Of a stretch of 64,000 nt of DNA, positions 1-64,000 are shown piece after piece (the first letter of the stretch is position 1; every line of letters starts with the position of its first letter). Position numbers and translations under genes: made by a program. This DNA is from an uncultured Pelagibacteraceae bacterium (lineage in GTDB: Bacteria; Pseudomonadota; Alphaproteobacteria; Pelagibacterales; Pelagibacteraceae), in contig CACKCM010000006.1 in NCBI GenBank assembly GCA_902598735.1, positions 1 to 64,000 of the forward strand. The letters run 5' to 3'. Below the pieces are notes generated by a model. The model ran no database searches, was not told where the DNA came from, and saw nothing but the letters and a program-made list of their open reading frames with translations.

Positions 1-1002
1 TAAATATAATAAATTACTATCATTGCCTCCCCCTGTTAAACCAATTTCAGTTTGTGCAGCCTCACCGGGACCATTTACTACACAGCCTATTACTGAGAGA
101 TTAATTGGAGTTTTAATGTGAGATAATTTTTTTTCTAATTTTTTAACTGTCTCAATAACTGGAAAAGCCTGTCTAGCACATGATGGACAAGAAATAATAT
201 TTACTCCTCTCGATCTTATCCCTATAGATTTTAGTATTTCGAAACCTGCTTTTACTTCATCTACTGGATCTGAGGACAGTGAAACTCTTATTGTATCACC
301 AATACCTTCCATTAATAATTGTCCTATACCTATTGAAGATTTAATACTTCCAGTAAATAATCCTCCAGCTTCTGTAACACCAAGATGAAGAGGATAATCA
401 CAAGTTTTTGATAATTCTTTGTATGCTTTTACAGTCAAGAATATATCTGAGGATTTAACACTTATCTTAAAATTGAAAAAATCGTTGTCTTCTAACAATT
501 TAATATTATTTTTAGCACTTTCAACTAATGCTTCTGGACATGGCTCTTTATATTTCTCTAATAAAATTTTACTTAGTGACCCTGCATTTACTCCAATTCT
601 TATAGAGCAATTATTATCTTTTGCAGCTTTAACTACTTCTAAAACTTTCTCTTTAGATCCAATATTGCCTGGATTAATTCTTAAACAACTTGCTCCCATT
701 TTGGCTGCTTCAATTGCTCTTTTGTAATGGAAATGTATATCAGCAACTATTGGAACGTTTATTTCTTTAATAATTTCCCTTAACGATTTTGTAGAGTCTT
801 GATCGGGACAAGAAACTCTAACTATATCAGCTCCAGCCTCTTCTAAGGATAGAATTTGCTTTATTGTAGCTTTTATGTCTGTAGTCAAAGTATTAGTCAT
901 AGATTGCACGCTAATAAAAGATTTTCCTCCTACAGAAATATTTCCAACTTTAATTTCTCTAGTTTTTCTTCTATTAATCACTCTGTGGGGTCTGATTTCC
1001 AT
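1..1002 (-). CDS. ispG: 4-hydroxy-3-methylbut-2-enyl diphosphate synthase, C-terminus cut by window edge
   Basis: IspG (GcpE) makes HMBPP from methylerythritol cyclodiphosphate in the cytoplasmic MEP isoprenoid pathway, using a 4Fe-4S cluster. The 334 visible residues start [12 protein letters not shown], run through a TIM-barrel part that includes the stretch SVQSMTNT, and end in the reductase-like part with the cluster motif SCPSCARQ and NGPGEA. The family is about 370 residues, so roughly 40 C-terminal residues lie outside the window. The ATG at 1002-1000 follows the lysC stop codon by one base, so ispG is probably co-transcribed with lysC. Seen: frame and motifs. Function is inferred from the family and is secure. 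Confidence 0.96.
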
Positions 1003-1003
1003 C

Positions 1004-2212
1004 TTAATCTAAATCGAAAATTGTATGTAATTTTTTTACTGCATTCAAAGTATTTTCTTCATTAATTATCACAGATAATTTTATTTCAGATGTAGAAATA
1101 GCCAATATATTTATTTTTTCATCTGCAAGTCCTTTAAACATTTTAAAAGTAATTCCTGGTGTAGAAACCATTCCAGCGCCAACTATTGATACTTTTGAAA
1201 CTTTATCAGTATAGCTTAAATCTTTATAAACAATATTTTTGTTATTTTCTAATATATCTTTAGTTTTGATTACTTCATCTCTTTTAATCGTAAAAGTAAT
1301 ATCTGTAGTCTTATTATCAGATGATATATTTTGAATAACCATATCAACGTTTATCTGCTCTCTATACAAAGGCTCAAATATTTTAGCTGCAACTCCTGGC
1401 TTATCTTCAACTCCAGTCAAAGTAATTTTTGCATCGTCTTTAGAATATGCAACTCCAGTGACACTTTTAGTGTAATCAATACTTTCTTGATCAAATATCT
1501 TTGTGCCTTTTCTGTCTGTGAATGTTGATTTAACCTCTAGTGGAATATTGTACATCATTGCAGTTTGAACTGCAGAAGATTGCATAACTTTAGCTCCCAC
1601 AGAGGACAGCTCGAGCATTTCGTCATAAGATATTTTATCAATCTTTTTTGCAACAGGTATTTTATTAGGATCTGATGAATAAACGCCATCAACATCTGTA
1701 TAAATTTCACAAGAATCAGCTTGAAATATTTTAGCGAATGCTACCGCAGTTGCATCTGAACCGCCTCGGCCTATTGTTGTTATATCTCCATTCTCTGAAA
1801 TTCCTTGAAACCCAGGCACTATAGCAACTCCATCTTTTATAAATTCATTAATTTTTCCCACGTTAACATTAATAATTCTAGCATTAGAATGCTCTCCGTC
1901 AGTTAATATTGGGATTTGCCAGTTTAACCAAGATTTCGCATTTAAATTAAGATTAATTAAAGCACCAGCAAGTAAGGCACACGCCACCTGTTCTCCTGAT
2001 GATAAAAGCACGTCAAATTCTCTTTTATTAAAATTTTTAGAAATGCTTTTTGAGAGCTTAATAAGTTCATTAGTTTGACCAGACATCGCTGATACTACAG
2101 CAATTATCTTATTACCTAATTCATGCTCTTTTTTGATAATATTTGCCACATGTTGGATCCTTTCTATACTACCAACAGATGTACCTCCGAATTTTAATAC
2201 TTTTTTAACCAT
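1004..2212 (-). CDS. lysC: aspartate kinase
   Basis: Aspartokinase phosphorylates L-aspartate, the first step towards lysine/DAP, threonine and methionine. The 402-residue protein has the N-terminal kinase motif KFGGTS (residues 7-12), the SSGEQ segment (71-75), TTIGRGGSD (145-153) and [12 protein letters not shown] (171-182). Two ACT regulatory domains fill about residues 265-402, so feedback inhibition is expected from family knowledge. The length fits a monofunctional enzyme without a homoserine dehydrogenase fusion. It is divergent from ubiG across 61 bases and lies one base upstream of ispG. dapD and dapE of the same pathway are elsewhere in this window. Confidence 0.97.
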
Positions 2213-2273
2213 TTTAGAATTTAATATAATTTTAAAAGATTTTAATATAATTTATATAAAAAATAATTATTTA
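2213..2273. promoter_or_regulatory. lysC/ubiG divergent promoter region
   Basis: This 61-base, almost purely A+T gap separates two divergent genes and must hold both promoters unless transcription comes from inside a gene. It contains a direct repeat of TTTAATATAATTT at about 2220-2232 and 2241-2253, each copy carrying a TATAAT hexamer on the plus strand. No clear -35 elements accompany them, so the exact promoters are uncertain. Confidence 0.35.
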
Positions 2274-2999
2274 ATGACTACTATAAATAAAGAAGAAATT
2301 CAAAAGTTTTCAAACCTTGCAGAAGAATGGTGGGATGTTAAAGGTAAATTTAAACCTTTACATATGTTTAATCCTATAAGAATTGAATATATATTAGAAA
2401 AATTAAAAAAACATTTTGATCTTGATAGGAATAAGAACAATTTTTTAAGTGAAATCAAAATATTAGATATTGGTTGTGGAGGAGGTTTAATTAGTGAACC
2501 TATGGCTAGGTTAGGGGCCAATGTTACAGGAATTGATGCATCTGCTAAGAATATTAAAGTTGCTAAAATCCACGCAAAAAAAAATAATCTAAATATTCGT
2601 TATTTAAATAAATCTCCAGAGCAAATGGACGTAAGTGAAAAATTTGATGTAATTTTAAATTTAGAAATTGTAGAACATGTAGAGGATGTTAATCTTTATT
2701 TAAAATATTGTTGTAAATTACTAAAAAAAAATGGATTAATGTTTACAGCAACTATAAACCGCACTTTTACATCTTATGTTAAAGCGATAATTGGCGCAGA
2801 GTATGTTTTAAGATGGTTACCTGTAGGAACACATGATTGGAATAAATTTATAAAACCAGAAGAACTTGAATTAAAGATTTCCAATACAAAATTAAAAAAT
2901 ATTGAGGTAAAAGGTATGAAATTCAATCCAATCACTAGCAAATGGAAAAGATCTGACGATTTGTCTGTGAATTATATTATCTGTAGCTTGAAAAACTAA
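2274..2999 (+). CDS. ubiG: ubiquinone biosynthesis O-methyltransferase
   Basis: UbiG carries out both SAM-dependent O-methylations of the ubiquinone ring. The frame stays open upstream to 2133, but that extension lies antisense to lysC. The ATG at 2274 gives 241 residues beginning MTTINKEEIQKFSNLAEEWW, which matches the usual UbiG N-terminus. SAM motif I, LDIGCGGG, is at residues 64-71, and the downstream NLEIVEHVEDV and RWLPVGTHDWNKFI segments are typical of UbiG. Its 3' end overlaps the convergent DUF1178 gene by four bases. The start choice rests on family alignment, since no Shine-Dalgarno sequence is visible. Confidence 0.94.
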   Translation: MTTINKEEIQKFSNLAEEWWDVKGKFKPLHMFNPIRIEYILEKLKKHFDLDRNKNNFLSEIKILDIGCGGGLISEPMARLGANVTGIDASAKNIKVAKIHAKKNNLNIRYLNKSPEQMDVSEKFDVILNLEIVEHVEDVNLYLKYCCKLLKKNGLMFTATINRTFTSYVKAIIGAEYVLRWLPVGTHDWNKFIKPEELELKISNTKLKNIEVKGMKFNPITSKWKRSDDLSVNYIICSLKN

Positions 3000-3406
3000 T
3001 TATCTTTGATCCAAGGCACACTGATTAAATCTATACCTTCCTCAGCCAGCTCTTTTCTTTCTTTAGCTGTTGTGCTGCCATAAATTGTCTTTTTACTTTT
3101 CTTATCATAATAAATTTCTCTCACTTTATTACTAAAATTATCTCCAACATATTCAAAGTTTTTTTCAATGTATCTTCTTAATTTAATTAACTCATCTCTT
3201 TTGCTCTTGAGATTATTTTTTAAATCATTTTTATCATCCTTTATCATAGAAACCATTGGAGCCATTATAGATTTGCTAATTTTTTTAGAATTACAATAAA
3301 TACATTCAAGTAATTTTTTTTTATCCAAGTTTTCGAATTCGTCAGAGTCTGCAAACCAACTTTCAAATTCATGATTTCTATGGCACTTTAAATTATATTT
3401 AATCAT
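2996..3406 (-). CDS. DUF1178 family protein
   Basis: A 136-residue protein of the DUF1178 family, which is common in Alphaproteobacteria and has no assigned function. It begins MIKYNLKCHRNHEFESWF and has Cys8, His12 and a Cys35-x2-Cys38 pair, which together look like a small zinc-ribbon site. A charged central helix (about residues 55-90) and a short C-terminal segment ending EEGIDLISVPW follow. The gene begins two bases after argJ ends on the same strand, so the two are probably one transcript. Zinc binding is inferred from the Cys/His spacing only. Confidence 0.85.
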   Translation of the reverse strand: MIKYNLKCHRNHEFESWFADSDEFENLDKKKLLECIYCNSKKISKSIMAPMVSMIKDDKNDLKNNLKSKRDELIKLRRYIEKNFEYVGDNFSNKVREIYYDKKSKKTIYGSTTAKERKELAEEGIDLISVPWIKDN

Positions 3407-3408
3407 TT

Positions 3409-4713
3409 TTAATTTCTGTAATCTGCGTTTATATCGATATAATCATGAGTAAAGTCACAAGTATAACATTTGAATGCGTCATTTCCGAGCTTTAAATTTA
3501 TTTCAAATTCTATTGAATCCCATTGCATATATTCTTTTAGTTTTTTCTCATCATAATTATCAGATATTTTTCCATTTTCTGCTACGATAAAATTTCCTAT
3601 TTTCACTTTTAATTTTTTTACATCTACAGGCTCTCCTGATTTTCCGATGCCCATAACAATTCTACCCCAATTGGGATCTTCGCCAGCAACAGCTGTTTTA
3701 ATTAGAGGCGAATTAGCAATTGAAAAAGCAATTTTTTTAGCACTACCTAAAGATTTTGCATTTATAACATTTACAGTAAGAAATTTTTTTGCACCTTCTC
3801 CATCAACTACTACTTGTTTAGCTAAATTTAAACATAATTTTTTCAATGCTAACTCAAACTTTTGAATTATTTTATCGTTAAGTGTTAAGTTTTGACCAAG
3901 TTTTAAAGTCCTAGTAGAAAAAATTGAAACCATGTCATTTGTTGATTGGTCACTATCAACTGTTATGGCATTAAAAGAATTAGCTACAGATCTTTTTAAA
4001 AGAGTTTTTAATAAGTTTGAATTTATATCAGCATTAGTAAATATAAAAGATAACATTGTTGCTAGGTTAGGAGCGATCATTCCAGAGCCTTTGGCTATAC
4101 CACAAATTCTGATTAGTTCATCTCCAACTATTAATTCTTCATATGCAACTTTCGGTTTTGTATCAGTTGTCATTATTGCTGATGCAATTTTCAGCCAATA
4201 CATTTTATTTTGCTCCTTTCTTAGTTTATCTACTAATTCAGGCAATCTATCCTTAATTTTTTCTACTGGATACTCTTCACCAATCACACCAGTAGAAGCA
4301 AAAATCAAATCTTTAATTTTTACCGTCTCGCTTGTTCCTTTTTGAGATTTGGACTCTTTAATTGTCAAAATTCTGGATAAATTTTTTGCCAAAATATCAA
4401 TACTTTCTTTACCTTGTTTGCCAGTGAAGGTATTAGCGTTTTTTGTATTAATTAATAAACCTTTTATAATTTTTTTATGTGAATTGTTGTTCCAGGGTAT
4501 AAATTCTGAGGTTACAGTGCTTGAGGTGGTTAGTGTTGCGTAATTCGCACCTTTGCTAAAATAAAATAATGCTAAATCATCTCTTCCATCACCATACAAA
4601 TCAGCTGAAATAGAAGACATTTCTAGCCCATCTATTTGTTTTAAAGATTGAAACTCACCCATTTTTGATAATTTTGAATTATCTTTGAGAAAGTTTTTGA
4701 TGTTTATTGTCAT
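3409..4713 (-). CDS. argJ: bifunctional glutamate N-acetyltransferase / amino-acid acetyltransferase
   Basis: ArgJ transfers the acetyl group from N-acetylornithine to glutamate, recycling it in arginine synthesis. The 434-residue precursor carries the self-cleavage motif ATML with Thr219 as the expected nucleophile and first residue of the beta chain, after KGSGMIAPNL. The oxyanion-hole segment STGVIGE is at residues 140-146. Intact ArgJ is an Ntn-type enzyme cut into alpha and beta chains. argB, another arginine gene, is at 18045, so the pathway is dispersed. It is divergent from secA across 44 bases. Confidence 0.96.
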   Translation of the reverse strand: MTINIKNFLKDNSKLSKMGEFQSLKQIDGLEMSSISADLYGDGRDDLALFYFSKGANYATLTTSSTVTSEFIPWNNNSHKKIIKGLLINTKNANTFTGKQGKESIDILAKNLSRILTIKESKSQKGTSETVKIKDLIFASTGVIGEEYPVEKIKDRLPELVDKLRKEQNKMYWLKIASAIMTTDTKPKVAYEELIVGDELIRICGIAKGSGMIAPNLATMLSFIFTNADINSNLLKTLLKRSVANSFNAITVDSDQSTNDMVSIFSTRTLKLGQNLTLNDKIIQKFELALKKLCLNLAKQVVVDGEGAKKFLTVNVINAKSLGSAKKIAFSIANSPLIKTAVAGEDPNWGRIVMGIGKSGEPVDVKKLKVKIGNFIVAENGKISDNYDEKKLKEYMQWDSIEFEINLKLGNDAFKCYTCDFTHDYIDINADYRN

Positions 4714-4757
4714 AATTACTATTTAATTTAAATTATAAATACATATATAGATGTATT

Positions 4758-7319
4758 ATGAATTTATTTACAAGAGCATTTAGTAAAATATTTAAAAGCT
4801 CCAATCAACAAGAATTAGATCAAATTCAAAATCTTATTTTAGCAATAAATAATAAAGAAAGTGAAATTAAGTCATATAAAGAAAGTGATTTTAAAGAAAA
4901 AACAGCAAAGTTTAAAAAAATGGCTCAAAATGGTTCCATTAAGTTAGATGAAATACTTCCAGAAAGTTTTGCCCTGGTAAGAGAAGCAGCAAAAAGAACT
5001 TTAGGTGAAAGGCATTATGATGTTCAATTAGCCGGTGGAATTATTCTTCACAGTGGTAAAATAGCTGAAATGAAAACTGGAGAAGGAAAAACACTGGTAT
5101 CAACTTTGCCGGCATACTTAAACTGTCTCACAGGTAATGGAGTGCACATAGTTACTGTTAATGATTATCTGGCACAAAGAGACTCTAAATGGATGGGTAA
5201 AGTTTTCAATTATCTTGGCGTGTCAACAGGATGTATTACTAACAATTTAGAAGATATTAGTAGAAAGAAAAATTATGCTTGTGACATTACTTATGCAACA
5301 AACAACGAGCTTGGTTTTGACTATTTAAGAGATAATATGAAGTATGAATTAGCAGAAATGGTTCAAAGAAATCACAACTTTTGCATTGTAGATGAAGTAG
5401 ATAGTATTCTCATAGACGAATCCAGGACTCCATTAATTATCTCTGGTCGATTAAGCGATAAAACTTCGCTTTATACGACATCAAATGAATTTATAAAAAA
5501 TTTACAAAAGAATGATTATGAGTTAGATGAAAAAAATAAAAATGTAATTTTAACCGATGCTGGTGTAGACAAAATTGAAAAGTTTGCATTAAGAAAAAAT
5601 ATTTTAAAAAACGATAACTTCTATGATCCAGCAAATTTAGATCTTGTACATCATACTAATCAAGCTTTGAAAGCTAATTTAATTTTTAAAAAAGATACAG
5701 ACTATATTGTTAGAGATGGAAAAGTTCAAATTATTGATGAGTTTACTGGCAGAGTACTAAGTGGAAGAAGGTTCTCAGATGGTTTACATCAAGCGATTGA
5801 GGCAAAAGAAAATGTCAATATAGAAGAGGAAAACCAAACTCTTGCTTCAATCACTTATCAAAACTACTTCAGACTTTACAAAAAATTAGCAGGTATGACA
5901 GGTACTGCAATGACTGAGTCTGAAGAATTTTATGATATCTACAAATTAAAAGTAGTTTCAATACCCACAAATAAAGCTATGTTAAGAACAGACTTTAATG
6001 ATCAAATATTTAGAACGGAAAAAGAAAAATATAACGCTATCATAAAAAAAATTATTGAGTGTAATAGTAAAGACCAACCAGTTTTAGTTGGGACGACTAG
6101 TATTGAAAAGTCAGAAAAAATTTCAAAAATGCTTAATGAGATTAAAATTAAGCATAATGTGTTAAATGCAAAGCAACACGAAAAGGAAGCCCAAATTATA
6201 GCTGAGGCTGGAAAAACTGGCGCTGTCACAATAGCAACTAATATGGCAGGGAGAGGAACAGATATTAAACTTGGTGGAAATAAAGATTTTAATGAAAATG
6301 GTGAACCAAATGATCTCAAGGAATATAAAAAAAATGAGGAGAAAGTAAAAGAATTAGGCGGACTTTATATTATTGGAACGGAGAGACATGAAAGTAGAAG
6401 AATTGATAACCAGCTTCGAGGTCGATCAGGAAGACAAGGTGATCCAGGTGCTACCACTTTTTTTATAAGTTTACAGGATGAATTAATGAGAATTTTCGGC
6501 GGAGACTCTATTGATGGTATGCTAAAAAAACTTGGCCTAAAAGAGAACGAGTCAATTGATCACCCTTGGATTAATAAAGCCATGGAAAGAGCCCAAAAAA
6601 AAGTTGAAACTAGAAATTTTGATATACGTAAAACTTTAATAAAGTTTGATGATGTGATGAATGATCAACGACAAGTAATATTCTCTCAGAGATTAAAAAT
6701 TTTACAAGAAAATAACATTAAAGAAATTCTTAACAATTTTTTTGATGAAATAATAATAAACTTAGAAGAAATATTAAATAATTACAAAAAATCAAATGAT
6801 GAAAAATATTTAATTGAATTAAAGAATATTACAGGTAACTCTTTAAATGATAAGCAGCTTCTTGAACTTACTTCAAAAGATAAGGATGCTTTTAATAAAG
6901 AAATGAGAGAATTATTTAAAAAAAAACAAAATTATAGGATAGAAATATTAGGTGAAAAAGAAAATAATATTCTCGAAAAAAAAATTTTTCTTCAAATCAT
7001 AGATTTTTCTTGGAGATCTCATTTACAATATTTAGAACAGTTAAGACAAGTAATAGGATTAAGACAATATGGTCAAAAAGACCCTTTGTCTGAATTTAAA
7101 AAAGAGGCTTTTTTCCTTTTTGAGGGATTATTAATCAAAATTAAAAATGACGTGATTAAACTTTTATTAAATTTAAACATTGTAGTTTCTCCTCAAGAAG
7201 AGAATTCAGAAAAACAAACAAATAATAGAGATGCAGACAATTTTAAGAAAGTTGGAAGAAATGATAGATGTCCTTGTGGATCTGGAAAAAAGTTTAAACA
7301 CTGTCACGGCAACATTTAA
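4758..7319 (+). CDS. secA: preprotein translocase ATPase SecA
   Basis: SecA is the motor ATPase that drives proteins through SecYEG at the inner membrane. The 853-residue protein has Walker A in MKTGEGKT (residues 105-112), the DEVDS box (about 211-215), the preprotein cross-linking domain, the second helicase half with NMAGRGTDIKLGG and LRGRSGRQGDPG, the scaffold/wing region, and a C-terminal SEC-C zinc tail CPCGSGKKFKHCH that binds SecB and lipid in other species. The length is normal for proteobacteria. It is a single-gene unit, with photolyase convergent two bases downstream. Confidence 0.98.
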   Translation: MNLFTRAFSKIFKSSNQQELDQIQNLILAINNKESEIKSYKESDFKEKTAKFKKMAQNGSIKLDEILPESFALVREAAKRTLGERHYDVQLAGGIILHSGKIAEMKTGEGKTLVSTLPAYLNCLTGNGVHIVTVNDYLAQRDSKWMGKVFNYLGVSTGCITNNLEDISRKKNYACDITYATNNELGFDYLRDNMKYELAEMVQRNHNFCIVDEVDSILIDESRTPLIISGRLSDKTSLYTTSNEFIKNLQKNDYELDEKNKNVILTDAGVDKIEKFALRKNILKNDNFYDPANLDLVHHTNQALKANLIFKKDTDYIVRDGKVQIIDEFTGRVLSGRRFSDGLHQAIEAKENVNIEEENQTLASITYQNYFRLYKKLAGMTGTAMTESEEFYDIYKLKVVSIPTNKAMLRTDFNDQIFRTEKEKYNAIIKKIIECNSKDQPVLVGTTSIEKSEKISKMLNEIKIKHNVLNAKQHEKEAQIIAEAGKTGAVTIATNMAGRGTDIKLGGNKDFNENGEPNDLKEYKKNEEKVKELGGLYIIGTERHESRRIDNQLRGRSGRQGDPGATTFFISLQDELMRIFGGDSIDGMLKKLGLKENESIDHPWINKAMERAQKKVETRNFDIRKTLIKFDDVMNDQRQVIFSQRLKILQENNIKEILNNFFDEIIINLEEILNNYKKSNDEKYLIELKNITGNSLNDKQLLELTSKDKDAFNKEMRELFKKKQNYRIEILGEKENNILEKKIFLQIIDFSWRSHLQYLEQLRQVIGLRQYGQKDPLSEFKKEAFFLFEGLLIKIKNDVIKLLLNLNIVVSPQEENSEKQTNNRDADNFKKVGRNDRCPCGSGKKFKHCHGNI

Positions 7320-7321
7320 GA

Positions 7322-8719
7322 TTATATTTTTTTAAAAGCGCTTAATGCTTTTTGTCTAGCTTCTTCATGTATTACGATCGGATAAGGATAGTCGCGACCA
7401 AGTTTTAATAAATTGTTATCATTTAATTCCCATGGTTTATGAATAAATTTTTTTGGAACTTTTTTTAATTCTGGGACCCATTTTTTTACGTACTCTCCAT
7501 TTTTATCAAACTTATCACCTTGTAAAATCGGATTAAAAATTCTGAAATAAGGTGCTGCATCTGCACCAGAACCAGCTACCCATTGCCAACCTGAAACATT
7601 ATTTGCCTGATTGTAATCTAGTAAACAATTTTTAAAATATTTCTCACCTTCAGTCCAGTTGATAAGCAAGTGCTTAACTAAAAAAGATCCCACGATCATT
7701 CTCACTCTGTTATGCATCCAGCCGGTAGAGTATAATTCTCGCATACCAGCATCAACAATTGGGTAACCAGTTTTTCCTTTTTTCCAAGCATTTAAAAACT
7801 TTAAATTTTTTTCCCAAGGAAAATCATCAAATTTTTTTGAATAATTTTTATTACACATGTAAGGAAAATAATTTATTAAAGAGTGATTGAATTCTCTCCA
7901 CCCTATCTCTGCTAAAAATTTACTCACAGAAATATTCTTTAATTTTGAGCACTCTTCCCAGATAGTTTCAACATGTATTTGTCCATGTTTTATGTAAGGT
8001 GATAATTTAGACGTTCCAATAGTATTTGGGAAATTTCTATTGACTGAATAATTGTTCACCCTACTATTTAAAAAATTTTTTAATTCTCTTAACGCGCTTT
8101 CCTCACTTGGATCCCAAAATTTTTCAAATTTTTTAAACCAATTTTTATATGGATATATTTCACTCTCATTAATTATATTTTTAAAATATTTTATCTTTTT
8201 AGCACATTTTGAGATTTTTTTTTCTTTTGGTGGAATTTTCTCTGAATAAAATTTTTCTGCTGTTCTCCAAAAAGGTGTGAATACTTTAAAAGGTGTTCCA
8301 TCTGCTTTTTTAATTTCTCCAAATTCATTTAAAATATTTCCTTTAAAAATTTTAAATTCAATATTTTTACTATTAAATTTTTTCGTTAAATATTCATCAA
8401 ATTTAATATAACTAGGTTCATATATTCTATTCCAATAAATTGAAAAATTTTTTTTATCAAAAAGCTTTTCAAAAAAAATCTTATAAGTTTCAGATCGAAT
8501 TATTTCTAAATTTATATTATATAAGTCTAATTTACTTCTAAATTGTTTTAAAGATTTGCTTACCCACCATTTTTGCGCTTCTTGTTCAAGGAATTTTTTT
8601 TCTTTATAAAGAAAAAAAACAACTACTTGTTCGTGTTTGCTAACTGCCTCTAATAATGCAGTATTTTTATTAATTCTAAAATCATCCCTTAACCAAACTA
8701 AGCCAATATTTTTAATCAT
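7322..8719 (-). CDS. phrB: deoxyribodipyrimidine photo-lyase
   Basis: A DNA photolyase that uses blue light and FADH- to reverse pyrimidine dimers, useful in sunlit surface water. From the ATG at 8719 (chosen over 8734, because MIKNIGLVWLRDDFR matches the family start) it has 465 residues: a Rossmann antenna domain, then an all-helical FAD domain with EIGWREFNH, GYPIVDAGMREL (318-329) and GWQWVAGSGADAAPYFRIFN. Trp302, Trp355 and Trp378 fall where the electron-transfer triad of E. coli photolyase (306, 359, 382) lies. It is the last gene of the run hisD, infA, tRNA-Phe, phrB. The class I CPD type is inferred from this similarity; a cryptochrome-like role is less likely. Confidence 0.95.
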   Translation of the reverse strand: MIKNIGLVWLRDDFRINKNTALLEAVSKHEQVVVFFLYKEKKFLEQEAQKWWVSKSLKQFRSKLDLYNINLEIIRSETYKIFFEKLFDKKNFSIYWNRIYEPSYIKFDEYLTKKFNSKNIEFKIFKGNILNEFGEIKKADGTPFKVFTPFWRTAEKFYSEKIPPKEKKISKCAKKIKYFKNIINESEIYPYKNWFKKFEKFWDPSEESALRELKNFLNSRVNNYSVNRNFPNTIGTSKLSPYIKHGQIHVETIWEECSKLKNISVSKFLAEIGWREFNHSLINYFPYMCNKNYSKKFDDFPWEKNLKFLNAWKKGKTGYPIVDAGMRELYSTGWMHNRVRMIVGSFLVKHLLINWTEGEKYFKNCLLDYNQANNVSGWQWVAGSGADAAPYFRIFNPILQGDKFDKNGEYVKKWVPELKKVPKKFIHKPWELNDNNLLKLGRDYPYPIVIHEEARQKALSAFKKI

Positions 8720-8771
8720 AAAAAGTTTTAACAAAAATAATTTTTATTATCGATGTGTATAAATATCCTAG

Positions 8772-8846
8772 TGGTGGCCTTGGTAAGAATCGCACTTACG
8801 ACACATACCTTTTCAGGGTACTGCTCTACTACTGAGCTACAAGGCC
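8772..8846 (-). tRNA. tRNA-Phe (anticodon GAA), CCA encoded
   Basis: The minus strand folds into a 75-base cloverleaf. The acceptor GGCCTTG pairs with CAAGGCC, followed by discriminator A and an encoded CCA. The anticodon stem is GTACC/GGTAT with loop CTGAAAA, giving anticodon GAA, and the variable loop is GTGTC. The D loop is only AGTAGTA (a single G instead of GG), and the T loop is TGCGATT with G where U55 is expected. Its first base is also the last base of the infA stop codon. All stems pair well, so it is more likely functional than a pseudogene. Confidence 0.93.
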
Positions 8847-9061
8847 TAAAATCTAAAAGTTATTCTACCTTTAGTTAAATCATACGGAGTCATCTCAACC
8901 ATAACATTGTCGCCTGCAAGGACTCTTATTCTATTCTTTCTTAATTTTCCAGCTGTGTGTGCTAAAATCTCATGATTGTTCTCTAGTTTTACTCTAAACA
9001 TTGCGTTCGGCAACAATTCTGTTACTTTTCCTTTAAATTCTAATGTTTCTTGTTTAACCAA
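8846..9061 (-). CDS. infA: translation initiation factor IF-1
   Basis: IF-1 binds the 30S A site and helps IF-2 and IF-3 during initiation. The 71-residue single OB-fold protein ([42 protein letters not shown]) aligns over its full length with the usual 72-residue family. The start is TTG at 9061-9059, since no ATG lies near. The hisD stop TAG directly precedes it in the same frame. The stop TAG at 8848-8846 shares its G with the first base of tRNA-Phe. The non-ATG start and the shared stop base are both unusual. Confidence 0.96.
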
Positions 9062-10360
9062 CTATAAATCCTTATTTATTCTAATTCTTACTGAGTTTGC
9101 ATGACCTTCTAAGTTCTCATGTTCAGCCAAGTTTATAACTGATGGCCCTAATCTTTCAATACCTGTTTTTGTTATTTTTATCAAAGAATGACGTTTTAAA
9201 AAATCATTAACAGATAATCCTGAGGAAAATTTTGCAGCTCCTGATGTTGGTAAAACATGATTAGGGCCAGCTATATAATCGCCCATAGCCTCTGGTGAAA
9301 ATTTTCCAATGAAGACTGATCCAACATTTTTTATCTTTTTAATAATATTTTTATACTTTAAAGAATTGATCTCTAAATGTTCTGGTGCAATAATATTAAC
9401 TGCCTCTAAAATTTTTTGCTTTTTCTTTGCATAAATTGCTAAACCATAATTATTTAAACTTTTTTCTGCTATCTTTTTTTTAGGTAAATCTTTTAACTGA
9501 ATTTTTAAACTTTTTTTTACTGACTCAATAAAATCTCTACTATCTGAAATCAAAATTGATTGAGCAAATATATCATGTTCGGCTTGAGCTATTAGATCAG
9601 AAGCAATCCAGTCAGGATTAGAAGATTTATCGGCTACAATAGTTACTTCGGAAGGCCCTGCAACCATGTCGATACCAACATCTCCGAATACCTCTTTTTT
9701 TGCAGCTGATACAAAAGCATTTCCTGGACCAACAATTTTATCAACCTTTTTAAAAGTTTCTGTTCCATAAGAAAGAGCTGCAATTGAGTGTGGCCCTCCA
9801 ATTTTATAAATTTCTTTTACCCCACATTTTTTTGCAGCATAAACTATTGCTGGATTAATACTGGATCCCGAAGCTGGTGTGGTCATATAAATATTTTTAA
9901 CGCCAGCTACCTGAGCTGGTATACAATTCATTAGAACTGTACTTGGATAACTAGAAGTCCCTCCTGGTACATATACGCCTATATTTTCAATTGCTGAGTA
10001 AATATAAGACATTTCATTTTTATACTTATCTTTAATTTTAAAAGAGGAAAATTTTTGTTTTAAGTGAAATTTTTTAATTCTATTATACGCTAAATCAATT
10101 GAGCTCTTTAATCGTTTATCAATTTTTTTCACAATTCTATTTATCTCTGACTTAGAAAATTTAATTTTTTTTATGTTAAATTTTATCTTTGAAAATTTTT
10201 TTTCATATCTTATTAATGCAGTATCTCCATTCTTTTTAACGTGAGCTAAAATTTTTTTAATTCTTAACGAATTTTCATTCTGACTTAGTTTTCTTTTACT
10301 AAGTATAAATTCTAATTTTTTTAATGAATTTTTTTGATTAATATCTAAAACTTTTAACAT
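9062..10360 (-). CDS. hisD: histidinol dehydrogenase
   Basis: HisD oxidises L-histidinol to L-histidine in two NAD-dependent steps, using zinc. An open frame runs up to 10417, but the ATG at 10360 (MLKVLDINQ) is preferred because it lies one base after the upstream gene's stop codon. This gives 432 residues, the normal length. Visible motifs are [52 protein letters not shown] with a zinc or catalytic-region His, and [16 protein letters not shown]. It lies in the conserved murA-DUF2948-hisD-infA order. No other his gene is in the window. Confidence 0.96.
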
Positions 10361-10361
10361 C

Positions 10362-10805
10362 TTATATAACTTTGTGTTTTGGCATATTTTTAGTGTTCCA
10401 AGGTTCCCCTTGATCATCTAAAGTGACCTCTATGACTTCAGATGTAATCTTAATAACTGAGTCTCCTGCAAAAATTATATTCATTTCATAGTTATTATCA
10501 GGCATCTTACAACTTTCAATAGCTAGAAAGTCTAAAAATTTATCTTTTTTTGTTTGATTAATGTTTCTAGAACTTACTTCTAATACATTATCAAATTTGA
10601 GAATTGAGCGAACTCTTTTATTTTTCCTAAATACCCCTTTTTCAACGTCTTCCCACATAAACCTATTCATCTGCATTAAAAAAATTTTATTTTTTTTTAG
10701 ATGCGCTATTTCAATTACACTTACTATTGAGTCTTGCAAGTGAGCTGAAACTACTCTTAAATCCTCATAATTTTTAGCTATAAGCTTTAAATTTTTACTT
10801 TTCAT
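10362..10805 (-). CDS. DUF2948 family protein
   Basis: A 147-residue protein of the DUF2948 family, recognised from its sequence (LRVVSAHLQDSIV near residue 20, NRFMWEDVE, a C-terminal ITSEVIEVTLDDQGEPW) and from its fixed place between murA and hisD in Alphaproteobacteria. The function is unknown. It is predicted to be cytoplasmic and beta-rich, without a signal peptide or membrane segment. It starts one base after murA ends, so translational coupling in this operon is likely. Confidence 0.85.
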   Translation of the reverse strand: MKSKNLKLIAKNYEDLRVVSAHLQDSIVSVIEIAHLKKNKIFLMQMNRFMWEDVEKGVFRKNKRVRSILKFDNVLEVSSRNINQTKKDKFLDFLAIESCKMPDNNYEMNIIFAGDSVIKITSEVIEVTLDDQGEPWNTKNMPKHKVI

Positions 10806-10806
10806 T

Positions 10807-12063
10807 TTATATTCTACTTATCTTTGCATTACACTTCCTAAGCTTTTTATCCAATCGCTCGTAGCCTCTATCAAGGTGATAAATACGATTTATAATTGTT
10901 CTATTATCAGCTACAAGACCTGCCAAAACTAAACTTACTGAGGCTCTTAAATCAGTAGCCATTACTTCTGCTCCAGTTAGTTTACTTGGACCTTGAATTG
11001 TTGCTGTCTTATTTTTAATTTTGATATTTGCACCCATTCTTTTTAATTCAGGAACATGCATAAATCTATTTTCAAAGATATTTTCTTTTATTTTTGAGGT
11101 TCCTTTTGCTTGTGTCATTAGCACCATAAGTTGAGCCTGTAAATCTGTTGGAAAACCAGGGTAGGGTTTAGTTGAAATATTTATTTTATTAAGTTTTTTT
11201 GCTTTTGCTACAATTACTGAATTTTTAGTTTTTTTGATTTTTACGCCCATTTTTTTTAAAATATTTATCTCGTTTTTTATATAAGAAAAGTTTATATTAT
11301 TAATCGAGATTTTTTTTCCAATTAGTGCACCTGCAATTATATAAGTTCCAAATTCTATTCTATCAAAAATAATTTTATGCCTTATTTTATTTTTAATTTT
11401 TTTGCATTCATTGATAATAATTTTTCTTGAGAAAATTTTTATATTTCCTCCCAATCTATTTAAAAACTGCACTAGATCTTTGATCTCAGGTTCAGTTGCA
11501 CAATTTTTTAGTATAGTTTTTCCTTTTGCTTGAAAAGCTGCAAGAATTGCATTTTCAGTTGCACCAACGGATATAGATGGAAACTTAATTGTTGTTCCTC
11601 TTAAACCTTTTTTTGCTTCTGCAATAATATACCCATTTTTGATTTTTATTTTTGCACCAAGTTTTTTTAGTGCTAACAAATGAAGATCTACTGGCCGGGT
11701 ACCAATAGCACATCCTCCAGGAAGTGAAACTTTTGCTTTTTGGTATTTTGATAATAAAGATCCTAAAACTAAAACTCCAGCTCTCATAGTCTTTACAAGT
11801 TTATATGGAGCTAGAGTATTAATATTTTTATCGTTGTTTAATATCTCTAAAGAGTTTTTATCTTTTGAGATTTTAATTGTAAGTCCTATAAACTTCAATA
11901 ATTCAATCATTGTAAAAATATCTTTGACTAAAGGAACATTAAATAATTTAATGCTATTTCCTAATATTGTGGCTGCTAAAATAGGCAATGAAGAATTTTT
12001 AGATCCCGATATGGATATTTTTCCAGATAATTGCTGTTTGCCTTTTATTAAAAGTTTTTGCAT
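10807..12063 (-). CDS. murA: UDP-N-acetylglucosamine 1-carboxyvinyltransferase
   Basis: MurA adds enolpyruvate to UDP-GlcNAc, the first committed step of peptidoglycan synthesis. The 418-residue two-domain protein has KNSSLPILAA near residue 22, the active-site loop PGGCAIGTRPVDLHL with Cys118 (equivalent to E. coli Cys115, the fosfomycin target), and a C-terminal DLRASVSLVLAGL. The presence of Cys rather than Asp predicts the fosfomycin-sensitive type. It lies downstream of dcd (8-base gap) and upstream of the DUF2948 gene (1 base). Confidence 0.97.
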   Translation of the reverse strand: MQKLLIKGKQQLSGKISISGSKNSSLPILAATILGNSIKLFNVPLVKDIFTMIELLKFIGLTIKISKDKNSLEILNNDKNINTLAPYKLVKTMRAGVLVLGSLLSKYQKAKVSLPGGCAIGTRPVDLHLLALKKLGAKIKIKNGYIIAEAKKGLRGTTIKFPSISVGATENAILAAFQAKGKTILKNCATEPEIKDLVQFLNRLGGNIKIFSRKIIINECKKIKNKIRHKIIFDRIEFGTYIIAGALIGKKISINNINFSYIKNEINILKKMGVKIKKTKNSVIVAKAKKLNKINISTKPYPGFPTDLQAQLMVLMTQAKGTSKIKENIFENRFMHVPELKRMGANIKIKNKTATIQGPSKLTGAEVMATDLRASVSLVLAGLVADNRTIINRIYHLDRGYERLDKKLRKCNAKISRI

Positions 12064-12071
12064 TCAAAAGA

Positions 12072-12626
12072 CTAAATCTTCGGAAGAGTTACACCTTTTT
12101 GTTTCATGTACTTACCTTTTCGATTTGCATAAGTAATATTAGGTTTCTCATTGCCTTTAATAAATACAAATTGAGCCACACCTTCGTTAGCATAAATTTT
12201 TGCAGGTAATGGAGTGGTATTAGAAAACTCTAAAGTTACGTGACCCTCCCAACCTGGTTCAAGCGGGGTTACATTTACTATAATTCCACATCTTGCATAT
12301 GTTGATTTGCCTAAACAAATTACTAAAACATCGTCAGGAATTCTGAAATATTCAACCGTCCTAGCTAAGGCGAATGAATTTGGGGGAATAATACACTCTT
12401 TCCCAATTTTTGTTACAAAACTTTCTTTTTTGAAAACTTTTGGGTCTACTATTCCTGAATTTACATTTGTAAAAATTTTAAATTCATTTGAAACTCTAGC
12501 ATCGTAACCATATGAAGATAAACCGTAAGAAATTTTACCCTTCCTTATTTGTTTATCTACAAAAGGAGTTATCATTTTCTTTGTTTTAACAGCTTTTTTA
12601 ATCCATTTATCTGATAGTACTGGCAT
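12072..12626 (-). CDS. dcd: dCTP deaminase
   Basis: Dcd converts dCTP to dUTP and supplies precursor for thymidylate. The 184-residue trimeric-type enzyme shows SSYGYDARV near residue 38, [21 protein letters not shown] (read in two parts, with the catalytic Glu in PLEPGWEGH), and a C-terminal [13 protein letters not shown] lid. The length fits the monofunctional deaminase and not the bifunctional deaminase/dUTPase. Its 5' end overlaps a possible 41-residue gene by 20 bases in another frame. Confidence 0.95.
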
Positions 12627-12732
12627 ATTTATATTTTTTTAAGATTTTATTTTTTTTTCTTTTTTTTAAATTTTTTTTTAAAGCTATTTCTCTTTTTTTC
12701 GACAATGAATCTTTCTTCTCAAAAGATTTCAT
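12607..12732 (-). CDS. small basic protein, 41 residues (hypothetical)
   Basis: A short frame runs from ATG 12732 to TAA 12607 and encodes [20 protein letters not shown], then [21 protein letters not shown]. It fills the gap between two unknown or dcd genes on the same strand and overlaps dcd by 20 bases. The core pattern [15 protein letters not shown] resembles tiny alphaproteobacterial hypothetical proteins with a K/R-R-x-A-L-x-x-N-L-x-x-R-K core. That resemblance is from memory and not checked. Against it, such a lysine-rich frame can arise from A-rich DNA by chance. If real, its charge suggests nucleic-acid or ribosome binding. Confidence 0.5.
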
Positions 12733-12739
12733 CTATTTT

Positions 12740-12934
12740 TTAATCTTTGTCAGGATTTGTTAAGTCCTCGAGCGTTATTGGTTTGTCTATATCATGCATG
12801 ACATCCTCTTTGGACTCTTTAGGGTTGTTATGTAATTTCTTAGCTCTACGTTGTTCAATTCGTGCTTTTCTTTTAGCCTCTTTTTTCATAGCTTTGTCAC
12901 CACGTGTTGATTTATAATCATAGTGAATTCCCAT
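12740..12934 (-). CDS. hypothetical charged small protein, 64 residues
   Basis: The open frame extends to 12961, but the ATG at 12934 is preferred because it has a strong Shine-Dalgarno sequence (AAGGAG on the minus strand, 12948-12943) eight bases upstream, a rare thing in this window. The protein is MGIHYDYKSTRGDKAMKKEA, then a basic helix KRKARIEQRRAKKLH and an acidic tail (KEDVMHDIDKPITLEDL). It has no signal peptide or membrane segment and no family I can name. It sits in a run of small genes between the DUF255 gene and dcd, all on the minus strand. Confidence 0.75.
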   Translation of the reverse strand: MGIHYDYKSTRGDKAMKKEAKRKARIEQRRAKKLHNNPKESKEDVMHDIDKPITLEDLTNPDKD

Positions 12935-12942
12935 AACAAGCA

Positions 12943-12948
12943 CTCCTT
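12943..12948 (-). promoter_or_regulatory. Shine-Dalgarno site deciding the start at 12934
   Basis: AAGGAG on the minus strand lies eight bases before ATG 12934. Most genes in this window lack such a site, so it is good support for this start and for the reality of the small gene. Confidence 0.7.
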
Positions 12949-12953
12949 CATTA

Positions 12954-13139
12954 TTAATCAAATTTACTTCTTGGATTACTTTTTTTCAAGTATCTTGATT
13001 GAAGCATTTGAATAATTATGAACAAAATCGACAAAAATACGGCAACTAATACATCTTGAAAAGGTGTAGCTCGTGGAAATCCATAATTCCATAAAATTAC
13101 TAAACTTAACCAAATGAACCAATTAAATTTTTTTAACAT
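12954..13139 (-). CDS. small inner-membrane protein, 61 residues
   Basis: The sequence starts MLKKFNWFIWLSLVILWNYG and has a second hydrophobic segment, VLVAVFLSILFIIIQML, followed by a basic tail SRYLKKSNPRSKFD. This predicts two membrane helices with a short periplasmic loop containing FPRATPFQD. The start lies inside the 3' end of the DUF255 gene (17-base overlap), which suggests translational coupling. I do not recognise a named family. It is probably real because it fills the gap neatly and keeps a membrane-protein composition. Confidence 0.72.
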   Translation of the reverse strand: MLKKFNWFIWLSLVILWNYGFPRATPFQDVLVAVFLSILFIIIQMLQSRYLKKSNPRSKFD

Positions 13140-14865
13140 CTATAAAGCAGCCTTGTTCATTGCAATTTTTTCCATCTTTAATATTATTAAAATAATCAAT
13201 AGCTCTAAGCGAAGTCATCATGTGATTTTTGTAAATATTCAAATATCCGTTTAAACTATCTGATAATTTCTTAGCTTCATCCATCATTCCTAATCTAATG
13301 AAATTGATAAGCATAATAGCATTTCCATTAGGAATTGTATTGTCGCCTATATCAACAGGCTTAAAAAATACGTCATTATTATTTTTTGGGTTTTTTTGAA
13401 AAATACTTTTATCATTTAAAAAAAATTTATCTATTGCCTCTAATGAATATTTTCTTGCTAAGTCCTTATATTTAAAATTCATTGTCTTTTCAGAAAGATC
13501 ATTTAAAGCATTAATTAAAAAAGCATAGTCTTCAACAAAAACTATATTTTTTGAATAACTATGATAAATATTATTTTTAATATATTTTTTTTCAACTTTT
13601 AAAAAAAAATCTTCAGCTAAATCTAGATAACTCTTTTCAGATAAGGCCTCACTTGCTGCAACTAAAGAACTTATCCATAAACAGTTTAAATCTAATTGAG
13701 TTTTGTCATCAAAAAATGGTTTATTTCTTTTGGATCTTATCTTTAAAAGCTTTGATATTATCTCTTTAGTTGGTTTTTCCTTTTCAATTAATATAATTTT
13801 TTTTTCCCAATTTCCTTCGGGTTTTATCTCAAAATACTTTTCAATATTTTCAATATCTTTTATTTCATTGTAACTATAAACATAATATTTACCCTCTTCT
13901 CCGTCACTGTCAGCATCATAAGCAGATCCTAGAAAACCTTCTTTATTATAAAAATTTTTTTTTAAAAATTCTATAGTTTGAACCAATTTGTCTTTATAAT
14001 ACTGATCAGAGTTAATTTTACAGTATTTTGACAATAAAAGAATGAATTGGACATTATCATAAAGCATTTTTTCGAAATGCGGAACTATCCAATTTTCATC
14101 TACAGTATATCGAGCAATACCTCCTTCTACATGATCGTAGATTCCTTTTGAGCATATTTGTTTAATCAAAATTTTAATTGGCTCTGAATATTTTTTGTTT
14201 TTTGTTTTATTATAAAAATAAATTAGAGTTTCATAAACATTAAATGTAGGAAATTTTGGTGAGCCTTTAAATCCACCTTTTGATTTATCTAGATAACTTA
14301 AAGTAGTCTCTAAAATTGGTTCAAGATCTTGATTTAAAACATAATTTTTTTTGAGATCTAAATTTTTAATAATCAAATCTTTTTGTTTAATAATATTTTC
14401 TCTTTGATCTTTGTAAGCATCTGAGACTTTTTGAAGAACTTCCTTAAAAGATGGTAGGCCGTTTCTTGTCTCTTTCGGAAAATATGTTCCTCCCATAAAT
14501 GGAACTCCATTTTCATCTAAAAACATTGTTAACGGCCACCCACCACCAGTTTGATTGAATAGTTGAAACGAGCTTTGAAAAATAAAATCTAAATCAGGTC
14601 TCTCTTCTCTATCAACTTTAATATTTACAAATAATCGATTCATTATATTTGCTGTATCATTATCTTCAAAACTTTCATGCGCCATAACATGGCACCAATG
14701 GCAACTGGCGTACCCAATGCTTAACAGTATAGGCTTTGAATTTTTTTTTGCGAAATTTAAAGTATCTACAGACCATGTTTGCCAATGAACTGGGTTGTCT
14801 TGATGTTGTTTGAGGTACGGACTCGAGTCGTTAGATAAGGTATTTTTATTAATTTGCATTGTCAA
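13123..14865 (-). CDS. DUF255 thioredoxin-fold / six-hairpin glycosidase-like protein (YyaL/SPATA20 family)
   Basis: A 580-residue protein. Its N-terminal thioredoxin-like DUF255 domain includes SSPYLKQHQDNPVHWQTW and SIGYASCHWCHVMAHESF, with a C55-x2-C58 pair. A long alpha/alpha-barrel region follows with GGIARYTVDENWIVPHFEKM, LGSAYDADSDGEEGKYY and PNGNAIM. The family is widespread from bacteria to mammals and its biochemical activity is not settled. No signal peptide is seen, so it is likely cytoplasmic. The start lies inside the end of the VTT membrane protein gene (17-base overlap), showing tight coupling. Confidence 0.92.
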   Translation of the reverse strand: MTMQINKNTLSNDSSPYLKQHQDNPVHWQTWSVDTLNFAKKNSKPILLSIGYASCHWCHVMAHESFEDNDTANIMNRLFVNIKVDREERPDLDFIFQSSFQLFNQTGGGWPLTMFLDENGVPFMGGTYFPKETRNGLPSFKEVLQKVSDAYKDQRENIIKQKDLIIKNLDLKKNYVLNQDLEPILETTLSYLDKSKGGFKGSPKFPTFNVYETLIYFYNKTKNKKYSEPIKILIKQICSKGIYDHVEGGIARYTVDENWIVPHFEKMLYDNVQFILLLSKYCKINSDQYYKDKLVQTIEFLKKNFYNKEGFLGSAYDADSDGEEGKYYVYSYNEIKDIENIEKYFEIKPEGNWEKKIILIEKEKPTKEIISKLLKIRSKRNKPFFDDKTQLDLNCLWISSLVAASEALSEKSYLDLAEDFFLKVEKKYIKNNIYHSYSKNIVFVEDYAFLINALNDLSEKTMNFKYKDLARKYSLEAIDKFFLNDKSIFQKNPKNNNDVFFKPVDIGDNTIPNGNAIMLINFIRLGMMDEAKKLSDSLNGYLNIYKNHMMTSLRAIDYFNNIKDGKNCNEQGCFIDVKKI

Positions 14866-15571
14866 AAAATTTTTTTTTTATAAGGAAAGATATAATCATT
14901 AAACCCACAAATAAAATTATTGGAAAATAAATTTCTGGAGTTAAAATCAAATCGATAATATTAAAGTATTGAGCTTGTTCTACATAAGAGTTCAAACCTG
15001 CACCTATTGTATTCATAATGAACATGCTTGGAATAAATCCAAAAAAACTAGCTAAAAAGTAATTCGTTTTTTTCATATCAAATAAGATTGGTATCAAGTT
15101 TTGTAATCCAAATGGAACTCCTAGTCCTCCAATAAATCTATAAATAAAGAAGTAAAAAAATTCATTTTTTTGGAAAAGTTGAACAAATTTTTCGAATTTT
15201 TTTTCAAGTATTTTTTTAACCAAATCTCTAAAGAAAAATATTCCTATTGAATATAAAATTAAAGCCCCACACGAAATTGAGATTACTGATATGAAAGTAC
15301 CTACCCATTTGCCAAATAATACTCCTGAGATTATCAATATAGGAGATCCAAAACCAAGAAGCGCAACCCAGAAAACAGAAAAAATAAAAAAATAAATTAA
15401 ATTTATGAATATGTTTGCACTTATATAATTGTCTAAGTCTATCTGGAATTCTTTGTAGTATGAAAAATCGTTTAATCTGTTAATTTGTATATTTGTAAAA
15501 ATAAAATAAAGAAATACAAATAATATGAGTAAATAAGAAACGCCAAAAATTATTTTAAGATTTTTACTCAT
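14849..15571 (-). CDS. TVP38/TMEM64 (VTT domain) membrane protein
   Basis: A 240-residue integral membrane protein of the VTT / SNARE-associated family, related to DedA proteins, for which lipid-scramblase or transport roles are proposed. It has an N-terminal helix (about residues 8-27), ISGVLFGKWVGTFISV with Gly-rich re-entrant character, and the family segment YRFIGGLGVPFGLQNLIP. C-terminal helices end FLIKKKFFDNAN. It is the first gene of a minus-strand run reaching to phrB and is divergent from rpmH across 50 bases. Confidence 0.88.
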   Translation of the reverse strand: MSKNLKIIFGVSYLLILFVFLYFIFTNIQINRLNDFSYYKEFQIDLDNYISANIFINLIYFFIFSVFWVALLGFGSPILIISGVLFGKWVGTFISVISISCGALILYSIGIFFFRDLVKKILEKKFEKFVQLFQKNEFFYFFIYRFIGGLGVPFGLQNLIPILFDMKKTNYFLASFFGFIPSMFIMNTIGAGLNSYVEQAQYFNIIDLILTPEIYFPIILFVGLMIISFLIKKKFFDNAN

Positions 15572-15621
15572 TATTTACCTGTACAATAGACAGCAATTAA
15601 AATATATACCTTAAAACATTT

Positions 15622-15756
15622 ATGAAAAGAACATACCAACCAAGCAATTTAGTGAGAAAAAGAAGACATGGCTTTAGGGCAAGAATGGCGTCTAAGACAG
15701 GTAGGCAGCTTATTGCAAGAAGGCGAGCTAAAGGAAGAAAAACCCTATCAACTTAA
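15622..15756 (+). CDS. rpmH: 50S ribosomal protein L34
   Basis: This 44-residue gene begins [20 protein letters not shown] and ends [12 protein letters not shown], the universal L34 pattern, with the typical length. It has the standard position upstream of rnpA, only six bases away. It heads a long plus-strand unit through yidD, yidC, argB and the dap genes, and its promoter should lie in the 50-base gap after the divergent VTT gene, although no clear consensus is seen there. Confidence 0.98.
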
Positions 15757-15762
15757 ATTTAG

Positions 15763-16113
15763 ATGGTTAAGCTTGAAAGTTTAAAAAAAAGCAACCAATT
15801 CAGACAAGTTCTTAAAGAAAAGAAATTTCACACAGACTATTTTTCTTTATTTGCAGCGAAGAATTTTATTAAACCTAAGTATAAAGCTAATTTGCTCATA
15901 AGTTTCATTATAAAAAAAAAAATTGGAAATGCAGTCAAAAGAAACAAAATTAGAAGAAAATTAAAAGCAATCGTCCAGAAATTATTGAAAAAAAAGGGTG
16001 CAATTAATAAAGATTACACTTATATAGTTTTCGGTAAGTCTAATGCTTATACTCAGAAACATGATGTGCTTTTGCAATCAATGGAGAAAAGTTTTAGTAA
16101 ATTAAAAAAGTAA
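15763..16113 (+). CDS. rnpA: ribonuclease P protein component
   Basis: RnpA is the protein subunit of RNase P and helps the RNA subunit bind pre-tRNA 5' leaders. The 116-residue basic protein has the conserved KKKIGNAVKRNKIRRKLK stretch (the RNR-type motif that contacts RNA) near residues 48-65, and a C-terminal YTYIVFGKSNA. The start ATG at 15763 follows L34 by six bases. The enzyme is relevant to the tRNA-Phe gene in this window, whose 5' end overlaps the infA stop codon. Confidence 0.95.
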   Translation: MVKLESLKKSNQFRQVLKEKKFHTDYFSLFAAKNFIKPKYKANLLISFIIKKKIGNAVKRNKIRRKLKAIVQKLLKKKGAINKDYTYIVFGKSNAYTQKHDVLLQSMEKSFSKLKK

Positions 16114-16114
16114 A

Positions 16115-16369
16115 ATGACAAAAATTCTTATTTTCATAATTAAAATTTATCAATATTTAATTTCTCCACTTCTGGGTAATAGATGTAGATTTTTACCTAC
16201 TTGTTCCGAGTATTTTATTGAAGCACTTAAAACTCAAGGTTTAACAATAGGAATTAAATTAGGCGTAACAAGAATTTTAAAATGTCATCCATTTAAGAAA
16301 CTTGGCGGCAGTCACGGTTTAGATTTTGTTCCAATTCCGAAAGATAAAAAGGAGAGCAATAATGGATAG
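16115..16369 (+). CDS. yidD: membrane protein insertion efficiency factor YidD
   Basis: YidD is a small membrane-associated protein that assists YidC-dependent insertion. The 84 residues include an N-terminal amphipathic helix (KILIFIIKIYQYLISPLLG), the family signature CRFLPTCSEY, the segment ILKCHPFKKLGG and DFVPIP. Length and position (one base after rnpA, overlapping yidC by eight bases) are typical. Confidence 0.96.
   Translation: MTKILIFIIKIYQYLISPLLGNRCRFLPTCSEYFIEALKTQGLTIGIKLGVTRILKCHPFKKLGGSHGLDFVPIPKDKKESNNG
16351..16354 (+). promoter_or_regulatory. ribosome binding site of yidC
   Basis: GGAG at 16351-16354 lies seven bases before ATG 16362, inside yidD. It decides the yidC start over the longer open frame that begins at 16326. 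Confidence 0.6.
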
Positions 16370-18044
16370 AAATGTTTTTGTTGCAATTGCTCTTTCAATG
16401 TCTGTTCTGCTTTTCTGGGGTGCTTTTTTCGAAACTCCAAAAAAAACTTCTGAACTAAAAACAAATCAAAAAGTAGAGCAAAAGAATGAACAAGGCTCAA
16501 TTGCACCAACGATTAATCAGCCACAGATAATAAAAAAAATTACCAGAGAAGAGTCTATTAATTCGAGTAAAAGAATTAAAATTGAAAATGACAGTATAGT
16601 GGGTTCTATTAATTTAAAAGGTGCTTTAATTGACGATATATCTTTTAAAAAACATAAACAAAAAGTTGAGGATGAAAAAAATATAATTTTTTTAAACCCA
16701 TCTGATACTGAAAACGGTTTTTTCATAGAGACTGGTTGGACAAGTATTGGAAGTAAAATTAAAGTTCCAACAAAGGATTCAGAATGGAAAGTAAAAGGTA
16801 ATAATATATTAAGCGATAAATCTCCGGTTATTTTGCAATGGAACAATAATGAGGGTGTTACTTTTGAAAAAAGAATTGAGTTAGATGACAAGTATCTATT
16901 TAAAATATCACAGCAAGTAAAAAATAATTCGAATTCACCTATTGATCTATATCCGTATGCACAGATGACAAGGAATAAAATCCCCGACGATATTCAAAAT
17001 TTTTATATTCAGCATGAAGGGTTTATCGGTGTATTTGATGATGAATTAAAAGAAGACGACTATGATGATGTGGAAGAAAAAAAAATAGCAAGAGAGTCAA
17101 GTGAAGGCTGGCTTGGAATAACAGATAAGTATTGGATGACTGCATTTGTCCCTGAGTCAGGTAAAAATTTTAAATCTACATTCCTTTACGAAAATGGATT
17201 TAAAGCGAATTATATTATAAATGAGCCGGTAAGTATTGGTAAATCATCAACTGGAGCAAATGAACTCAGATTATTTATTGCCGCTAAAGAGGTTGAGACA
17301 ATTGATGGATACGCTGCAGACCAAAATATAAATAAATTTGATTTAGTTATAGACTGGGGATGGTTCTACTTTTTCACAAAACCTTTGTTTTTTGTTATAG
17401 ATTATTTATTTAAAATTTCAGGAAATTTTGGAACAGCGATAGTGTTATTAACCATTGCTATAAGACTTATTTTCTTCCCACTTGCTAATTTCTCATTCAG
17501 GTCAATGGCAAAAATGAAAGCAGTTCAACCGGAGATGATGAGGCTCAAAGAACTACATAAAGACGATAAAGTTAAATTACAGCAAGAGATGATGGCTTTA
17601 TATAGAAAAGAAAAAATAAATCCTGCATCAGGTTGCTTGCCAGTTTTAATTCAAATACCGTTCTTTTTTGCAATTTATAAGATGCTTTTTATTTCTTTAG
17701 AAATGAGGCATCAGCCATTTTTTGGTTGGATAAAAGACTTGTCAGCACAAGACCCGACTTCTTTATTTAATTTATTTGGTCTAATTCCATGGGATCCACC
17801 AGGGTTTATGATTATAGGAATCTGGCCAATATTAATGGGGGCTTCTATGTGGGTTCAGCAAAAATTAAACCCTGCTCCCGCTGATCCTATTCAGGCAAAA
17901 ATATTTGCTTTCTTTCCATTGTTTTTAACAATCATACTTGCTTCTTTCCCTTCTGGTTTAGTTGTTTATTGGACAATTAATAATATTCTAACGATCGCTC
18001 AACAATACGTTATTGTTAAAAAAACAACTGTGAAAACAAATTAA
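16362..18044 (+). CDS. yidC: membrane protein insertase YidC
   Basis: YidC inserts and folds inner-membrane proteins alone or with SecYEG. From ATG 16362 the protein is 560 residues: an N-terminal signal-anchor MDRNVFVAIALSMSVLLFWG, a linker, a large periplasmic beta domain (about 60-330), and the conserved C-terminal insertase domain with FGTAIVLLTIAIRLIFFPLA, ALYRKEKINPASGCLPVLIQ and a last helix near SFPSGLVVYWTINNI. The conserved groove Arg is within AIRLIFFPL. The stop codon abuts the argB ATG directly. Confidence 0.97.
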   Translation: MDRNVFVAIALSMSVLLFWGAFFETPKKTSELKTNQKVEQKNEQGSIAPTINQPQIIKKITREESINSSKRIKIENDSIVGSINLKGALIDDISFKKHKQKVEDEKNIIFLNPSDTENGFFIETGWTSIGSKIKVPTKDSEWKVKGNNILSDKSPVILQWNNNEGVTFEKRIELDDKYLFKISQQVKNNSNSPIDLYPYAQMTRNKIPDDIQNFYIQHEGFIGVFDDELKEDDYDDVEEKKIARESSEGWLGITDKYWMTAFVPESGKNFKSTFLYENGFKANYIINEPVSIGKSSTGANELRLFIAAKEVETIDGYAADQNINKFDLVIDWGWFYFFTKPLFFVIDYLFKISGNFGTAIVLLTIAIRLIFFPLANFSFRSMAKMKAVQPEMMRLKELHKDDKVKLQQEMMALYRKEKINPASGCLPVLIQIPFFFAIYKMLFISLEMRHQPFFGWIKDLSAQDPTSLFNLFGLIPWDPPGFMIIGIWPILMGASMWVQQKLNPAPADPIQAKIFAFFPLFLTIILASFPSGLVVYWTINNILTIAQQYVIVKKTTVKTN

Positions 18045-18914
18045 ATGTCAAAAAATATTTCTCTAGATGAGATAAAAAAATTTTGGCCTGAAAAAGCTCC
18101 TAATATTAATATTGTTCAAAAATATGTTAGAAAATATGAAAAAGAAAAAATTGTAATTAAATATGGTGGAAATGTTCTTATAGATAGAAATGTTTTTAAT
18201 AACTTTATTTCTGATATAAATGTTCTTAATAAATTAGGTTTATCCATAATTGTAGTTCATGGTGGTGGCCCAAGAATTAAAAGAGAACTAGATAAGAAAA
18301 AAATTGTTTCAAAATTTATTAATGGTTTGAGAATTACTGACAAAAATATAATTGATACTGTCGAAGAGGTATTAATTGATTTTAATAAAGATATAGTAAG
18401 TTCACTAAAAAAATTAGGTTCGGAAGCAACTTCATTTCACACTAAAACTAAAAATATCATAGAGGTAAAGCCAGAAAGAAAAGAACTTGGATTTGTAGGG
18501 ATACCAAGCAAGATTAATGATAGTTTTATTCATAATGCTTTAAGTAAAAATATAATTCCGATTATAGCTCCGTTAGGTTTAGGAGAGCATAATCAAACAT
18601 ATAATATTAATGGTGATACTGCAGCAAGCGCTATTGCAAAAAAACTTAAATCTAGAAGGCTGATCTTAATGACAAACGTTGAAGGGGTTTACGATGATCA
18701 GAAAAAACTAATATCGGAAATTAAACCATTCGATCTAGAAAATCTTATAAAATCGAAAGTTGTTCAAGGAGGCATGATACCTAAAATAGAAAATTGTGTT
18801 GATGCAGTCCAAAACGGAGTAAGAGGTGTAGTTATTCTAGACGGTAGAAAACCTCACTCAATTTTACATGAAATTTTTTCAGACACAGGATCTGGAACAT
18901 TAATAAGAGAATGA
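18045..18914 (+). CDS. argB: acetylglutamate kinase
   Basis: ArgB phosphorylates N-acetylglutamate, the second arginine step. The 289-residue amino-acid-kinase-fold protein has IKYGGNVL (residues 38-45), VVHGGGPRI (71-79), the NINGDTAASAIA substrate loop and a C-terminal GGMIPKIENC. The N-terminal helix extension (about residues 5-35) is of the kind found in arginine-inhibited hexameric enzymes. The ATG directly follows the yidC stop in the same frame. The GTP-binding gene engB (yihA), often between these two genes in Alphaproteobacteria, is absent here. Confidence 0.96.
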   Translation: MSKNISLDEIKKFWPEKAPNINIVQKYVRKYEKEKIVIKYGGNVLIDRNVFNNFISDINVLNKLGLSIIVVHGGGPRIKRELDKKKIVSKFINGLRITDKNIIDTVEEVLIDFNKDIVSSLKKLGSEATSFHTKTKNIIEVKPERKELGFVGIPSKINDSFIHNALSKNIIPIIAPLGLGEHNQTYNINGDTAASAIAKKLKSRRLILMTNVEGVYDDQKKLISEIKPFDLENLIKSKVVQGGMIPKIENCVDAVQNGVRGVVILDGRKPHSILHEIFSDTGSGTLIRE

Positions 18915-19576
18915 AAGACTTAAAAAATATAAAATTTTGGTTATTTGACTTAGACAATACGCTGTATGACGGCGCAACAAAAGTATTCGACCAAGTAGAT
19001 AAAAAAATGTCTAAATTTATCTCTGAAAAATTAAACGTCAGTATCGAAGAGGCTAGAAAAATTCAAAAAAACTATTTTCAAGAATATAACACAACTTTAA
19101 ACGGTATGATAAAAAATCACAAAATTGATGCGGATGAATTTTTAGAGTTTGTTCATGATGTTGATCTTAGTTTTTTAGCCAAAGATAAAGATCTTGAGGA
19201 AGAAATTAAAAAATTAGATGGAAAGAAAATAATTTTTACAAATGGCTCTAGAGCTCATGCAATCAATGTCACAAAAAGAATTGGAATAGATAAGCTTTTT
19301 GATGGAATATTTGATATACGAGATTGTGAATTTATTCCAAAGCCTTCTAAAGAGCCTTATAAAAAATTGGTAGAAAGTTACAAAATTGAGCCACAATATT
19401 GTATATTCTTTGAAGATATTGCTAGAAATTTAAAACCAGCATACGAATTAGGGATGAAAACCGTTTGGATAAAAAATGATGAACCTTGGGCAGCAAAATA
19501 TTCTGAGTCAGTTTTCATTGATTATAAGACTGACAGCCTAACAAAATTTTTAAAGGAGATTAATGAGTTACGATAA
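18911..19576 (+). CDS. HAD-superfamily hydrolase, pyrimidine 5'-nucleotidase-like
   Basis: A 221-residue HAD phosphatase with motif [10 protein letters not shown] (Asp13, Asp15), a helical cap (about 22-90), motif II IFTNGS (around residues 109-114), a motif III lysine in KPSKEP and motif [10 protein letters not shown]. The DNTLYDG form and length resemble the pyrimidine 5'-nucleotidase branch (TIGR01993-like), often beside argB or dapD in Alphaproteobacteria. The substrate is inferred, not shown. It overlaps argB by four bases and dapD by fourteen. Confidence 0.88.
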
Positions 19577-20390
19577 ATTAGAAAAAATCATAAACGAGAG
19601 TTTTGAAAAAAAAGAAAAAGTAGGTCCAAAATCGGATAAAAAATTGATTAAAGCAATTGATGAAACAATAAATCTAGTCGATAGTGGAAAAATTAGAGTA
19701 GCAAATAAACAAAATGGCAATTGGGTTGTTAATCAATGGATTAAAAAAGCTATTTTGTTAAGCTTTAGAATAAATAAGATGGAAATGATGAAAGGTCCCT
19801 ACACTACTTGGTATGATAAAGTACCTGGAAAGACAGTGAAGTGGAAAGAAAAAGACTGGAAAAAAGCAGGGTATCGTCATGTTCCAAATGGGGTTGTTAG
19901 AAAAGGTGCATACATTGCTAAAAGTGTAGTTTTAATGCCTAGCTTTGTTAACTTAGGCGCTTATGTTGATGAAGGGACAATGATAGACACTTGGGCCTCT
20001 GTTGGTTCATGTGCACAAGTAGGAAAAAATTGTCATATTTCAGGAGGCGCAGGTATTGGAGGTGTGCTTGAACCTCTGCAAGCTGGCCCAGTAATTATCG
20101 AAGATAATTGTTTTATAGGCGCTCGATCTGAGATTGCTGAAGGTGTTCTAGTTCAAGAGGGTGCGGTATTATCTATGGGAGTTTATATTGGGGCTTCAAC
20201 AAAAATAGTGGATAGAGATACTGGAGAAATACATTTTGGAAAAGTTCCTGCATATTCAGTAGTTGTTCCTGGAAGCTTACCTAACAAAAAAAACTCTAGC
20301 GGGCCCTCATTGTATTGTGCAGTTATAGTTAAAAAAGTTGATGAGAAAACAAGAAGCAAAACTTCAATAAACGATTTACTCAGAGATTAA
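19563..20390 (+). CDS. dapD: 2,3,4,5-tetrahydropyridine-2,6-dicarboxylate N-succinyltransferase
   Basis: DapD succinylates tetrahydrodipicolinate, the committed step of the succinylase lysine/DAP route. The 275 residues form an N-terminal helical domain and a left-handed parallel beta-helix with hexapeptide repeats (about 100-235), visible as the [20 protein letters not shown] and GAGIGG stretches, plus [11 protein letters not shown]. The length is normal. It overlaps the HAD gene upstream and dapE by one base, so the two lysine genes are coupled. Confidence 0.97.
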
Positions 20391-21547
20391 TGACTATAGT
20401 TAACGAATTACAATTATCCAAAGATTTAATAAGATTTCCTAGTGTTACTCCGAAAGATGCTGGAGCAATTAAATTTCTTAGTAAAAAGTTAAAAAAATTA
20501 GGCTTTAAATGTACGATATTGGAATTTAAAGACAAGAAAAGCAAACCGATAAAAAATCTTTACGCAAGAATAGGTAAAAAAAGACCAAATCTTTGTTACG
20601 CTGGGCACACTGACGTAGTGCCACCTGGAAATATAAAAGATTGGACTATTAATCCCTTTAAACCTCTTGTCAAAAAAAATTATTTAATAGGAAGAGGTGC
20701 TAATGATATGAAAAGCTCAATAGCGTGCTTTGTGGCAGCTGCAAGTAAGTTTTTACAAAATAATCGAAAATTTAATGGTTCAATAAGTTTCTTAATTACT
20801 GGTGATGAAGAGGGTTACGCAATAAATGGCACAAAAAAAGTTGTAGATTACCTAAAAAAAAAAGGAGAAAAAATTGATTTTTGTATTGTAGGTGAGCCGA
20901 CAAATCCAAACAAACTTGGCGAAATGATAAAAATTGGAAGAAGAGGAAGTCTTTCAGGAAAAATTGAAATCACTGGTACTCAAGGGCATATAGCATATCC
21001 TCATCTATCAAATAATCCAATAAATACTATGGTTGCTATATGCAAAAAACTTAAAGAAAATAAACTTGATAAAGGTAATAAAAATTTTCAACCCTCTAAT
21101 TTAGAGTTCACATCTATAAACGTGGATAATAAAGCTCATAATGTAATTCCAGCTAGGGCAAAAGCTCAATTCAATATTAGATACAATAATTTGCATACGG
21201 CTGGATCTTTAAAGAAAAAAATAAGCTTTATCGTTAAAAAATTGAGTAAAAAAAATAAGTGTAATTATAAAATTGATTTTATGACAAACGGTGATGCTTT
21301 TTTGACAAAACCAGGAAAGACTATTTTTATGGCAAAAAAAATTATAAAAAAAATAACAAAAATAAATCCAAAATTATCTACAACTGGGGGCACTTCGGAT
21401 GCAAGATTTATTAAAAAAATTTCTCCTTGTCTTGAATTTGGACTTGTAAATAAAACTATGCATAGAGTAGATGAGTGCGTCTCGTTAACTGATTTAAAAA
21501 AACTTACGAAAATATATAACAATATTTTAGTCGAGTATTTTAAGTGA
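20390..21547 (+). CDS. dapE: succinyl-diaminopimelate desuccinylase
   Basis: DapE is the di-zinc peptidase that removes succinate from N-succinyl-LL-DAP. The 385-residue M20-family protein has the zinc motifs YAGHTDVVPPG, GANDMKSS and ITGDEEGYAINGT (catalytic Glu in the EE pair), a dimerisation domain (about 180-290), the zinc-ligand Glu in CIVGEPTNP and the C-terminal His in TMHRVDE. It begins on the last base of dapD and ends in GTGA overlapping the SET gene. Confidence 0.96.
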   Translation: MTIVNELQLSKDLIRFPSVTPKDAGAIKFLSKKLKKLGFKCTILEFKDKKSKPIKNLYARIGKKRPNLCYAGHTDVVPPGNIKDWTINPFKPLVKKNYLIGRGANDMKSSIACFVAAASKFLQNNRKFNGSISFLITGDEEGYAINGTKKVVDYLKKKGEKIDFCIVGEPTNPNKLGEMIKIGRRGSLSGKIEITGTQGHIAYPHLSNNPINTMVAICKKLKENKLDKGNKNFQPSNLEFTSINVDNKAHNVIPARAKAQFNIRYNNLHTAGSLKKKISFIVKKLSKKNKCNYKIDFMTNGDAFLTKPGKTIFMAKKIIKKITKINPKLSTTGGTSDARFIKKISPCLEFGLVNKTMHRVDECVSLTDLKKLTKIYNNILVEYFK

Positions 21548-22011
21548 AGATATACAAAATTAAAAAGTCTAGGATTGATAAAAACGGTTTATACGCCAAC
21601 CAAAACATTAAAAAAGGAACTAAGATAATTGAGTATAAAGGAAAAATTATCTCAGTAAAACAAAGTGAAACAAATCCTAAATTTGACAATGAGAAAGCTA
21701 TTTATCTTTTTAATATTAATAAAAAATATGATCTTGACGGAGATTTTAAATTTAATACAGCCCGGCTTATTAATCACTCCTGCGAACCAAATTGCGAAGT
21801 TTTTGGTTCAGGATTAAAGATATGGGTATATGCAATGAAAGATATTTTAAAAGACGAGGAGCTATCTTATGATTATGGTTTCAGTTTCGACTCAGATTTT
21901 AAACAATTTCCGTGCAATTGCGGATCTAATAATTGTGCAGGCTATATAGTTCGTGAGGGTTCTAGATGGCGAATAAAAAATACTAAAAAAAGAAAAAGAT
22001 TGAAGATATGA
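21544..22011 (+). CDS. SET-domain protein, putative lysine methyltransferase
   Basis: A 155-residue stand-alone SET domain. Visible are the N-terminal strand GLYANQNIKKGTKIIEYKG, the pseudoknot motif RLINHSCEPNC (residues 74-84), ELSYDYG (106-112) and a post-SET cysteine cluster CNCGSNNC (124-131) that with Cys84 could bind zinc. The catalytic Tyr is likely in YDYG. SET enzymes methylate protein lysines with SAM; the bacterial substrate here is unknown. The start is GTG inside the dapE stop (GTGA), and its own stop overlaps the next ATG, so it is coupled to both neighbours. Confidence 0.88.
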   Translation: MKIYKIKKSRIDKNGLYANQNIKKGTKIIEYKGKIISVKQSETNPKFDNEKAIYLFNINKKYDLDGDFKFNTARLINHSCEPNCEVFGSGLKIWVYAMKDILKDEELSYDYGFSFDSDFKQFPCNCGSNNCAGYIVREGSRWRIKNTKKRKRLKI

Positions 22012-23144
22012 AAAAAATTTTATTTGTAACTACAAGAAATCCTTTTTCCGGACGTTACTCTGGAGATGTAATAAGATCATTAAAAATAATAAATCTTTTA
22101 AAGAAAAAATTTGAATTACACATTATCTGTTTAAAAGATAAAAGTGAAAAAAATAACGAGAAAAATTTAATTTCATTTAATTATCCTAATTTGTTTTTAA
22201 AATTTATTTATTGCTTGATTTCTTTTTTTAAATTTCAACCATTACAATTTGGTCTTTTTTTTTCCAGAGATCTCAAAATTTATATTGAAGATAATGCAGA
22301 TAAATATGACTATTTATTTTTTTATCATATTAGATCAAGTCAATATTTGCCAAAAAATTATTATGGAAAAACAATAATTGAGATGGGTGATTTATACTCA
22401 GAAAATTATTATCAGACATATGAATATCTTAATTTTTTAAATCCACTAAAATTTATTTATTATTTAGAGAGTTATTTAGTAAAAAAAATAGAGAATAAAA
22501 TTTTAAATGATTTTGATAAAATTATTTTATTTTCGAAAAAAGAAGCAGACCGAATTGACAAAAAATTTAAAAATAAGATTATTCAAATTAATGAGTCTAT
22601 TGATCAAATAAAAAATAAATATGTATTTTCAAAAGACAATTTTAGAATACTTTTTGTAGGAAATCTTAATTATCTTCCAAATCTGTTAGCCTGCAAATAT
22701 TTTATTAAAAATATTTTTCCTAAACTTAAACTTGAATTTCCTTTGATCAAGTTTTGTATGATAGGTAGCATAAATAAGTTTAATAGATTTTTCTTAAAAA
22801 ATAACTCAAGCATTGAAACTTTAGGAGCAAAAAAAGATTTATCAAAATATATAAAAAATTCTATCTGTGGTTTAGCAAATTTAGAAATAGCTACAGGTGT
22901 TCAGGGAAAAGTGCTTACATATATGTCGTGGGGACTGCCTGTTATATGTTCTAAAAAAGTTGCACAAAATATTGGTTTAAATGTTCTAAGCTACAATAAT
23001 GACAAAGATTTAATTAAAAAATTCTCAAATTTAAAAACAAATAAACAAAAATGTAATCAATTATCAAAAAATTCATTGAAATTTTCCAAAGGCCTTAATT
23101 GGAAGAAAGTTGGCTTAAAATATTTGAAGTTATTTAATTTTTAA
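22008..23144 (+). CDS. glycosyltransferase family 4-like
   Basis: A 378-residue GT-B type glycosyltransferase. The N-terminal Rossmann half starts KKILFVTTRNPFSGRYSGD, a common glycosyltransferase opening with the Gly-rich SGD turn. The C-terminal half has ILFVGNLNYLPN and the acceptor/donor segment GVQGKVLTYMSWGLPVICS. No membrane helix is clear. It follows the SET gene with an ATGA overlap and ends four bases into convergent truA. A role in surface polysaccharide is inferred; donor and acceptor cannot be told from sequence. Confidence 0.85.
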   Translation: MKKILFVTTRNPFSGRYSGDVIRSLKIINLLKKKFELHIICLKDKSEKNNEKNLISFNYPNLFLKFIYCLISFFKFQPLQFGLFFSRDLKIYIEDNADKYDYLFFYHIRSSQYLPKNYYGKTIIEMGDLYSENYYQTYEYLNFLNPLKFIYYLESYLVKKIENKILNDFDKIILFSKKEADRIDKKFKNKIIQINESIDQIKNKYVFSKDNFRILFVGNLNYLPNLLACKYFIKNIFPKLKLEFPLIKFCMIGSINKFNRFFLKNNSSIETLGAKKDLSKYIKNSICGLANLEIATGVQGKVLTYMSWGLPVICSKKVAQNIGLNVLSYNNDKDLIKKFSNLKTNKQKCNQLSKNSLKFSKGLNWKKVGLKYLKLFNF

Positions 23145-23881
23145 TAAAATACTTTTTTTAAAAATAGACCTTCTGCAGGCGCAGGAGGGGCACAACTTGA
23201 ACGTCTTTTTGATTTAATAATTTTTTTAATTTTACTTGAATTCCATTTTCTCTCGCCAACATATTTCAAACATCCAACCATTGATCTGACTTGTTTTTGT
23301 AAAAAAGACTTAGAAATAAATTTAATAAAAATTTTATCTCCTTTTTTTATAATATTCGCACTTTTAATAGTTCTTATTGGACTAGCAGCAGTGCATGATG
23401 AGGATCTGAATGCAGAAAAATCGTGAGTGCCTATAAAATATTTAATTGCCTTTTTCATTTCTCTTATATCTAAATTCTTATTAATTAACCATCCCCGATT
23501 AAAATCAATAACTGGTTTTGCTAATCTATTTATAATTACATATTCGTATTCTCTTTTTTTTGCACTGTGTCTAGCATGAAATTTAAATTTTTTTTTTTTT
23601 AAACTTAATACTGAAATTGGATATTTTTTTAAAAAAAAATTTACTGTAGATAAAAATTTATATTCATTTTTTATTTCACTTTTAGAATAAAAATTAGCAC
23701 TTTGTCCTATAGCATTTACTCCAGCATCCGTCCGACCAGATCCAATTATTTTTATTTGTGTCCTAAGTGTTTTTTTAAGGGCTATTTCCAATGTTTCCTG
23801 TATCGATTTACTATTTTTTTGAATTTGCCACCCTGAAAAGTTTCTACCCAAATATTCAATAACAATTTGATAATTTGTCAA
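23141..23881 (-). CDS. truA: tRNA pseudouridine(38-40) synthase
   Basis: TruA makes pseudouridine at tRNA positions 38-40. The 246-residue protein carries the catalytic-Asp motif GSGRTDAGVNAIGQ (Asp52), RHSAKKREYEY, and a C-terminal FLQKQVRSMVGCL. The length is typical. A run of 13 T on the plus strand (23588-23600) encodes a lysine stretch near residue 97 and could be a slippage site. Its ATG overlaps the fmt stop by four bases, so it is the last gene in the def-fmt-truA unit. Confidence 0.96.
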   Translation of the reverse strand: MTNYQIVIEYLGRNFSGWQIQKNSKSIQETLEIALKKTLRTQIKIIGSGRTDAGVNAIGQSANFYSKSEIKNEYKFLSTVNFFLKKYPISVLSLKKKKFKFHARHSAKKREYEYVIINRLAKPVIDFNRGWLINKNLDIREMKKAIKYFIGTHDFSAFRSSSCTAASPIRTIKSANIIKKGDKIFIKFISKSFLQKQVRSMVGCLKYVGERKWNSSKIKKIIKSKRRSSCAPPAPAEGLFLKKVFY

Positions 23882-24795
23882 ATCAATATTTCACCTTCTG
23901 TTATCTTATAACCAGCTAAAAAATCCTCAGTTTTTAAAATTTTCTTTCCTTCTTTTTGCAAAGATAAAATCCTAATTGCCTTGTCTCCACAAGCAACAGT
24001 AAGCTTTTTGTCTAAAACTTCTCCGGTTTTTCCAGCTTGGTCAACTTCTATTGCTTCAAAAATTTTTATTCTATTATTTTTATGTTTAAACCAGACGCCA
24101 GGAAAAGGATTTAAACCATTGATTATAGCTATTAAATTTTTTGCTGGCATATTCCATTTTATTTCGGAGTCTTTTTTATCAATTTTTTTTGCATAAGTCG
24201 CTTTGCTTTCGTCCTGATCTTTAAAAACGTGTTTATTTTCTTCAATCAAAAGAAGTGTTTTTAAAATAAGTTTAGAACCCAGTTTAGCTAATTTTTTGCT
24301 CAATAAATTTAAATTATCTTTTTTTTCAATTGTTACTTTTTCTTGAAGCAAGCAAGGTCCTGTATCAAGTTTAGGAACAATTTTCATTATAGATATTCCT
24401 GTTTCTTTATCCATTTCAATTATTGATCTCTGTATTGGTGCTGCCCCTCTCCATCTTGGTAAAAGCGATGCATGAACATTGATAAAATTTATACTTTTAA
24501 TATTTAAAAACTCTCTTGGAATGATTTTTCCATAGGCAGCAACCACAACAACATCAGGGTTGAGTTTTTTTATAAAATTTAATTCTTCAAAATCTAGTTT
24601 TTTAGGATTTCTAACAATTAATTTATTTTTTTTTGAAAATTCTTCAACTGGAGAAATATTTATTTTTTGTCCGCGATTACTTTTTTTTGGATTTTGAGTG
24701 TAAACAGCTAATAAATTATGTGAAGATTTAAGAAGAGAATTTAAAATTGGAACAGCAAATTCTGGGGTTCCCATAAAAATTAATTTTAATGACAT
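23878..24795 (-). CDS. fmt: methionyl-tRNA formyltransferase
   Basis: Fmt formylates initiator Met-tRNA using 10-formyl-THF. The 305 residues have MGTPEFAVPIL (residues 8-18), the formyl-THF site VHASLLPRWRGAAPIQ with its catalytic His, Asp in KLDTGPCL, and a C-terminal OB-like domain with NPFPGVWF. It lies two bases downstream of def, the enzyme that later removes the formyl group, and overlaps truA. Confidence 0.97.
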   Translation of the reverse strand: MSLKLIFMGTPEFAVPILNSLLKSSHNLLAVYTQNPKKSNRGQKINISPVEEFSKKNKLIVRNPKKLDFEELNFIKKLNPDVVVVAAYGKIIPREFLNIKSINFINVHASLLPRWRGAAPIQRSIIEMDKETGISIMKIVPKLDTGPCLLQEKVTIEKKDNLNLLSKKLAKLGSKLILKTLLLIEENKHVFKDQDESKATYAKKIDKKDSEIKWNMPAKNLIAIINGLNPFPGVWFKHKNNRIKIFEAIEVDQAGKTGEVLDKKLTVACGDKAIRILSLQKEGKKILKTEDFLAGYKITEGEILI

Positions 24796-24797
24796 TT

Positions 24798-25322
24798 TTA
24801 TAAAATAATTTTATTCGTGTCTTTCTTTTGTTTAATTAATTTTTTTATAATCATATCCTTTTTAAGTTTAGATAAATAATCAACAAATAATACTCCATTT
24901 AAATGATCTACCTCGTGCTGAACACAAGTAGCTAAAATACCTTCAGCTTTTAAATTTTTTTTCTTACCGTAATAATCAATATAATCTAAATGGCACTCAG
25001 CTGGTCTCTCTATTTTTGCAAAATGTCCGGGGAGAGATAAACAGCCCTCTTCGTGAATTGAAGTGTTTTTTGATTTAAAAGTAATTATCGGATTAATCAA
25101 AAATAAGGGGTTTTTTTTTTCACTTTCTTTGGAAATGTCTATTACTATAATCTGTTTAAGGATACCAATCTGAACAGCTGCTAAACCAATTCCGGGAGCC
25201 TCGTACATTGTTGTTAACATTTCATCCATTAACTTACGTAATTTATCATCTACATTTTCCAAAGGTTGGCTTTTTTCTCTTAAAATAGGATCAGGCTCTA
25301 TTACTATTTCTCTTTTAATCAT
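24798..25322 (-). CDS. def: peptide deformylase
   Basis: Def removes the N-formyl group from nascent proteins, using a metal ion. All three motifs are present in 174 residues: GIGLAAVQIG (motif I), EEGCLSLPG (motif II, Cys ligand) and HEVDHLNG (motif III, two His ligands and Glu). The length and the iron-type signature are normal. It is followed by fmt after two bases; the unknown envelope gene upstream ends 18 bases before it. Confidence 0.97.
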   Translation of the reverse strand: MIKREIVIEPDPILREKSQPLENVDDKLRKLMDEMLTTMYEAPGIGLAAVQIGILKQIIVIDISKESEKKNPLFLINPIITFKSKNTSIHEEGCLSLPGHFAKIERPAECHLDYIDYYGKKKNLKAEGILATCVQHEVDHLNGVLFVDYLSKLKKDMIIKKLIKQKKDTNKIIL

Positions 25323-25340
25323 ATTCCAATTATATTCTAA

Positions 25341-27077
25341 TTAAACTCTCTGGGGTAGAGCAGAAATTAAAATTTTATTTCTAATTTTTATAAGATTCAT
25401 TTTATTTAAAAGATTTGTAATAAAATAAATTGTTTCAGCATCTAATTCATTTGGTTCATCTTCACCTATTATCTCAATAATTTTTAATGTTAAGAATGCA
25501 TTTTGTTTTTTTTCTATTAATTCAGATAAATTCTCAGGCACAGAATATTTTGAGGATAGATCGTTATAATCAAAATTTGCTGGTATTTTAAAACCATCTT
25601 TTATAAGTGAGTCAACTAACGCTAAATCCTTTGCAGAATAAAAATATTTTCTATTCTTGCTAATTTTTTTGAAAATTTTTTGTATCTCTTTTTGAATTTT
25701 TTTGTCACTATCGTTTTCAACATATAATTTAAGAATTTTTGACTGATGAAGAACCTTATCGTTATATTTAATTTTACCTAGTTCAAACTCTTGATCATTT
25801 AACATTCTACTTTCGGCAAGTTCTCGATAGTTTTTAGGCACGTTTTCTAAACCAATTTCTTTCAGAGAGTCACTTAAGAATTTAGAGTAGATATTTAAAA
25901 TTTTATCTTTCTTAAATAGTTCTTCAAGTAAAAAGAGATATTCGACTTTTGTTTCAAAATTTTCTGACAGTAAGTACTTTTGATAAATTAATGAACGTCC
26001 ATCACTTGATTCTAAAGTTTGATGTATATTCTTGGCATTAATAAGTGTGCTTAATTCAAATTTTTTTTGTTTATATATGTCAAAGATAATTTTTGCATTA
26101 ACTTGCCCATTATTTGCTGCCCGTTCCAAATCTCTTAATTTATCTTTATCATTTGTATCTTCTAATTTAATTAAGTTGGCAGCATTTAAGTATTTCCAAA
26201 TCTCTTTTTTTGTTTTCTTTGTTGGCTCATAATTAAAATCTTTAATAGTTACACTTGAAAGATAAAAATTAAGTAAATTTTTTTCATTTATCTTATTTGT
26301 AGTCTTATCTGAAATACCTAATAAAAAATTTATCTTGTCGTCAAAAAAGGCATCAGATTTTTTTTGCTCTCTTAAAAGATCTAGTAAAAGCTGAGCTTGG
26401 GATTTCTGGTTACTAAAAACAAAACAGTAAATCTTGAATTTTTCTAAATAAGGATCTCTTATTTTGCTATCGATAAATTTTATTTTTTCACAGCCCTCTT
26501 TTATATTTGCCTGCGCAATATTTTCATCAACAAGATACTGTATTACTCGACTTTTACCCTCAAACTCCTCATTTTGTTTCAAAAAAGACTCTATCAGATC
26601 CGATTTATTATTATCTATAAGCCAATTAATTTTTAATTTAACAAATTCATTATCACTCATTCCCTCCGGAGGATAAGAAAACGATAGAAAAATATTTTCA
26701 AAAATTTCACTTGATGTTTTTGATAATCTTATTTTATTTAATCTTTTAATGCTAGCTCTGATATCCTCTGCATCAGAAGTAGACCACATATTTAAATTAA
26801 AATCGAAATCGGCTGGATCATAAATTCCAAATACTTTAACTACCTCGCCTTCATATGAAAGGTTATCCTCAATTTTAATAGTTTCTTCATCATTAGAATT
26901 TAATGAATTGTTTAAATTTATTTTTTTTGAATTACTATTTTCGGGTGTATTTGATGTTGTAGTTATATCCTTTTTTTTATTCTTCCAAATATCAATTTTC
27001 TCCTCTCCCAGCACAGGGCTTAAGGATGAAATCAAAATTAAAAATGTTAAAAAGTTTTTAAAGCTTTTTAATATCAT
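25341..27077 (-). CDS. large secreted protein of unknown function (578 residues)
   Basis: I do not recognise the family. The N-terminus KSFKNFLTFLILISSLSPVLG is a likely Sec signal peptide cleaved near residue 24, so the protein is expected in the periplasm. A low-complexity Ser/Asn/Thr stretch follows (about 35-65), then FGIYDPADFDFNLNMWSTSDAEDIR and a long alpha-helical body whose repeated 30-40 residue helix pairs suggest a solenoid or TPR-like fold. It overlaps a 59-residue membrane-protein gene upstream by 20 bases, so the two are probably coupled. In related Alphaproteobacteria unknown envelope genes also lie near aroK. Confidence 0.72.
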   Translation of the reverse strand: MILKSFKNFLTFLILISSLSPVLGEEKIDIWKNKKKDITTTSNTPENSNSKKINLNNSLNSNDEETIKIEDNLSYEGEVVKVFGIYDPADFDFNLNMWSTSDAEDIRASIKRLNKIRLSKTSSEIFENIFLSFSYPPEGMSDNEFVKLKINWLIDNNKSDLIESFLKQNEEFEGKSRVIQYLVDENIAQANIKEGCEKIKFIDSKIRDPYLEKFKIYCFVFSNQKSQAQLLLDLLREQKKSDAFFDDKINFLLGISDKTTNKINEKNLLNFYLSSVTIKDFNYEPTKKTKKEIWKYLNAANLIKLEDTNDKDKLRDLERAANNGQVNAKIIFDIYKQKKFELSTLINAKNIHQTLESSDGRSLIYQKYLLSENFETKVEYLFLLEELFKKDKILNIYSKFLSDSLKEIGLENVPKNYRELAESRMLNDQEFELGKIKYNDKVLHQSKILKLYVENDSDKKIQKEIQKIFKKISKNRKYFYSAKDLALVDSLIKDGFKIPANFDYNDLSSKYSVPENLSELIEKKQNAFLTLKIIEIIGEDEPNELDAETIYFITNLLNKMNLIKIRNKILISALPQRV

Positions 27078-27237
27078 TTGTAATATCTATGTCGTATTTT
27101 TTTTGAGGACTAGGAAATTTAATTTTTTCAATTAAAAAAATTGAAAAAATAAAAACTAAAATGGCTATAAATAATTTAATCAACCATCTTAAGATTGAAC
27201 TACCTAAACTTGGTTGTCTGTTGTATTTAAGTTGCAT
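27058..27237 (-). CDS. small single-pass membrane protein (59 residues), hypothetical
   Basis: ATG 27237 to TAA 27058 encodes MQLKYNRQPSLGSSILRWLI, a hydrophobic segment KLFIAILVFIFSIFLIEKI and a hydrophilic tail FPSPQKKYDIDITNDIKKL. It predicts a basic cytoplasmic N-terminus, one membrane helix and a periplasmic tail. It fills the gap before the 578-residue secreted protein and overlaps it by 20 bases in another frame. Composition and placement argue for a real gene. No family is known to me; a partner for the secreted protein is an inference from coupling. Confidence 0.68.
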   Translation of the reverse strand: MQLKYNRQPSLGSSILRWLIKLFIAILVFIFSIFLIEKIKFPSPQKKYDIDITNDIKKL

Positions 27238-27310
27238 AGTTTAAGAATTAATTTAAACTCAATAATTAAGACATATTTATGAAAAATCAAATTCAAAATC
27301 TGATAATAAA

Positions 27311-27820
27311 TTGAAAAAAAACGTAGTTTTAACTGGCATGATGGGTGTGGGCAAAAGTACTGTAGGTAAATTGCTTGCTAAAAAGCTATCTTTTAACTTT
27401 GTAGACATAGATGCTTTAATTGAAAAAAAAGAAGGAAGTCCAATAAAGGTCATTTTTGGCAGACATGGTGAAAATTATTTTAGAAAATTAGAACAGGAAT
27501 TAGTCTTACAGGAAATTCATAAAAGAAATTCTGTTATATCATTAGGAGGTGGCGCTTTTTTAAGTCGATCTATTAGATCAGCAGTAAGAGAATTTTCAAT
27601 AAGTTTTTGGCTTGATGTAAATTTAGATATTCTAACAAAAAGATTGCAAAATAACGTGAATAGACCCTTGTTAGGTAAAAAAAATATAAGTGAAACAATT
27701 AATAAAATTTACTTAGAGAGGAAGGAAACTTATAATGAGGCAAGTTTTAAAATAAATTGTAGTTTTTTGAAACCAGGGGAAATTGTTAAAGAAATTCTGA
27801 AATTTTATGAAAATTCATGA
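27311..27820 (+). CDS. aroK: shikimate kinase
   Basis: AroK phosphorylates shikimate on the way to chorismate. The 169-residue P-loop kinase has Walker A GMMGVGKST (residues 8-16), the substrate Asp in FVDIDALIE, FRKLEQELV, the SLGGGAF segment and NRPLLG in the lid. The start appears to be TTG at 27311; no ATG lies in frame upstream. A tiny frame starting at ATG 27279 ends in TGA overlapping that TTG. It overlaps aroB by 14 bases, so the two shikimate genes are coupled. Confidence 0.94.
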   Translation: MKKNVVLTGMMGVGKSTVGKLLAKKLSFNFVDIDALIEKKEGSPIKVIFGRHGENYFRKLEQELVLQEIHKRNSVISLGGGAFLSRSIRSAVREFSISFWLDVNLDILTKRLQNNVNRPLLGKKNISETINKIYLERKETYNEASFKINCSFLKPGEIVKEILKFYENS

Positions 27821-28919
27821 GATAAAATTTAAAGGTTCAGGTCAGAACTACTCCATAATTATCGGTAAAAATATCCTAAGTATTTTACCAAAAAAAATAA
27901 AACACCTATGTTCTAAGACAAAGAAAATAGGTTTAATAATTGACAAAAATGTACCAAATAAATTTATTAAAATTTTAAAAAAAAAGTTAAATAATTATGA
28001 TTTATTTTTTTATTCATTCACAGCAAATGAAAAAGTAAAATCCTTAAAAACAGCCAATTATTATTTAGAGAAACTAATTAAAGATAACTTTAATAGATCT
28101 GATTTAATAATTGCAGTTGGAGGTGGTATCACAGGCGATGTAATTGGGTTTGTAGCAAGTACATTTAAAAGAGGAATTAATTTTATAAATGTTCCAACTA
28201 CTCTCCTTGCCCAAGTAGATGCATCGATCGGTGGAAAAACAGGTGTAAATTCAAAATATGGAAAAAATTTAATTGGTTCATTCTTTCAACCTAGATTAGT
28301 TCTAAGCGATACATCTTTTTTAGATACTATATCAAAAAGAGAGATGATTTGTGGGTATGCAGAAATTTTGAAACATTCTATAATTAAGGACAAAAAATTT
28401 TTTAATTGGTTAAAAAAAAATACAAAAAATATTCTTTTGAAAGATAATAGAAAATTGAGATATGCAATTAAAAAAAGTTGCCAAATCAAAATTTTTTTTG
28501 TTAGTAAAGATGTTAATGAAAAAAATTTAAGAATGATTTTAAATTTTGGACATACATTTGCACATGCAATCGAAGTAAAAAATAATTTTTCAAATAAATT
28601 TACACACGGTGAGGCTGTTCTTGCCGGAATGATTCTTGAGGGCAAGCTTTCAGTAATTAGAAGAAAGTGTACTCAAAAAACTTTTGATGAAATCAAAAAA
28701 ATCTATAGTAATAATAATTTAGATTTTACTTTTAAAAAATTCGATAATCGAAAAAAAATAGATGCTCTTTTACCATATCTTCAAAATGATAAAAAAAATG
28801 AGGATCAAAAAATAAACTTCATATTACTTTCAAAAATATCAAAAACAACTTTACCGAATTCGAATAAAATTTCTTTAAAAAAACTAAAATCTTATAGTAA
28901 ATTTATTGTTCAATACTAA
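27807..28919 (+). CDS. aroB: 3-dehydroquinate synthase
   Basis: AroB cyclises DAHP to 3-dehydroquinate with NAD and a metal. The 370-residue protein has the NAD site VGGGITGDVIGF, PTTLLAQVDASIGGKTGVN with catalytic Asp/Lys region, the metal ligand Glu in GYAEILKHS, and His residues in NFGHTFAHAIE and THGEAV. The length is typical. It starts inside aroK and ends 17 bases into convergent bolA. Confidence 0.96.
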   Translation: MKIHEIKFKGSGQNYSIIIGKNILSILPKKIKHLCSKTKKIGLIIDKNVPNKFIKILKKKLNNYDLFFYSFTANEKVKSLKTANYYLEKLIKDNFNRSDLIIAVGGGITGDVIGFVASTFKRGINFINVPTTLLAQVDASIGGKTGVNSKYGKNLIGSFFQPRLVLSDTSFLDTISKREMICGYAEILKHSIIKDKKFFNWLKKNTKNILLKDNRKLRYAIKKSCQIKIFFVSKDVNEKNLRMILNFGHTFAHAIEVKNNFSNKFTHGEAVLAGMILEGKLSVIRRKCTQKTFDEIKKIYSNNNLDFTFKKFDNRKKIDALLPYLQNDKKNEDQKINFILLSKISKTTLPNSNKISLKKLKSYSKFIVQY

Positions 28920-29160
28920 TTTCTAAGGCATGTATTTTATCCTTCAAATCGTCTTTAAGTATGTTCATTATAAGTTTATGAGCATTAATTTTTGAAATTG
29001 AGCTAAGATAACTTGATTTAATTTTCAAATGTAAATGAAATTTGTCTGGAGAAAAAGATTTATGAGATTTATGCAAATAAGAATTATCAATAATTTCTAA
29101 TGACTCAGATTGAATGTTTTTTTTTAATTTTTTTTCAATTTCTTGAAAATAAGATTTCAT
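28903..29160 (-). CDS. bolA: BolA family protein
   Basis: BolA proteins pair with monothiol glutaredoxins in Fe-S cluster trafficking. The frame is open up to 29385, but that part is antisense to the J-domain gene, so ATG 29160 is chosen. It gives 85 residues beginning MKSYFQEIEKKLKK, with the family loop SFSPDKFHLHLKI and the conserved ISKINAHKLIM, whose His61 is the usual cluster ligand. The N-terminal loop region has HKSHKS. It is divergent from the J-domain gene by 30 bases and convergent with aroB. This gene order is common in Alphaproteobacteria. Confidence 0.92.
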   Translation of the reverse strand: MKSYFQEIEKKLKKNIQSESLEIIDNSYLHKSHKSFSPDKFHLHLKIKSSYLSSISKINAHKLIMNILKDDLKDKIHALEISIEQ

Positions 29161-29190
29161 TAAATGAATTTTACTATATAGAATCATAAT

Positions 29191-29706
29191 ATGAAAATTA
29201 TATGTGATTGGAATAATTGTAATAAAACGGGTATTTATAAAGCCCCGATCGAAAAAGATAATAGCAGAAAGTATAGATTGCTTTGTTTGGATCATATAAA
29301 AGTATTTAACAAGAACTGGAACTATTTTGAAAATATGAATGATCAAGAAATAGAATTTTTTATCAAATCGGATCTTACCTGGCATAAGGCTACAAAAAAA
29401 TTTGGGTCTTCAGAAAATTTTTTCAATATACTTTGGAATAATGCTTTAGAGGATAAATTAAATATATTCGAAAGTTCAAATTTTAAAGATTTTAAGAAAA
29501 CTAAAATATCTCAAACTGATAAAGATGCTTTAAACGTGATGGAATTAAGCGATGATGTAAAATGGGAACAAATTCACTCAAAATTTAAACAACTTGTAAA
29601 AAAATATCATCCTGATAAAAACCATGGCAACAAAAGATTTGAAGATAAATTAAAAAAAATTACTTTGGCATATAGCCAACTAAAAAAAACATTGGGAAAA
29701 AAATGA
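29191..29706 (+). CDS. J-domain protein with N-terminal putative zinc knuckle
   Basis: A 171-residue protein with a C-terminal J domain: [21 protein letters not shown] with the HPD motif at residues 140-142 that triggers DnaK ATPase. The N-terminal part has Cys5-x4-Cys10 and Cys32-x2-His35, a plausible single zinc site of unknown role. There is no Gly/Phe-rich region or DnaJ-type zinc domain, so it is not a general DnaJ. It overlaps cobS by four bases (ATGA), which suggests it serves the CobS/CobT machine. Zinc binding and partnership are inferences. Confidence 0.88.
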
Positions 29707-30680
29707 GTTCGGAACAGTTTTTGCAAAAACCAGATATCACACTATCAGTGAAGCAAACTTTTGGTTTTGATAGCGATATGAAAGTAAATGCTTTTTCAAA
29801 AAAAAACGAATACGTTCCGAAAATTGATTCAGATTATAAGTTCGATAAAGACACAACATTAGCAATTTTAGCTGGATTTTCTTTCAATAAAAGAGTCTTG
29901 ATACAAGGCTATCACGGTACTGGAAAGTCAACACATATTGAACAAGTCTCTGCAAGATTAAATTGGCCCTGTGTGAGAGTAAATTTAGATAGTCATATAA
30001 GTAGAATAGACCTAATAGGAAAAGATGCAATAATTTTGAAAGACGGAAAACAGGTTACTGAATTTAAGGAGGGAATACTTCCCTGGTCAATTCAAAACCC
30101 TATTGCTTTAGTATTTGATGAGTATGATGCTGGTAGACCTGACGTAATGTTTGTAATTCAAAGAATTTTAGAAAGTGAAGGAAATTTTACATTGTTGGAC
30201 AAAAAAAAAGTATTAAATCAACATGATTTTTTTAGAATATTTGCAACAACTAACACGGTCGGTTTAGGTGATACTACCGGTTTATATCATGGTACTCAGC
30301 AGATTAACCAAGGACAGATGGATAGATGGAACATAGTTTCAACTCTTAATTATCTTCCATTTGATAAAGAACTAGAGATTGTTTTGTCAAAAAATAAAAA
30401 TTTTAATAATAAAGATGGAAAAGAAATACTCTCAAACATGATCAAAGTTGCAGATCTAACAAGAAAAGGATTTATTAACGGCGATATTTCAACTGTTATG
30501 AGTCCCAGAACAGTTTTGCATTGGGCAGAAAATACAGATATTTTCAAAGATAAAGGCTATGCTTTTAGAATTACTTTTTTAAACAAATGCGATGATCTAG
30601 AAAAAAAAATAATCTCTGAATATTATCAAAGATGCTTTAGTGAAGATTTGCCAGAGTCTTCAATTAACATATCTATATAG
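29703..30680 (+). CDS. cobS: CobS-like MoxR-family AAA+ ATPase
   Basis: CobS is the AAA+ subunit of the aerobic CobNST cobalt chelatase. The 325-residue protein has an N-terminal CobS region ([20 protein letters not shown]), Walker [10 protein letters not shown] (residues 69-77), Walker B ALVFDE (135-140) and sensor 1 IFATTNTVG (179-187). It matches CobS in length and features and sits between a J-domain gene and cobT, but no cobN or other cobalamin gene is in the window. SAR11 relatives are generally held not to make cobalamin, so another client is likely. Confidence 0.93.
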
Positions 30681-30681
30681 T

Positions 30682-32481
30682 GTGGAAATTAAAAAAAATA
30701 AAATAGAAGATTTTAAAACAGCTATAAGCTCTACGGTAAAATCATTATCTAACTTAGATAAAATCGAGGTTCATTTTGGTAATCAAGTTTCGAAATCAAG
30801 TGAAAATTCAATTAAATTACCAGATCTTAACCTAGTAAATAATAGATTTAATCATGAAGAGATAAGAGCGATAGCTGACTCGAAATCATTAAGATTGCGA
30901 TTTTCAAACCCTAAAACGTTAAAAGAACATGAGCCAAGTGGAAATATTTCGAAGAAACTTTATGAAATTTCAGAGAAAATTAGATGTGAAAGAATAGGCG
31001 CAAGTTACTTTAAAGGTGTGAAAAATAATATTGAAAAGTTTTATCAAAAAAGAATTTCTGGTCTAGATTTAAAAAGCAGTGAAGACAAAATAGTTGAGTC
31101 GTTTGAGAATTATTTAAGGATAAAATTCTTAGATTTTAAAAACGAAAATCAAATTGATAAAAAGTTTAAGTCATACAGAAAAGACCTTAATGATCAATTT
31201 AAAAATAAGATATCTGAACTGAAAGACTTTATGTTAGATCAAGAAAAATTTAACTCTCTAATTTCTCAACTTATTGCTGATTTGAGTTTAGATGAAAATA
31301 TCGATGAAGAAGAAAAAAGAGAAGAGGAAAATGATAATAAAGATAAGCAATCAAAACCTAAAGATCAGGAGCAAAAATCCAAGCAAAAAGAGGAAAAACA
31401 AGAAGAAATGTCAATCGATAGCGGTGTGCCTGATTTAGAAAATGAGGCAAAAGAAGCAGATAAAGCTGAAGAAGAGTTAGAAATTGAAAATAGTTCTAGA
31501 CCAGATTTGAAAAAAAAAGGAAGTACGAATTTTGGAGATTTAAAATATAAATTTTACACCGAGGAATTTGATGAAATAATAAAAGCTGAGGAACTTGAAA
31601 GTGTAGAAGAACTTATTAGGCTTAGAAAAAATTTAGATCAACAATTGCTTCAACTAAAAAATTTTATTTCTAAATTAGCAAATAAATTACAAAGAAAACT
31701 TTTAGCTAAACAAAATAGATCATGGAATTTTGATTTAGAGGAAGGTTTGCTTGATACCTCAAAACTCACAAGAGTCATTATGGACCCATTTAATTCTCTA
31801 TCTTTTAAAAAAGAAAAAGACATTGAATTTAGAGATACATTAGTAACAATTTTGATTGATAATTCTGGCTCGATGAGAGGTAAGCCTATTTCAGTAGCTG
31901 CAATTTGCGCTGATATTTTATCAAGAACTCTTGAAAGATGCTCAGTAAAAGTTGAAATACTTGGATTTACTACTAAGCATTGGAAAGGTGGATCATCTAG
32001 AGAAAAATGGATGAAGAACGACAAACCAATTTTACCGGGAAGGCTTAATGATTTAAGACATATAATTTATAAATCAGCAGATACTCAGTGGAGACAGGCA
32101 AAAAATAATATGGGTCTTATGCTAAAAGAAGGATTGCTAAAAGAAAATATTGATGGTGAAGCATTAAAATGGGCTTTTAATAAAATGAATAAAAGAAAAG
32201 AAGATAGAAAAATATTGATGGTAATTTCAGACGGAGCTCCGGTTGACGACTCTACACTTTCTACCAATACTAGTGATTATTTGGAAAATAACTTAAAAAA
32301 TATTGTTAAATGGATTGAACAAAAATCTAATATTGAACTTTTGGCTATTGGAATAGGCCATGATGTAACTCGATATTATAGCAGAGCTGTCAAAATTACA
32401 GATGTTCAAGACTTAGGTGATGTTATGATAAATCAATTAACTGATTTGTTTGTTGAAAGAAACAAAAAGACTATTCATTAA
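30682..32481 (+). CDS. cobT: CobT-like VWA-domain protein
   Basis: The open frame begins at ATG 30640 inside cobS, but GTG 30682, one base after the cobS stop, gives a 599-residue protein whose start fits CobT better. Order: N-terminal CobT region, a highly charged acidic/Lys-Gln linker (about 205-265), a coiled segment, and a C-terminal VWA domain with MIDAS motif DNSGS (residues 393-397) plus the later VISDGAP. CobT and CobS form a two-ring MoxR/VWA complex. It converges with yhhQ over four bases. Function beyond CobST similarity is unknown. Confidence 0.92.
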
Positions 32482-33053
32482 GATTTTACATCAGAAATAG
32501 AGCTTTCTGAATAATCTTTTATTACATTTATCATAAGTCTAAATGGAATTAACATTATAAGTGTAATTAGTAATTTTACAATGAGATCTCCTATAGCTAG
32601 TGTAAACCATGGAATGTCTGTTGCATAAAAAGCTATAGAAAAAAATAAAAAGGTATCCGCTACTGATCCCAAAGTTGATGAAGCAAGAGGGGCAATGTAC
32701 CAACTTTTTTTTCTCAGTCTGTCAAATACTTGTACATCTAAGTTTTGAGCAACAAAAAAAGCTAATCCTGAGCCGATTGCGATCCTAATTGAAATTACAT
32801 CTGCAAAGTTAGTAGAAACAAGAAATGTCAGTATTATTCCTATTACAAAACCTATGTAAACTACCTTTCTTGCAACAACTTTACCATATGCACGATTTGC
32901 TAAGTCAGTTATTAAAAAAGTAATTGGATAACTGAAAGCTCCGTAAGTTAATATTTCACTTAATCCAAATTGTTGAACCGGAAACTGAACAAGATAATTT
33001 GAAAGAACCACAACAATTCCCATAAGAATTGACAATTTATAATATAAATTCAT
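32478..33053 (-). CDS. yhhQ: queuosine precursor transporter (VUT / YhhQ family)
   Basis: YhhQ-family proteins import queuine precursors such as preQ0/preQ1. The 191-residue membrane protein has about six predicted helices, starting [20 protein letters not shown], with the family segment [24 protein letters not shown] and [21 protein letters not shown] and SVADTFLFF. It follows rpmB with a one-base gap on the minus strand and ends over the cobT stop. Function is from the family and not tested in SAR11. Confidence 0.9.
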
Positions 33054-33054
33054 T

Positions 33055-33333
33055 TTATGACTTCGAAGAAATAGAGGCTTTAATTTTTTTTACTTTTTTT
33101 GACAACTTTGAATTTTTTGCAGATATTAAAAATTTATCAAGACCACCTTTAAAATCTACAGTCCTTAAAGCTGCATTTGCAACATTTAATTTAATATTTT
33201 TTTTTAATATGTCGCTTCTAAATGTCACTTTTTTTAGATTAGGCAAGAATCTTCGCTTAGTTTTATTTTTAGCATGGCTCACGTTATGGCCTTTTAAAGG
33301 TGATATACCTGTTAGTTCGCATCTTTTAGACAT
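33055..33333 (-). CDS. rpmB: 50S ribosomal protein L28
   Basis: The 92-residue protein begins MSKRCELTGISPLKGHNVSH and continues with NKTKRRFLPNLKKV and NVANAALRTVDFKGG, the conserved L28 pattern, with the length usual in Alphaproteobacteria. It lies 41 bases downstream of the pyrD start region on the same strand in a different unit. Its position after the cob genes is conserved in Alphaproteobacteria. Confidence 0.97.
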   Translation of the reverse strand: MSKRCELTGISPLKGHNVSHAKNKTKRRFLPNLKKVTFRSDILKKNIKLNVANAALRTVDFKGGLDKFLISAKNSKLSKKVKKIKASISSKS

Positions 33334-33374
33334 AAAATTTTCCTACAGCTATATAAGTGGAGTGATGATAGTGG

Positions 33375-34421
33375 TCAAGCATTAATTCCGACTGCCTCAC
33401 TTATATTTTTAAGATTTTCTTTTTTTACAATTGAAATTAACTCTTTTTTCATGTCTCTAACTACACCTGGTCCCTTATAAACCATTCCTGTGTAAAGTTG
33501 AACTGCATTAGCTCCTGCAGATATTTTTTCAAAAGCTGACTCCCCAGAATCAACTCCACCTACACCAATAATCTGAATTTTTCCTTTTATTTCTCTATAA
33601 AATTTTTTTATTAAATTTGTAGACAAATTTTTCAAAGGTTGTCCTGATAATCCTCCTTTTTCATCTTTTTGAAAATCAGATAAATTTTCACGATTACTGT
33701 CTGTAGTATTAGATACTATAATTCCGTCGATTTTATGTTTAGTAATTAATTCTATTATTTTACTAATTTCTGAGTTGTTAATATCTGGAGAGAGTTTTAA
33801 AGTTATAGGCTTTGAAATATTTTTTTCTCTTCTAATTTTGTTTATGCCTGTTAAAAGTTTTTCGAGTTCTTCTTGGTCATGAAAATCTCTTAACCCTTCA
33901 GTATTAGGAGATGATATATTAATTGTCAAATATCCAGCCAATGATGCAAGTCTAGAGATGCATGTGTAATAGTCTTCCTCTTTTTTTACAGTTTCTTTAT
34001 TTGGACCAATGTTAATTCCTAAAAAACCACTAGGTAAGTTGTCTGATATTCTTTTAGAAACCATTTCAGAACCATGATTGTTAAAACCAAGCCGATTTAT
34101 TAGGGCCAGATCTTTTTCTAATCTAAAAATTCTAGGCTTTGGATTTCCGAGCTGCCTTTTAGGCGTCACAGTTCCTATTTCTACAAAACCATAACCAAGT
34201 TTAAACAAAGAATTATAAACTTCAGCACTTTTGTCAAATCCCGCAGCTAAACCTATTGGATTTGGCAATCTCTCATTAAATAAATTAGTTTCTAGCAATT
34301 CTTCATTTTCAACTTGAAAGATGTTTTTTGGTAAAATATTTAGTTTTAAAGAATTAATTGCTAAGTCATGAGCAATTTCAGGATCTAGTGAAAAAATTAA
34401 AGGTTTGAAAATTGAAAACAT
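33375..34421 (-). CDS. pyrD: dihydroorotate dehydrogenase, class 2 (quinone)
   Basis: PyrD oxidises dihydroorotate to orotate with FMN and passes electrons to ubiquinone at the inner membrane. The 348-residue protein has the N-terminal membrane-association helix region, LPNPIGLAAGFDKSAE, GYGFVEIGTVTPKRQ, the catalytic Ser in NISSPNTEGLRD and the phosphate-binding IGVGGVDSGESA. These are class 2 features. It overlaps lysS by one base (TAATG). Confidence 0.96.
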   Translation of the reverse strand: MFSIFKPLIFSLDPEIAHDLAINSLKLNILPKNIFQVENEELLETNLFNERLPNPIGLAAGFDKSAEVYNSLFKLGYGFVEIGTVTPKRQLGNPKPRIFRLEKDLALINRLGFNNHGSEMVSKRISDNLPSGFLGINIGPNKETVKKEEDYYTCISRLASLAGYLTINISSPNTEGLRDFHDQEELEKLLTGINKIRREKNISKPITLKLSPDINNSEISKIIELITKHKIDGIIVSNTTDSNRENLSDFQKDEKGGLSGQPLKNLSTNLIKKFYREIKGKIQIIGVGGVDSGESAFEKISAGANAVQLYTGMVYKGPGVVRDMKKELISIVKKENLKNISEAVGINA

Positions 34422-35983
34422 TATTTTATTTTATCATTTATTAATTGAATTGTTTCTTTAAGTCCAAAAAAACTTATAAAAAAACCCATTCTTGGTCCAT
34501 TTTCAACTCCAAACACTACTTCATAAATAAGTTTGAACCAATCTCTTAGATTTTTTTCATATCCATTTTCTTTTCCTACAGTGTAAACGTGACTTTGAAT
34601 TTCTTCAGGGCTAAGTGATTGGTCAATCTTTTCTAACTTTTTAACTAAATGTTCTAAAGCTTTTTTTTCTAATGAATTAGGTTTTTTAAATTTTTTTTTA
34701 GGTTCTACTTTATCTTTAAAATAGTTAATAGCGTAACTTGTTAATCCATCAAGTATACTATGGTCTTTTGGGTTAATTTCTTTATGAAATCTATTTATAA
34801 ATTTCCAGAGTATTTCTTTGTTATTCGCGTTACTAGATCCAACTAAATTTAATAGCATTGAAAAAGGCATAACTATTTTTTCTGTTGGTGGATTGCCGTT
34901 ATGTACATGCCAAACTGGGTTTTGTATTCGATCCTTCAAATCTTGCGCTGGGTACTTTTCAATAAGAGAAAGATATTCATCTACGGTTTTTGGAACCACT
35001 TCTGAATAAAGTTTTTTTGCTCTTTTCGGGTTTGGATACATATACAAAGCTAAACTTTCAGGTGAAGCGTATCTTAACCACTGTTCTATTGAGATCCCGT
35101 TTCCTTTAGATTTTGAAATTTTTTCTCCTTTCTCATCAAGAAATAATTCGTAAGCAAATCCATTTGGTGGATCTTTCCCAAGAATTCGACAAATTTTATT
35201 TGATAGTATTGCACTTTCGGTTAAATCTTTTCCATACATTTCAAAGTCAACATCAAAAGTAAACCATCTCATAGCCCAGTCTACCTTCCATTGTAATTTG
35301 CAATTACCGTTTAAAATATTTGTCTCTAATTTTTCGCCATTATTATCAAATACTACTTTTCCTGACTTTTTATCCATGTTTATCAAAGGAATTTCTAGAA
35401 CAACACCTTTTTGAGGACAAATAGGTAAAAAAGGGCAATAAGTTTTTCTTCTTTCTTCTCTTAATGTTGGCAAAATTATATTCATAATTTCCTCATATTT
35501 TTCTAAAACTCGTATTAAAGAATTATTAAAAACTCCCGATTTATAATTTTCAGTTGAACTTTTAAAAGTAAATTTGAAATTAAATTTTTTAAGGAACTCT
35601 TTTAACATTACATTATTGTGTTCACCAAAACTCTTAAACTTTTTAAAAGGATCAGGTATTGACGTAAGTGGTTTTCCCAAGTTTTTTTTAAGCACTTCGT
35701 CATTTGGAATATTGTCAGGAACTTTTCTTAGACCGTCCATATCATCAGAAAATGTAATCAATTCATGATCGATTTTTTGAATAAAATTCAAAGCATTTAT
35801 CATCATTGATGTTCTCGCAACTTCACCAAAGGTGCCAATGTGGGGTAGACCACTTGGACCGTACCCTGTTTGAAAGGTAATTTTATTTTTTTTTTTTATT
35901 AAACTTTTTCTTTCCCTCAAAAGCTTCCTTACTTCCACAAAAGGCCATGAAGAAGTTGATTGTATTAAATTATTATCAAGCAT
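34421..35983 (-). CDS. lysS: lysyl-tRNA synthetase, class I
   Basis: A class I LysRS (LysRS1), unrelated in fold to the class II LysS of most bacteria but standard in Alphaproteobacteria. The 520-residue protein has the HIGH-like motif LPHIGTFGE (residues 46-54), a C-rich insert (YCPFLPICPQKG), the KMSKS-like motif GEKISKSKGNGIS and the class I family C-terminal domain. It charges tRNA-Lys with ATP. The upstream gene trkH is divergent across 93 bases. Confidence 0.96.
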   Translation of the reverse strand: MLDNNLIQSTSSWPFVEVRKLLRERKSLIKKKNKITFQTGYGPSGLPHIGTFGEVARTSMMINALNFIQKIDHELITFSDDMDGLRKVPDNIPNDEVLKKNLGKPLTSIPDPFKKFKSFGEHNNVMLKEFLKKFNFKFTFKSSTENYKSGVFNNSLIRVLEKYEEIMNIILPTLREERRKTYCPFLPICPQKGVVLEIPLINMDKKSGKVVFDNNGEKLETNILNGNCKLQWKVDWAMRWFTFDVDFEMYGKDLTESAILSNKICRILGKDPPNGFAYELFLDEKGEKISKSKGNGISIEQWLRYASPESLALYMYPNPKRAKKLYSEVVPKTVDEYLSLIEKYPAQDLKDRIQNPVWHVHNGNPPTEKIVMPFSMLLNLVGSSNANNKEILWKFINRFHKEINPKDHSILDGLTSYAINYFKDKVEPKKKFKKPNSLEKKALEHLVKKLEKIDQSLSPEEIQSHVYTVGKENGYEKNLRDWFKLIYEVVFGVENGPRMGFFISFFGLKETIQLINDKIK

Positions 35984-36020
35984 TACTATGGTTTATTAAA
36001 TTTTATACGCAAAATACAGA

Positions 36021-36026
36021 TATAAT
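36021..36026 (+). promoter_or_regulatory. candidate -10 box for trkH
   Basis: A perfect TATAAT lies at 36021-36026, 50 bases upstream of the trkH ATG, in the divergent lysS-trkH gap. The -35 position is only weakly matched (an A/T stretch with no TTGACA), so this is a moderate candidate. Confidence 0.35.
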
Positions 36027-36076
36027 TACATGATATTAAGTTGAATTTTAGATCTATTTAAATAATCTCAATTTTA

Positions 36077-37525
36077 ATGGCTACAAATAAAACAGTCTTT
36101 TTTTTAATAGGTATATTATTAATTGTTTTAGGCGCTTCTATGTTAGCACCCTACTTGCTTCAAGTAATTTTTAAAGAGGGCAGTCACAGCTTTGTCGCAG
36201 CATCCTTTGTTACAATGTTTATTGGAATACTTTTCATTTTAGCTAATCTAGAAAAAGAATTTAAATTAAATTTAAGACAAACATTTCTTTTTTCATCTTT
36301 AGCATGGGTTATGGTAGCAGCTTTTGGAAGTTTACCGTTTTTACTATCGTCTCAAGATTTTAGTTTTAGTGAAGCATTTTTTGAAAGCATGTCAGGAATT
36401 ACAACTACTGGGGCAACAATCATTGCAGATTTAGACAATAGTCCAAAAAGTATTCTTTTGTGGAGAGCGATCATGCAGTGGCTTGGAGGAATTGGAATAG
36501 TAGTGATGGCGATAACAATTTTACCACTTTTAAAAGTTGGAGGAATGCAACTTTTCAAAATGGAAGGACCTGATAGTACTGAAAAAATTCTTCCCCGTAC
36601 TGCTGAAGTTGCAACAATTATAATATCTACATATGTTGTTCTTACTGTAATATGTGGCTTATTCTATTGGATATTTGGTATGACAGTTTTCGATAGCATA
36701 AGTCATGCAATGACAACAATCGCAACTGGTGGATTTTCAACACATAATGATTCTATTGGTTTTTTCAAAAGTTCAAATATTGAAATAGTCGCAAGTGTTT
36801 TTATAATATTAGGCAGTATACCTTTCATATCATACTTGAAATTTACTCAAGGTAATAAAAAGGTTTTTTTTCAGGATGTTCAAATTAAAGGTTTAATTTA
36901 CTTACTTTTTATTTCGATCATTATAATGTTTATCTATCTCTTATTTATTAATTACGAAAGTAATTTATCAGATAAAATTAGAATTTCTTCATTTAATGTA
37001 ATTTCAATATTATCTGGAACAGGTTATGTTACTGATGATTTTGGATTATGGGGAAAATTTTCTCTAATTTTTTTCTTGCTTTTAATGTTTATTGGTGGAT
37101 GTGCGGGATCAACAGCTTGTGGAATTAAAATATTTAGATTACAAATGTTATTAATATTTTTGAAAAATCAAATAAAGAAAATTGTTTCTCCAAATAGTGT
37201 GATTATTACTAAATACAATAATCAAAAAATATCTGATAATTTTATCAACTCTGTAATTATATTTATTTTTACTTTTTTATTCATTTTTTTAATAATAGCC
37301 ATGCTTTTATCAATTAGTGGTCTAGATTTTATTACATCTATTTCAGGAGCAGCAAGTTCAATTTCAAATGTTGGTCCTGGCTTAGGAGATATTATTGGTC
37401 CAAATGGAAATTATAAAGATATTCCTGATGTTTCAAAATGGATTTTATCCGTTGGAATGTTGTTAGGGCGATTAGAACTTTTCGCAGTTTTAGTTTTATT
37501 CTTTCCATCATTTTGGAGAAATTAA
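36077..37525 (+). CDS. trkH: Trk-type potassium uptake protein, TrkH subunit
   Basis: TrkH forms the K+ channel-like pore of the Trk system in the inner membrane. The 482-residue protein has about ten hydrophobic helices. The four pore loops are visible as SGITTTGATI, IATGGFSTHND, LSGTGYVTDDFG and SNVGPGLG, each with the conserved Gly of the selectivity filter. No TrkA gene is adjacent. It is followed three bases later by an AmpG-like transporter. Confidence 0.94.
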   Translation: MATNKTVFFLIGILLIVLGASMLAPYLLQVIFKEGSHSFVAASFVTMFIGILFILANLEKEFKLNLRQTFLFSSLAWVMVAAFGSLPFLLSSQDFSFSEAFFESMSGITTTGATIIADLDNSPKSILLWRAIMQWLGGIGIVVMAITILPLLKVGGMQLFKMEGPDSTEKILPRTAEVATIIISTYVVLTVICGLFYWIFGMTVFDSISHAMTTIATGGFSTHNDSIGFFKSSNIEIVASVFIILGSIPFISYLKFTQGNKKVFFQDVQIKGLIYLLFISIIIMFIYLLFINYESNLSDKIRISSFNVISILSGTGYVTDDFGLWGKFSLIFFLLLMFIGGCAGSTACGIKIFRLQMLLIFLKNQIKKIVSPNSVIITKYNNQKISDNFINSVIIFIFTFLFIFLIIAMLLSISGLDFITSISGAASSISNVGPGLGDIIGPNGNYKDIPDVSKWILSVGMLLGRLELFAVLVLFFPSFWRN

Positions 37526-37528
37526 GTT

Positions 37529-38902
37529 ATGAAAATATATAAAAAACAGTCTTTATCAGAAACTTTCAAGGTTTATTTCGACAAAAGAATGATTAAAATT
37601 TTACTACTTGGTGCAATAAGTGGGTTTCCTTGGGTTATAATTGGAAGTAGTTTAAGTCTTTGGCTTAAAGAGGATGGTTTGAGCAGAAGTACAATTGGTT
37701 GGGCAGGGTTAATATTTGCAGTATATGCATTTAATTATCTTTGGGCTCCAATTATAGATAGAATAAGAATACCTTGGCTAACAAATAAATTAGGTCACCG
37801 GCGTGGTTGGATCATTACCATGCAAATTTTAATTTTAATCTGTTTAGTTTGTTGGAGTTTAATTAATCCGACTACTAATTTAACGTTAATAATTAGTATT
37901 GGTCTAATTATTGCAATCGCTTCAGCAACCCAAGATATTACTGTTGATGCTTTAAGAATTGAACAAATAGGCGAGAACGAGGGAAAGTCCATGCAAGCCG
38001 GAGCAGCAATGGCGGTAGTTGGTTGGTGGACTGGTTATAAATTAGGTGGTGTTATAGCTTTAAATGCAGCCGAGTTCTTTGAACAAACAGGTTTTGAAAA
38101 CTACTGGCAGATAACTTTTTTAGTTTTGGGAATAATAATAATCGCATTCAATATTGGTCTTATGTTTGTTAATGAACCTCAACCGATTGACAGGACAGAA
38201 AAGCAGAGACTGACAGATAGAATGATTGAAGATAAGTTAGGTGTATCGAATTTCTTTACTAAAATAGCTGCTTGGTTAACCGGAACGATAATAGGACCTG
38301 TAATAAGTTTTTTTAAAAAAAATGGTTTTAATATTGCTATAGCAATTTTGGGCTTTGTCTTCTTATTTAAAATTGGAGAAGCTTTTTTAGGTAGAATGTC
38401 TGTTATTTTTTATAAAGAAATAGGTTTTACGAAAACAGATATCGCTCTCTATTCTAAAGGTCTTGGTTGGATTACAACTGTAATATTTACATTACTTGGT
38501 GGGTTATTTGCTATTCGCTCAGGGGTTATTAAGGCAATGTTTTTGTCTGGAATACTGATGGCTTCTACAAATCTATTATTTTCTTTACTAGCCTGGTTTG
38601 GCAAGTCTGAATTATTATTTGCTATAGCAGTTATATTTGATGATATGGCCGCAGCCTTCGCAACAGTTGCATTTGTTGCTTTTATTTCAATGCTTGTAGA
38701 TAGAACTTACACAGCTACTCAATATGCACTTCTTGCTTCTATTGGAACAGCAGGAAGAACTACCCTTGCAGCATCCTCAGGGGCTTTAGTTGATTGGTTG
38801 AATGGAGATTGGGGAATATTTTTCATTATCACTGCAGTAATGGTAATACCGTCACTAATATTTCTTTATATGATTAAAGACAAACTTAAATTAAATGAAT
38901 AA
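37529..38902 (+). CDS. MFS transporter, AmpG-like (PAT family)
   Basis: A 457-residue membrane protein with 12-14 hydrophobic helices in the major facilitator superfamily. The loop GHRRGWIITMQ and the segment ATQDITVDALRIEQI are features of AmpG/PAT proteins. Such proteins import muropeptides (AmpG) or acetyl-CoA-type compounds (SLC33), so a cell-wall recycling role is possible but not certain. It ends eight bases into the NlpC/P60 gene on the same strand. This coupling with a cell-wall hydrolase supports the muropeptide idea. Confidence 0.88.
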   Translation: MKIYKKQSLSETFKVYFDKRMIKILLLGAISGFPWVIIGSSLSLWLKEDGLSRSTIGWAGLIFAVYAFNYLWAPIIDRIRIPWLTNKLGHRRGWIITMQILILICLVCWSLINPTTNLTLIISIGLIIAIASATQDITVDALRIEQIGENEGKSMQAGAAMAVVGWWTGYKLGGVIALNAAEFFEQTGFENYWQITFLVLGIIIIAFNIGLMFVNEPQPIDRTEKQRLTDRMIEDKLGVSNFFTKIAAWLTGTIIGPVISFFKKNGFNIAIAILGFVFLFKIGEAFLGRMSVIFYKEIGFTKTDIALYSKGLGWITTVIFTLLGGLFAIRSGVIKAMFLSGILMASTNLLFSLLAWFGKSELLFAIAVIFDDMAAAFATVAFVAFISMLVDRTYTATQYALLASIGTAGRTTLAASSGALVDWLNGDWGIFFIITAVMVIPSLIFLYMIKDKLKLNE

Positions 38903-39635
38903 ATATTTTACAAATAATTTTGCCGTAACAAACCTTCATAAAAAACCTTCGACCAAATCTGAAATTGTAACGCAAATGATTTATGGAGATAGTTTTGCAG
39001 TATCTAAAAGAAGTAAAAACTGGCTTAAAATTCAGATTAAAGAGGATAGCTACAAGGGTTATATTCAAAATAAAAATTTTTCGTTTGTGTTAAAACCAAC
39101 GCACAAAGTAAATATATTAAAATCTAAAATTTACAAGTTTCCAAATAAAAGAAAAAAAATAAATGAATTACCTTTTGGCTCTAAAATTAAAGCTATAGAG
39201 ATTAGAAAAAAATTTTTTAGATTTTCAGAAGGATGGATTAGTAAAAATGACTTGAAACCTATTGCCTATAAAGAAAATAACCCTTTTAGAAAAATTTTAA
39301 TTTTTAAAAATATTAAATACAAATGGGGCGGAAAAACATTTAAAGGAATAGATTGCTCAGCCTTAATACAAATCTTTTTAAATTTTAATAATAAATTTTG
39401 TCCAAGAGATGCCAAAGATCAGGTCAAATTTTTTAAAAAAAATATAGAACTTAATAAAATTAAGAAAAATGACATAATTTATTGGAAGGGTCACGTTGCA
39501 ATAGCTCTTTCAAATAAAAAACTTATTCATGCTTATGGCCCTATGAAAAAAACAGTAGTTATGGGAATTAATCAAACAATTAAAAGAATTGAAGAAACTG
39601 CTAAATTAAAAGTGATTGGAATTAAGAGGCTATAA
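38895..39635 (+). CDS. NlpC/P60 family cysteine peptidase with SH3-like domains
   Basis: A 246-residue protein with two SH3b-like regions (about 5-65 and 70-125) and a C-terminal NlpC/P60 domain. The catalytic Cys154 lies in FKGIDCSALIQ, with His200 in WKGHVAIALS and His212 nearby in LIHAYG. This is the dipeptidyl-peptidase VI-like arrangement that cleaves D-Glu-DAP bonds in wall peptides. No signal peptide is seen, so it probably acts in the cytoplasm on recycled muropeptides. It overlaps the AmpG-like gene by eight bases, fitting a recycling unit. Confidence 0.9.
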   Translation: MNKYFTNNFAVTNLHKKPSTKSEIVTQMIYGDSFAVSKRSKNWLKIQIKEDSYKGYIQNKNFSFVLKPTHKVNILKSKIYKFPNKRKKINELPFGSKIKAIEIRKKFFRFSEGWISKNDLKPIAYKENNPFRKILIFKNIKYKWGGKTFKGIDCSALIQIFLNFNNKFCPRDAKDQVKFFKKNIELNKIKKNDIIYWKGHVAIALSNKKLIHAYGPMKKTVVMGINQTIKRIEETAKLKVIGIKRL

Positions 39636-39672
39636 AAAGCAAAGGCAGCTTCAGTCTCCCTCCACTGCCCTT
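39634..39672 (-). terminator. candidate intrinsic terminator downstream of tRNA-Ser
   Basis: On the minus strand AAGGGCAG (39672-39665) pairs, with one bulged base, to CTGCCTT (39648-39642) around a 16-base loop, followed by TGCTTTTT (39641-39634). It lies about 65 bases after the CCA end of tRNA-Ser. It is an unusually G+C-rich structure for this region, and the purine-rich loop with GGAGGGAGA could also mark a small RNA. Confidence 0.5.
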
Positions 39673-39737
39673 ATAAATAAAGTAAATGATTCGACTTAAT
39701 AATTTAAGACTCTTATTAGTTGAGTGTGGATATATAA

Positions 39738-39827
39738 TGGCGGAGAGAGAGGGATTCGAACCCTCGAAACGGTTTCCCGTTTACACGCTTTCCAAGCGTG
39801 CGCCTTAAACCACTCGGCCACCTCTCC
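39738..39827 (-). tRNA. tRNA-Ser (anticodon GGA), CCA encoded
   Basis: The minus strand gives GGAGAGG at the 5' end pairing with TCTCTCC, then discriminator G and CCA. The anticodon stem CACGC/GCGTG encloses TTGGAAA, giving anticodon GGA. A long variable arm (ACGGGAAACCGT) marks a class II tRNA, as expected for serine. The T loop TTCGAAT and D loop are canonical. The total is 90 bases. Confidence 0.96.
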
Positions 39828-39874
39828 CAGATACTTATCTCTTTTTTTTTATAGCATATGGTCTATAAAATAAT

Positions 39875-40915
39875 ATGGATAATTTAGTTGTATTAAATAA
39901 TGAAAAAATTTCAAAAAAAAACAACAAATTTTATTGCAGAAATTTTAATTTTAAAATTCTCCCCGAAGGTTTAAATAAGTTTTTTAATGTTCAGTATATA
40001 GCTAGAAAATCTAATAATGATGAACACCATGAGCTAAATTTGAACGAAGTGAAAATTGCTTCTAATATAATTCAATTTATTTACTATGTAATATCAACTT
40101 TTAAAAAAAAGAATACGAAATATTATATAATCACAATTACTCCCTACACCTTTTTAGCATTCTTATTTTTAATATTATTTAGAAAAAAAGTTTTTGTATA
40201 TCTTATAAGTAATGGATATGAAGAATGGAAATTCATTTTAGGCTCCTGGTCAGTTTGGATTTATCATTTAATGTACTCTATAGTTACTTCTAAAGCTACA
40301 GTCATCGCATTACATGAAAGACTTTATAAAAAAAAAAATGGTTATGTAATATCATCTTCAACTTTAAATGAAGAATGGCTTCAAAATATTAAGAAACCCA
40401 ACTTAAATAAAATCAAATTTCTAAATGTATCAAGGGTAAATCCTGAAAAAGGAATTTTTGAATTTCTCGAAATGTTTAAACAATTAAAAATAGATGCTGA
40501 AATTTCAATAGTAGGAAACATTAAAAATAAATCTTTACAAAATAAGTTTCAATCAATTATTCAAAATAGTCCTAATATAAAATTTCCAGGTTACATATCT
40601 GATCGTAAATTATTAATTGATACTTTTGATACGCATAATATTTTAATTCTACCATCATATACTGAAGGTCAACCATACGTAGTTGATGAGTCACTTGCTA
40701 GAAGACGCCCTGTGCTTATATTCGAAGATATAGAACATATCATTAAGGGAAGGAAAGGTATTTTTGTTTCAAAAAGAGATGTGATTTCCTTGACTGAAAA
40801 AATTAAATTTATAATGAATAATTATATTGATATTCAAAAAGAAATTCAGGAAAATAAATTTCCCTTAGAGAGAGATATGTTTAAACAAATTGCAAGTGTA
40901 ATTAATAAAAATTAG
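39875..40915 (+). CDS. glycosyltransferase family 4-like
   Basis: A 346-residue protein whose C-terminal half has the GT-B donor domain (FLNVSRVNPEKGIFEFLEM and ILILPSYTEGQPYVVDESLA, with the conserved Glu pair). The N-terminal half is divergent and has a hydrophobic patch (TPYTFLAFLFLILFRKK) that may touch the membrane. It converges with the epimerase gene over 14 bases. With the dehydrogenase/epimerase pair it likely builds a surface glycan, but its sugar is unknown. Confidence 0.83.
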   Translation: MDNLVVLNNEKISKKNNKFYCRNFNFKILPEGLNKFFNVQYIARKSNNDEHHELNLNEVKIASNIIQFIYYVISTFKKKNTKYYIITITPYTFLAFLFLILFRKKVFVYLISNGYEEWKFILGSWSVWIYHLMYSIVTSKATVIALHERLYKKKNGYVISSSTLNEEWLQNIKKPNLNKIKFLNVSRVNPEKGIFEFLEMFKQLKIDAEISIVGNIKNKSLQNKFQSIIQNSPNIKFPGYISDRKLLIDTFDTHNILILPSYTEGQPYVVDESLARRRPVLIFEDIEHIIKGRKGIFVSKRDVISLTEKIKFIMNNYIDIQKEIQENKFPLERDMFKQIASVINKN

Positions 40916-41819
40916 CTTTTTTTAAATTGCTGATTCCCTCTTTAATAGAAATTTTTGGTCTCCAATTAATATCTTTTTTTATTTTAGATATATTAGCTAG
41001 AGAATGTTTTGGTTCACCTGGTCTTAAAGGAACATATTTTTTTTTTCCACCAAATAATTTTGCGATAGAATTTATCGAAGTTTTTTTCCCAGATCCTAAA
41101 TTATATATTTTATTAACTAATTTACTTTTTATGATTTTTATGAAAGCTTCACTAAGATCATCCACATGTATAAAATCTCTTGTTTGCTTTCCATCACCTA
41201 CTACGGTTAATGGTTTTTTATTTTTCGTTTGTTTCAAAAAATTGCCTATAACCGCACTGTATTGTCCAGAAGTATTTAATCGCGGGCCATAAACATTAAA
41301 AAACCTCAAAGAAATATTTGGCATACCAAATGACAAAGCATAACTCATTACTATTTCCTCACCTATGAATTTTGTTGCTGCGTAAGGATGTTTGAGATCG
41401 ATTTTTTCTTTTTCTGAAGTTGGAAAACTTTTTGTATTTCCGTAACAGCTTGATGATGCAGCATAAATTAGTTTTTTAATTTTTGCCTTTTTTGCTGCCT
41501 GCACTACCTTAAGTGTCCCAATAGCATTATTAATAAAGTATTTTCTAGGATTTTTAATACTTGGAATAATCTCAGCAAGACCTGCTAAATGAAAAACATA
41601 ATCTGCACCTTTAAAATATTGATCTAAGTTTTTATTCTTAGAGATGTCTATTTTGAATATTTTTAAATTTTTTTTTTTGTGGTGAGATAAATTAGATTTC
41701 TTCCCAGATACAAAATTATCTAAAACAATCACTTTATGTCCAATCCTGATAAGGTGATCTGCTAAATTGCTGCCTATAAAACCTGCGCCTCCTGTGATGA
41801 TTGACTTTGAAAACTTCAC
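40902..41819 (-). CDS. NAD-dependent sugar epimerase (GalE/WbpP-like SDR)
   Basis: A 305-residue extended short-chain dehydrogenase with the NAD site TGGAGFIGS near residue 9 and the catalytic pair Tyr146 and Lys150 (HPYAATK), with Ser at SSSCYGN. The segments SLRFFNVYGPR and NLGSGKK are typical of the UDP-sugar 4-epimerase family. It lies 29 bases downstream of a UDP-sugar dehydrogenase on the same strand, so the two probably act on one nucleotide sugar. Substrate (UDP-GlcNAc, UDP-GlcNAcA or UDP-Glc) cannot be decided here. Confidence 0.9.
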   Translation of the reverse strand: MKFSKSIITGGAGFIGSNLADHLIRIGHKVIVLDNFVSGKKSNLSHHKKKNLKIFKIDISKNKNLDQYFKGADYVFHLAGLAEIIPSIKNPRKYFINNAIGTLKVVQAAKKAKIKKLIYAASSSCYGNTKSFPTSEKEKIDLKHPYAATKFIGEEIVMSYALSFGMPNISLRFFNVYGPRLNTSGQYSAVIGNFLKQTKNKKPLTVVGDGKQTRDFIHVDDLSEAFIKIIKSKLVNKIYNLGSGKKTSINSIAKLFGGKKKYVPLRPGEPKHSLANISKIKKDINWRPKISIKEGISNLKKANFY

Positions 41820-41848
41820 TTTGATTATAATTCCTTATTTTTTTATCT

Positions 41849-43162
41849 TTAAATCCATCCATTATCCCCAGATAAATGATAATTATTCTTTAAATTATAT
41901 TTTTTCCACGCTCCATCATGATCAATAATTAACCTGCAATTTTTTAAATACTTTTCTAAAATTTTTTTTGATATATTAAATTGTCTATGTTCAACAGTAA
42001 TTATTAGGCAATCAAAGTTTTGTAAATCTTTAGGAAAATTAAAAGTTTTTACTTTTACAGCTTTGTATATCTCTTTTTTAGTAAAATATGGATCAAATAA
42101 TCTTACTTTTAACTTTTTTTTCAACAGAGACTTAACTAAAGGAATGACTTTGGAAAGAACACTTACTTTTAAATCTCCTTTATAGGATAAACCAAGAATA
42201 CCAATTTTTTTCAAACCTTTACTTGCGATAGAATTCGCAATTGATTTACTCATTCCATCATCTGTTTTGATTGTTTCTCTTAGCAAGGAAAGCTTATTTA
42301 TATTTTTCACTTGAGATAAAATGTATCTGCTTGATAGAGGAATACAATATCCTCCTGCACCTATACCAGGATGAAAAGTTTCAACATTCCACTTAGTCCC
42401 GACAAGTTTCAGAACTTCTCTTATATTATCTTTTGGAAAAGCTAAAGAAAGTTGATTTGCTAAAGTAATATCCATATGTCTATAGGCATTCTCTACACTT
42501 TTTACCATTTCTGAAACTCTATAAGAACTTGCTACATGAAGTTTTTTACAAACAATAGACAGCACATCTTTTGCAACTTTCGTAGATTGTCTATCTGTAG
42601 ATCCATACACTCTGTCTAAATTTTCAAGATTCTTGCCACCTTCTATAAACCAGTCTCTTCTTGGGGCAATTGATAACAAAATATTCTTGCCAACAATCTT
42701 CTTTTTCTTTTTTAAAAAGGGGATAATTTTTTTATCAGAAACTTTGGGGGCTAGAGTCGACTCCACAATTATTATTGGAGGATTTTTAGGATTATAATTT
42801 ATTTTAGATATATTATTAAGAACATTAAGTAATGGTTTATAATAAGGTTTGCCATCTTTTTCTGTTGGAATTGCGATAAAATGTACTAGAAAATCTTCAG
42901 TTATAAGATTTTTATAATTAGACGTAGCTTTTAAAAAATTTGATTTTACTAATTTTTTAATATCGAACCCAAACCAATTTTCTAAATCAGCAAGAGGAAG
43001 GACTCCTGAATTAATTTTGTTAATTTTATCTTTATTGATATCGTAACCAACACATTTAACTTTTTTCTTAGCAAAATAAACCATCGTAGATAAACCAATA
43101 TAACCAGTACCCCAAACTGCTATTTTAAATTTTTTTGATTTTAGTAATTTTTGATAATTCAT
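41849..43162 (-). CDS. nucleotide-sugar dehydrogenase (UDP-HexNAc dehydrogenase-like)
   Basis: A 437-residue enzyme of the UDP-glucose/GDP-mannose dehydrogenase family that oxidises C6 of a UDP-sugar to a uronic acid with NAD. The Rossmann site is AVWGTGYIGLS (residues 15-25), the conserved VESTLAP is at 133-139, and the catalytic Cys273 is in GAGGYCIPL. The CIPL form resembles the UDP-N-acetylhexosamine branch (WecC, WbpA, TviB) more than UDP-glucose dehydrogenase (CFPKD). With the downstream epimerase this would give a UDP-hexosaminuronate, as in TviB/TviC. Confidence 0.9.
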   Translation of the reverse strand: MNYQKLLKSKKFKIAVWGTGYIGLSTMVYFAKKKVKCVGYDINKDKINKINSGVLPLADLENWFGFDIKKLVKSNFLKATSNYKNLITEDFLVHFIAIPTEKDGKPYYKPLLNVLNNISKINYNPKNPPIIIVESTLAPKVSDKKIIPFLKKKKKIVGKNILLSIAPRRDWFIEGGKNLENLDRVYGSTDRQSTKVAKDVLSIVCKKLHVASSYRVSEMVKSVENAYRHMDITLANQLSLAFPKDNIREVLKLVGTKWNVETFHPGIGAGGYCIPLSSRYILSQVKNINKLSLLRETIKTDDGMSKSIANSIASKGLKKIGILGLSYKGDLKVSVLSKVIPLVKSLLKKKLKVRLFDPYFTKKEIYKAVKVKTFNFPKDLQNFDCLIITVEHRQFNISKKILEKYLKNCRLIIDHDGAWKKYNLKNNYHLSGDNGWI

Positions 43163-43219
43163 TTTTATTAACTAATTAATTGATACATAAATATACATAT
43201 TTTTATAATTATTAAAGCC

Positions 43220-45031
43220 TTAATTATTTTCCTTATTAATTTTCAATACACCTATAAAAGCTTCTTGTGGTATCTCAACTTTTCCAAATTGCTTTGATCT
43301 AGCTTTACCTTTTTTTTGTTTTTCTAAAAGTTTTCTTTTTCTATCAGTAGCTCCACCACCATGAATTTTTGTCAAGACATCTTTTTTAAATCCTTTGATA
43401 GACTCTCTAGCAACTATTTTTCCACCAATCGCCGCCTGTACAGGTATCATAAAGTTATGTCTTGGAATTAAATCTTTTAATTTTTCACAGACTTGTCTTC
43501 CAGTTTTTTGAGCAAAGTCTTTATGAATAATCATTGCTAAAGCATCGACGGGCTCTGAGTTTACTAAAATTCCTAACTTAACTAGATCGCCTTCTCTATA
43601 ATCAGAGATTTCATAATCAAAGCTAGCATAACCACTCGAAACCGATTTTAATCTATCATTAAAGTCAAATACTACTTCATTAAGTGGTAAATCATATGAT
43701 ACTACTGCTCTGTTTCCAGAGTAAGATAGATTTGTTTGAACCCCTCTTTTATCTTGGCATATCTTCATGATTGAACCTAAGTACTCATCTGGAGTTATAA
43801 TAGTGGATTTAATCCAAGGTTCCTCAATTTTTTCAATCTGCGAGGGATCAGGCATGTTTGTCGGATTTTGTAAATCCAAAATTTTACTTGTAGTCGTATG
43901 AACTTTATAAATAACTCCTGGCGTAGTTGTTATTAAGCTTACATCAAATTCTCTTTCAAGCCTTTCTGTTATTATCTCAAGATGTAAAAGACCCAAGAAA
44001 CCACATCTAAACCCAAGACCTAAGGCACTTGAAGACTCAGGTTCATATGAAAAACTCGCGTCATTTAATTTAAGTTTGGCTAAACCATCTTTTAATTTTT
44101 GGTACTCTGAGCTATCAACTGGAAATAACCCACAAAATACAACTGGCTTACTCGGCTTAAATCCAGGTAAAGGATCATTAATTGGATTGTTAGCATCACA
44201 TATTGTGTCTCCAACTTTTGTTTCTGAAAGAGATTTTATACCTGTTATTATAAATCCAATTTCTCCTGAATTAAGTTCATCTATGTCGGTCGGTTTAGGT
44301 GTAAAGACTCCTACTTTTTCAATTAAATGCTCTTGGTTATTAGACATTAATTTTATCTTCATGCCTTTTTTTAATTTACCGTTAATTAAGCGAACTAGAA
44401 TAACTACTCCGAGATAACTATCATACCAACTGTCCACTAATAAACATTTGAGTTTTTCGTTAGAAATACCCTTTGGCGGGGGTAACTTATTTATTATTGC
44501 CTCTAAAATATCATCAATACCCTCACCAGTTTTACCTGAGCAAGGAATCGCATTTGTAGTTTCAATTCCAACTACGTCTTCTATTTCTTTTTTTGTTTTT
44601 TCTATATCTGAAGCAGGTAAATCTATTTTATTTAATACAGGTATTACCTCATGATTTATCTCAAGGGCTTGATATACGTTCGCCAAGGTTTGAGCTTCCA
44701 CTCCTTGGGTACTATCGACGATCAAAAGTGAGCCTTCGCATGCCGATAGTGATCTGCTTACCTCATATCCAAAATCCACGTGTCCAGGTGTATCGATTAT
44801 ATTAAGTTTATAACTTTGACCATCTTTACTTTTATAATCAAGTTTTACTGTTTGAGCCTTTATTGTAATACCTCGCTCTCTTTCTATATCCATTGAGTCT
44901 AAAACTTGTTGTTTCATCTCCCTGTCCGACAACCCTCCACACTTATGAATTATTCTATCTGCGATAGTAGATTTACCGTGATCAATATGCGCAATTATAG
45001 AAAAATTACGTATTCTTTTTATATCTGACAT
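43220..45031 (-). CDS. lepA: elongation factor 4 (LepA) GTPase
   Basis: EF4 is a ribosome-associated GTPase that acts in translation and 30S biogenesis. The 603-residue protein has G1 HIDHGKST (residues 15-22), the DTPGH motif, NKID, and the LepA C-terminal domain with [20 protein letters not shown]. The length is normal. It overlaps pheT by one base on the same strand. Confidence 0.98.
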
Positions 45032-47433
45032 TAAGACCTAATTGTAGCGCCTGTTTTTTCTTTAACTACATCAATAATTTTTTTACTAATCTGATCGATA
45101 TCTTTTTCACTCAAAGTTTTATTTAAAGACTGTAAAGTAACATTAATTGCAACTGATTTTTTATCTTTGGGAATATTTTCTCCTTCGTAAACATCAAAAG
45201 TTGTAACTTCTTGAATGAGTGACTCATCTATTTCTTTAATAATCTTTTCTAACAACCCTATCTTAAAAATTTTATCAATTACAAAAGCGAAATCTCTTTC
45301 AGATTTTTGAAAATCTGAAGGTTTAAAACTTTTTTTTAGTTGTCTTAACTTTTTATTAGGTTCTGGTATATTCTTTAAAAATATTTCTAGTCCATAAATA
45401 TTTGGCTCTTTAAAATCCAATTTTTTTACTATGGCAGGATGTAATTCTCCAAAGTAAGCGAGGTGAGGGCCTTTTTGTGATTTTAAATTTATAGAACCAG
45501 ATCTTCCAGGATGGTAGCACTGTTTTGTATTATCACTTATAAAAAGCTCTCTCTCAGATAATCCAAATTCAATTAAAGTTTTGACAACGTCGCTTTTTAT
45601 ATCAAACACATCTATATTTCTCTCCTTTTCAATCCAGCTTTTTCTATTTACTTTCCCTGACTTTAAAGCGCCAGCTACAATTTGTTGTTCTCCAGGATTT
45701 TTTCCAAAAAATACTGGCCCTATTTCAAATAGAGATACATCCTCATAACCTCTATCTTGGTTTTTTTTTAGATAAATTGAAAGATTTGAAAAGATTGATC
45801 TTCTCAAAACATTAAGATCCGAAGAAATAGGATTTAAAATTTGAATTTCCTTTTCACCTTTTGAAAATTGACTATCAATTTTAGAGTCAGTAAATGACCA
45901 GGTAACTGACTCGAGAAATCCTTTTGATGCAAGAGATCTTTGTGACAAATGAAATAGTTTTTGTTTAAAATTTAAAGTTTCATTTTCTCTAATTCTATCA
46001 GGGGTGATTAGTTTTATATTTTTGAAACCTTTAATTCGTATAAGTTCCTCAATTATATCTACATCTTGACTAATATCTGGCCTCCATGAAGGAATTTCTA
46101 CTTTAAGATTTTTTTTTTCTTTTTTGCAAATAAATCCTAATGAAATCAGAATTTTTTGTGCCTCATTAAGAGAAATTGGTATACCAATTAAATTTTCAAA
46201 ATTATCAATATCAAAATTTATAATTTTTCTTTTTTGAGAATTTTTTCCGGTAATCGTAAATTTGCTAGCTTCCCCTCCACATATCTTCAATATCAAATCG
46301 GTAGCAACTTGTAAGCCCTCTGATACAGATTTGGGATCAATGCCCCTTTCAAATCTAAATTTTGCATCAGTATTAATTGCTAATTCTCGAGATGTTTTTC
46401 TAATTGAAGATGGTAGAAAATATGCAGATTCAAGTAAAATATTTTTAGTATCGAATTCTGTCGAAGTTTTTGTTCCCCCAATAATTCCACCGAGGCCCAA
46501 AATACTAGACTTGTCAGTGATAACACACATCCCTTTTTTAAGTTTATATTTCTTATTATCTAGTGCTTCAAATTCCTCACCTTCTTTTGAGTCTCTTATA
46601 ATTATCTCTCTATCAATTTTATCTGCATCATAAGCATGCAATGGACGGTTCAAATCAAACATCACATAATTAGTAATATCAACAACAGCAGAGATTGGTT
46701 TCAAGCCAAGAGCATAAAGTTTATTTTTTAACCATTCTGGACTCTCTTTATTAACTATATTTTTAATATAACAACTTCCAAATGTGAGACACCCTTGATG
46801 CTTATCTTTAATTATAGAAGTCTTAACCTGATGCTTAAAGCTTTGTTTTATCTTTTTTCTTTTTGAAGTTATTAATTTTCCTATTCCAGTAGAAGATAAA
46901 TCTCTTGCTATACCTCTTATACCTAAACAATCTGGCCTATTTGGTGTAATTGCAATTTCGATTGCTTTTACTGATTTACTTTTAAAGAAATTTTTTCCTA
47001 TTTCTTTTTCCCTAGTATTTAATTCTATTATTCCGTCACTCGCATCTGATAAATTCAGCTCACTCTCAGAACACAACATGCCTCGGGACTCAACTCCTCT
47101 TATTTTAGCAATTTTTAATTGGAACTTTGTTTTAGGTATTATAGCCCCTGGCGGAGCATAAATTGTTATGAGTCCATCTCTTGCATTAGGTGCTCCACAT
47201 ACAACTTTTAAAGTTTCTTTTCCACCGATGTTAACATCACACACTTTCAATTTATCTGCGTTAGGATGTTTCTCGGCTTTGATAATTTTAGCTATTTTAA
47301 AATCACTTAGCTCTCCAGAGTTTTCTTTTACACTTTCAACCTCTAAGCCAATATTAGTGAGTTTATTTATAATTTCATTTTCGTTTGCATTAGTTTTTAA
47401 ATGCTCTTTTAACCATGGAAGCGTAATAATCAT
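45031..47433 (-). CDS. pheT: phenylalanyl-tRNA synthetase beta subunit
   Basis: PheT forms the alpha2-beta2 PheRS with PheS. The 800-residue protein has the EMAP/tRNA-binding domain at the N-terminus ([17 protein letters not shown]), the B3/B4 editing region ([19 protein letters not shown]), the B5 domains and a C-terminal anticodon-binding FDX-ACB domain ending [16 protein letters not shown]. It overlaps pheS by four bases. Confidence 0.97.
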
Positions 47434-48497
47434 TTACTTAATCCTCTATAGTTTGTTGGCACATCTAAAGGGTCAAAACCAAAATGACTTAACCATCTAT
47501 AATCTGATTCAAAAAAAGCTCTTAAATCATTAATTCCATATTTTAACATGGCCAAACGATCAATACCCATCCCGAATGCAAATCCTTGATACTTTTTTGA
47601 ATCAACTTTTACATTTTTAAGAACATTGGGATGAACCATTCCGCAGCCTAATATTTCTAACCATTTATTGCCTTCACCAATAACGATTTTTTCATTCTCA
47701 ATTCTGTATCCAATATCTACTTCAGCAGATGGTTCAGTAAATGGGAAATGACTAGGTCTAAATCTCATTTTAATGTTTTTGACTTCAAAAAATTCTTTAA
47801 TAAAATAATCTAAACATCCCTTAAGATGGCCCATAGTAATATTTTTATCAATGTGAAGACCTTCTAATTGATGAAACATTGGAGCATGAGTTTGATCACT
47901 ATCACATCTATAAGTTCTACCAGGAACTATTATTTTAAATGGTGGTTTTTCATCAAGCATTGCTCTAATTTGTACTGGAGAAGTATGTGTTCTCAAAAGA
48001 AGTTTTTTATTTTTTTCCAAATAAAATGTGTCATGCATATCCCTTGCCGGATGATCCTCGGGTGTATTTAATGCTGTGAAATTATTATACTCAGTTTCAA
48101 CATCCGGCCCCTCTACAACAGTAAAACCAACTTCAGAAAAAATAGCAGAAATTTCATCTATGACTTGAGATACCGGATGTATTTTTCCTAGCTGATATGG
48201 TCGGATCGGTAAAGTTACATCCACTTTTTCATTTTTTAACTTATCGCTAATTTCTGCATTCTCAATTTCAAAACTTTTTTGTTCAATCTGATTGGATAAA
48301 TCGTATTTAATCTTGTTTAAATTTGAGGCAAAATCTTTTCTTTTTTCAGGTTCCAGCGCACCTAATGTTTTGAATTGTTGTGTGATTTGTCCGTTTTTTC
48401 CAAAAAACTCAGTTTTTAAATTTTTTAGATCTTCCTTTGTTTTAACAGAGTCAATTTTAGCATTGAAGATAGAATTTATTTTGTCCAAATCGCTCAT
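47430..48497 (-). CDS. pheS: phenylalanyl-tRNA synthetase alpha subunit
   Basis: PheS is the catalytic class II subunit that charges tRNA-Phe. The 355 residues comprise an N-terminal coiled coil (about 1-85), motif 2 in [10 protein letters not shown] and [15 protein letters not shown], and motif 3 in [18 protein letters not shown]. It lies 49 bases after rplT and overlaps pheT. The only tRNA-Phe gene in the window, at 8772, is structurally unusual, so the pair is of interest. Confidence 0.97.
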
Positions 48498-48503
48498 CAG
48501 ATA

Positions 48504-48539
48504 TTTGATTTTTTATATTAAAGTTTGCTTTAAATCAAA
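48504..48539. repeat. inverted repeat between rplT and pheS
   Basis: TTTGATTT (48504-48511) and AAATCAAA (48532-48539) are exact inverted copies around a 20-base loop that holds a smaller AAAG/CTTT stem. It lies in the untranslated gap before pheS and could fold in the message or be a regulator site. A/T-only stems can arise by chance here. Confidence 0.3.
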
Positions 48540-48546
48540 GACCCTT

Positions 48547-48903
48547 TTAACCAAGGGAAGATTGAACCTTTTTTACTACTGATTTAAAGACTTCTGGATT
48601 ATCATAGGCTAATTCAGCTAAAACTTTTCTATCTAATTTGATTTTGGATTTAGCCAAACCATTAATAAACTTTGCGTAGGTTAAGCCTTCTGCTCTTACG
48701 CCAGCGTTAATTCTTTGAATCCATAGTGATCGAAATTCTCTTTTTTTTGCTCTTCTGTCTCGATAAGCATATTGCATGGCTTTTTCCATTGCTTGACGAG
48801 CTATTCTGATTGTATTTTTTCTTCGACCGTATTGTCCTTTAACCAATTTAAGGACTTTCTTATGTTTCGCCCTACTTACTACACCACGTTTGGTTCTTGC
48901 CAT
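48547..48903 (-). CDS. rplT: 50S ribosomal protein L20
   Basis: L20 helps assemble the 50S subunit. The 118-residue basic protein starts [20 protein letters not shown] and has [20 protein letters not shown] and [10 protein letters not shown], all conserved. The normal order rpmI-rplT-pheS-pheT is kept. In other bacteria L20 represses its own operon; no such site is evident. Confidence 0.98.
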
Positions 48904-48904
48904 A

Positions 48905-49111
48905 TTATCCTCTTAAATTATATGGCATATACGACTTAACAATTCTGCTATCTTGTTTTGTCATTATCGTAGTGCCTCTTTGTTTTCTTATTTGAGAGTT
49001 AGTTCTTTTGATCATACCATGACGTTTGCCTGCCTGAGGCATTTTGATTTTACCTGAGGCTGTAAATCTAAATCTTTTTTTTGCAGAGCTTTTTGTTTTA
49101 AGTTTTGGCAT
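48905..49111 (-). CDS. rpmI: 50S ribosomal protein L35
   Basis: The 68-residue L35 starts [20 protein letters not shown] and has the conserved [15 protein letters not shown] segment. It heads the rpmI-rplT-pheS-pheT-lepA run. The usual upstream partner infC is separated here by a gene on the opposite strand, so rpmI needs its own promoter; one is visible at 49123-49151. Confidence 0.98.
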
Positions 49112-49122
49112 AATTATGCGGA

Positions 49123-49151
49123 TTTATATATATAATCAATATACTTTACAA
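49123..49151 (-). promoter_or_regulatory. candidate sigma-70 promoter for rpmI
   Basis: On the minus strand TTGTAA (49151-49146) is followed by a 17-base spacer and TATAAA (49128-49123). The -10 box ends 12 bases before the rpmI ATG, giving a very short leader. This fits the displaced operon start. Confidence 0.55.
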
Positions 49152-49192
49152 GATGATTCTCTCTTTTAAATTTACTTTTAATATTTATAAAT

Positions 49193-49222
49193 TTGTTCTA
49201 AATTGTAGAAAAATTGTATAAT
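49193..49222 (+). promoter_or_regulatory. candidate sigma-70 promoter for the radical SAM gene
   Basis: TTGTTC (49193-49198) precedes TATAAT (49217-49222) with an 18-base spacer; the perfect -10 box lies 24 bases before the ATG at 49247. It is one of the best promoter matches in the window and means the inserted gene has its own transcription. Confidence 0.6.
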
Positions 49223-49246
49223 TACTTAAAAGTTTAAACCAATACC

Positions 49247-50467
49247 ATGTATAATTATTTAATATCAGTAATAAAGAAGACATTTCCTAGATTCTATATT
49301 TTTTTAAAAATTATAAAAAATAAAATTTTATTTGGAAAACATTACATTAAAAAAAAAGAACTTGAAACTTTTGGTCTTATTAAAAGCGTAGAAAATGAGA
49401 GTTTTTTTGAATATCAAAAAAAAGAATTTTTTAAAAATAAAGACACTAAAAGTAAAACTGGTATCTTAGAAATAAATAATAGTTGTAATATTAATTGTGT
49501 GATGTGTGATACTAAAAGTTCAACGAGGCAGAAAAAATTAATGGACTTAGATCTTTGCGAAAAAAGTGTTAAACAAATGAAAGAGGATGGAGTTACTTCT
49601 GTTCTATTACATACTATAGGCGACCCGCTGGCTAATGCTAAATTAAAAGATTATCTTAAAATTTTAAGAAAATATAATTTGCAAGCTGGGATAAGTACGA
49701 ATGCACTCATGCTCGATAAGCATGTTGATACTTTAAAAGAATATTTTGATATTTGTTCAAGTATAAGGTTTTCAATAGATGGAGTAAAAAAAGAGACATA
49801 TGAAAAAATTAGATTTGGAGGAAAATTTGAGAAGCTAATTGAAAATTTAGAACTTGCACAAAAAAAATTGAGGGTAATAGGTTTTGAATTTATGATTGAT
49901 TTAGTTATCACTAAAGATAATTTTAGTGAGCTTGGTGACTTTGTAGTTTTTTACAAAAAATATATTAATAATCCTTATAAAAATATGCACTTTAACTTTA
50001 TGAATAGTTTGTCTCCAAACAACGACTATTTTCTAAAAAATAATACCCTCGAACAACATACTTCGAAAAACTTTTATTGTAATTATGCTTCTAAATTAAC
50101 TCCTTATGTTTTAGTTGATGGAAGAGTTTCTGCATGTTGTAGAGATTATGATGGTTCGCTAGTGGTTGATGATATTAACCAGAATAAAATTAATACTATG
50201 CAAAATAGCAATGGATTTAAAAATTTACAGCAAGCTCATATGGATGAAAATGGAAAAATTAATGACTATAAGCTTTGTACTTCATGTTATGTAGTTGACA
50301 ATAGAGTTGATCAGATTTGGCGTAATATAATTGCTTCAATTTTATTTAAATATCCAGATGAAAATGCAAAATTTTATCAAGAAATATTTAACGAAACTTT
50401 AGAATTTTTAAAAGATCTTAACACATTAAACTATCAAAAATTACAAAACAAATTTCTTACAAATTAA
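49247..50467 (+). CDS. radical SAM protein with SPASM-type C-terminus
   Basis: A 406-residue radical SAM enzyme. The cluster motif is C80-x3-C84-x2-C87 (ISOLATED in NNSCNINCVMCDTK). The core includes the SAM-binding HTIGDPL and FSIDGVKKETYEKIR segments, and a C-terminal SPASM-like Cys set lies at 278, 297, 298, 344 and 347, suggesting a second Fe-S cluster. The N-terminal about 70 residues are extra. Related proteins act on sugars, peptides or carbon skeletons; the substrate is unknown. It lies on the opposite strand between infC and rpmI. Confidence 0.86.
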   Translation: MYNYLISVIKKTFPRFYIFLKIIKNKILFGKHYIKKKELETFGLIKSVENESFFEYQKKEFFKNKDTKSKTGILEINNSCNINCVMCDTKSSTRQKKLMDLDLCEKSVKQMKEDGVTSVLLHTIGDPLANAKLKDYLKILRKYNLQAGISTNALMLDKHVDTLKEYFDICSSIRFSIDGVKKETYEKIRFGGKFEKLIENLELAQKKLRVIGFEFMIDLVITKDNFSELGDFVVFYKKYINNPYKNMHFNFMNSLSPNNDYFLKNNTLEQHTSKNFYCNYASKLTPYVLVDGRVSACCRDYDGSLVVDDINQNKINTMQNSNGFKNLQQAHMDENGKINDYKLCTSCYVVDNRVDQIWRNIIASILFKYPDENAKFYQEIFNETLEFLKDLNTLNYQKLQNKFLTN

Positions 50468-50473
50468 ATTTTG

Positions 50474-51019
50474 TTATAGTGGTTGAATTATCATTACCAT
50501 CTGTCGACCTTCAAATTTTGGTTTACTCTCGACTTTTGCGATATCTTTAGTTTCCTCGATAATTCTATCCATTAGTTCTTTGCCTAGATTTGTATGCTGC
50601 ATTTCACGACCTTTAAATTTTACAGTAAATTTTACCTTATCTCCCTTTACAATAAATTTTTTCGCATTTTTTATTTTAAAGTTATAGTCATGAGTTTCTG
50701 TCCCTGGCCTTAGCTTGATCTCTTTTAATGAAACTATTTTTTGTTTTTTTCGTGCTTGATTAGCTTTTTTTTGTAAATCATACTTATATTTACCCATATC
50801 CATGATCTTGCAAACTGGTGGATTTGCATTTGGAGAAATTTCTATTAGGTCTAATCCTTCTTGTTTTGCTAAATCAATAGCTTTTTTAAGAGGCATAGTG
50901 CCTAAATTACCTCCCTCACTTCCAATTACCTGGACATCCAACGCTCTAATGCGCTCGTTTGCCCTGGGTCCTTGAGGTTTGTTTTTTTTGTAAAAATGTT
51001 GTGGTTTAGAATTTGGCAC
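50474..51019 (-). CDS. infC: translation initiation factor IF-3
   Basis: IF-3 keeps the 30S subunit free and checks the start codon. The 181-residue protein has the N-domain segment GPRANERIRALDVQVIG, the linker with KKANQARKKQK, and the C-domain ending KFEGRQMVMIIQPL. The start is GTG at 51019, directly after the thrS stop TAA and in the same frame; the family N-terminus fits this position and no ATG is near. A non-ATG start is well known for infC (ATT in E. coli, used for autoregulation). Confidence 0.96.
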   Translation of the reverse strand: MPNSKPQHFYKKNKPQGPRANERIRALDVQVIGSEGGNLGTMPLKKAIDLAKQEGLDLIEISPNANPPVCKIMDMGKYKYDLQKKANQARKKQKIVSLKEIKLRPGTETHDYNFKIKNAKKFIVKGDKVKFTVKFKGREMQHTNLGKELMDRIIEETKDIAKVESKPKFEGRQMVMIIQPL

Positions 51020-52939
51020 TTAATTTAATGGCAACTTATTAAGATCTAACATATTTTTAATGATGTCCTCTCTTTTTAAAACTTCCTGTTTATCTGAACC
51101 TAATTTACGAACAGTAACGGTATTGTTTTCAACTTCTTTTTTTCCGCAAACTAAAATGTAAGGTATTTTAGCTAAAGAATGTTCTCTTACTTTATAATTT
51201 ATTTTTTCATTCCTTAAATCCATGTCACATTTTATACCCTCTTTAAACAGATCTTTAAATAAATTTTTCACATAATTATTATTTTCCTCTGCGATAGTGC
51301 ATATAATTGCTTGAGCTGGAGATAACCAAAAAGGTAATTTACCTGCATAGTTTTCAATCAAAATTCCAATAAACCTTTCTAAGGATCCAAATAAAGCTCT
51401 ATGAAGCATTACAGGAACTTTTTTTGTCCCATCTTTAGAAACGTAAGAGGCCCCTAATCTTTTTGGTAAATTTAAATCAACTTGAAGCGTCCCACATTGC
51501 CAATCTCTGCCAATCGCATCCCTTAAGACAAATTCAATTTTGGGTCCATAGAAAGCACCTTCTCCTTTATTAATCGTATACTCTAGACTCGTTTTTTTTA
51601 TAGCAGATAAAAGAGCTGCTTCAGACTTATCCCAGATATCATCATCCCCAACTCTTTTATCAGGTCTATCTGAATATTTTAATATGACATCTTTAAAACC
51701 TAAGTCTTTATAAATTTCTAAAATCAAATTTGTTACTGATAGAGACTCAGAAGTAATTTGATCTTCAGTGCAAAAAATATGAGCATCATCCTGCGTAAAA
51801 GCTCTAACTCTTAATAAACCGTGAAGAGCTCCAGAGGGTTCATATCTATGTACTTTTCCAAACTCTGAAAGTTTGAGCGGTAAGTCTCTATAACTTTTTA
51901 AACCTTGATTAAATACTTGAACACATCCTGGACAATTCATAGGTTTAATCGCAAAAGTCTTTTCATCAGGTGTTTCTGATGTAAACATATGTTCTCCAAA
52001 TTTTTCCCAATGACCAGATTTTTCCCATAACGTCTTATCTAAAAGTTCAGGAGTATTTATTTCTTTATACCCTGCTAATCTTTGTTTCATTCTCATATAC
52101 TCAACCAATCTTTGGAACAGAAGCCATCCTTTTTCGTGCCAAAAAACAGATCCTGGGCTCTCCTCTCTAAAATGGAATAGATCCATTTCTTTGCCCAATT
52201 TTCTGTGGTCTCTTTTTTCCGCTTCTTCTAATCGATGAAGATATGATTCTAAATCTTTTTTTGTGCTCCAACAAGTTCCATAAATTCTTTGTAACATTTC
52301 ATTATTGGAGTCACCTCTCCAATATGCCCCTGACACTTTAGTCAACTTGAAGGCTTTTCCAATTTTTCGTGAAGAGGCTAAGTGTGGGCCTCTACATAAA
52401 TCATGCCATGTATCGCCATGATGGTAAACCGAAAGTTCTTCATTTTCCGGAATACTTTCAATAATTTCTGCTTTATATTTTTCTCCAATTTTTTTAAAAT
52501 GGGCAATTGCAACTTCCCTATTCCAAACTTCTCTTTTTGTTTTTACATCACGATCGATAATTTCAGACATTTTTTTCTCAATTTTTTTTAAATCTTCACT
52601 CGTAAATGGTTCTTTCCTTGCAAAATCATAATAAAAACCATTTTCAATTACTGGACCAATAGTAACTTGTGTACCGGGAAACAATTCTTGTACTGCCATA
52701 GCCATGATATGAGCTGCATCATGTCTTATGACCTCTAGACCCTCTCTATCTTTAGGCGTGATAATTCTTACTTTTGAGTCTCTTGTAATTTTATGGCTTA
52801 AATCTTTTAGCTCACCATTAACTTCCATTATAAGGGCTGCGCTTTCGAGAGATTTGCTAATTTTTTTTACCAACTCAAAACCACTTATAGATTTTGTAAA
52901 AGGAATTTTTTTTCCATCTAATAATTGAATTGCTGGCAT
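51020..52939 (-). CDS. thrS: threonyl-tRNA synthetase
   Basis: ThrRS charges tRNA-Thr and edits mischarged serine. The 639-residue protein has an N-terminal TGS domain (about 1-60), the editing domain with HDAAHIMAMAVQELFPG, the class II core with KPMNCPGCVQVF (Cys ligand of zinc) and motif 2 HRYEPSGALHGLLRVRAFTQDDAH (read in two parts), and a C-terminal anticodon domain. It starts on the last base of the upstream glycosyltransferase stop (TAATG) and abuts infC. Confidence 0.98.
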   Translation of the reverse strand: MPAIQLLDGKKIPFTKSISGFELVKKISKSLESAALIMEVNGELKDLSHKITRDSKVRIITPKDREGLEVIRHDAAHIMAMAVQELFPGTQVTIGPVIENGFYYDFARKEPFTSEDLKKIEKKMSEIIDRDVKTKREVWNREVAIAHFKKIGEKYKAEIIESIPENEELSVYHHGDTWHDLCRGPHLASSRKIGKAFKLTKVSGAYWRGDSNNEMLQRIYGTCWSTKKDLESYLHRLEEAEKRDHRKLGKEMDLFHFREESPGSVFWHEKGWLLFQRLVEYMRMKQRLAGYKEINTPELLDKTLWEKSGHWEKFGEHMFTSETPDEKTFAIKPMNCPGCVQVFNQGLKSYRDLPLKLSEFGKVHRYEPSGALHGLLRVRAFTQDDAHIFCTEDQITSESLSVTNLILEIYKDLGFKDVILKYSDRPDKRVGDDDIWDKSEAALLSAIKKTSLEYTINKGEGAFYGPKIEFVLRDAIGRDWQCGTLQVDLNLPKRLGASYVSKDGTKKVPVMLHRALFGSLERFIGILIENYAGKLPFWLSPAQAIICTIAEENNNYVKNLFKDLFKEGIKCDMDLRNEKINYKVREHSLAKIPYILVCGKKEVENNTVTVRKLGSDKQEVLKREDIIKNMLDLNKLPLN

Positions 52940-54096
52940 TAATTTTTCAATAATTTTTTATATTCTCTTAAGTTTGATTCACACATAATCTCTACATCAA
53001 ATTTTTTAGCTACGTTTTTTCTACCTTCGTTTCCCATATATTTCAACTCATCGTGATTTAATTGAATAACAGTATTTAAAATTTTAGCAAGTTCTCTAGG
53101 ATCCTCAAACTTGTACAAAAAACCAGTTTTTTTATTTAATATTGTTTCTTTAGATCCACCAAGATTGCTTGCGATTATAGGTTTGCCCATTGCCTGGGCT
53201 TCTACAGCTACACGTCCAAATGCTTCAGGTTCTATAGACGCTGAAACTACTACATCTGCTAAAGAATAAGCCAAAGGCATTTCTTTACAATGATTTATAA
53301 ATTTAATCTTTTTGCCCAAGCTATATCTTTCAATTAAACTAATTAATTTTTTGGTGTAAACTTTTCTTCCTTGATCAGATCCAAGCAAAACTGCTTGAAA
53401 ATTTGTTATATCATAGTCTTCAATCAAAATATTTAATGCCTCAATAAATTTTACTTGTCCTTTCCAATAAGTGAGTCTCCCTGGCATTAAAATTGTAAAT
53501 TTATTTTCTGATAAACCCCAATCTTTTTTTAATCTTTCTTGTTTTAAAATTGAAATATTTTTTTGATTAAAATAATCAATATTTATGCCTCTAAAGATTA
53601 CCCTTAGTTTTTTTTTTTTACTTAAATATTCTTTATAATTTTCATTTACATGATTAAATATAAAGTTTGAACCGGCAATAGTAAGTTTGGATCTAAGCAT
53701 TACACTGTTATAAAATTTCTTAATTCTATTTTTAAAATTATAAGTTCCGTGAAAAGTTGTAACAAAAATTCTATTAGTTAAAATACAAGCTAAGTAACAT
53801 GACCATGCTGGTGCACGACTTCTTGCGTGTACAATATTTATTTTTTTAATAAGAATAAAAATCGATATGAGGATTGTATTTAAAATTATCAACAATGGAT
53901 TTTTTGAGTGAACCGGAAGTTTAATAACTCCAACTTTATTTTTTTTTACAAACTTTAATAATTCTCCACCAGAAGTTGCTATATATGAACTGCAATTTTG
54001 TTCAGCTAGGTAATGCGCAATATCATAACAACCTGTTTCAGCCCCTCCATAGCCTAATTTAGGAATTACTTGCAAAACATTTATTTTAGTAGTCAT
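52939..54096 (-). CDS. glycosyltransferase family 4
   Basis: A GT-B retaining glycosyltransferase of 385 residues from ATG 54096 (an alternative ATG at 54117 adds seven residues). The N-terminus INVLQVIPKLGYGGAETG carries the Gly-rich turn, and the donor domain has ILMPGRLTYWKGQ and IEPEAFGRVAVEAQAMGKP with the E-x7-E motif. It is likely a surface polysaccharide or LPS-core transferase. It overlaps thrS by one base, an unusual neighbour for a tRNA synthetase gene. Confidence 0.91.
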   Translation of the reverse strand: MTTKINVLQVIPKLGYGGAETGCYDIAHYLAEQNCSSYIATSGGELLKFVKKNKVGVIKLPVHSKNPLLIILNTILISIFILIKKINIVHARSRAPAWSCYLACILTNRIFVTTFHGTYNFKNRIKKFYNSVMLRSKLTIAGSNFIFNHVNENYKEYLSKKKKLRVIFRGINIDYFNQKNISILKQERLKKDWGLSENKFTILMPGRLTYWKGQVKFIEALNILIEDYDITNFQAVLLGSDQGRKVYTKKLISLIERYSLGKKIKFINHCKEMPLAYSLADVVVSASIEPEAFGRVAVEAQAMGKPIIASNLGGSKETILNKKTGFLYKFEDPRELAKILNTVIQLNHDELKYMGNEGRKNVAKKFDVEIMCESNLREYKKLLKN

Positions 54097-54132
54097 CTTC
54101 TTTATATATAATAACAATTAATTAATCGTTAT

Positions 54133-54888
54133 ATGAAAAAATTTAGGTATCTAAAATTCTCGAATACTAAAAAACTTAGATATATAGACAATTTTTTTAG
54201 AAAGAGGCTTTATCTAATTTTTCTACCTGGTTTTATGTCTGATATTGAGGGTAAAAAACCTCAAACTCTTTTAAAATTTGCAAAAAAGAATGAATTGGGT
54301 TTTTTGAGTTTTGAATACTCTGGACACGGTAAGTCTTCAGGTATTTTTACCAGGGGAAATATCAGCGTTTGGTCAAATGATGCTAAGAGTGTAATAAAAA
54401 AAATAGTAAAGAAAAATAATTTTATCTTAATTGGCTCGAGTATGGGAGCATGGATTGCATTGAATCAATTCAAATATTTTAAATCTCAAATTAAAGGTTT
54501 TATTGGTATAGGTTCAGCTCCAGAATTTTTAACTAGGCTTATGTGGAATAAATTTTCATCAAAAACAAAGAGGGAATTGCAGAAAAAAAGAAAAATTTTA
54601 ATCAAAAATGGAGGCTATGAATATCCAATTACTTTGCAGCTAATTAAAGATGGGAGAAAAAATAGAGTTTTACATAAAAAAATAAATTCTCAAATAAATG
54701 TGACAACAATTCATGGCCAAAAAGATGATGTTGTCCCGGTTAATTTCTCTAGATTAGTATTAAAAGTTTTTAGTAAAGCTAAAAGGAAAAATGTAATAAT
54801 AAAAAATGGTGATCACAGTTTATCAAGTCAAAGACACTTAAAGAAAATAATTAAAGAATTACATCCAATTATTAAAAATATAATTTAA
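54133..54888 (+). CDS. alpha/beta hydrolase (ABHD10-like)
   Basis: A 251-residue alpha/beta-hydrolase with oxyanion region LIFLPGFMSD, the nucleophile elbow GSSMG (Ser103), the acid in IHGQKDDVVP (Asp198 or Asp199) and His228 in NGDHSLSS. The complete triad predicts an active esterase or thioesterase. The form is like ABHD10 and related alphaproteobacterial thioesterases. It is divergent from the glycosyltransferase gene by 36 bases and converges with the SDR gene, overlapping by 30 bases. The substrate is unknown. Confidence 0.87.
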   Translation: MKKFRYLKFSNTKKLRYIDNFFRKRLYLIFLPGFMSDIEGKKPQTLLKFAKKNELGFLSFEYSGHGKSSGIFTRGNISVWSNDAKSVIKKIVKKNNFILIGSSMGAWIALNQFKYFKSQIKGFIGIGSAPEFLTRLMWNKFSSKTKRELQKKRKILIKNGGYEYPITLQLIKDGRKNRVLHKKINSQINVTTIHGQKDDVVPVNFSRLVLKVFSKAKRKNVIIKNGDHSLSSQRHLKKIIKELHPIIKNII

Positions 54889-55737
54889 TCCTTCCTTATA
54901 TGTGGGATATTTTAAATCATATTTAAAAAAAGCTTTCATTTTTTTGTTATCTACTTTTTTTGAGTCTTTATAAAAGTTTTTCAACATTTCACTTTGAACT
55001 TCCTCAGGTTTTACTGAATTAGGTTTCTCTACTTTTAATAATTTTGCACCATAAACTGCTACCTCACTTTGTGGAGCAGGTTTATCATCACAAATATTGT
55101 AAATTTCATTATTTTTAAAATTATCAAGAGACTTAAATAAAATGTTAGCTATATCCTCAACATGAATTCTTGAAAAAAAGTGATTTTTTTTACTAACAAT
55201 TTGCACTTTTCCGGTTTTTAATCTTTTCAAAATATTTAACTCATTTGAGTATATGCCGGCTAATCTAAAAATTTGTAACGGATAATTGTTTTTCTTGGAT
55301 AAAATTTTCCAGCTTTTTTCTGCTTCTAATCTGTTTATCCCGTTAGTTGACGTGGGTTGAGTAGGGCTATTTTCATTAACCCAATTACCTTTATGATCCC
55401 CGTATACACTAGTAGCTGATAAATAAGTTATCCATTTACAATTTTTTATTTTTTTTAGATTTTTATCAAGGTAATTTGCTACGATATCTCTACCATCAAT
55501 TGGGGGAATTGAAACCAAAATATAATCTGCTTCCTCTAATTTTTTTTTAATAGATCTATCAAACTTGTCGTAAGTAAATTGGTATGACTTTATTTTAATA
55601 TTATTAAATTCTATCCTATGAGTTTCCTGTCTTGAAGTAACACTTAAATCAAAACTTCTATTTTCATTAATTAACTTATTTATGAAACTTTCTGCAACTT
55701 GGCCAAAGCCAAAGCAAAAGATTTTAAGTTTAATCAT
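54859..55737 (-). CDS. NAD(P)-dependent epimerase/dehydratase-like protein (YeeZ-type)
   Basis: A 292-residue extended SDR-like protein with N-terminal nucleotide site FCFGFGQVAESFINKL and the segments YLSATSVYGDHKG, VNENSPTQPTST and EAEKSWKILSKKN. The YxxxK dyad is not clearly kept, as in YeeZ-like proteins whose reaction is unknown. It starts on the last base of the gltB stop (TAATG), so it is coupled to the glutamate synthase unit. Its 3' end overlaps the convergent hydrolase gene. Confidence 0.83.
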   Translation of the reverse strand: MIKLKIFCFGFGQVAESFINKLINENRSFDLSVTSRQETHRIEFNNIKIKSYQFTYDKFDRSIKKKLEEADYILVSIPPIDGRDIVANYLDKNLKKIKNCKWITYLSATSVYGDHKGNWVNENSPTQPTSTNGINRLEAEKSWKILSKKNNYPLQIFRLAGIYSNELNILKRLKTGKVQIVSKKNHFFSRIHVEDIANILFKSLDNFKNNEIYNICDDKPAPQSEVAVYGAKLLKVEKPNSVKPEEVQSEMLKNFYKDSKKVDNKKMKAFFKYDLKYPTYKEGLNYIFNNWM

Positions 55738-58700
55738 TAACCCGCTTTCTTAGTGTGAGGTCTTAAACTAATAGGATTGTCTAATTTATCAAGCATTTCT
55801 ATCGGGCACACTTGTTTAAAATGTTCTAGTTCGGTATCAAAATTTTCAATTATGTTTTTTGCTTTCTTTGATTTTGTTTTAAGCTCGAAATCTTTAATTT
55901 TTTCTTCTAAGAACTTTTTCCAATAATCCGTTTCCACTGATTGCCAAATAATTGAGGCTGGATTCGCAAAGTTTTCGAATTCATTTTTTTCGTCATAAAT
56001 AAATGCCATTCCACCAGTCATTCCTGCTCCAAAGTTATCTCCAACCGGTCCTAAAATAATCGCAGTTCCTCCAGTCATATATTCACATCCATGAGCTCCA
56101 CACCCCTCAACAATTGCAAAACTTCCTGAGTTTCTTACAGCGAACCTTTCTCCAGCTTGCCCGGAGGCAAATAATTCCCCTGAAGTAGCCCCATATAAAA
56201 CTGTATTACCAATGATTGTATTTTGATCTGAAATTAATTTACTTTTATTTGAAATTTTTACAATAATTTTTCCTCCAGATAGACCTTTCCCTACGTAGTC
56301 ATTACAATCTCCTTCCACTGTTAGGCTAATACCTTTAGTCAAAAATGCTCCTAAAGATTGACCGGCTGAACCAATTAATTTAATGTTTATTGTCTCATCA
56401 TTTAATTTTTCATTACCAAATTTTTTATAAATATAATGTGAAAGTCTAGTTCCCACAGATCTAGAGGTATTCTCAATTCCATATTCAAAATTATTTTTAT
56501 TAGAGATGTCGATCTTATCTTTAATCTCAGACCATATCTTTTCGTCTAGAGTTTCGGGAACTTTATTTATATGATTGTCTTCACAGTATCTTAAATTTTC
56601 ACCTGGATCTGCTTGCACTAATAGAGGATTTAAATCTAGATCATCTAAATTTGAAGCTCCCTTGTTTACTTGGGATAATAAATCAGTGCGTCCTATTATT
56701 TCATTTATAGACTTAAATCCTAATGAGGCTAAGATTTCTCTAACCTCTGTTGCAACAAATTTAAATAAATTTTCAACTTTTTCTGGTGTACCAGTAAATT
56801 TTTTTCTTAATGAAGGATCTTGGCTACACACACCCACTGGGCATGTATTAGAATGACACTGCCTAACCATTATACATCCCATAGCAACTAAAGAAGATGT
56901 TCCCATGCCATATTCTTCTGCACCCATCATTGCTGCGATAACTACATCTCTTCCAGTTTTTAATCCGCCATCAGTTCTAAGCGTAACATTATGTCTTAAG
57001 TTATTTAAAGTAAGTATTTGATTAGCTTCAGTTAAACCCATTTCCCATGGTATACCTGCATACTTTATACTTGTTTGGGGGCTAGCTCCAGTTCCTCCAG
57101 AATGCCCTGATATTAAAATAATATCTGCTTTAGCTTTAGCCACTCCAGCTGCTATTGTGCCTATTCCTGTTGAAGCAACAAGTTTGACTCCCACTCTTGC
57201 TTTAGGATTTATTTGTTTTAGATCATAAATTAATTGAGCTAAGTCTTCTATGGAGTAAATATCATGATGAGGTGGAGGGGAAATTAAAGTAACACCAGGT
57301 GTTGAGTGTCTTAATCTAGCTATTTCCTTAGTAACCTTAAAGCCTGGAAGTTGCCCGCCTTCACCTGGCTTTGCACCCTGAGCAATTTTAATCTCTATTT
57401 CATTCGCGTTATTTAAATAATCTACTGTAACACCAAATCTTGCTGACGCGATCTGCTTTACTCTTGAATTAGCACTATCGCCGTTTGGAAGAATTTTAAA
57501 TCTTTTAGCATCCTCTCCTCCCTCGCCGCTACAAGATGCTCCTTTAATTCTGTTCATACCAGTAGCAAGTGTTTCATGTGCTTCCGCTGACAAAGCTCCA
57601 TGTGACATACTTCCGCTTCCAAATCTTTTTAAAATTTCTTCAAGCGGTTCGACTTCTTCAATACTTATTGAATCTTTAGATTTTTTAAACTCTAATAAAT
57701 CTCTTATATTTATTGGTGGAAGATTGTGTATGCCTGCTGAATATTTTTTATATTGTTCATAAGAACCACTTCCCACTGCACTTTGAAGCAAATGTATCAA
57801 TCTACCTTGATATTGATGATCTTCACCACTTTTTCTATACCTATACAAGCCTCCGATAGGTAAGGTGAACACGTTTTTTGCATGAAATTTTGTGTGAAGT
57901 TTTTTAATTTTTTTCTCAATACCCGTTATACCTATGCCAGATATTCTTGATGACATTCCTGGAAAATAATCAGAAACTATCGCTCTACTAAGACCAACCG
58001 CTTCAAAATTACATCCGCCCCTATAAGAGCTTATAACAGATATTCCCATCTTAGACATTATTTTAAGTAGTCCAGCATCGACTGATTTTTTAAACTTTTC
58101 TACACAACTCTCAAAATCATTTTTACCAAATAATTTTTTTTCAAATCTTTGATAAATGCTATCTATTGCTAAATATGGGTTCACAGTTGTAGCACCTACT
58201 CCAATTAATACAGCGAAAGAATGAGTGTCCAAAGCATCCGAGCACTCTACATTTAATGAACAATATCCTCTCAAACCATTTTTTACTAAATGCGAGTGAA
58301 CAGCACCAACTGTTAGGATACTTGGAATACTTGCTTTTTGATTAGAAATATTTCTATCAGATAAAATTAGACACGAACTTCCCTCTCTTACTGAGGTTTC
58401 TGCTTCCTCTCTGATTGCTTCTATTCTATCTTTTAAAGATAAGGAAATATCGAAAGTGCAATCAATTACTTTGCTTCTTTTTGAAAAAAACTTTTTAAAT
58501 CTTTTAAATTGTGAGTTTGTTAAAATAGGGCTGTCTAAAACGTATATATTTTCTTCAGTTAAATTGTCGAAATCTAAAATATTTCCAAGATTTCCAAATC
58601 TAGTTTTTAAACTCATTACTTTATTTTCTCTTAAAGAATCAATTGGTGGATTTGTAACTTGGCTAAAGTTTTGTCTAAAATAATGTGAAACTGGCCTAAA

Positions 58701-60233
58701 ATGACTAGATAACACAGCTACAGGAGTATCATCTCCCATAGAACCCGAGGCTTCTTTGCCTTCCTCAGCCATAGGATGTAGAATTAATTCCAAGTCTTCC
58801 ACGCTTAAACCAGATAAGTATTGTCTTTTTCTTAAATCTTCACCGATGAAACTTGGTTTCTCATCTTCGTTTGAAATTTTCTTTTCTAAATCGATAATCT
58901 GTTTGTTATATTTTCTATAATCTTTAGCTAACAAATCTTTAATAGCTTTATCTTTAAATAACTTTCCTTTTTTTAAATCAATTGCAATTATTTGTCCTGG
59001 GCCTAATTTACCTTTCTCAATAATTTTTTCTTCAGGAATTTTTATCATACCTGTTTCAGAGCCTGCAAAAAATAAATTATCTGAAGTTATCGTGAACCTC
59101 AAAGGTCTCAATCCATTTCTATCCGAGGACGCTAAAACCCATTTAGCGTCTGTGGCGCATACAGCAGCTGGCCCATCCCAAGGTTCAATTGTACTATTTA
59201 GAAAATTGAATAGATCTTGGTGATTTTTAGGAACTGTTTTACTTCTCTTTGACCATGCGTCAGGTATCATCATTAACTTTATCAAAGGTGCTAATTTTCC
59301 TGAGTGTACTAACAATTCAAAAACATTATCAAGTGCACCTGAATCTGAAGAGCTTCTGATAACTGGTTTTAAATCTTTTACATTTTTAAATAGGGAACTT
59401 GACATATCTTGCTCGTGAATTTTCATCCAATTGATATTTCCTTTCAGAGTGTTTATCTCCCCATTATGTGCTAAAGTTCTGAAAGGTTGTGCTAAATCCC
59501 AACTTGGGAAGGTGTTAGTAGAATATCTCTGATGAAAGACTGCAAATCTAGAAGTTAGTTTTTTATCATTCAGATCCGGATAGAATTCTGAAAGCATTTC
59601 AGCTAAAAACATCCCTTTGTAAACAATTGACCTAGAACTAAATGAACATATGTAAAAATCTTTTAATTGACTATTTCTTGCAAGTTTTTCTATTTTTTTT
59701 CGGGTTTCGAATAGGTCTCTTTCAAGATCATTTGTTTTTAAATTTTCATTTTTTTTAAACATTACTTGTGCTATCTCTGGTCGATTTTGATCAGCAGTCT
59801 TACCAAGAACTCCTGGATTTATTGGAACTTGCCGCCATCCATAAATGTAGTAATTCCCCTCAAGTAAGGCTGACTCGATTATTTCTCTACATTTTTCTTG
59901 TTCTGAGTAATCAGTTCTTGGAAGAAAAACCATACCAACGCATATCCTTTTCTCCTCGTCAACTGTATGACCTGTGTTTAGAATTTTTTCTTTAAAAAAA
60001 TCTGGGGCTATCTCTATTTGAATGCCAGCACCATCTCCAGATTTTCCATCGGCATCTACTGCTCCTCTATGCCAAATTGCTTTTAAAGCTTCAATACCAT
60101 ATTCAACTACTTTTCTTGATTTTTTTCCATTCGTTGAAGCAATCAAGCCTACACCACAAGCATCGTGCTCCATCTCAGATTTATAGTTGTAAGTTTTTTC
60201 TAAAAGTGTCTTATTTTTGTTATAATTATTCAT
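55737..60233 (-). CDS. gltB: glutamate synthase (NADPH) large subunit
   Basis: GltB makes glutamate from glutamine and 2-oxoglutarate. The 1498-residue protein has the Ntn-type glutaminase domain starting at Cys26 (HDACGVGLI; the first 25 residues would be removed), a central domain, the FMN-binding synthase TIM barrel with ISGHSGGTGASP, the 3Fe-4S Cys set in CHSNTCPVGVC (about 1126-1138) and a C-terminal beta-helix with SGGKIIVK and GATSGELFASGQAGE. The length is normal. The ATG directly follows the gltD stop codon. Confidence 0.98.
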   Translation of the reverse strand: MNNYNKNKTLLEKTYNYKSEMEHDACGVGLIASTNGKKSRKVVEYGIEALKAIWHRGAVDADGKSGDGAGIQIEIAPDFFKEKILNTGHTVDEEKRICVGMVFLPRTDYSEQEKCREIIESALLEGNYYIYGWRQVPINPGVLGKTADQNRPEIAQVMFKKNENLKTNDLERDLFETRKKIEKLARNSQLKDFYICSFSSRSIVYKGMFLAEMLSEFYPDLNDKKLTSRFAVFHQRYSTNTFPSWDLAQPFRTLAHNGEINTLKGNINWMKIHEQDMSSSLFKNVKDLKPVIRSSSDSGALDNVFELLVHSGKLAPLIKLMMIPDAWSKRSKTVPKNHQDLFNFLNSTIEPWDGPAAVCATDAKWVLASSDRNGLRPLRFTITSDNLFFAGSETGMIKIPEEKIIEKGKLGPGQIIAIDLKKGKLFKDKAIKDLLAKDYRKYNKQIIDLEKKISNEDEKPSFIGEDLRKRQYLSGLSVEDLELILHPMAEEGKEASGSMGDDTPVAVLSSHFRPVSHYFRQNFSQVTNPPIDSLRENKVMSLKTRFGNLGNILDFDNLTEENIYVLDSPILTNSQFKRFKKFFSKRSKVIDCTFDISLSLKDRIEAIREEAETSVREGSSCLILSDRNISNQKASIPSILTVGAVHSHLVKNGLRGYCSLNVECSDALDTHSFAVLIGVGATTVNPYLAIDSIYQRFEKKLFGKNDFESCVEKFKKSVDAGLLKIMSKMGISVISSYRGGCNFEAVGLSRAIVSDYFPGMSSRISGIGITGIEKKIKKLHTKFHAKNVFTLPIGGLYRYRKSGEDHQYQGRLIHLLQSAVGSGSYEQYKKYSAGIHNLPPINIRDLLEFKKSKDSISIEEVEPLEEILKRFGSGSMSHGALSAEAHETLATGMNRIKGASCSGEGGEDAKRFKILPNGDSANSRVKQIASARFGVTVDYLNNANEIEIKIAQGAKPGEGGQLPGFKVTKEIARLRHSTPGVTLISPPPHHDIYSIEDLAQLIYDLKQINPKARVGVKLVASTGIGTIAAGVAKAKADIILISGHSGGTGASPQTSIKYAGIPWEMGLTEANQILTLNNLRHNVTLRTDGGLKTGRDVVIAAMMGAEEYGMGTSSLVAMGCIMVRQCHSNTCPVGVCSQDPSLRKKFTGTPEKVENLFKFVATEVREILASLGFKSINEIIGRTDLLSQVNKGASNLDDLDLNPLLVQADPGENLRYCEDNHINKVPETLDEKIWSEIKDKIDISNKNNFEYGIENTSRSVGTRLSHYIYKKFGNEKLNDETINIKLIGSAGQSLGAFLTKGISLTVEGDCNDYVGKGLSGGKIIVKISNKSKLISDQNTIIGNTVLYGATSGELFASGQAGERFAVRNSGSFAIVEGCGAHGCEYMTGGTAIILGPVGDNFGAGMTGGMAFIYDEKNEFENFANPASIIWQSVETDYWKKFLEEKIKDFELKTKSKKAKNIIENFDTELEHFKQVCPIEMLDKLDNPISLRPHTKKAG

Positions 60234-61679
60234 TTATGCCGCTACAGAGGATTTATTTTTAACTATTCTTTTTTGCAAATATTTTTCAATTTGTTCTGCA
60301 GCGTCTCTACCATCTCTAATAGCCCAAACAACTAATGAAGCACCTCTAACAATATCGCCGGCTGCGAACACTCCATCTAAATTTGTTTGCATAGTTTTAA
60401 GGTTAATTTTAATTGTTCCCCATTGAGAAACTGCAAGTTCATTTGCATTAAATAATTTTGGCAAATCCTCTGGATCAAATCCTAAAGATTTTATTACCAG
60501 GTCAGCTTTTACTTTATATTCTGAACCGACTTGTATTTCTGGACTTCTTCTACCTGAAGAGTCTGGTTCACCAAGTTTGATTTTGTTTACTTCTACTGCT
60601 TCAACTTTTGTTTTTCCAACGAAACTTTTAGGACTAGTTAACCATACAAACTCTACTCCTTCTTCTATAGCATTGCCGACCTCTCTAGCAGATCCTGGCA
60701 TATTTTCTCTATCTCTTCTATATAAACATTTTACTGATTTAGCTTTTTGTCTAACTGATGTTCTTACACAGTCCATTGCGGTATCACCTCCACCAATAAC
60801 AATTACATCTTTTCCCTCAGCGTTAAGTGTGCCATTATCAAAAAGTGCAACTTTATCACCTAGCCCTTTTCTATTTGATGCTGTTAGGAATTCCATGGCG
60901 GGAAAAATATTTTTTAGATTGTGCCCTGGAATTTCGATCTCTCTAGCTTTATAAACACCAGTCGCAATTAAAATTGCATCATGTTTCTTTTTAAGTTCAT
61001 ACAAGCTCTTATCTTTACCTACCTCAAAATTTTGGACAAATTTTATACCACTATCTTTTAGTAGCTTGGTTCTTCTCTCAACAACGAATTTTTCTAATTT
61101 AAAATTAGGTATTCCATATATTAAAAGTCCACCTGGTCTATCATATCTATCATAAATGGTAACTTGATAGCCAGATTTTCTTAACTCTTCTGCGCAAGCC
61201 ATACCTGCTGGACCTGCTCCTATGACTCCAACAGTTTGTTTTAATTCCTTTTTAACACTTATTGGTTTGACCCAACCTTTTTCCCAGGCAGTATCATTAA
61301 TATATTTTTCTACAGAGCCTATAGTAACTGTTCCGTGTCCTGATTGCTCGATTACACAATTTCCCTCACATAAACGATCTTGAGGGCAAATTCTTCCACA
61401 GACTTCTGGCATATTATTTGTGCTCTGAGACAACTCATATGCTTCTTTAAGTCTTCCTTCTGCTGTTAGTTTTAACCAGTCCGGAATATTATTTCCAAGT
61501 GGGCAATGTATTTGACAAAATGGAACTCCGCATTGAGAACATCTGCTGGACTGCTCTTTGGCTTTATCAGTAATAAATTCTTTGTAAATCTCGTTAAAGT
61601 CACCCTTTCTCTTAGATGTACTTCTTTTTTCTGGCGTTTCTTGTTTTAAATCAACAAACTGCAACATTTTTTTTTTCAT
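60234..61679 (-). CDS. gltD: glutamate synthase (NADPH) small subunit
   Basis: GltD oxidises NADPH and passes electrons to GltB. From ATG 61679 it has 481 residues (frames open to 61688; ATG 61667 is also possible). The N-terminal Fe-S domain shows SRCSQCGVPFCQIHCP and CGRICPQDRLCEGNC; FAD site VGVIGAGPAGMACAEEL; NADPH site VIVIGGGDTAMDC; and a C-terminal GVFAAGDIVRG. It is upstream of gltB in one transcript. The gene order gltD-gltB is the reverse of many proteobacteria. Confidence 0.97.
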   Translation of the reverse strand: MKKKMLQFVDLKQETPEKRSTSKRKGDFNEIYKEFITDKAKEQSSRCSQCGVPFCQIHCPLGNNIPDWLKLTAEGRLKEAYELSQSTNNMPEVCGRICPQDRLCEGNCVIEQSGHGTVTIGSVEKYINDTAWEKGWVKPISVKKELKQTVGVIGAGPAGMACAEELRKSGYQVTIYDRYDRPGGLLIYGIPNFKLEKFVVERRTKLLKDSGIKFVQNFEVGKDKSLYELKKKHDAILIATGVYKAREIEIPGHNLKNIFPAMEFLTASNRKGLGDKVALFDNGTLNAEGKDVIVIGGGDTAMDCVRTSVRQKAKSVKCLYRRDRENMPGSAREVGNAIEEGVEFVWLTSPKSFVGKTKVEAVEVNKIKLGEPDSSGRRSPEIQVGSEYKVKADLVIKSLGFDPEDLPKLFNANELAVSQWGTIKINLKTMQTNLDGVFAAGDIVRGASLVVWAIRDGRDAAEQIEKYLQKRIVKNKSSVAA

Positions 61680-61700
61680 AATTTGCAAAAATAGTTAAAA

Positions 61701-61731
61701 ATTATGGAAATTTATATAATTTTAAGGTCAA
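61701..61731 (-). promoter_or_regulatory. candidate promoter for gltDB
   Basis: On the minus strand TTGACC (61731-61726), close to the -35 consensus, is followed after 19 bases by CATAAT (61706-61701). The spacing is two bases longer than ideal. It lies 22 bases before the gltD ATG. Confidence 0.35.
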
Positions 61732-61777
61732 TATTAATTACCTATAATTTAAATTTCCTTAATTTTTAAGGATATTT

Positions 61778-61797
61778 TATGCATACCAGATATGCAT
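61778..61797. promoter_or_regulatory. paired palindrome, candidate operator between gltD and uppP
   Basis: TATGCATA (61778-61785), a perfect palindrome, and TATGCAT (61791-61797) are separated by CCAGA. Such a doubled palindrome in a 165-base divergent gap looks like a regulator binding site. Neither gene's control is known from the sequence. Confidence 0.35.
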
Positions 61798-61803
61798 TTT
61801 GAT

Positions 61804-61848
61804 ATGTCATTAAAAAAACACCCTTCAGATTTAATTTCACATCGATGA
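61804..61848 (+). CDS. possible 14-residue leader ORF before uppP
   Basis: ATG 61804 opens MSLKKHPSDLISHR and stops at TGA 61846-61848, which overlaps the uppP ATG (ATGA). This arrangement can couple translation of the main gene to the leader. Short frames are common by chance in such DNA, so confidence is low. Confidence 0.25.
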   Translation: MSLKKHPSDLISHR

Positions 61849-62603
61849 TAGAGGTTCTGATTCTTTCTCTGATACAAGGCATCACAGAGTTTTTGCCAAT
61901 TAGCTCCTCCTCTCACCTTATTTTAGTTTCTGATTTAATAAATTTTGAGGAACAAAGTCTATCAATAGATGTAAGTCTTCATATTGGTTCATTTATTGCT
62001 GTGTGCACTTATTTCTACAAAGATTTGGTAAATTTCACAAAAAAAAGAATTTTATTGATAAAAATTTTATACGCTTCTTTACCAATTTTATTTATTGGTT
62101 ATTTATTAACTGAAATTAATTTAATAGAAAAACTTCGTAATATCAAAACGATAGGTTGGACAACATTTTTATTTGGAATTTTACTTTACGTTAGTGATAA
62201 ATTTAAATTAAATCAAAGCATTAAAAAAGATTTCACTTTTAAATCAGCGATTATTATAGGACTAAGTCAAGTTTTTTCACTTATTCCAGGGGTAAGTAGA
62301 TCTGGTGTTACGATTACAGCTGCGAGATTTTTAAAATTTAATAGAATTGACTCTGCAAAAATATCATTTTTACTCTCGATACCAACATTAGGTGCTGTTT
62401 CTATTTATGGATTCAAAAATTTAATTATATCCCAAAACTATGATTTTACTATGATAAACTTTGTTTCAATTATCCTCTCTTTTTTTTTCTCATTAATTAC
62501 CATTAAATATTTTCTAAAATTTATAAAGAGATTTAGTTTGAAGATTTTTGTGATTTATAGAATGATTTTAGGTCTTATAATTTTAGTTTTTGCATACTTA
62601 TAA
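61845..62603 (+). CDS. uppP: undecaprenyl-diphosphatase
   Basis: UppP (BacA) removes a phosphate from undecaprenyl pyrophosphate to recycle the lipid carrier for peptidoglycan and surface glycans. The 252-residue membrane protein has the two family motifs QGITEFLPISSSSHLIL near residue 10 and LIPGVSRSGVTITAARFL near residue 146, with about seven hydrophobic helices. It stands alone between gltD and tRNA-Arg. Confidence 0.96.
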   Translation: MIEVLILSLIQGITEFLPISSSSHLILVSDLINFEEQSLSIDVSLHIGSFIAVCTYFYKDLVNFTKKRILLIKILYASLPILFIGYLLTEINLIEKLRNIKTIGWTTFLFGILLYVSDKFKLNQSIKKDFTFKSAIIIGLSQVFSLIPGVSRSGVTITAARFLKFNRIDSAKISFLLSIPTLGAVSIYGFKNLIISQNYDFTMINFVSIILSFFFSLITIKYFLKFIKRFSLKIFVIYRMILGLIILVFAYL

Positions 62604-62693
62604 AATATTTGTTAATAAAATTAAAACTATTAAAACTAAAAAAAAGAATAAAAGAACTGAATTCTTTAATGATAAATTACTTAAAAATTTCAT
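62598..62693 (-). CDS. possible 31-residue hydrophobic micropeptide
   Basis: ATG 62693 to TAA 62598 encodes MKFLSNLSLKNSVLLFFFLV, continuing with LIVLILLTNIL: a short polar N-terminus then one strong membrane helix. It lies downstream of tRNA-Arg on the same strand and overlaps the uppP end by six bases. A/T-rich DNA makes such hydrophobic frames by chance, so this is only a candidate. Confidence 0.28.
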   Translation of the reverse strand: MKFLSNLSLKNSVLLFFFLVLIVLILLTNIL

Positions 62694-62736
62694 CAATAAA
62701 ATGTATTATTTTAATAGTGTTTTATCAATATATTTA

Positions 62737-62813
62737 TGGTGCGCCTGCTAGGATTTGAACCCAGAACCTCCTGGTCCGTAGCCAAGCGCTCTATCCAGTT
62801 GAGCTACAGGCGC
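62737..62813 (-). tRNA. tRNA-Arg (anticodon ACG), CCA encoded
   Basis: The minus strand gives GCGCCTG pairing with CAGGCGC, discriminator A and CCA. The anticodon stem CTTGG/CCAGG (with one T-G pair) encloses CTACGGA, giving anticodon ACG, which would be read as ICG after A34 deamination by TadA. The T loop TTCAAAT is canonical. The total is 77 bases. Confidence 0.96.
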
Positions 62814-62878
62814 GAAAATAAACCTTATGTTATATTACAATAACAGTATATATTAATAAATATCACTAGTTTCTATAT

Positions 62879-64000
62879 ATGTTAAGAAATTTTAAACATA
62901 TCAAATTTGATGAAAATCTTTATTTTAGCTTTTTATTTGCTTTATTGCCTTTAAGTTTTATTGCTGGCAACACCATTATAAACTTAAATATTGTATTTAT
63001 TTTACTGTCAGCTTTGCTGTTATATAAATTAACAATATTTAAAATAAAGATTTTTTTTTTAGATAAGTTAATCTTTTTTTTCTTTATATTAATAATTTTT
63101 ACTGGTCTATTTAACGATATTGAAACTATTATAAATAATTATGATTTTTCAAAATGGAAAGGCCATTTTAAAACAACTTTTAAATCACTTGCCTTTTTAA
63201 GATTTTTTATTTTGTATTTTATAATTAGATATCTTTATGAAAATGGTAAGTTAAAATTAAAATTTTTTTTTATATCTAGTTCATTATTCACGCTTTTTGT
63301 TTGCTTTGATATATTTATTCAATTTTTTTCTGGAAAAGATATTTTTGGATATGAAATTGCTGGAAGAAAATTATCTGGACCATTTGGAGAAGAACTTATA
63401 GCTGGAAGTTATATACAAAGATTTTCATTATTCAGTTTTTTTTTAATACCATTATTTTTTTCTAGAGTGAGTAGATATAAAACTATTTTCATCACTATTT
63501 TTTTATTTATCATAATTTTCTCTGGAATAATTTTATCTGGGAATAGAATGCCTTTGTTAATTTTTTTGATGTCAGTAATGCTAATTCTAATTTTTCAAAA
63601 AGAGACGAGAAGGCTATCTGTGCCATTAATTATCATTTCTTTTTTAACTTTTTCAGTATTTTTAAAAACTAATGAAAGAGTAAGTAATAATTTTAGTAAT
63701 TTTAAATATCAAATAATTTATTTAGTAGAATTTGTAAGTGGTAAAAAAACAGAAATAGAAAGTGCGCCAAATTATATAAAAGAATTTTCAACTTTTTATG
63801 AAACATGGTTAATGAATAAGTATATAGGCGGAGGAATAAAAAATTTTAGATATAATTGTAATGAGCGTCCAAATGTTAGTTCTACTTTTAACTTAGATAA
63901 TAGATTCAAAAAAAGAGTTTTATGTAATATGCATCCTCATAATTATTATTTAGAAATTCTTACTGAGGTAGGGGTAATTGGATTTATTATTATCTCCGGA
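62879..64000 (+). CDS. O-antigen ligase/polymerase-like membrane protein, 3' end cut by window edge
   Basis: The frame from ATG 62879 stays open to the last base (374 codons visible). It is a very hydrophobic protein with about eight to ten membrane helices, starting MLRNFKHIKFDENLYFSFLF. A long periplasmic loop (about residues 265-350) ends in MHPHNYYLEILTEVG, the H-x-H-N-x(3)-E type signature of the Wzy/WaaL family. Such proteins join or polymerise lipid-linked glycans, and uppP recycles their carrier. Whether it is ligase or polymerase cannot be told. The C-terminus is outside the window. Confidence 0.88.
   Translation, partial: MLRNFKHIKFDENLYFSFLFALLPLSFIAGNTIINLNIVFILLSALLLYKLTIFKIKIFFLDKLIFFFFILIIFTGLFNDIETIINNYDFSKWKGHFKTTFKSLAFLRFFILYFIIRYLYENGKLKLKFFFISSSLFTLFVCFDIFIQFFSGKDIFGYEIAGRKLSGPFGEELIAGSYIQRFSLFSFFLIPLFFSRVSRYKTIFITIFLFIIIFSGIILSGNRMPLLIFLMSVMLILIFQKETRRLSVPLIIISFLTFSVFLKTNERVSNNFSNFKYQIIYLVEFVSGKKTEIESAPNYIKEFSTFYETWLMNKYIGGGIKNFRYNCNERPNVSSTFNLDNRFKKRVLCNMHPHNYYLEILTEVGVIGFIIISG

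Follow-up and report, generated by a model that had tools for sequence, protein, structure and literature searches.

We have found a radical SAM gene inserted antisense between infC and rpmI, inside the translation operon of a SAR11 bacterium (Pelagibacteraceae). The ORF of 406 aa occupies positions 49247-50467 (+) of the window, by which we mean the whole 64,000-nt stretch of DNA that was analysed. As far as sequence can show, the insertion is real, recent and specific to one lineage. The explanation we favour, and hold to be rather likely, is a lateral insertion of a single gene into one SAR11 lineage; the gene would encode a twitch-type radical SAM enzyme, probably one acting on surface glycans. 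The insertion is a new case of the core gene indels known in SAR11, and what it adds is that members of one gene family occupy two joints within a single translation operon, plus a third core joint elsewhere.

The interrupted infC-rpmI junction

The minus-strand gene order in the window is thrS, infC, rpmI, rplT, pheS, pheT, lepA. The features of the region are listed below; the operon genes, as well as all genes without a library scan, were named by reading their translations.

47430-48497, minus strand: pheS (the rplT/pheS joint is empty in the window and filled in AG-920-I21)
48547-48903, minus strand: rplT (L20)
48905-49111, minus strand: rpmI (L35)
49123-49151, minus strand: ancestral rpmI promoter, TTGTAA-17-TATAAA, 11 nt upstream of rpmI
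49159-50473, plus strand: inserted segment with approximate borders, from the old rpmI promoter to the infC stop codon, absent from relatives (gap alignment)
49168-49208, plus strand: upstream block common to the window and AG-920-I21 copies (local alignment)
49193-49222, plus strand: probable promoter of the radical SAM gene, TTGTTC-18-TATAAT, 24 nt upstream of the ATG
49247-50467, plus strand: radical SAM/SPASM-twitch gene, 406 aa (PF04055, PF13186, conserved cysteines, dN/dS)
50474-51019, minus strand: infC (IF-3), with a GTG start directly after thrS
51020-52939, minus strand: thrS

The borders of the inserted segment were taken from a gap alignment with 91 relatives, the left border being set by eye. 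The first-pass annotation had described a radical SAM/SPASM-like gene on the plus strand between infC and rpmI, and this arrangement is confirmed: the gene converges on infC, with its stop codon ending 6 nt from the infC stop.

To place the junction among relatives, 121 genomes of the same genus were searched, 96 of which have infC, and the infC-rpmI gap was measured in the window and in 91 other loci holding both genes (four truncated infC matches, in G272, G732, G767 and G734, were left unmeasured). The gap is 52-63 nt long in all 91 other loci and 1362 nt in the window; the inserted gene thus lies between neighbours that are adjacent in every one of these relatives. The junction is uninterrupted also in L069/G738, the nearest relative of the window in the operon trees, for which the length filter retained 87 of 93 sequences. 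A sample of 117 genomes across the order contained 105 with infC, and 58 of the 105 infC matches were not fetched; in the 44 loci examined from it the gap is invariably short (47-82 nt). Five of these 44 loci (L209-L213) belong to the genus of the window, three of them coming from genomes already counted. The possibility that the arrangement is ancestral, which the first-pass annotation had named as fatal to its reading, is rejected within SAR11 by these uninterrupted gaps.

We also considered an artefact of assembly or amplification that joined foreign DNA into the operon. The genome (G000) is indeed a draft of 889 kb in 20 contigs and 84% complete, but both junctions are clean within one contig, the low GC content of the insert (0.248) is typical for the flexible genes of this genome, and an independent copy of the gene lies in the same operon of AG-920-I21; an artefact is hardly credible. 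As to the means of insertion, no direct repeat spanning the insert was found, and no recombinase within it. A weak inverted pair (22 nt, 73%) lies close to the ends of the insert, but the AG-920-I21 copy lacks an equivalent at its own ends. A transposon or an integron cassette is rejected in the absence of convincing repeats and of a recombinase in the insert.

Promoters and control of the operon

Upstream of rpmI the uninterrupted gaps contain a CTTGTAAAG-spacer-TATATAA promoter, which a simple score recognizes in 90 of the 91 genus gaps. All 44 gaps of the order sample show a TATAA-type box before rpmI; a TTGTAA-type −35 element can be made out clearly there in genera g1, g6 and g9, and less clearly in the others. 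This promoter is intact in the window at 49123-49151 (−); the insert separates it from the infC stop codon and has displaced no more than about 10 nt (as judged by eye). By comparison with these gaps, the rpmI promoter is judged to be old and to predate the insertion. The first-pass annotation had it that rpmI gained its own promoter; this is rejected, as the promoter is already present across the uninterrupted gaps, and an easy misreading of the region is thereby corrected.

A plain promoter scan found 22 promoters where 25.6 ± 5.7 were expected from shuffles. Since such a scan does no better than shuffles, all promoter calls made here rest on comparison with relatives. The radical SAM gene probably has a promoter of its own, as claimed: TTGTTC-18-TATAAT is present and the AG-920-I21 copy has TTGCAA-16-TATAAA at a like position, but the scan of the single sequence lends it no support.

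According to the first-pass annotation the insertion breaks operon control of the IF-3/L20 type. Autoregulation by IF-3 in E. coli depends on an infC start codon of the AUU type, and an infC operon under IF-3/L20 control is expected to have a discriminated infC start of the non-AUG type. In 54 of 56 loci the infC start codon is a GTG that directly follows the thrS stop. The distance from the −10 box to the rpmI ATG is only 11 nt, giving a leader of about 5 nt, which is too short for an L20 leader, and no L20 leader was found when 5.8 kb of the window and five relatives were scanned with Rfam. With infC normally GTG-started and no L20 leader found, nothing shows an IF-3/L20 control that could be broken, and the claim is not supported; a leader or control of an undescribed kind may operate. 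The gene order is like that of the infC-rpmI-rplT operon of E. coli and B. subtilis, which is under IF-3/L20 control according to PMC6097659; the present operon differs in the GTG start of infC, in the promoter within the infC-rpmI gap and in having no detectable L20 leader. With an rpmI promoter older than the insertion, control of the operon need not have been disturbed.

In the course of events that we propose, a self-contained unit (roughly 90 nt with the probable promoter, plus the coding sequence) would have entered the space that separates the infC stop codon from the old rpmI promoter. Both flanking transcription units would have kept their starts after the insertion, which is probably why it was tolerated.

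Copies at other core-gene joints

Close copies of the gene are rare. Among 169 genomes of the genus, it was found at an identity of at least 72% only in the window genome and in G826, which by its matching coordinates and score is evidently AG-920-I21, with 14 other genomes giving matches of 25-31%. In a scan of 397 genomes of the family three pass an E-value of 1e-25, namely the window, AG-920-I21 and G908, a genome of another genus. The only strong match in a sample of 297 genomes of the order is the window itself (the others have 25-30% identity), and a sample of 398 genomes of the phylum adds one more that passes, G415 (41%). A scan of named genomes yielded 11 loci: AG-920-I21 (72%), AG-439-F23 (48%), two alphaproteobacterial MAGs, a Magnetococcales MAG, Magnetovibrio, a Phycisphaeraceae MAG and four remote loci. 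A record of Candidatus Muiribacterium halophilum carries five radical SAM matches close together (L120 7815-17516).

Of the records retrieved by tblastn, two were of phage, both Wolbachia phage WO (23-25% identity), and 22 were of plasmids, with less than 80% of the query covered in every case; on these grounds phage or plasmid cargo is rejected. A scan of viral contigs with the protein alone gave no relative, and with the alignment it gave 26 loci at 23-32% identity.

In AG-920-I21 the copy lies antisense between rplT and pheS (L110 10001-11221), with its end overlapping rplT by 9 nt, and the infC-rpmI gap there is a normal 60 nt. The rplT-pheS gap is 29-55 nt long in the other 86 loci measured and 49 nt long in the window. 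A block of 42 columns upstream of both copies aligns with a score of 47, which was reached by none of 2000 shuffles and by one of 1989 control pieces, so that the gene together with its upstream region is likely to be the inserted unit. At the same joint in the window, a terminator-like hairpin (48542-48557) overlaps the rplT stop codon; the CTTTGATTT run after this hairpin recurs in most of the relatives compared and is replaced by the insert in AG-920-I21. Downstream of lepA the window has a gene resembling UDP-glucose dehydrogenase (41849-43162), and AG-920-I21 has a GT4 glycosyltransferase (L110 3509-4620) adjoining tRNA-Ser; since the two SAR11 carriers differ here, the site seems to be a further variable joint.

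The third site is that of G908, where the contig start truncates the copy and two uncharacterised ORFs follow on the same strand, the last of which ends 2 nt from the infA stop, tail to tail. In the five other loci of that genus scanned for tRNAs (25 were fetched), tRNA-Phe invariably follows infA. The region of infA and tRNA-Phe varies within this genus (g9), with a radical SAM trio in L236 (960-2472), a methyltransferase gene antisense behind infA in L279 (1710-2573) and an acyltransferase-like ORF after tRNA-Phe in L275, the last named by reading alone. A pair of ORFs without a Pfam hit above the cut-off recurs beside radical SAM/SPASM genes in two SAR11 genomes, at 960-2472 in L236 and at 7829-9359 in L282.

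That the copies of three SAR11 genomes each occupy a different joint between core genes argues for lateral insertion. The alternative is vertical descent with local moves, in which the ancestor of these SAR11 genera had the gene, most descendants lost it and the survivors shifted joints. The window gene and the AG-920-I21 copy are 75.3% identical at the DNA level, much as the two operons are (76.0% for DNA, 79.9% for protein), and this similarity of divergence leaves room for descent with loss and movement. The gene tree also groups the two same-genus copies, albeit weakly (0.74 / 56), as would be seen under vertical descent; in the operon trees AG-920-I21, which is distant from the window, is not part of the clade of 19, with full support, to which the window belongs, and the placement of AG-920-I21 itself is poorly supported. 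Vertical descent would, however, have to accommodate the 167 of 169 genus genomes that lack a close copy (the genomes being incomplete), the 91 junctions seen directly to be empty and the three sites of the three copies, and we consider it rather unlikely.

Values of dN/dS among the three SAR11 copies are 0.09-0.13; they are between-species values and rough, with dS at 1.5-2.3. Judged between copies in this way, purifying selection is seen to act on the radical SAM protein. This selection bears on a further suggestion, that the main significance of the insertion lies in cis, with convergent transcription from it tuning infC: the convergent stop codons are only 6 nt apart and no terminator-like site was found between them, but the selection on the protein speaks against it. 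Moreover, the AG-920-I21 copy faces a different gene, and tight convergent pairs are common in the window, where seven others are spaced at −30 to +2 nt (by ORF coordinates); the 6-nt convergent junction is ordinary there. We regard a role in cis as very improbable.

Wilhelm et al. 2007 (PMC2217521) compared two SAR11 strains and reported 62 gene indels in their core regions, with purifying selection evident on variably present genes and with rearrangements concentrated at operon boundaries. The window gene is like these polymorphic gene indels in being a single gene between conserved core neighbours and under purifying selection. It fits the pattern because the insert adjoins an internal promoter, which is in effect a boundary of transcription units. 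It differs from them in that it lies within a translation operon, beside the internal promoter, and in that the same family fills a second joint of the operon in another species. Literature searches, with most subscription papers outside reach, returned nothing on this insertion.

The enzyme and its probable role

The product of 49247-50467 matches PF04055 (E 2e-20) and the SPASM domain PF13186 (E 2e-6), both above the Pfam cut-offs. All NCBIfam matches are far below their cut-offs (the best has 77 bits vs 380), so that no named equivalog fits. The radical SAM motif CX3CX2C is found at C80/C84/C87, with the cysteines present in all eight homologues covering them, and four C-terminal cysteines, C278, C297, C344 and C347, are invariant in nine of nine aligned homologues. 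Full SPASM enzymes, which have two auxiliary clusters, carry about seven conserved auxiliary cysteines; in view of only four invariant C-terminal cysteines, and despite the PF13186 match, a full SPASM enzyme is rejected. The radical SAM/SPASM-like identity given earlier is therefore upheld as one of the radical SAM/SPASM-twitch kind: from its domains and cysteines the protein is predicted to be a twitch-type radical SAM enzyme with a putative auxiliary cluster.

A profile built from nine homologues has BtrN as its top match in the PDB (E 2e-15), the four C-terminal cysteines of BtrN being aligned, and BtrN is also the first Foldseek match of the predicted structure (pLDDT 88.8). In VIA-align BtrN ties with SuiB at Z 20.3, with an rmsd of 3.0 over 231 residues for BtrN and 4.2 over 271 residues for SuiB. 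As several families lie within one Z unit of each other in that list, the fold does not single out a reaction. BtrN, as described in PMC9012708, uses four cysteines to ligate a single auxiliary cluster and carries out the two-electron oxidation of an aminocyclitol; its structure (PDB 4m7t/4m7s) shares with the window protein the radical SAM domain and the four cysteines at matching positions. Unlike BtrN, to which it is 17-20% identical in structural alignments, the window protein has a longer helical part at the N terminus and no antibiotic cluster around its gene.

The enzyme might instead modify a small peptide, as other SPASM enzymes do, and the peptide-modifying SuiB and anSME are indeed close in the structure list. 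No candidate RiPP precursor was found upstream of either copy, though: the 135-nt gap upstream of the window gene holds only frames of 17 and 22 aa, and nothing alike precedes the AG-920-I21 copy. Together with four rather than seven conserved auxiliary cysteines, this makes a maturase of the RiPP type distinctly unlikely.

A surface-glycan role is probable, to judge by the company that homologues keep. Three homologues (L111, L115 and L116) lie among glycan-type genes; these glycan-cluster enzymes are 32-46% identical to the window protein and have the same four auxiliary cysteines, whereas the window copy is solitary and outside any glycan cluster. The two ORFs beside the G908 copy have homologues (44% and 41%), also adjacent, in AG-439-F23, in a cluster with genes for UDP-GlcNAc 2-epimerase, Polysacc_synt_2, an RmlD-like protein, GT4 and an NAD-epimerase, followed by another SPASM radical SAM gene. 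Against the glycan reading stand other surroundings, namely flagellar (L112), phosphate-uptake (L113) and pilus/cell-wall genes (L114), as well as the tie between BtrN and SuiB, a peptide cyclase. The search for partner genes, which the first-pass annotation had proposed, succeeded at G908 but not for the window copy: the first G908 partner ORF has no match in the window genome or in G826, both of which are incomplete. Partner genes travelling with the window copy are accordingly rejected, and this counts against the explanation that we favour.

If the enzyme does act on glycans, it would cleave SAM at a [4Fe-4S] cluster and abstract hydrogen from a surface-glycan precursor resembling a sugar or a cyclitol. 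The electron would be passed, as in BtrN, to one auxiliary [4Fe-4S] cluster held by the four cysteines, and the product would be an oxidised or epimerised surface sugar.

Going further, one may speculate that a surface-glycan cassette, consisting of promoter and gene, moves between SAR11 species without a recombinase of its own and settles repeatedly, tail to tail, behind infC, rplT and infA; we think this quite unlikely. If true, a one-gene cassette for surface variation would sit at core-operon addresses instead of in hypervariable islands, and the joints behind infC, rplT and infA would be places where core operons tolerate it.

The insertion as observed shows that a streamlined bacterium accepts accessory genes even within its translation operon, at a joint beside a conserved internal promoter. 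One enzyme at three core-gene joints of three SAR11 genomes makes a concrete system for the movement of single genes in SAR11, and a family without a named NCBIfam equivalog above the cut-off offers sugar chemistry that can be tested.
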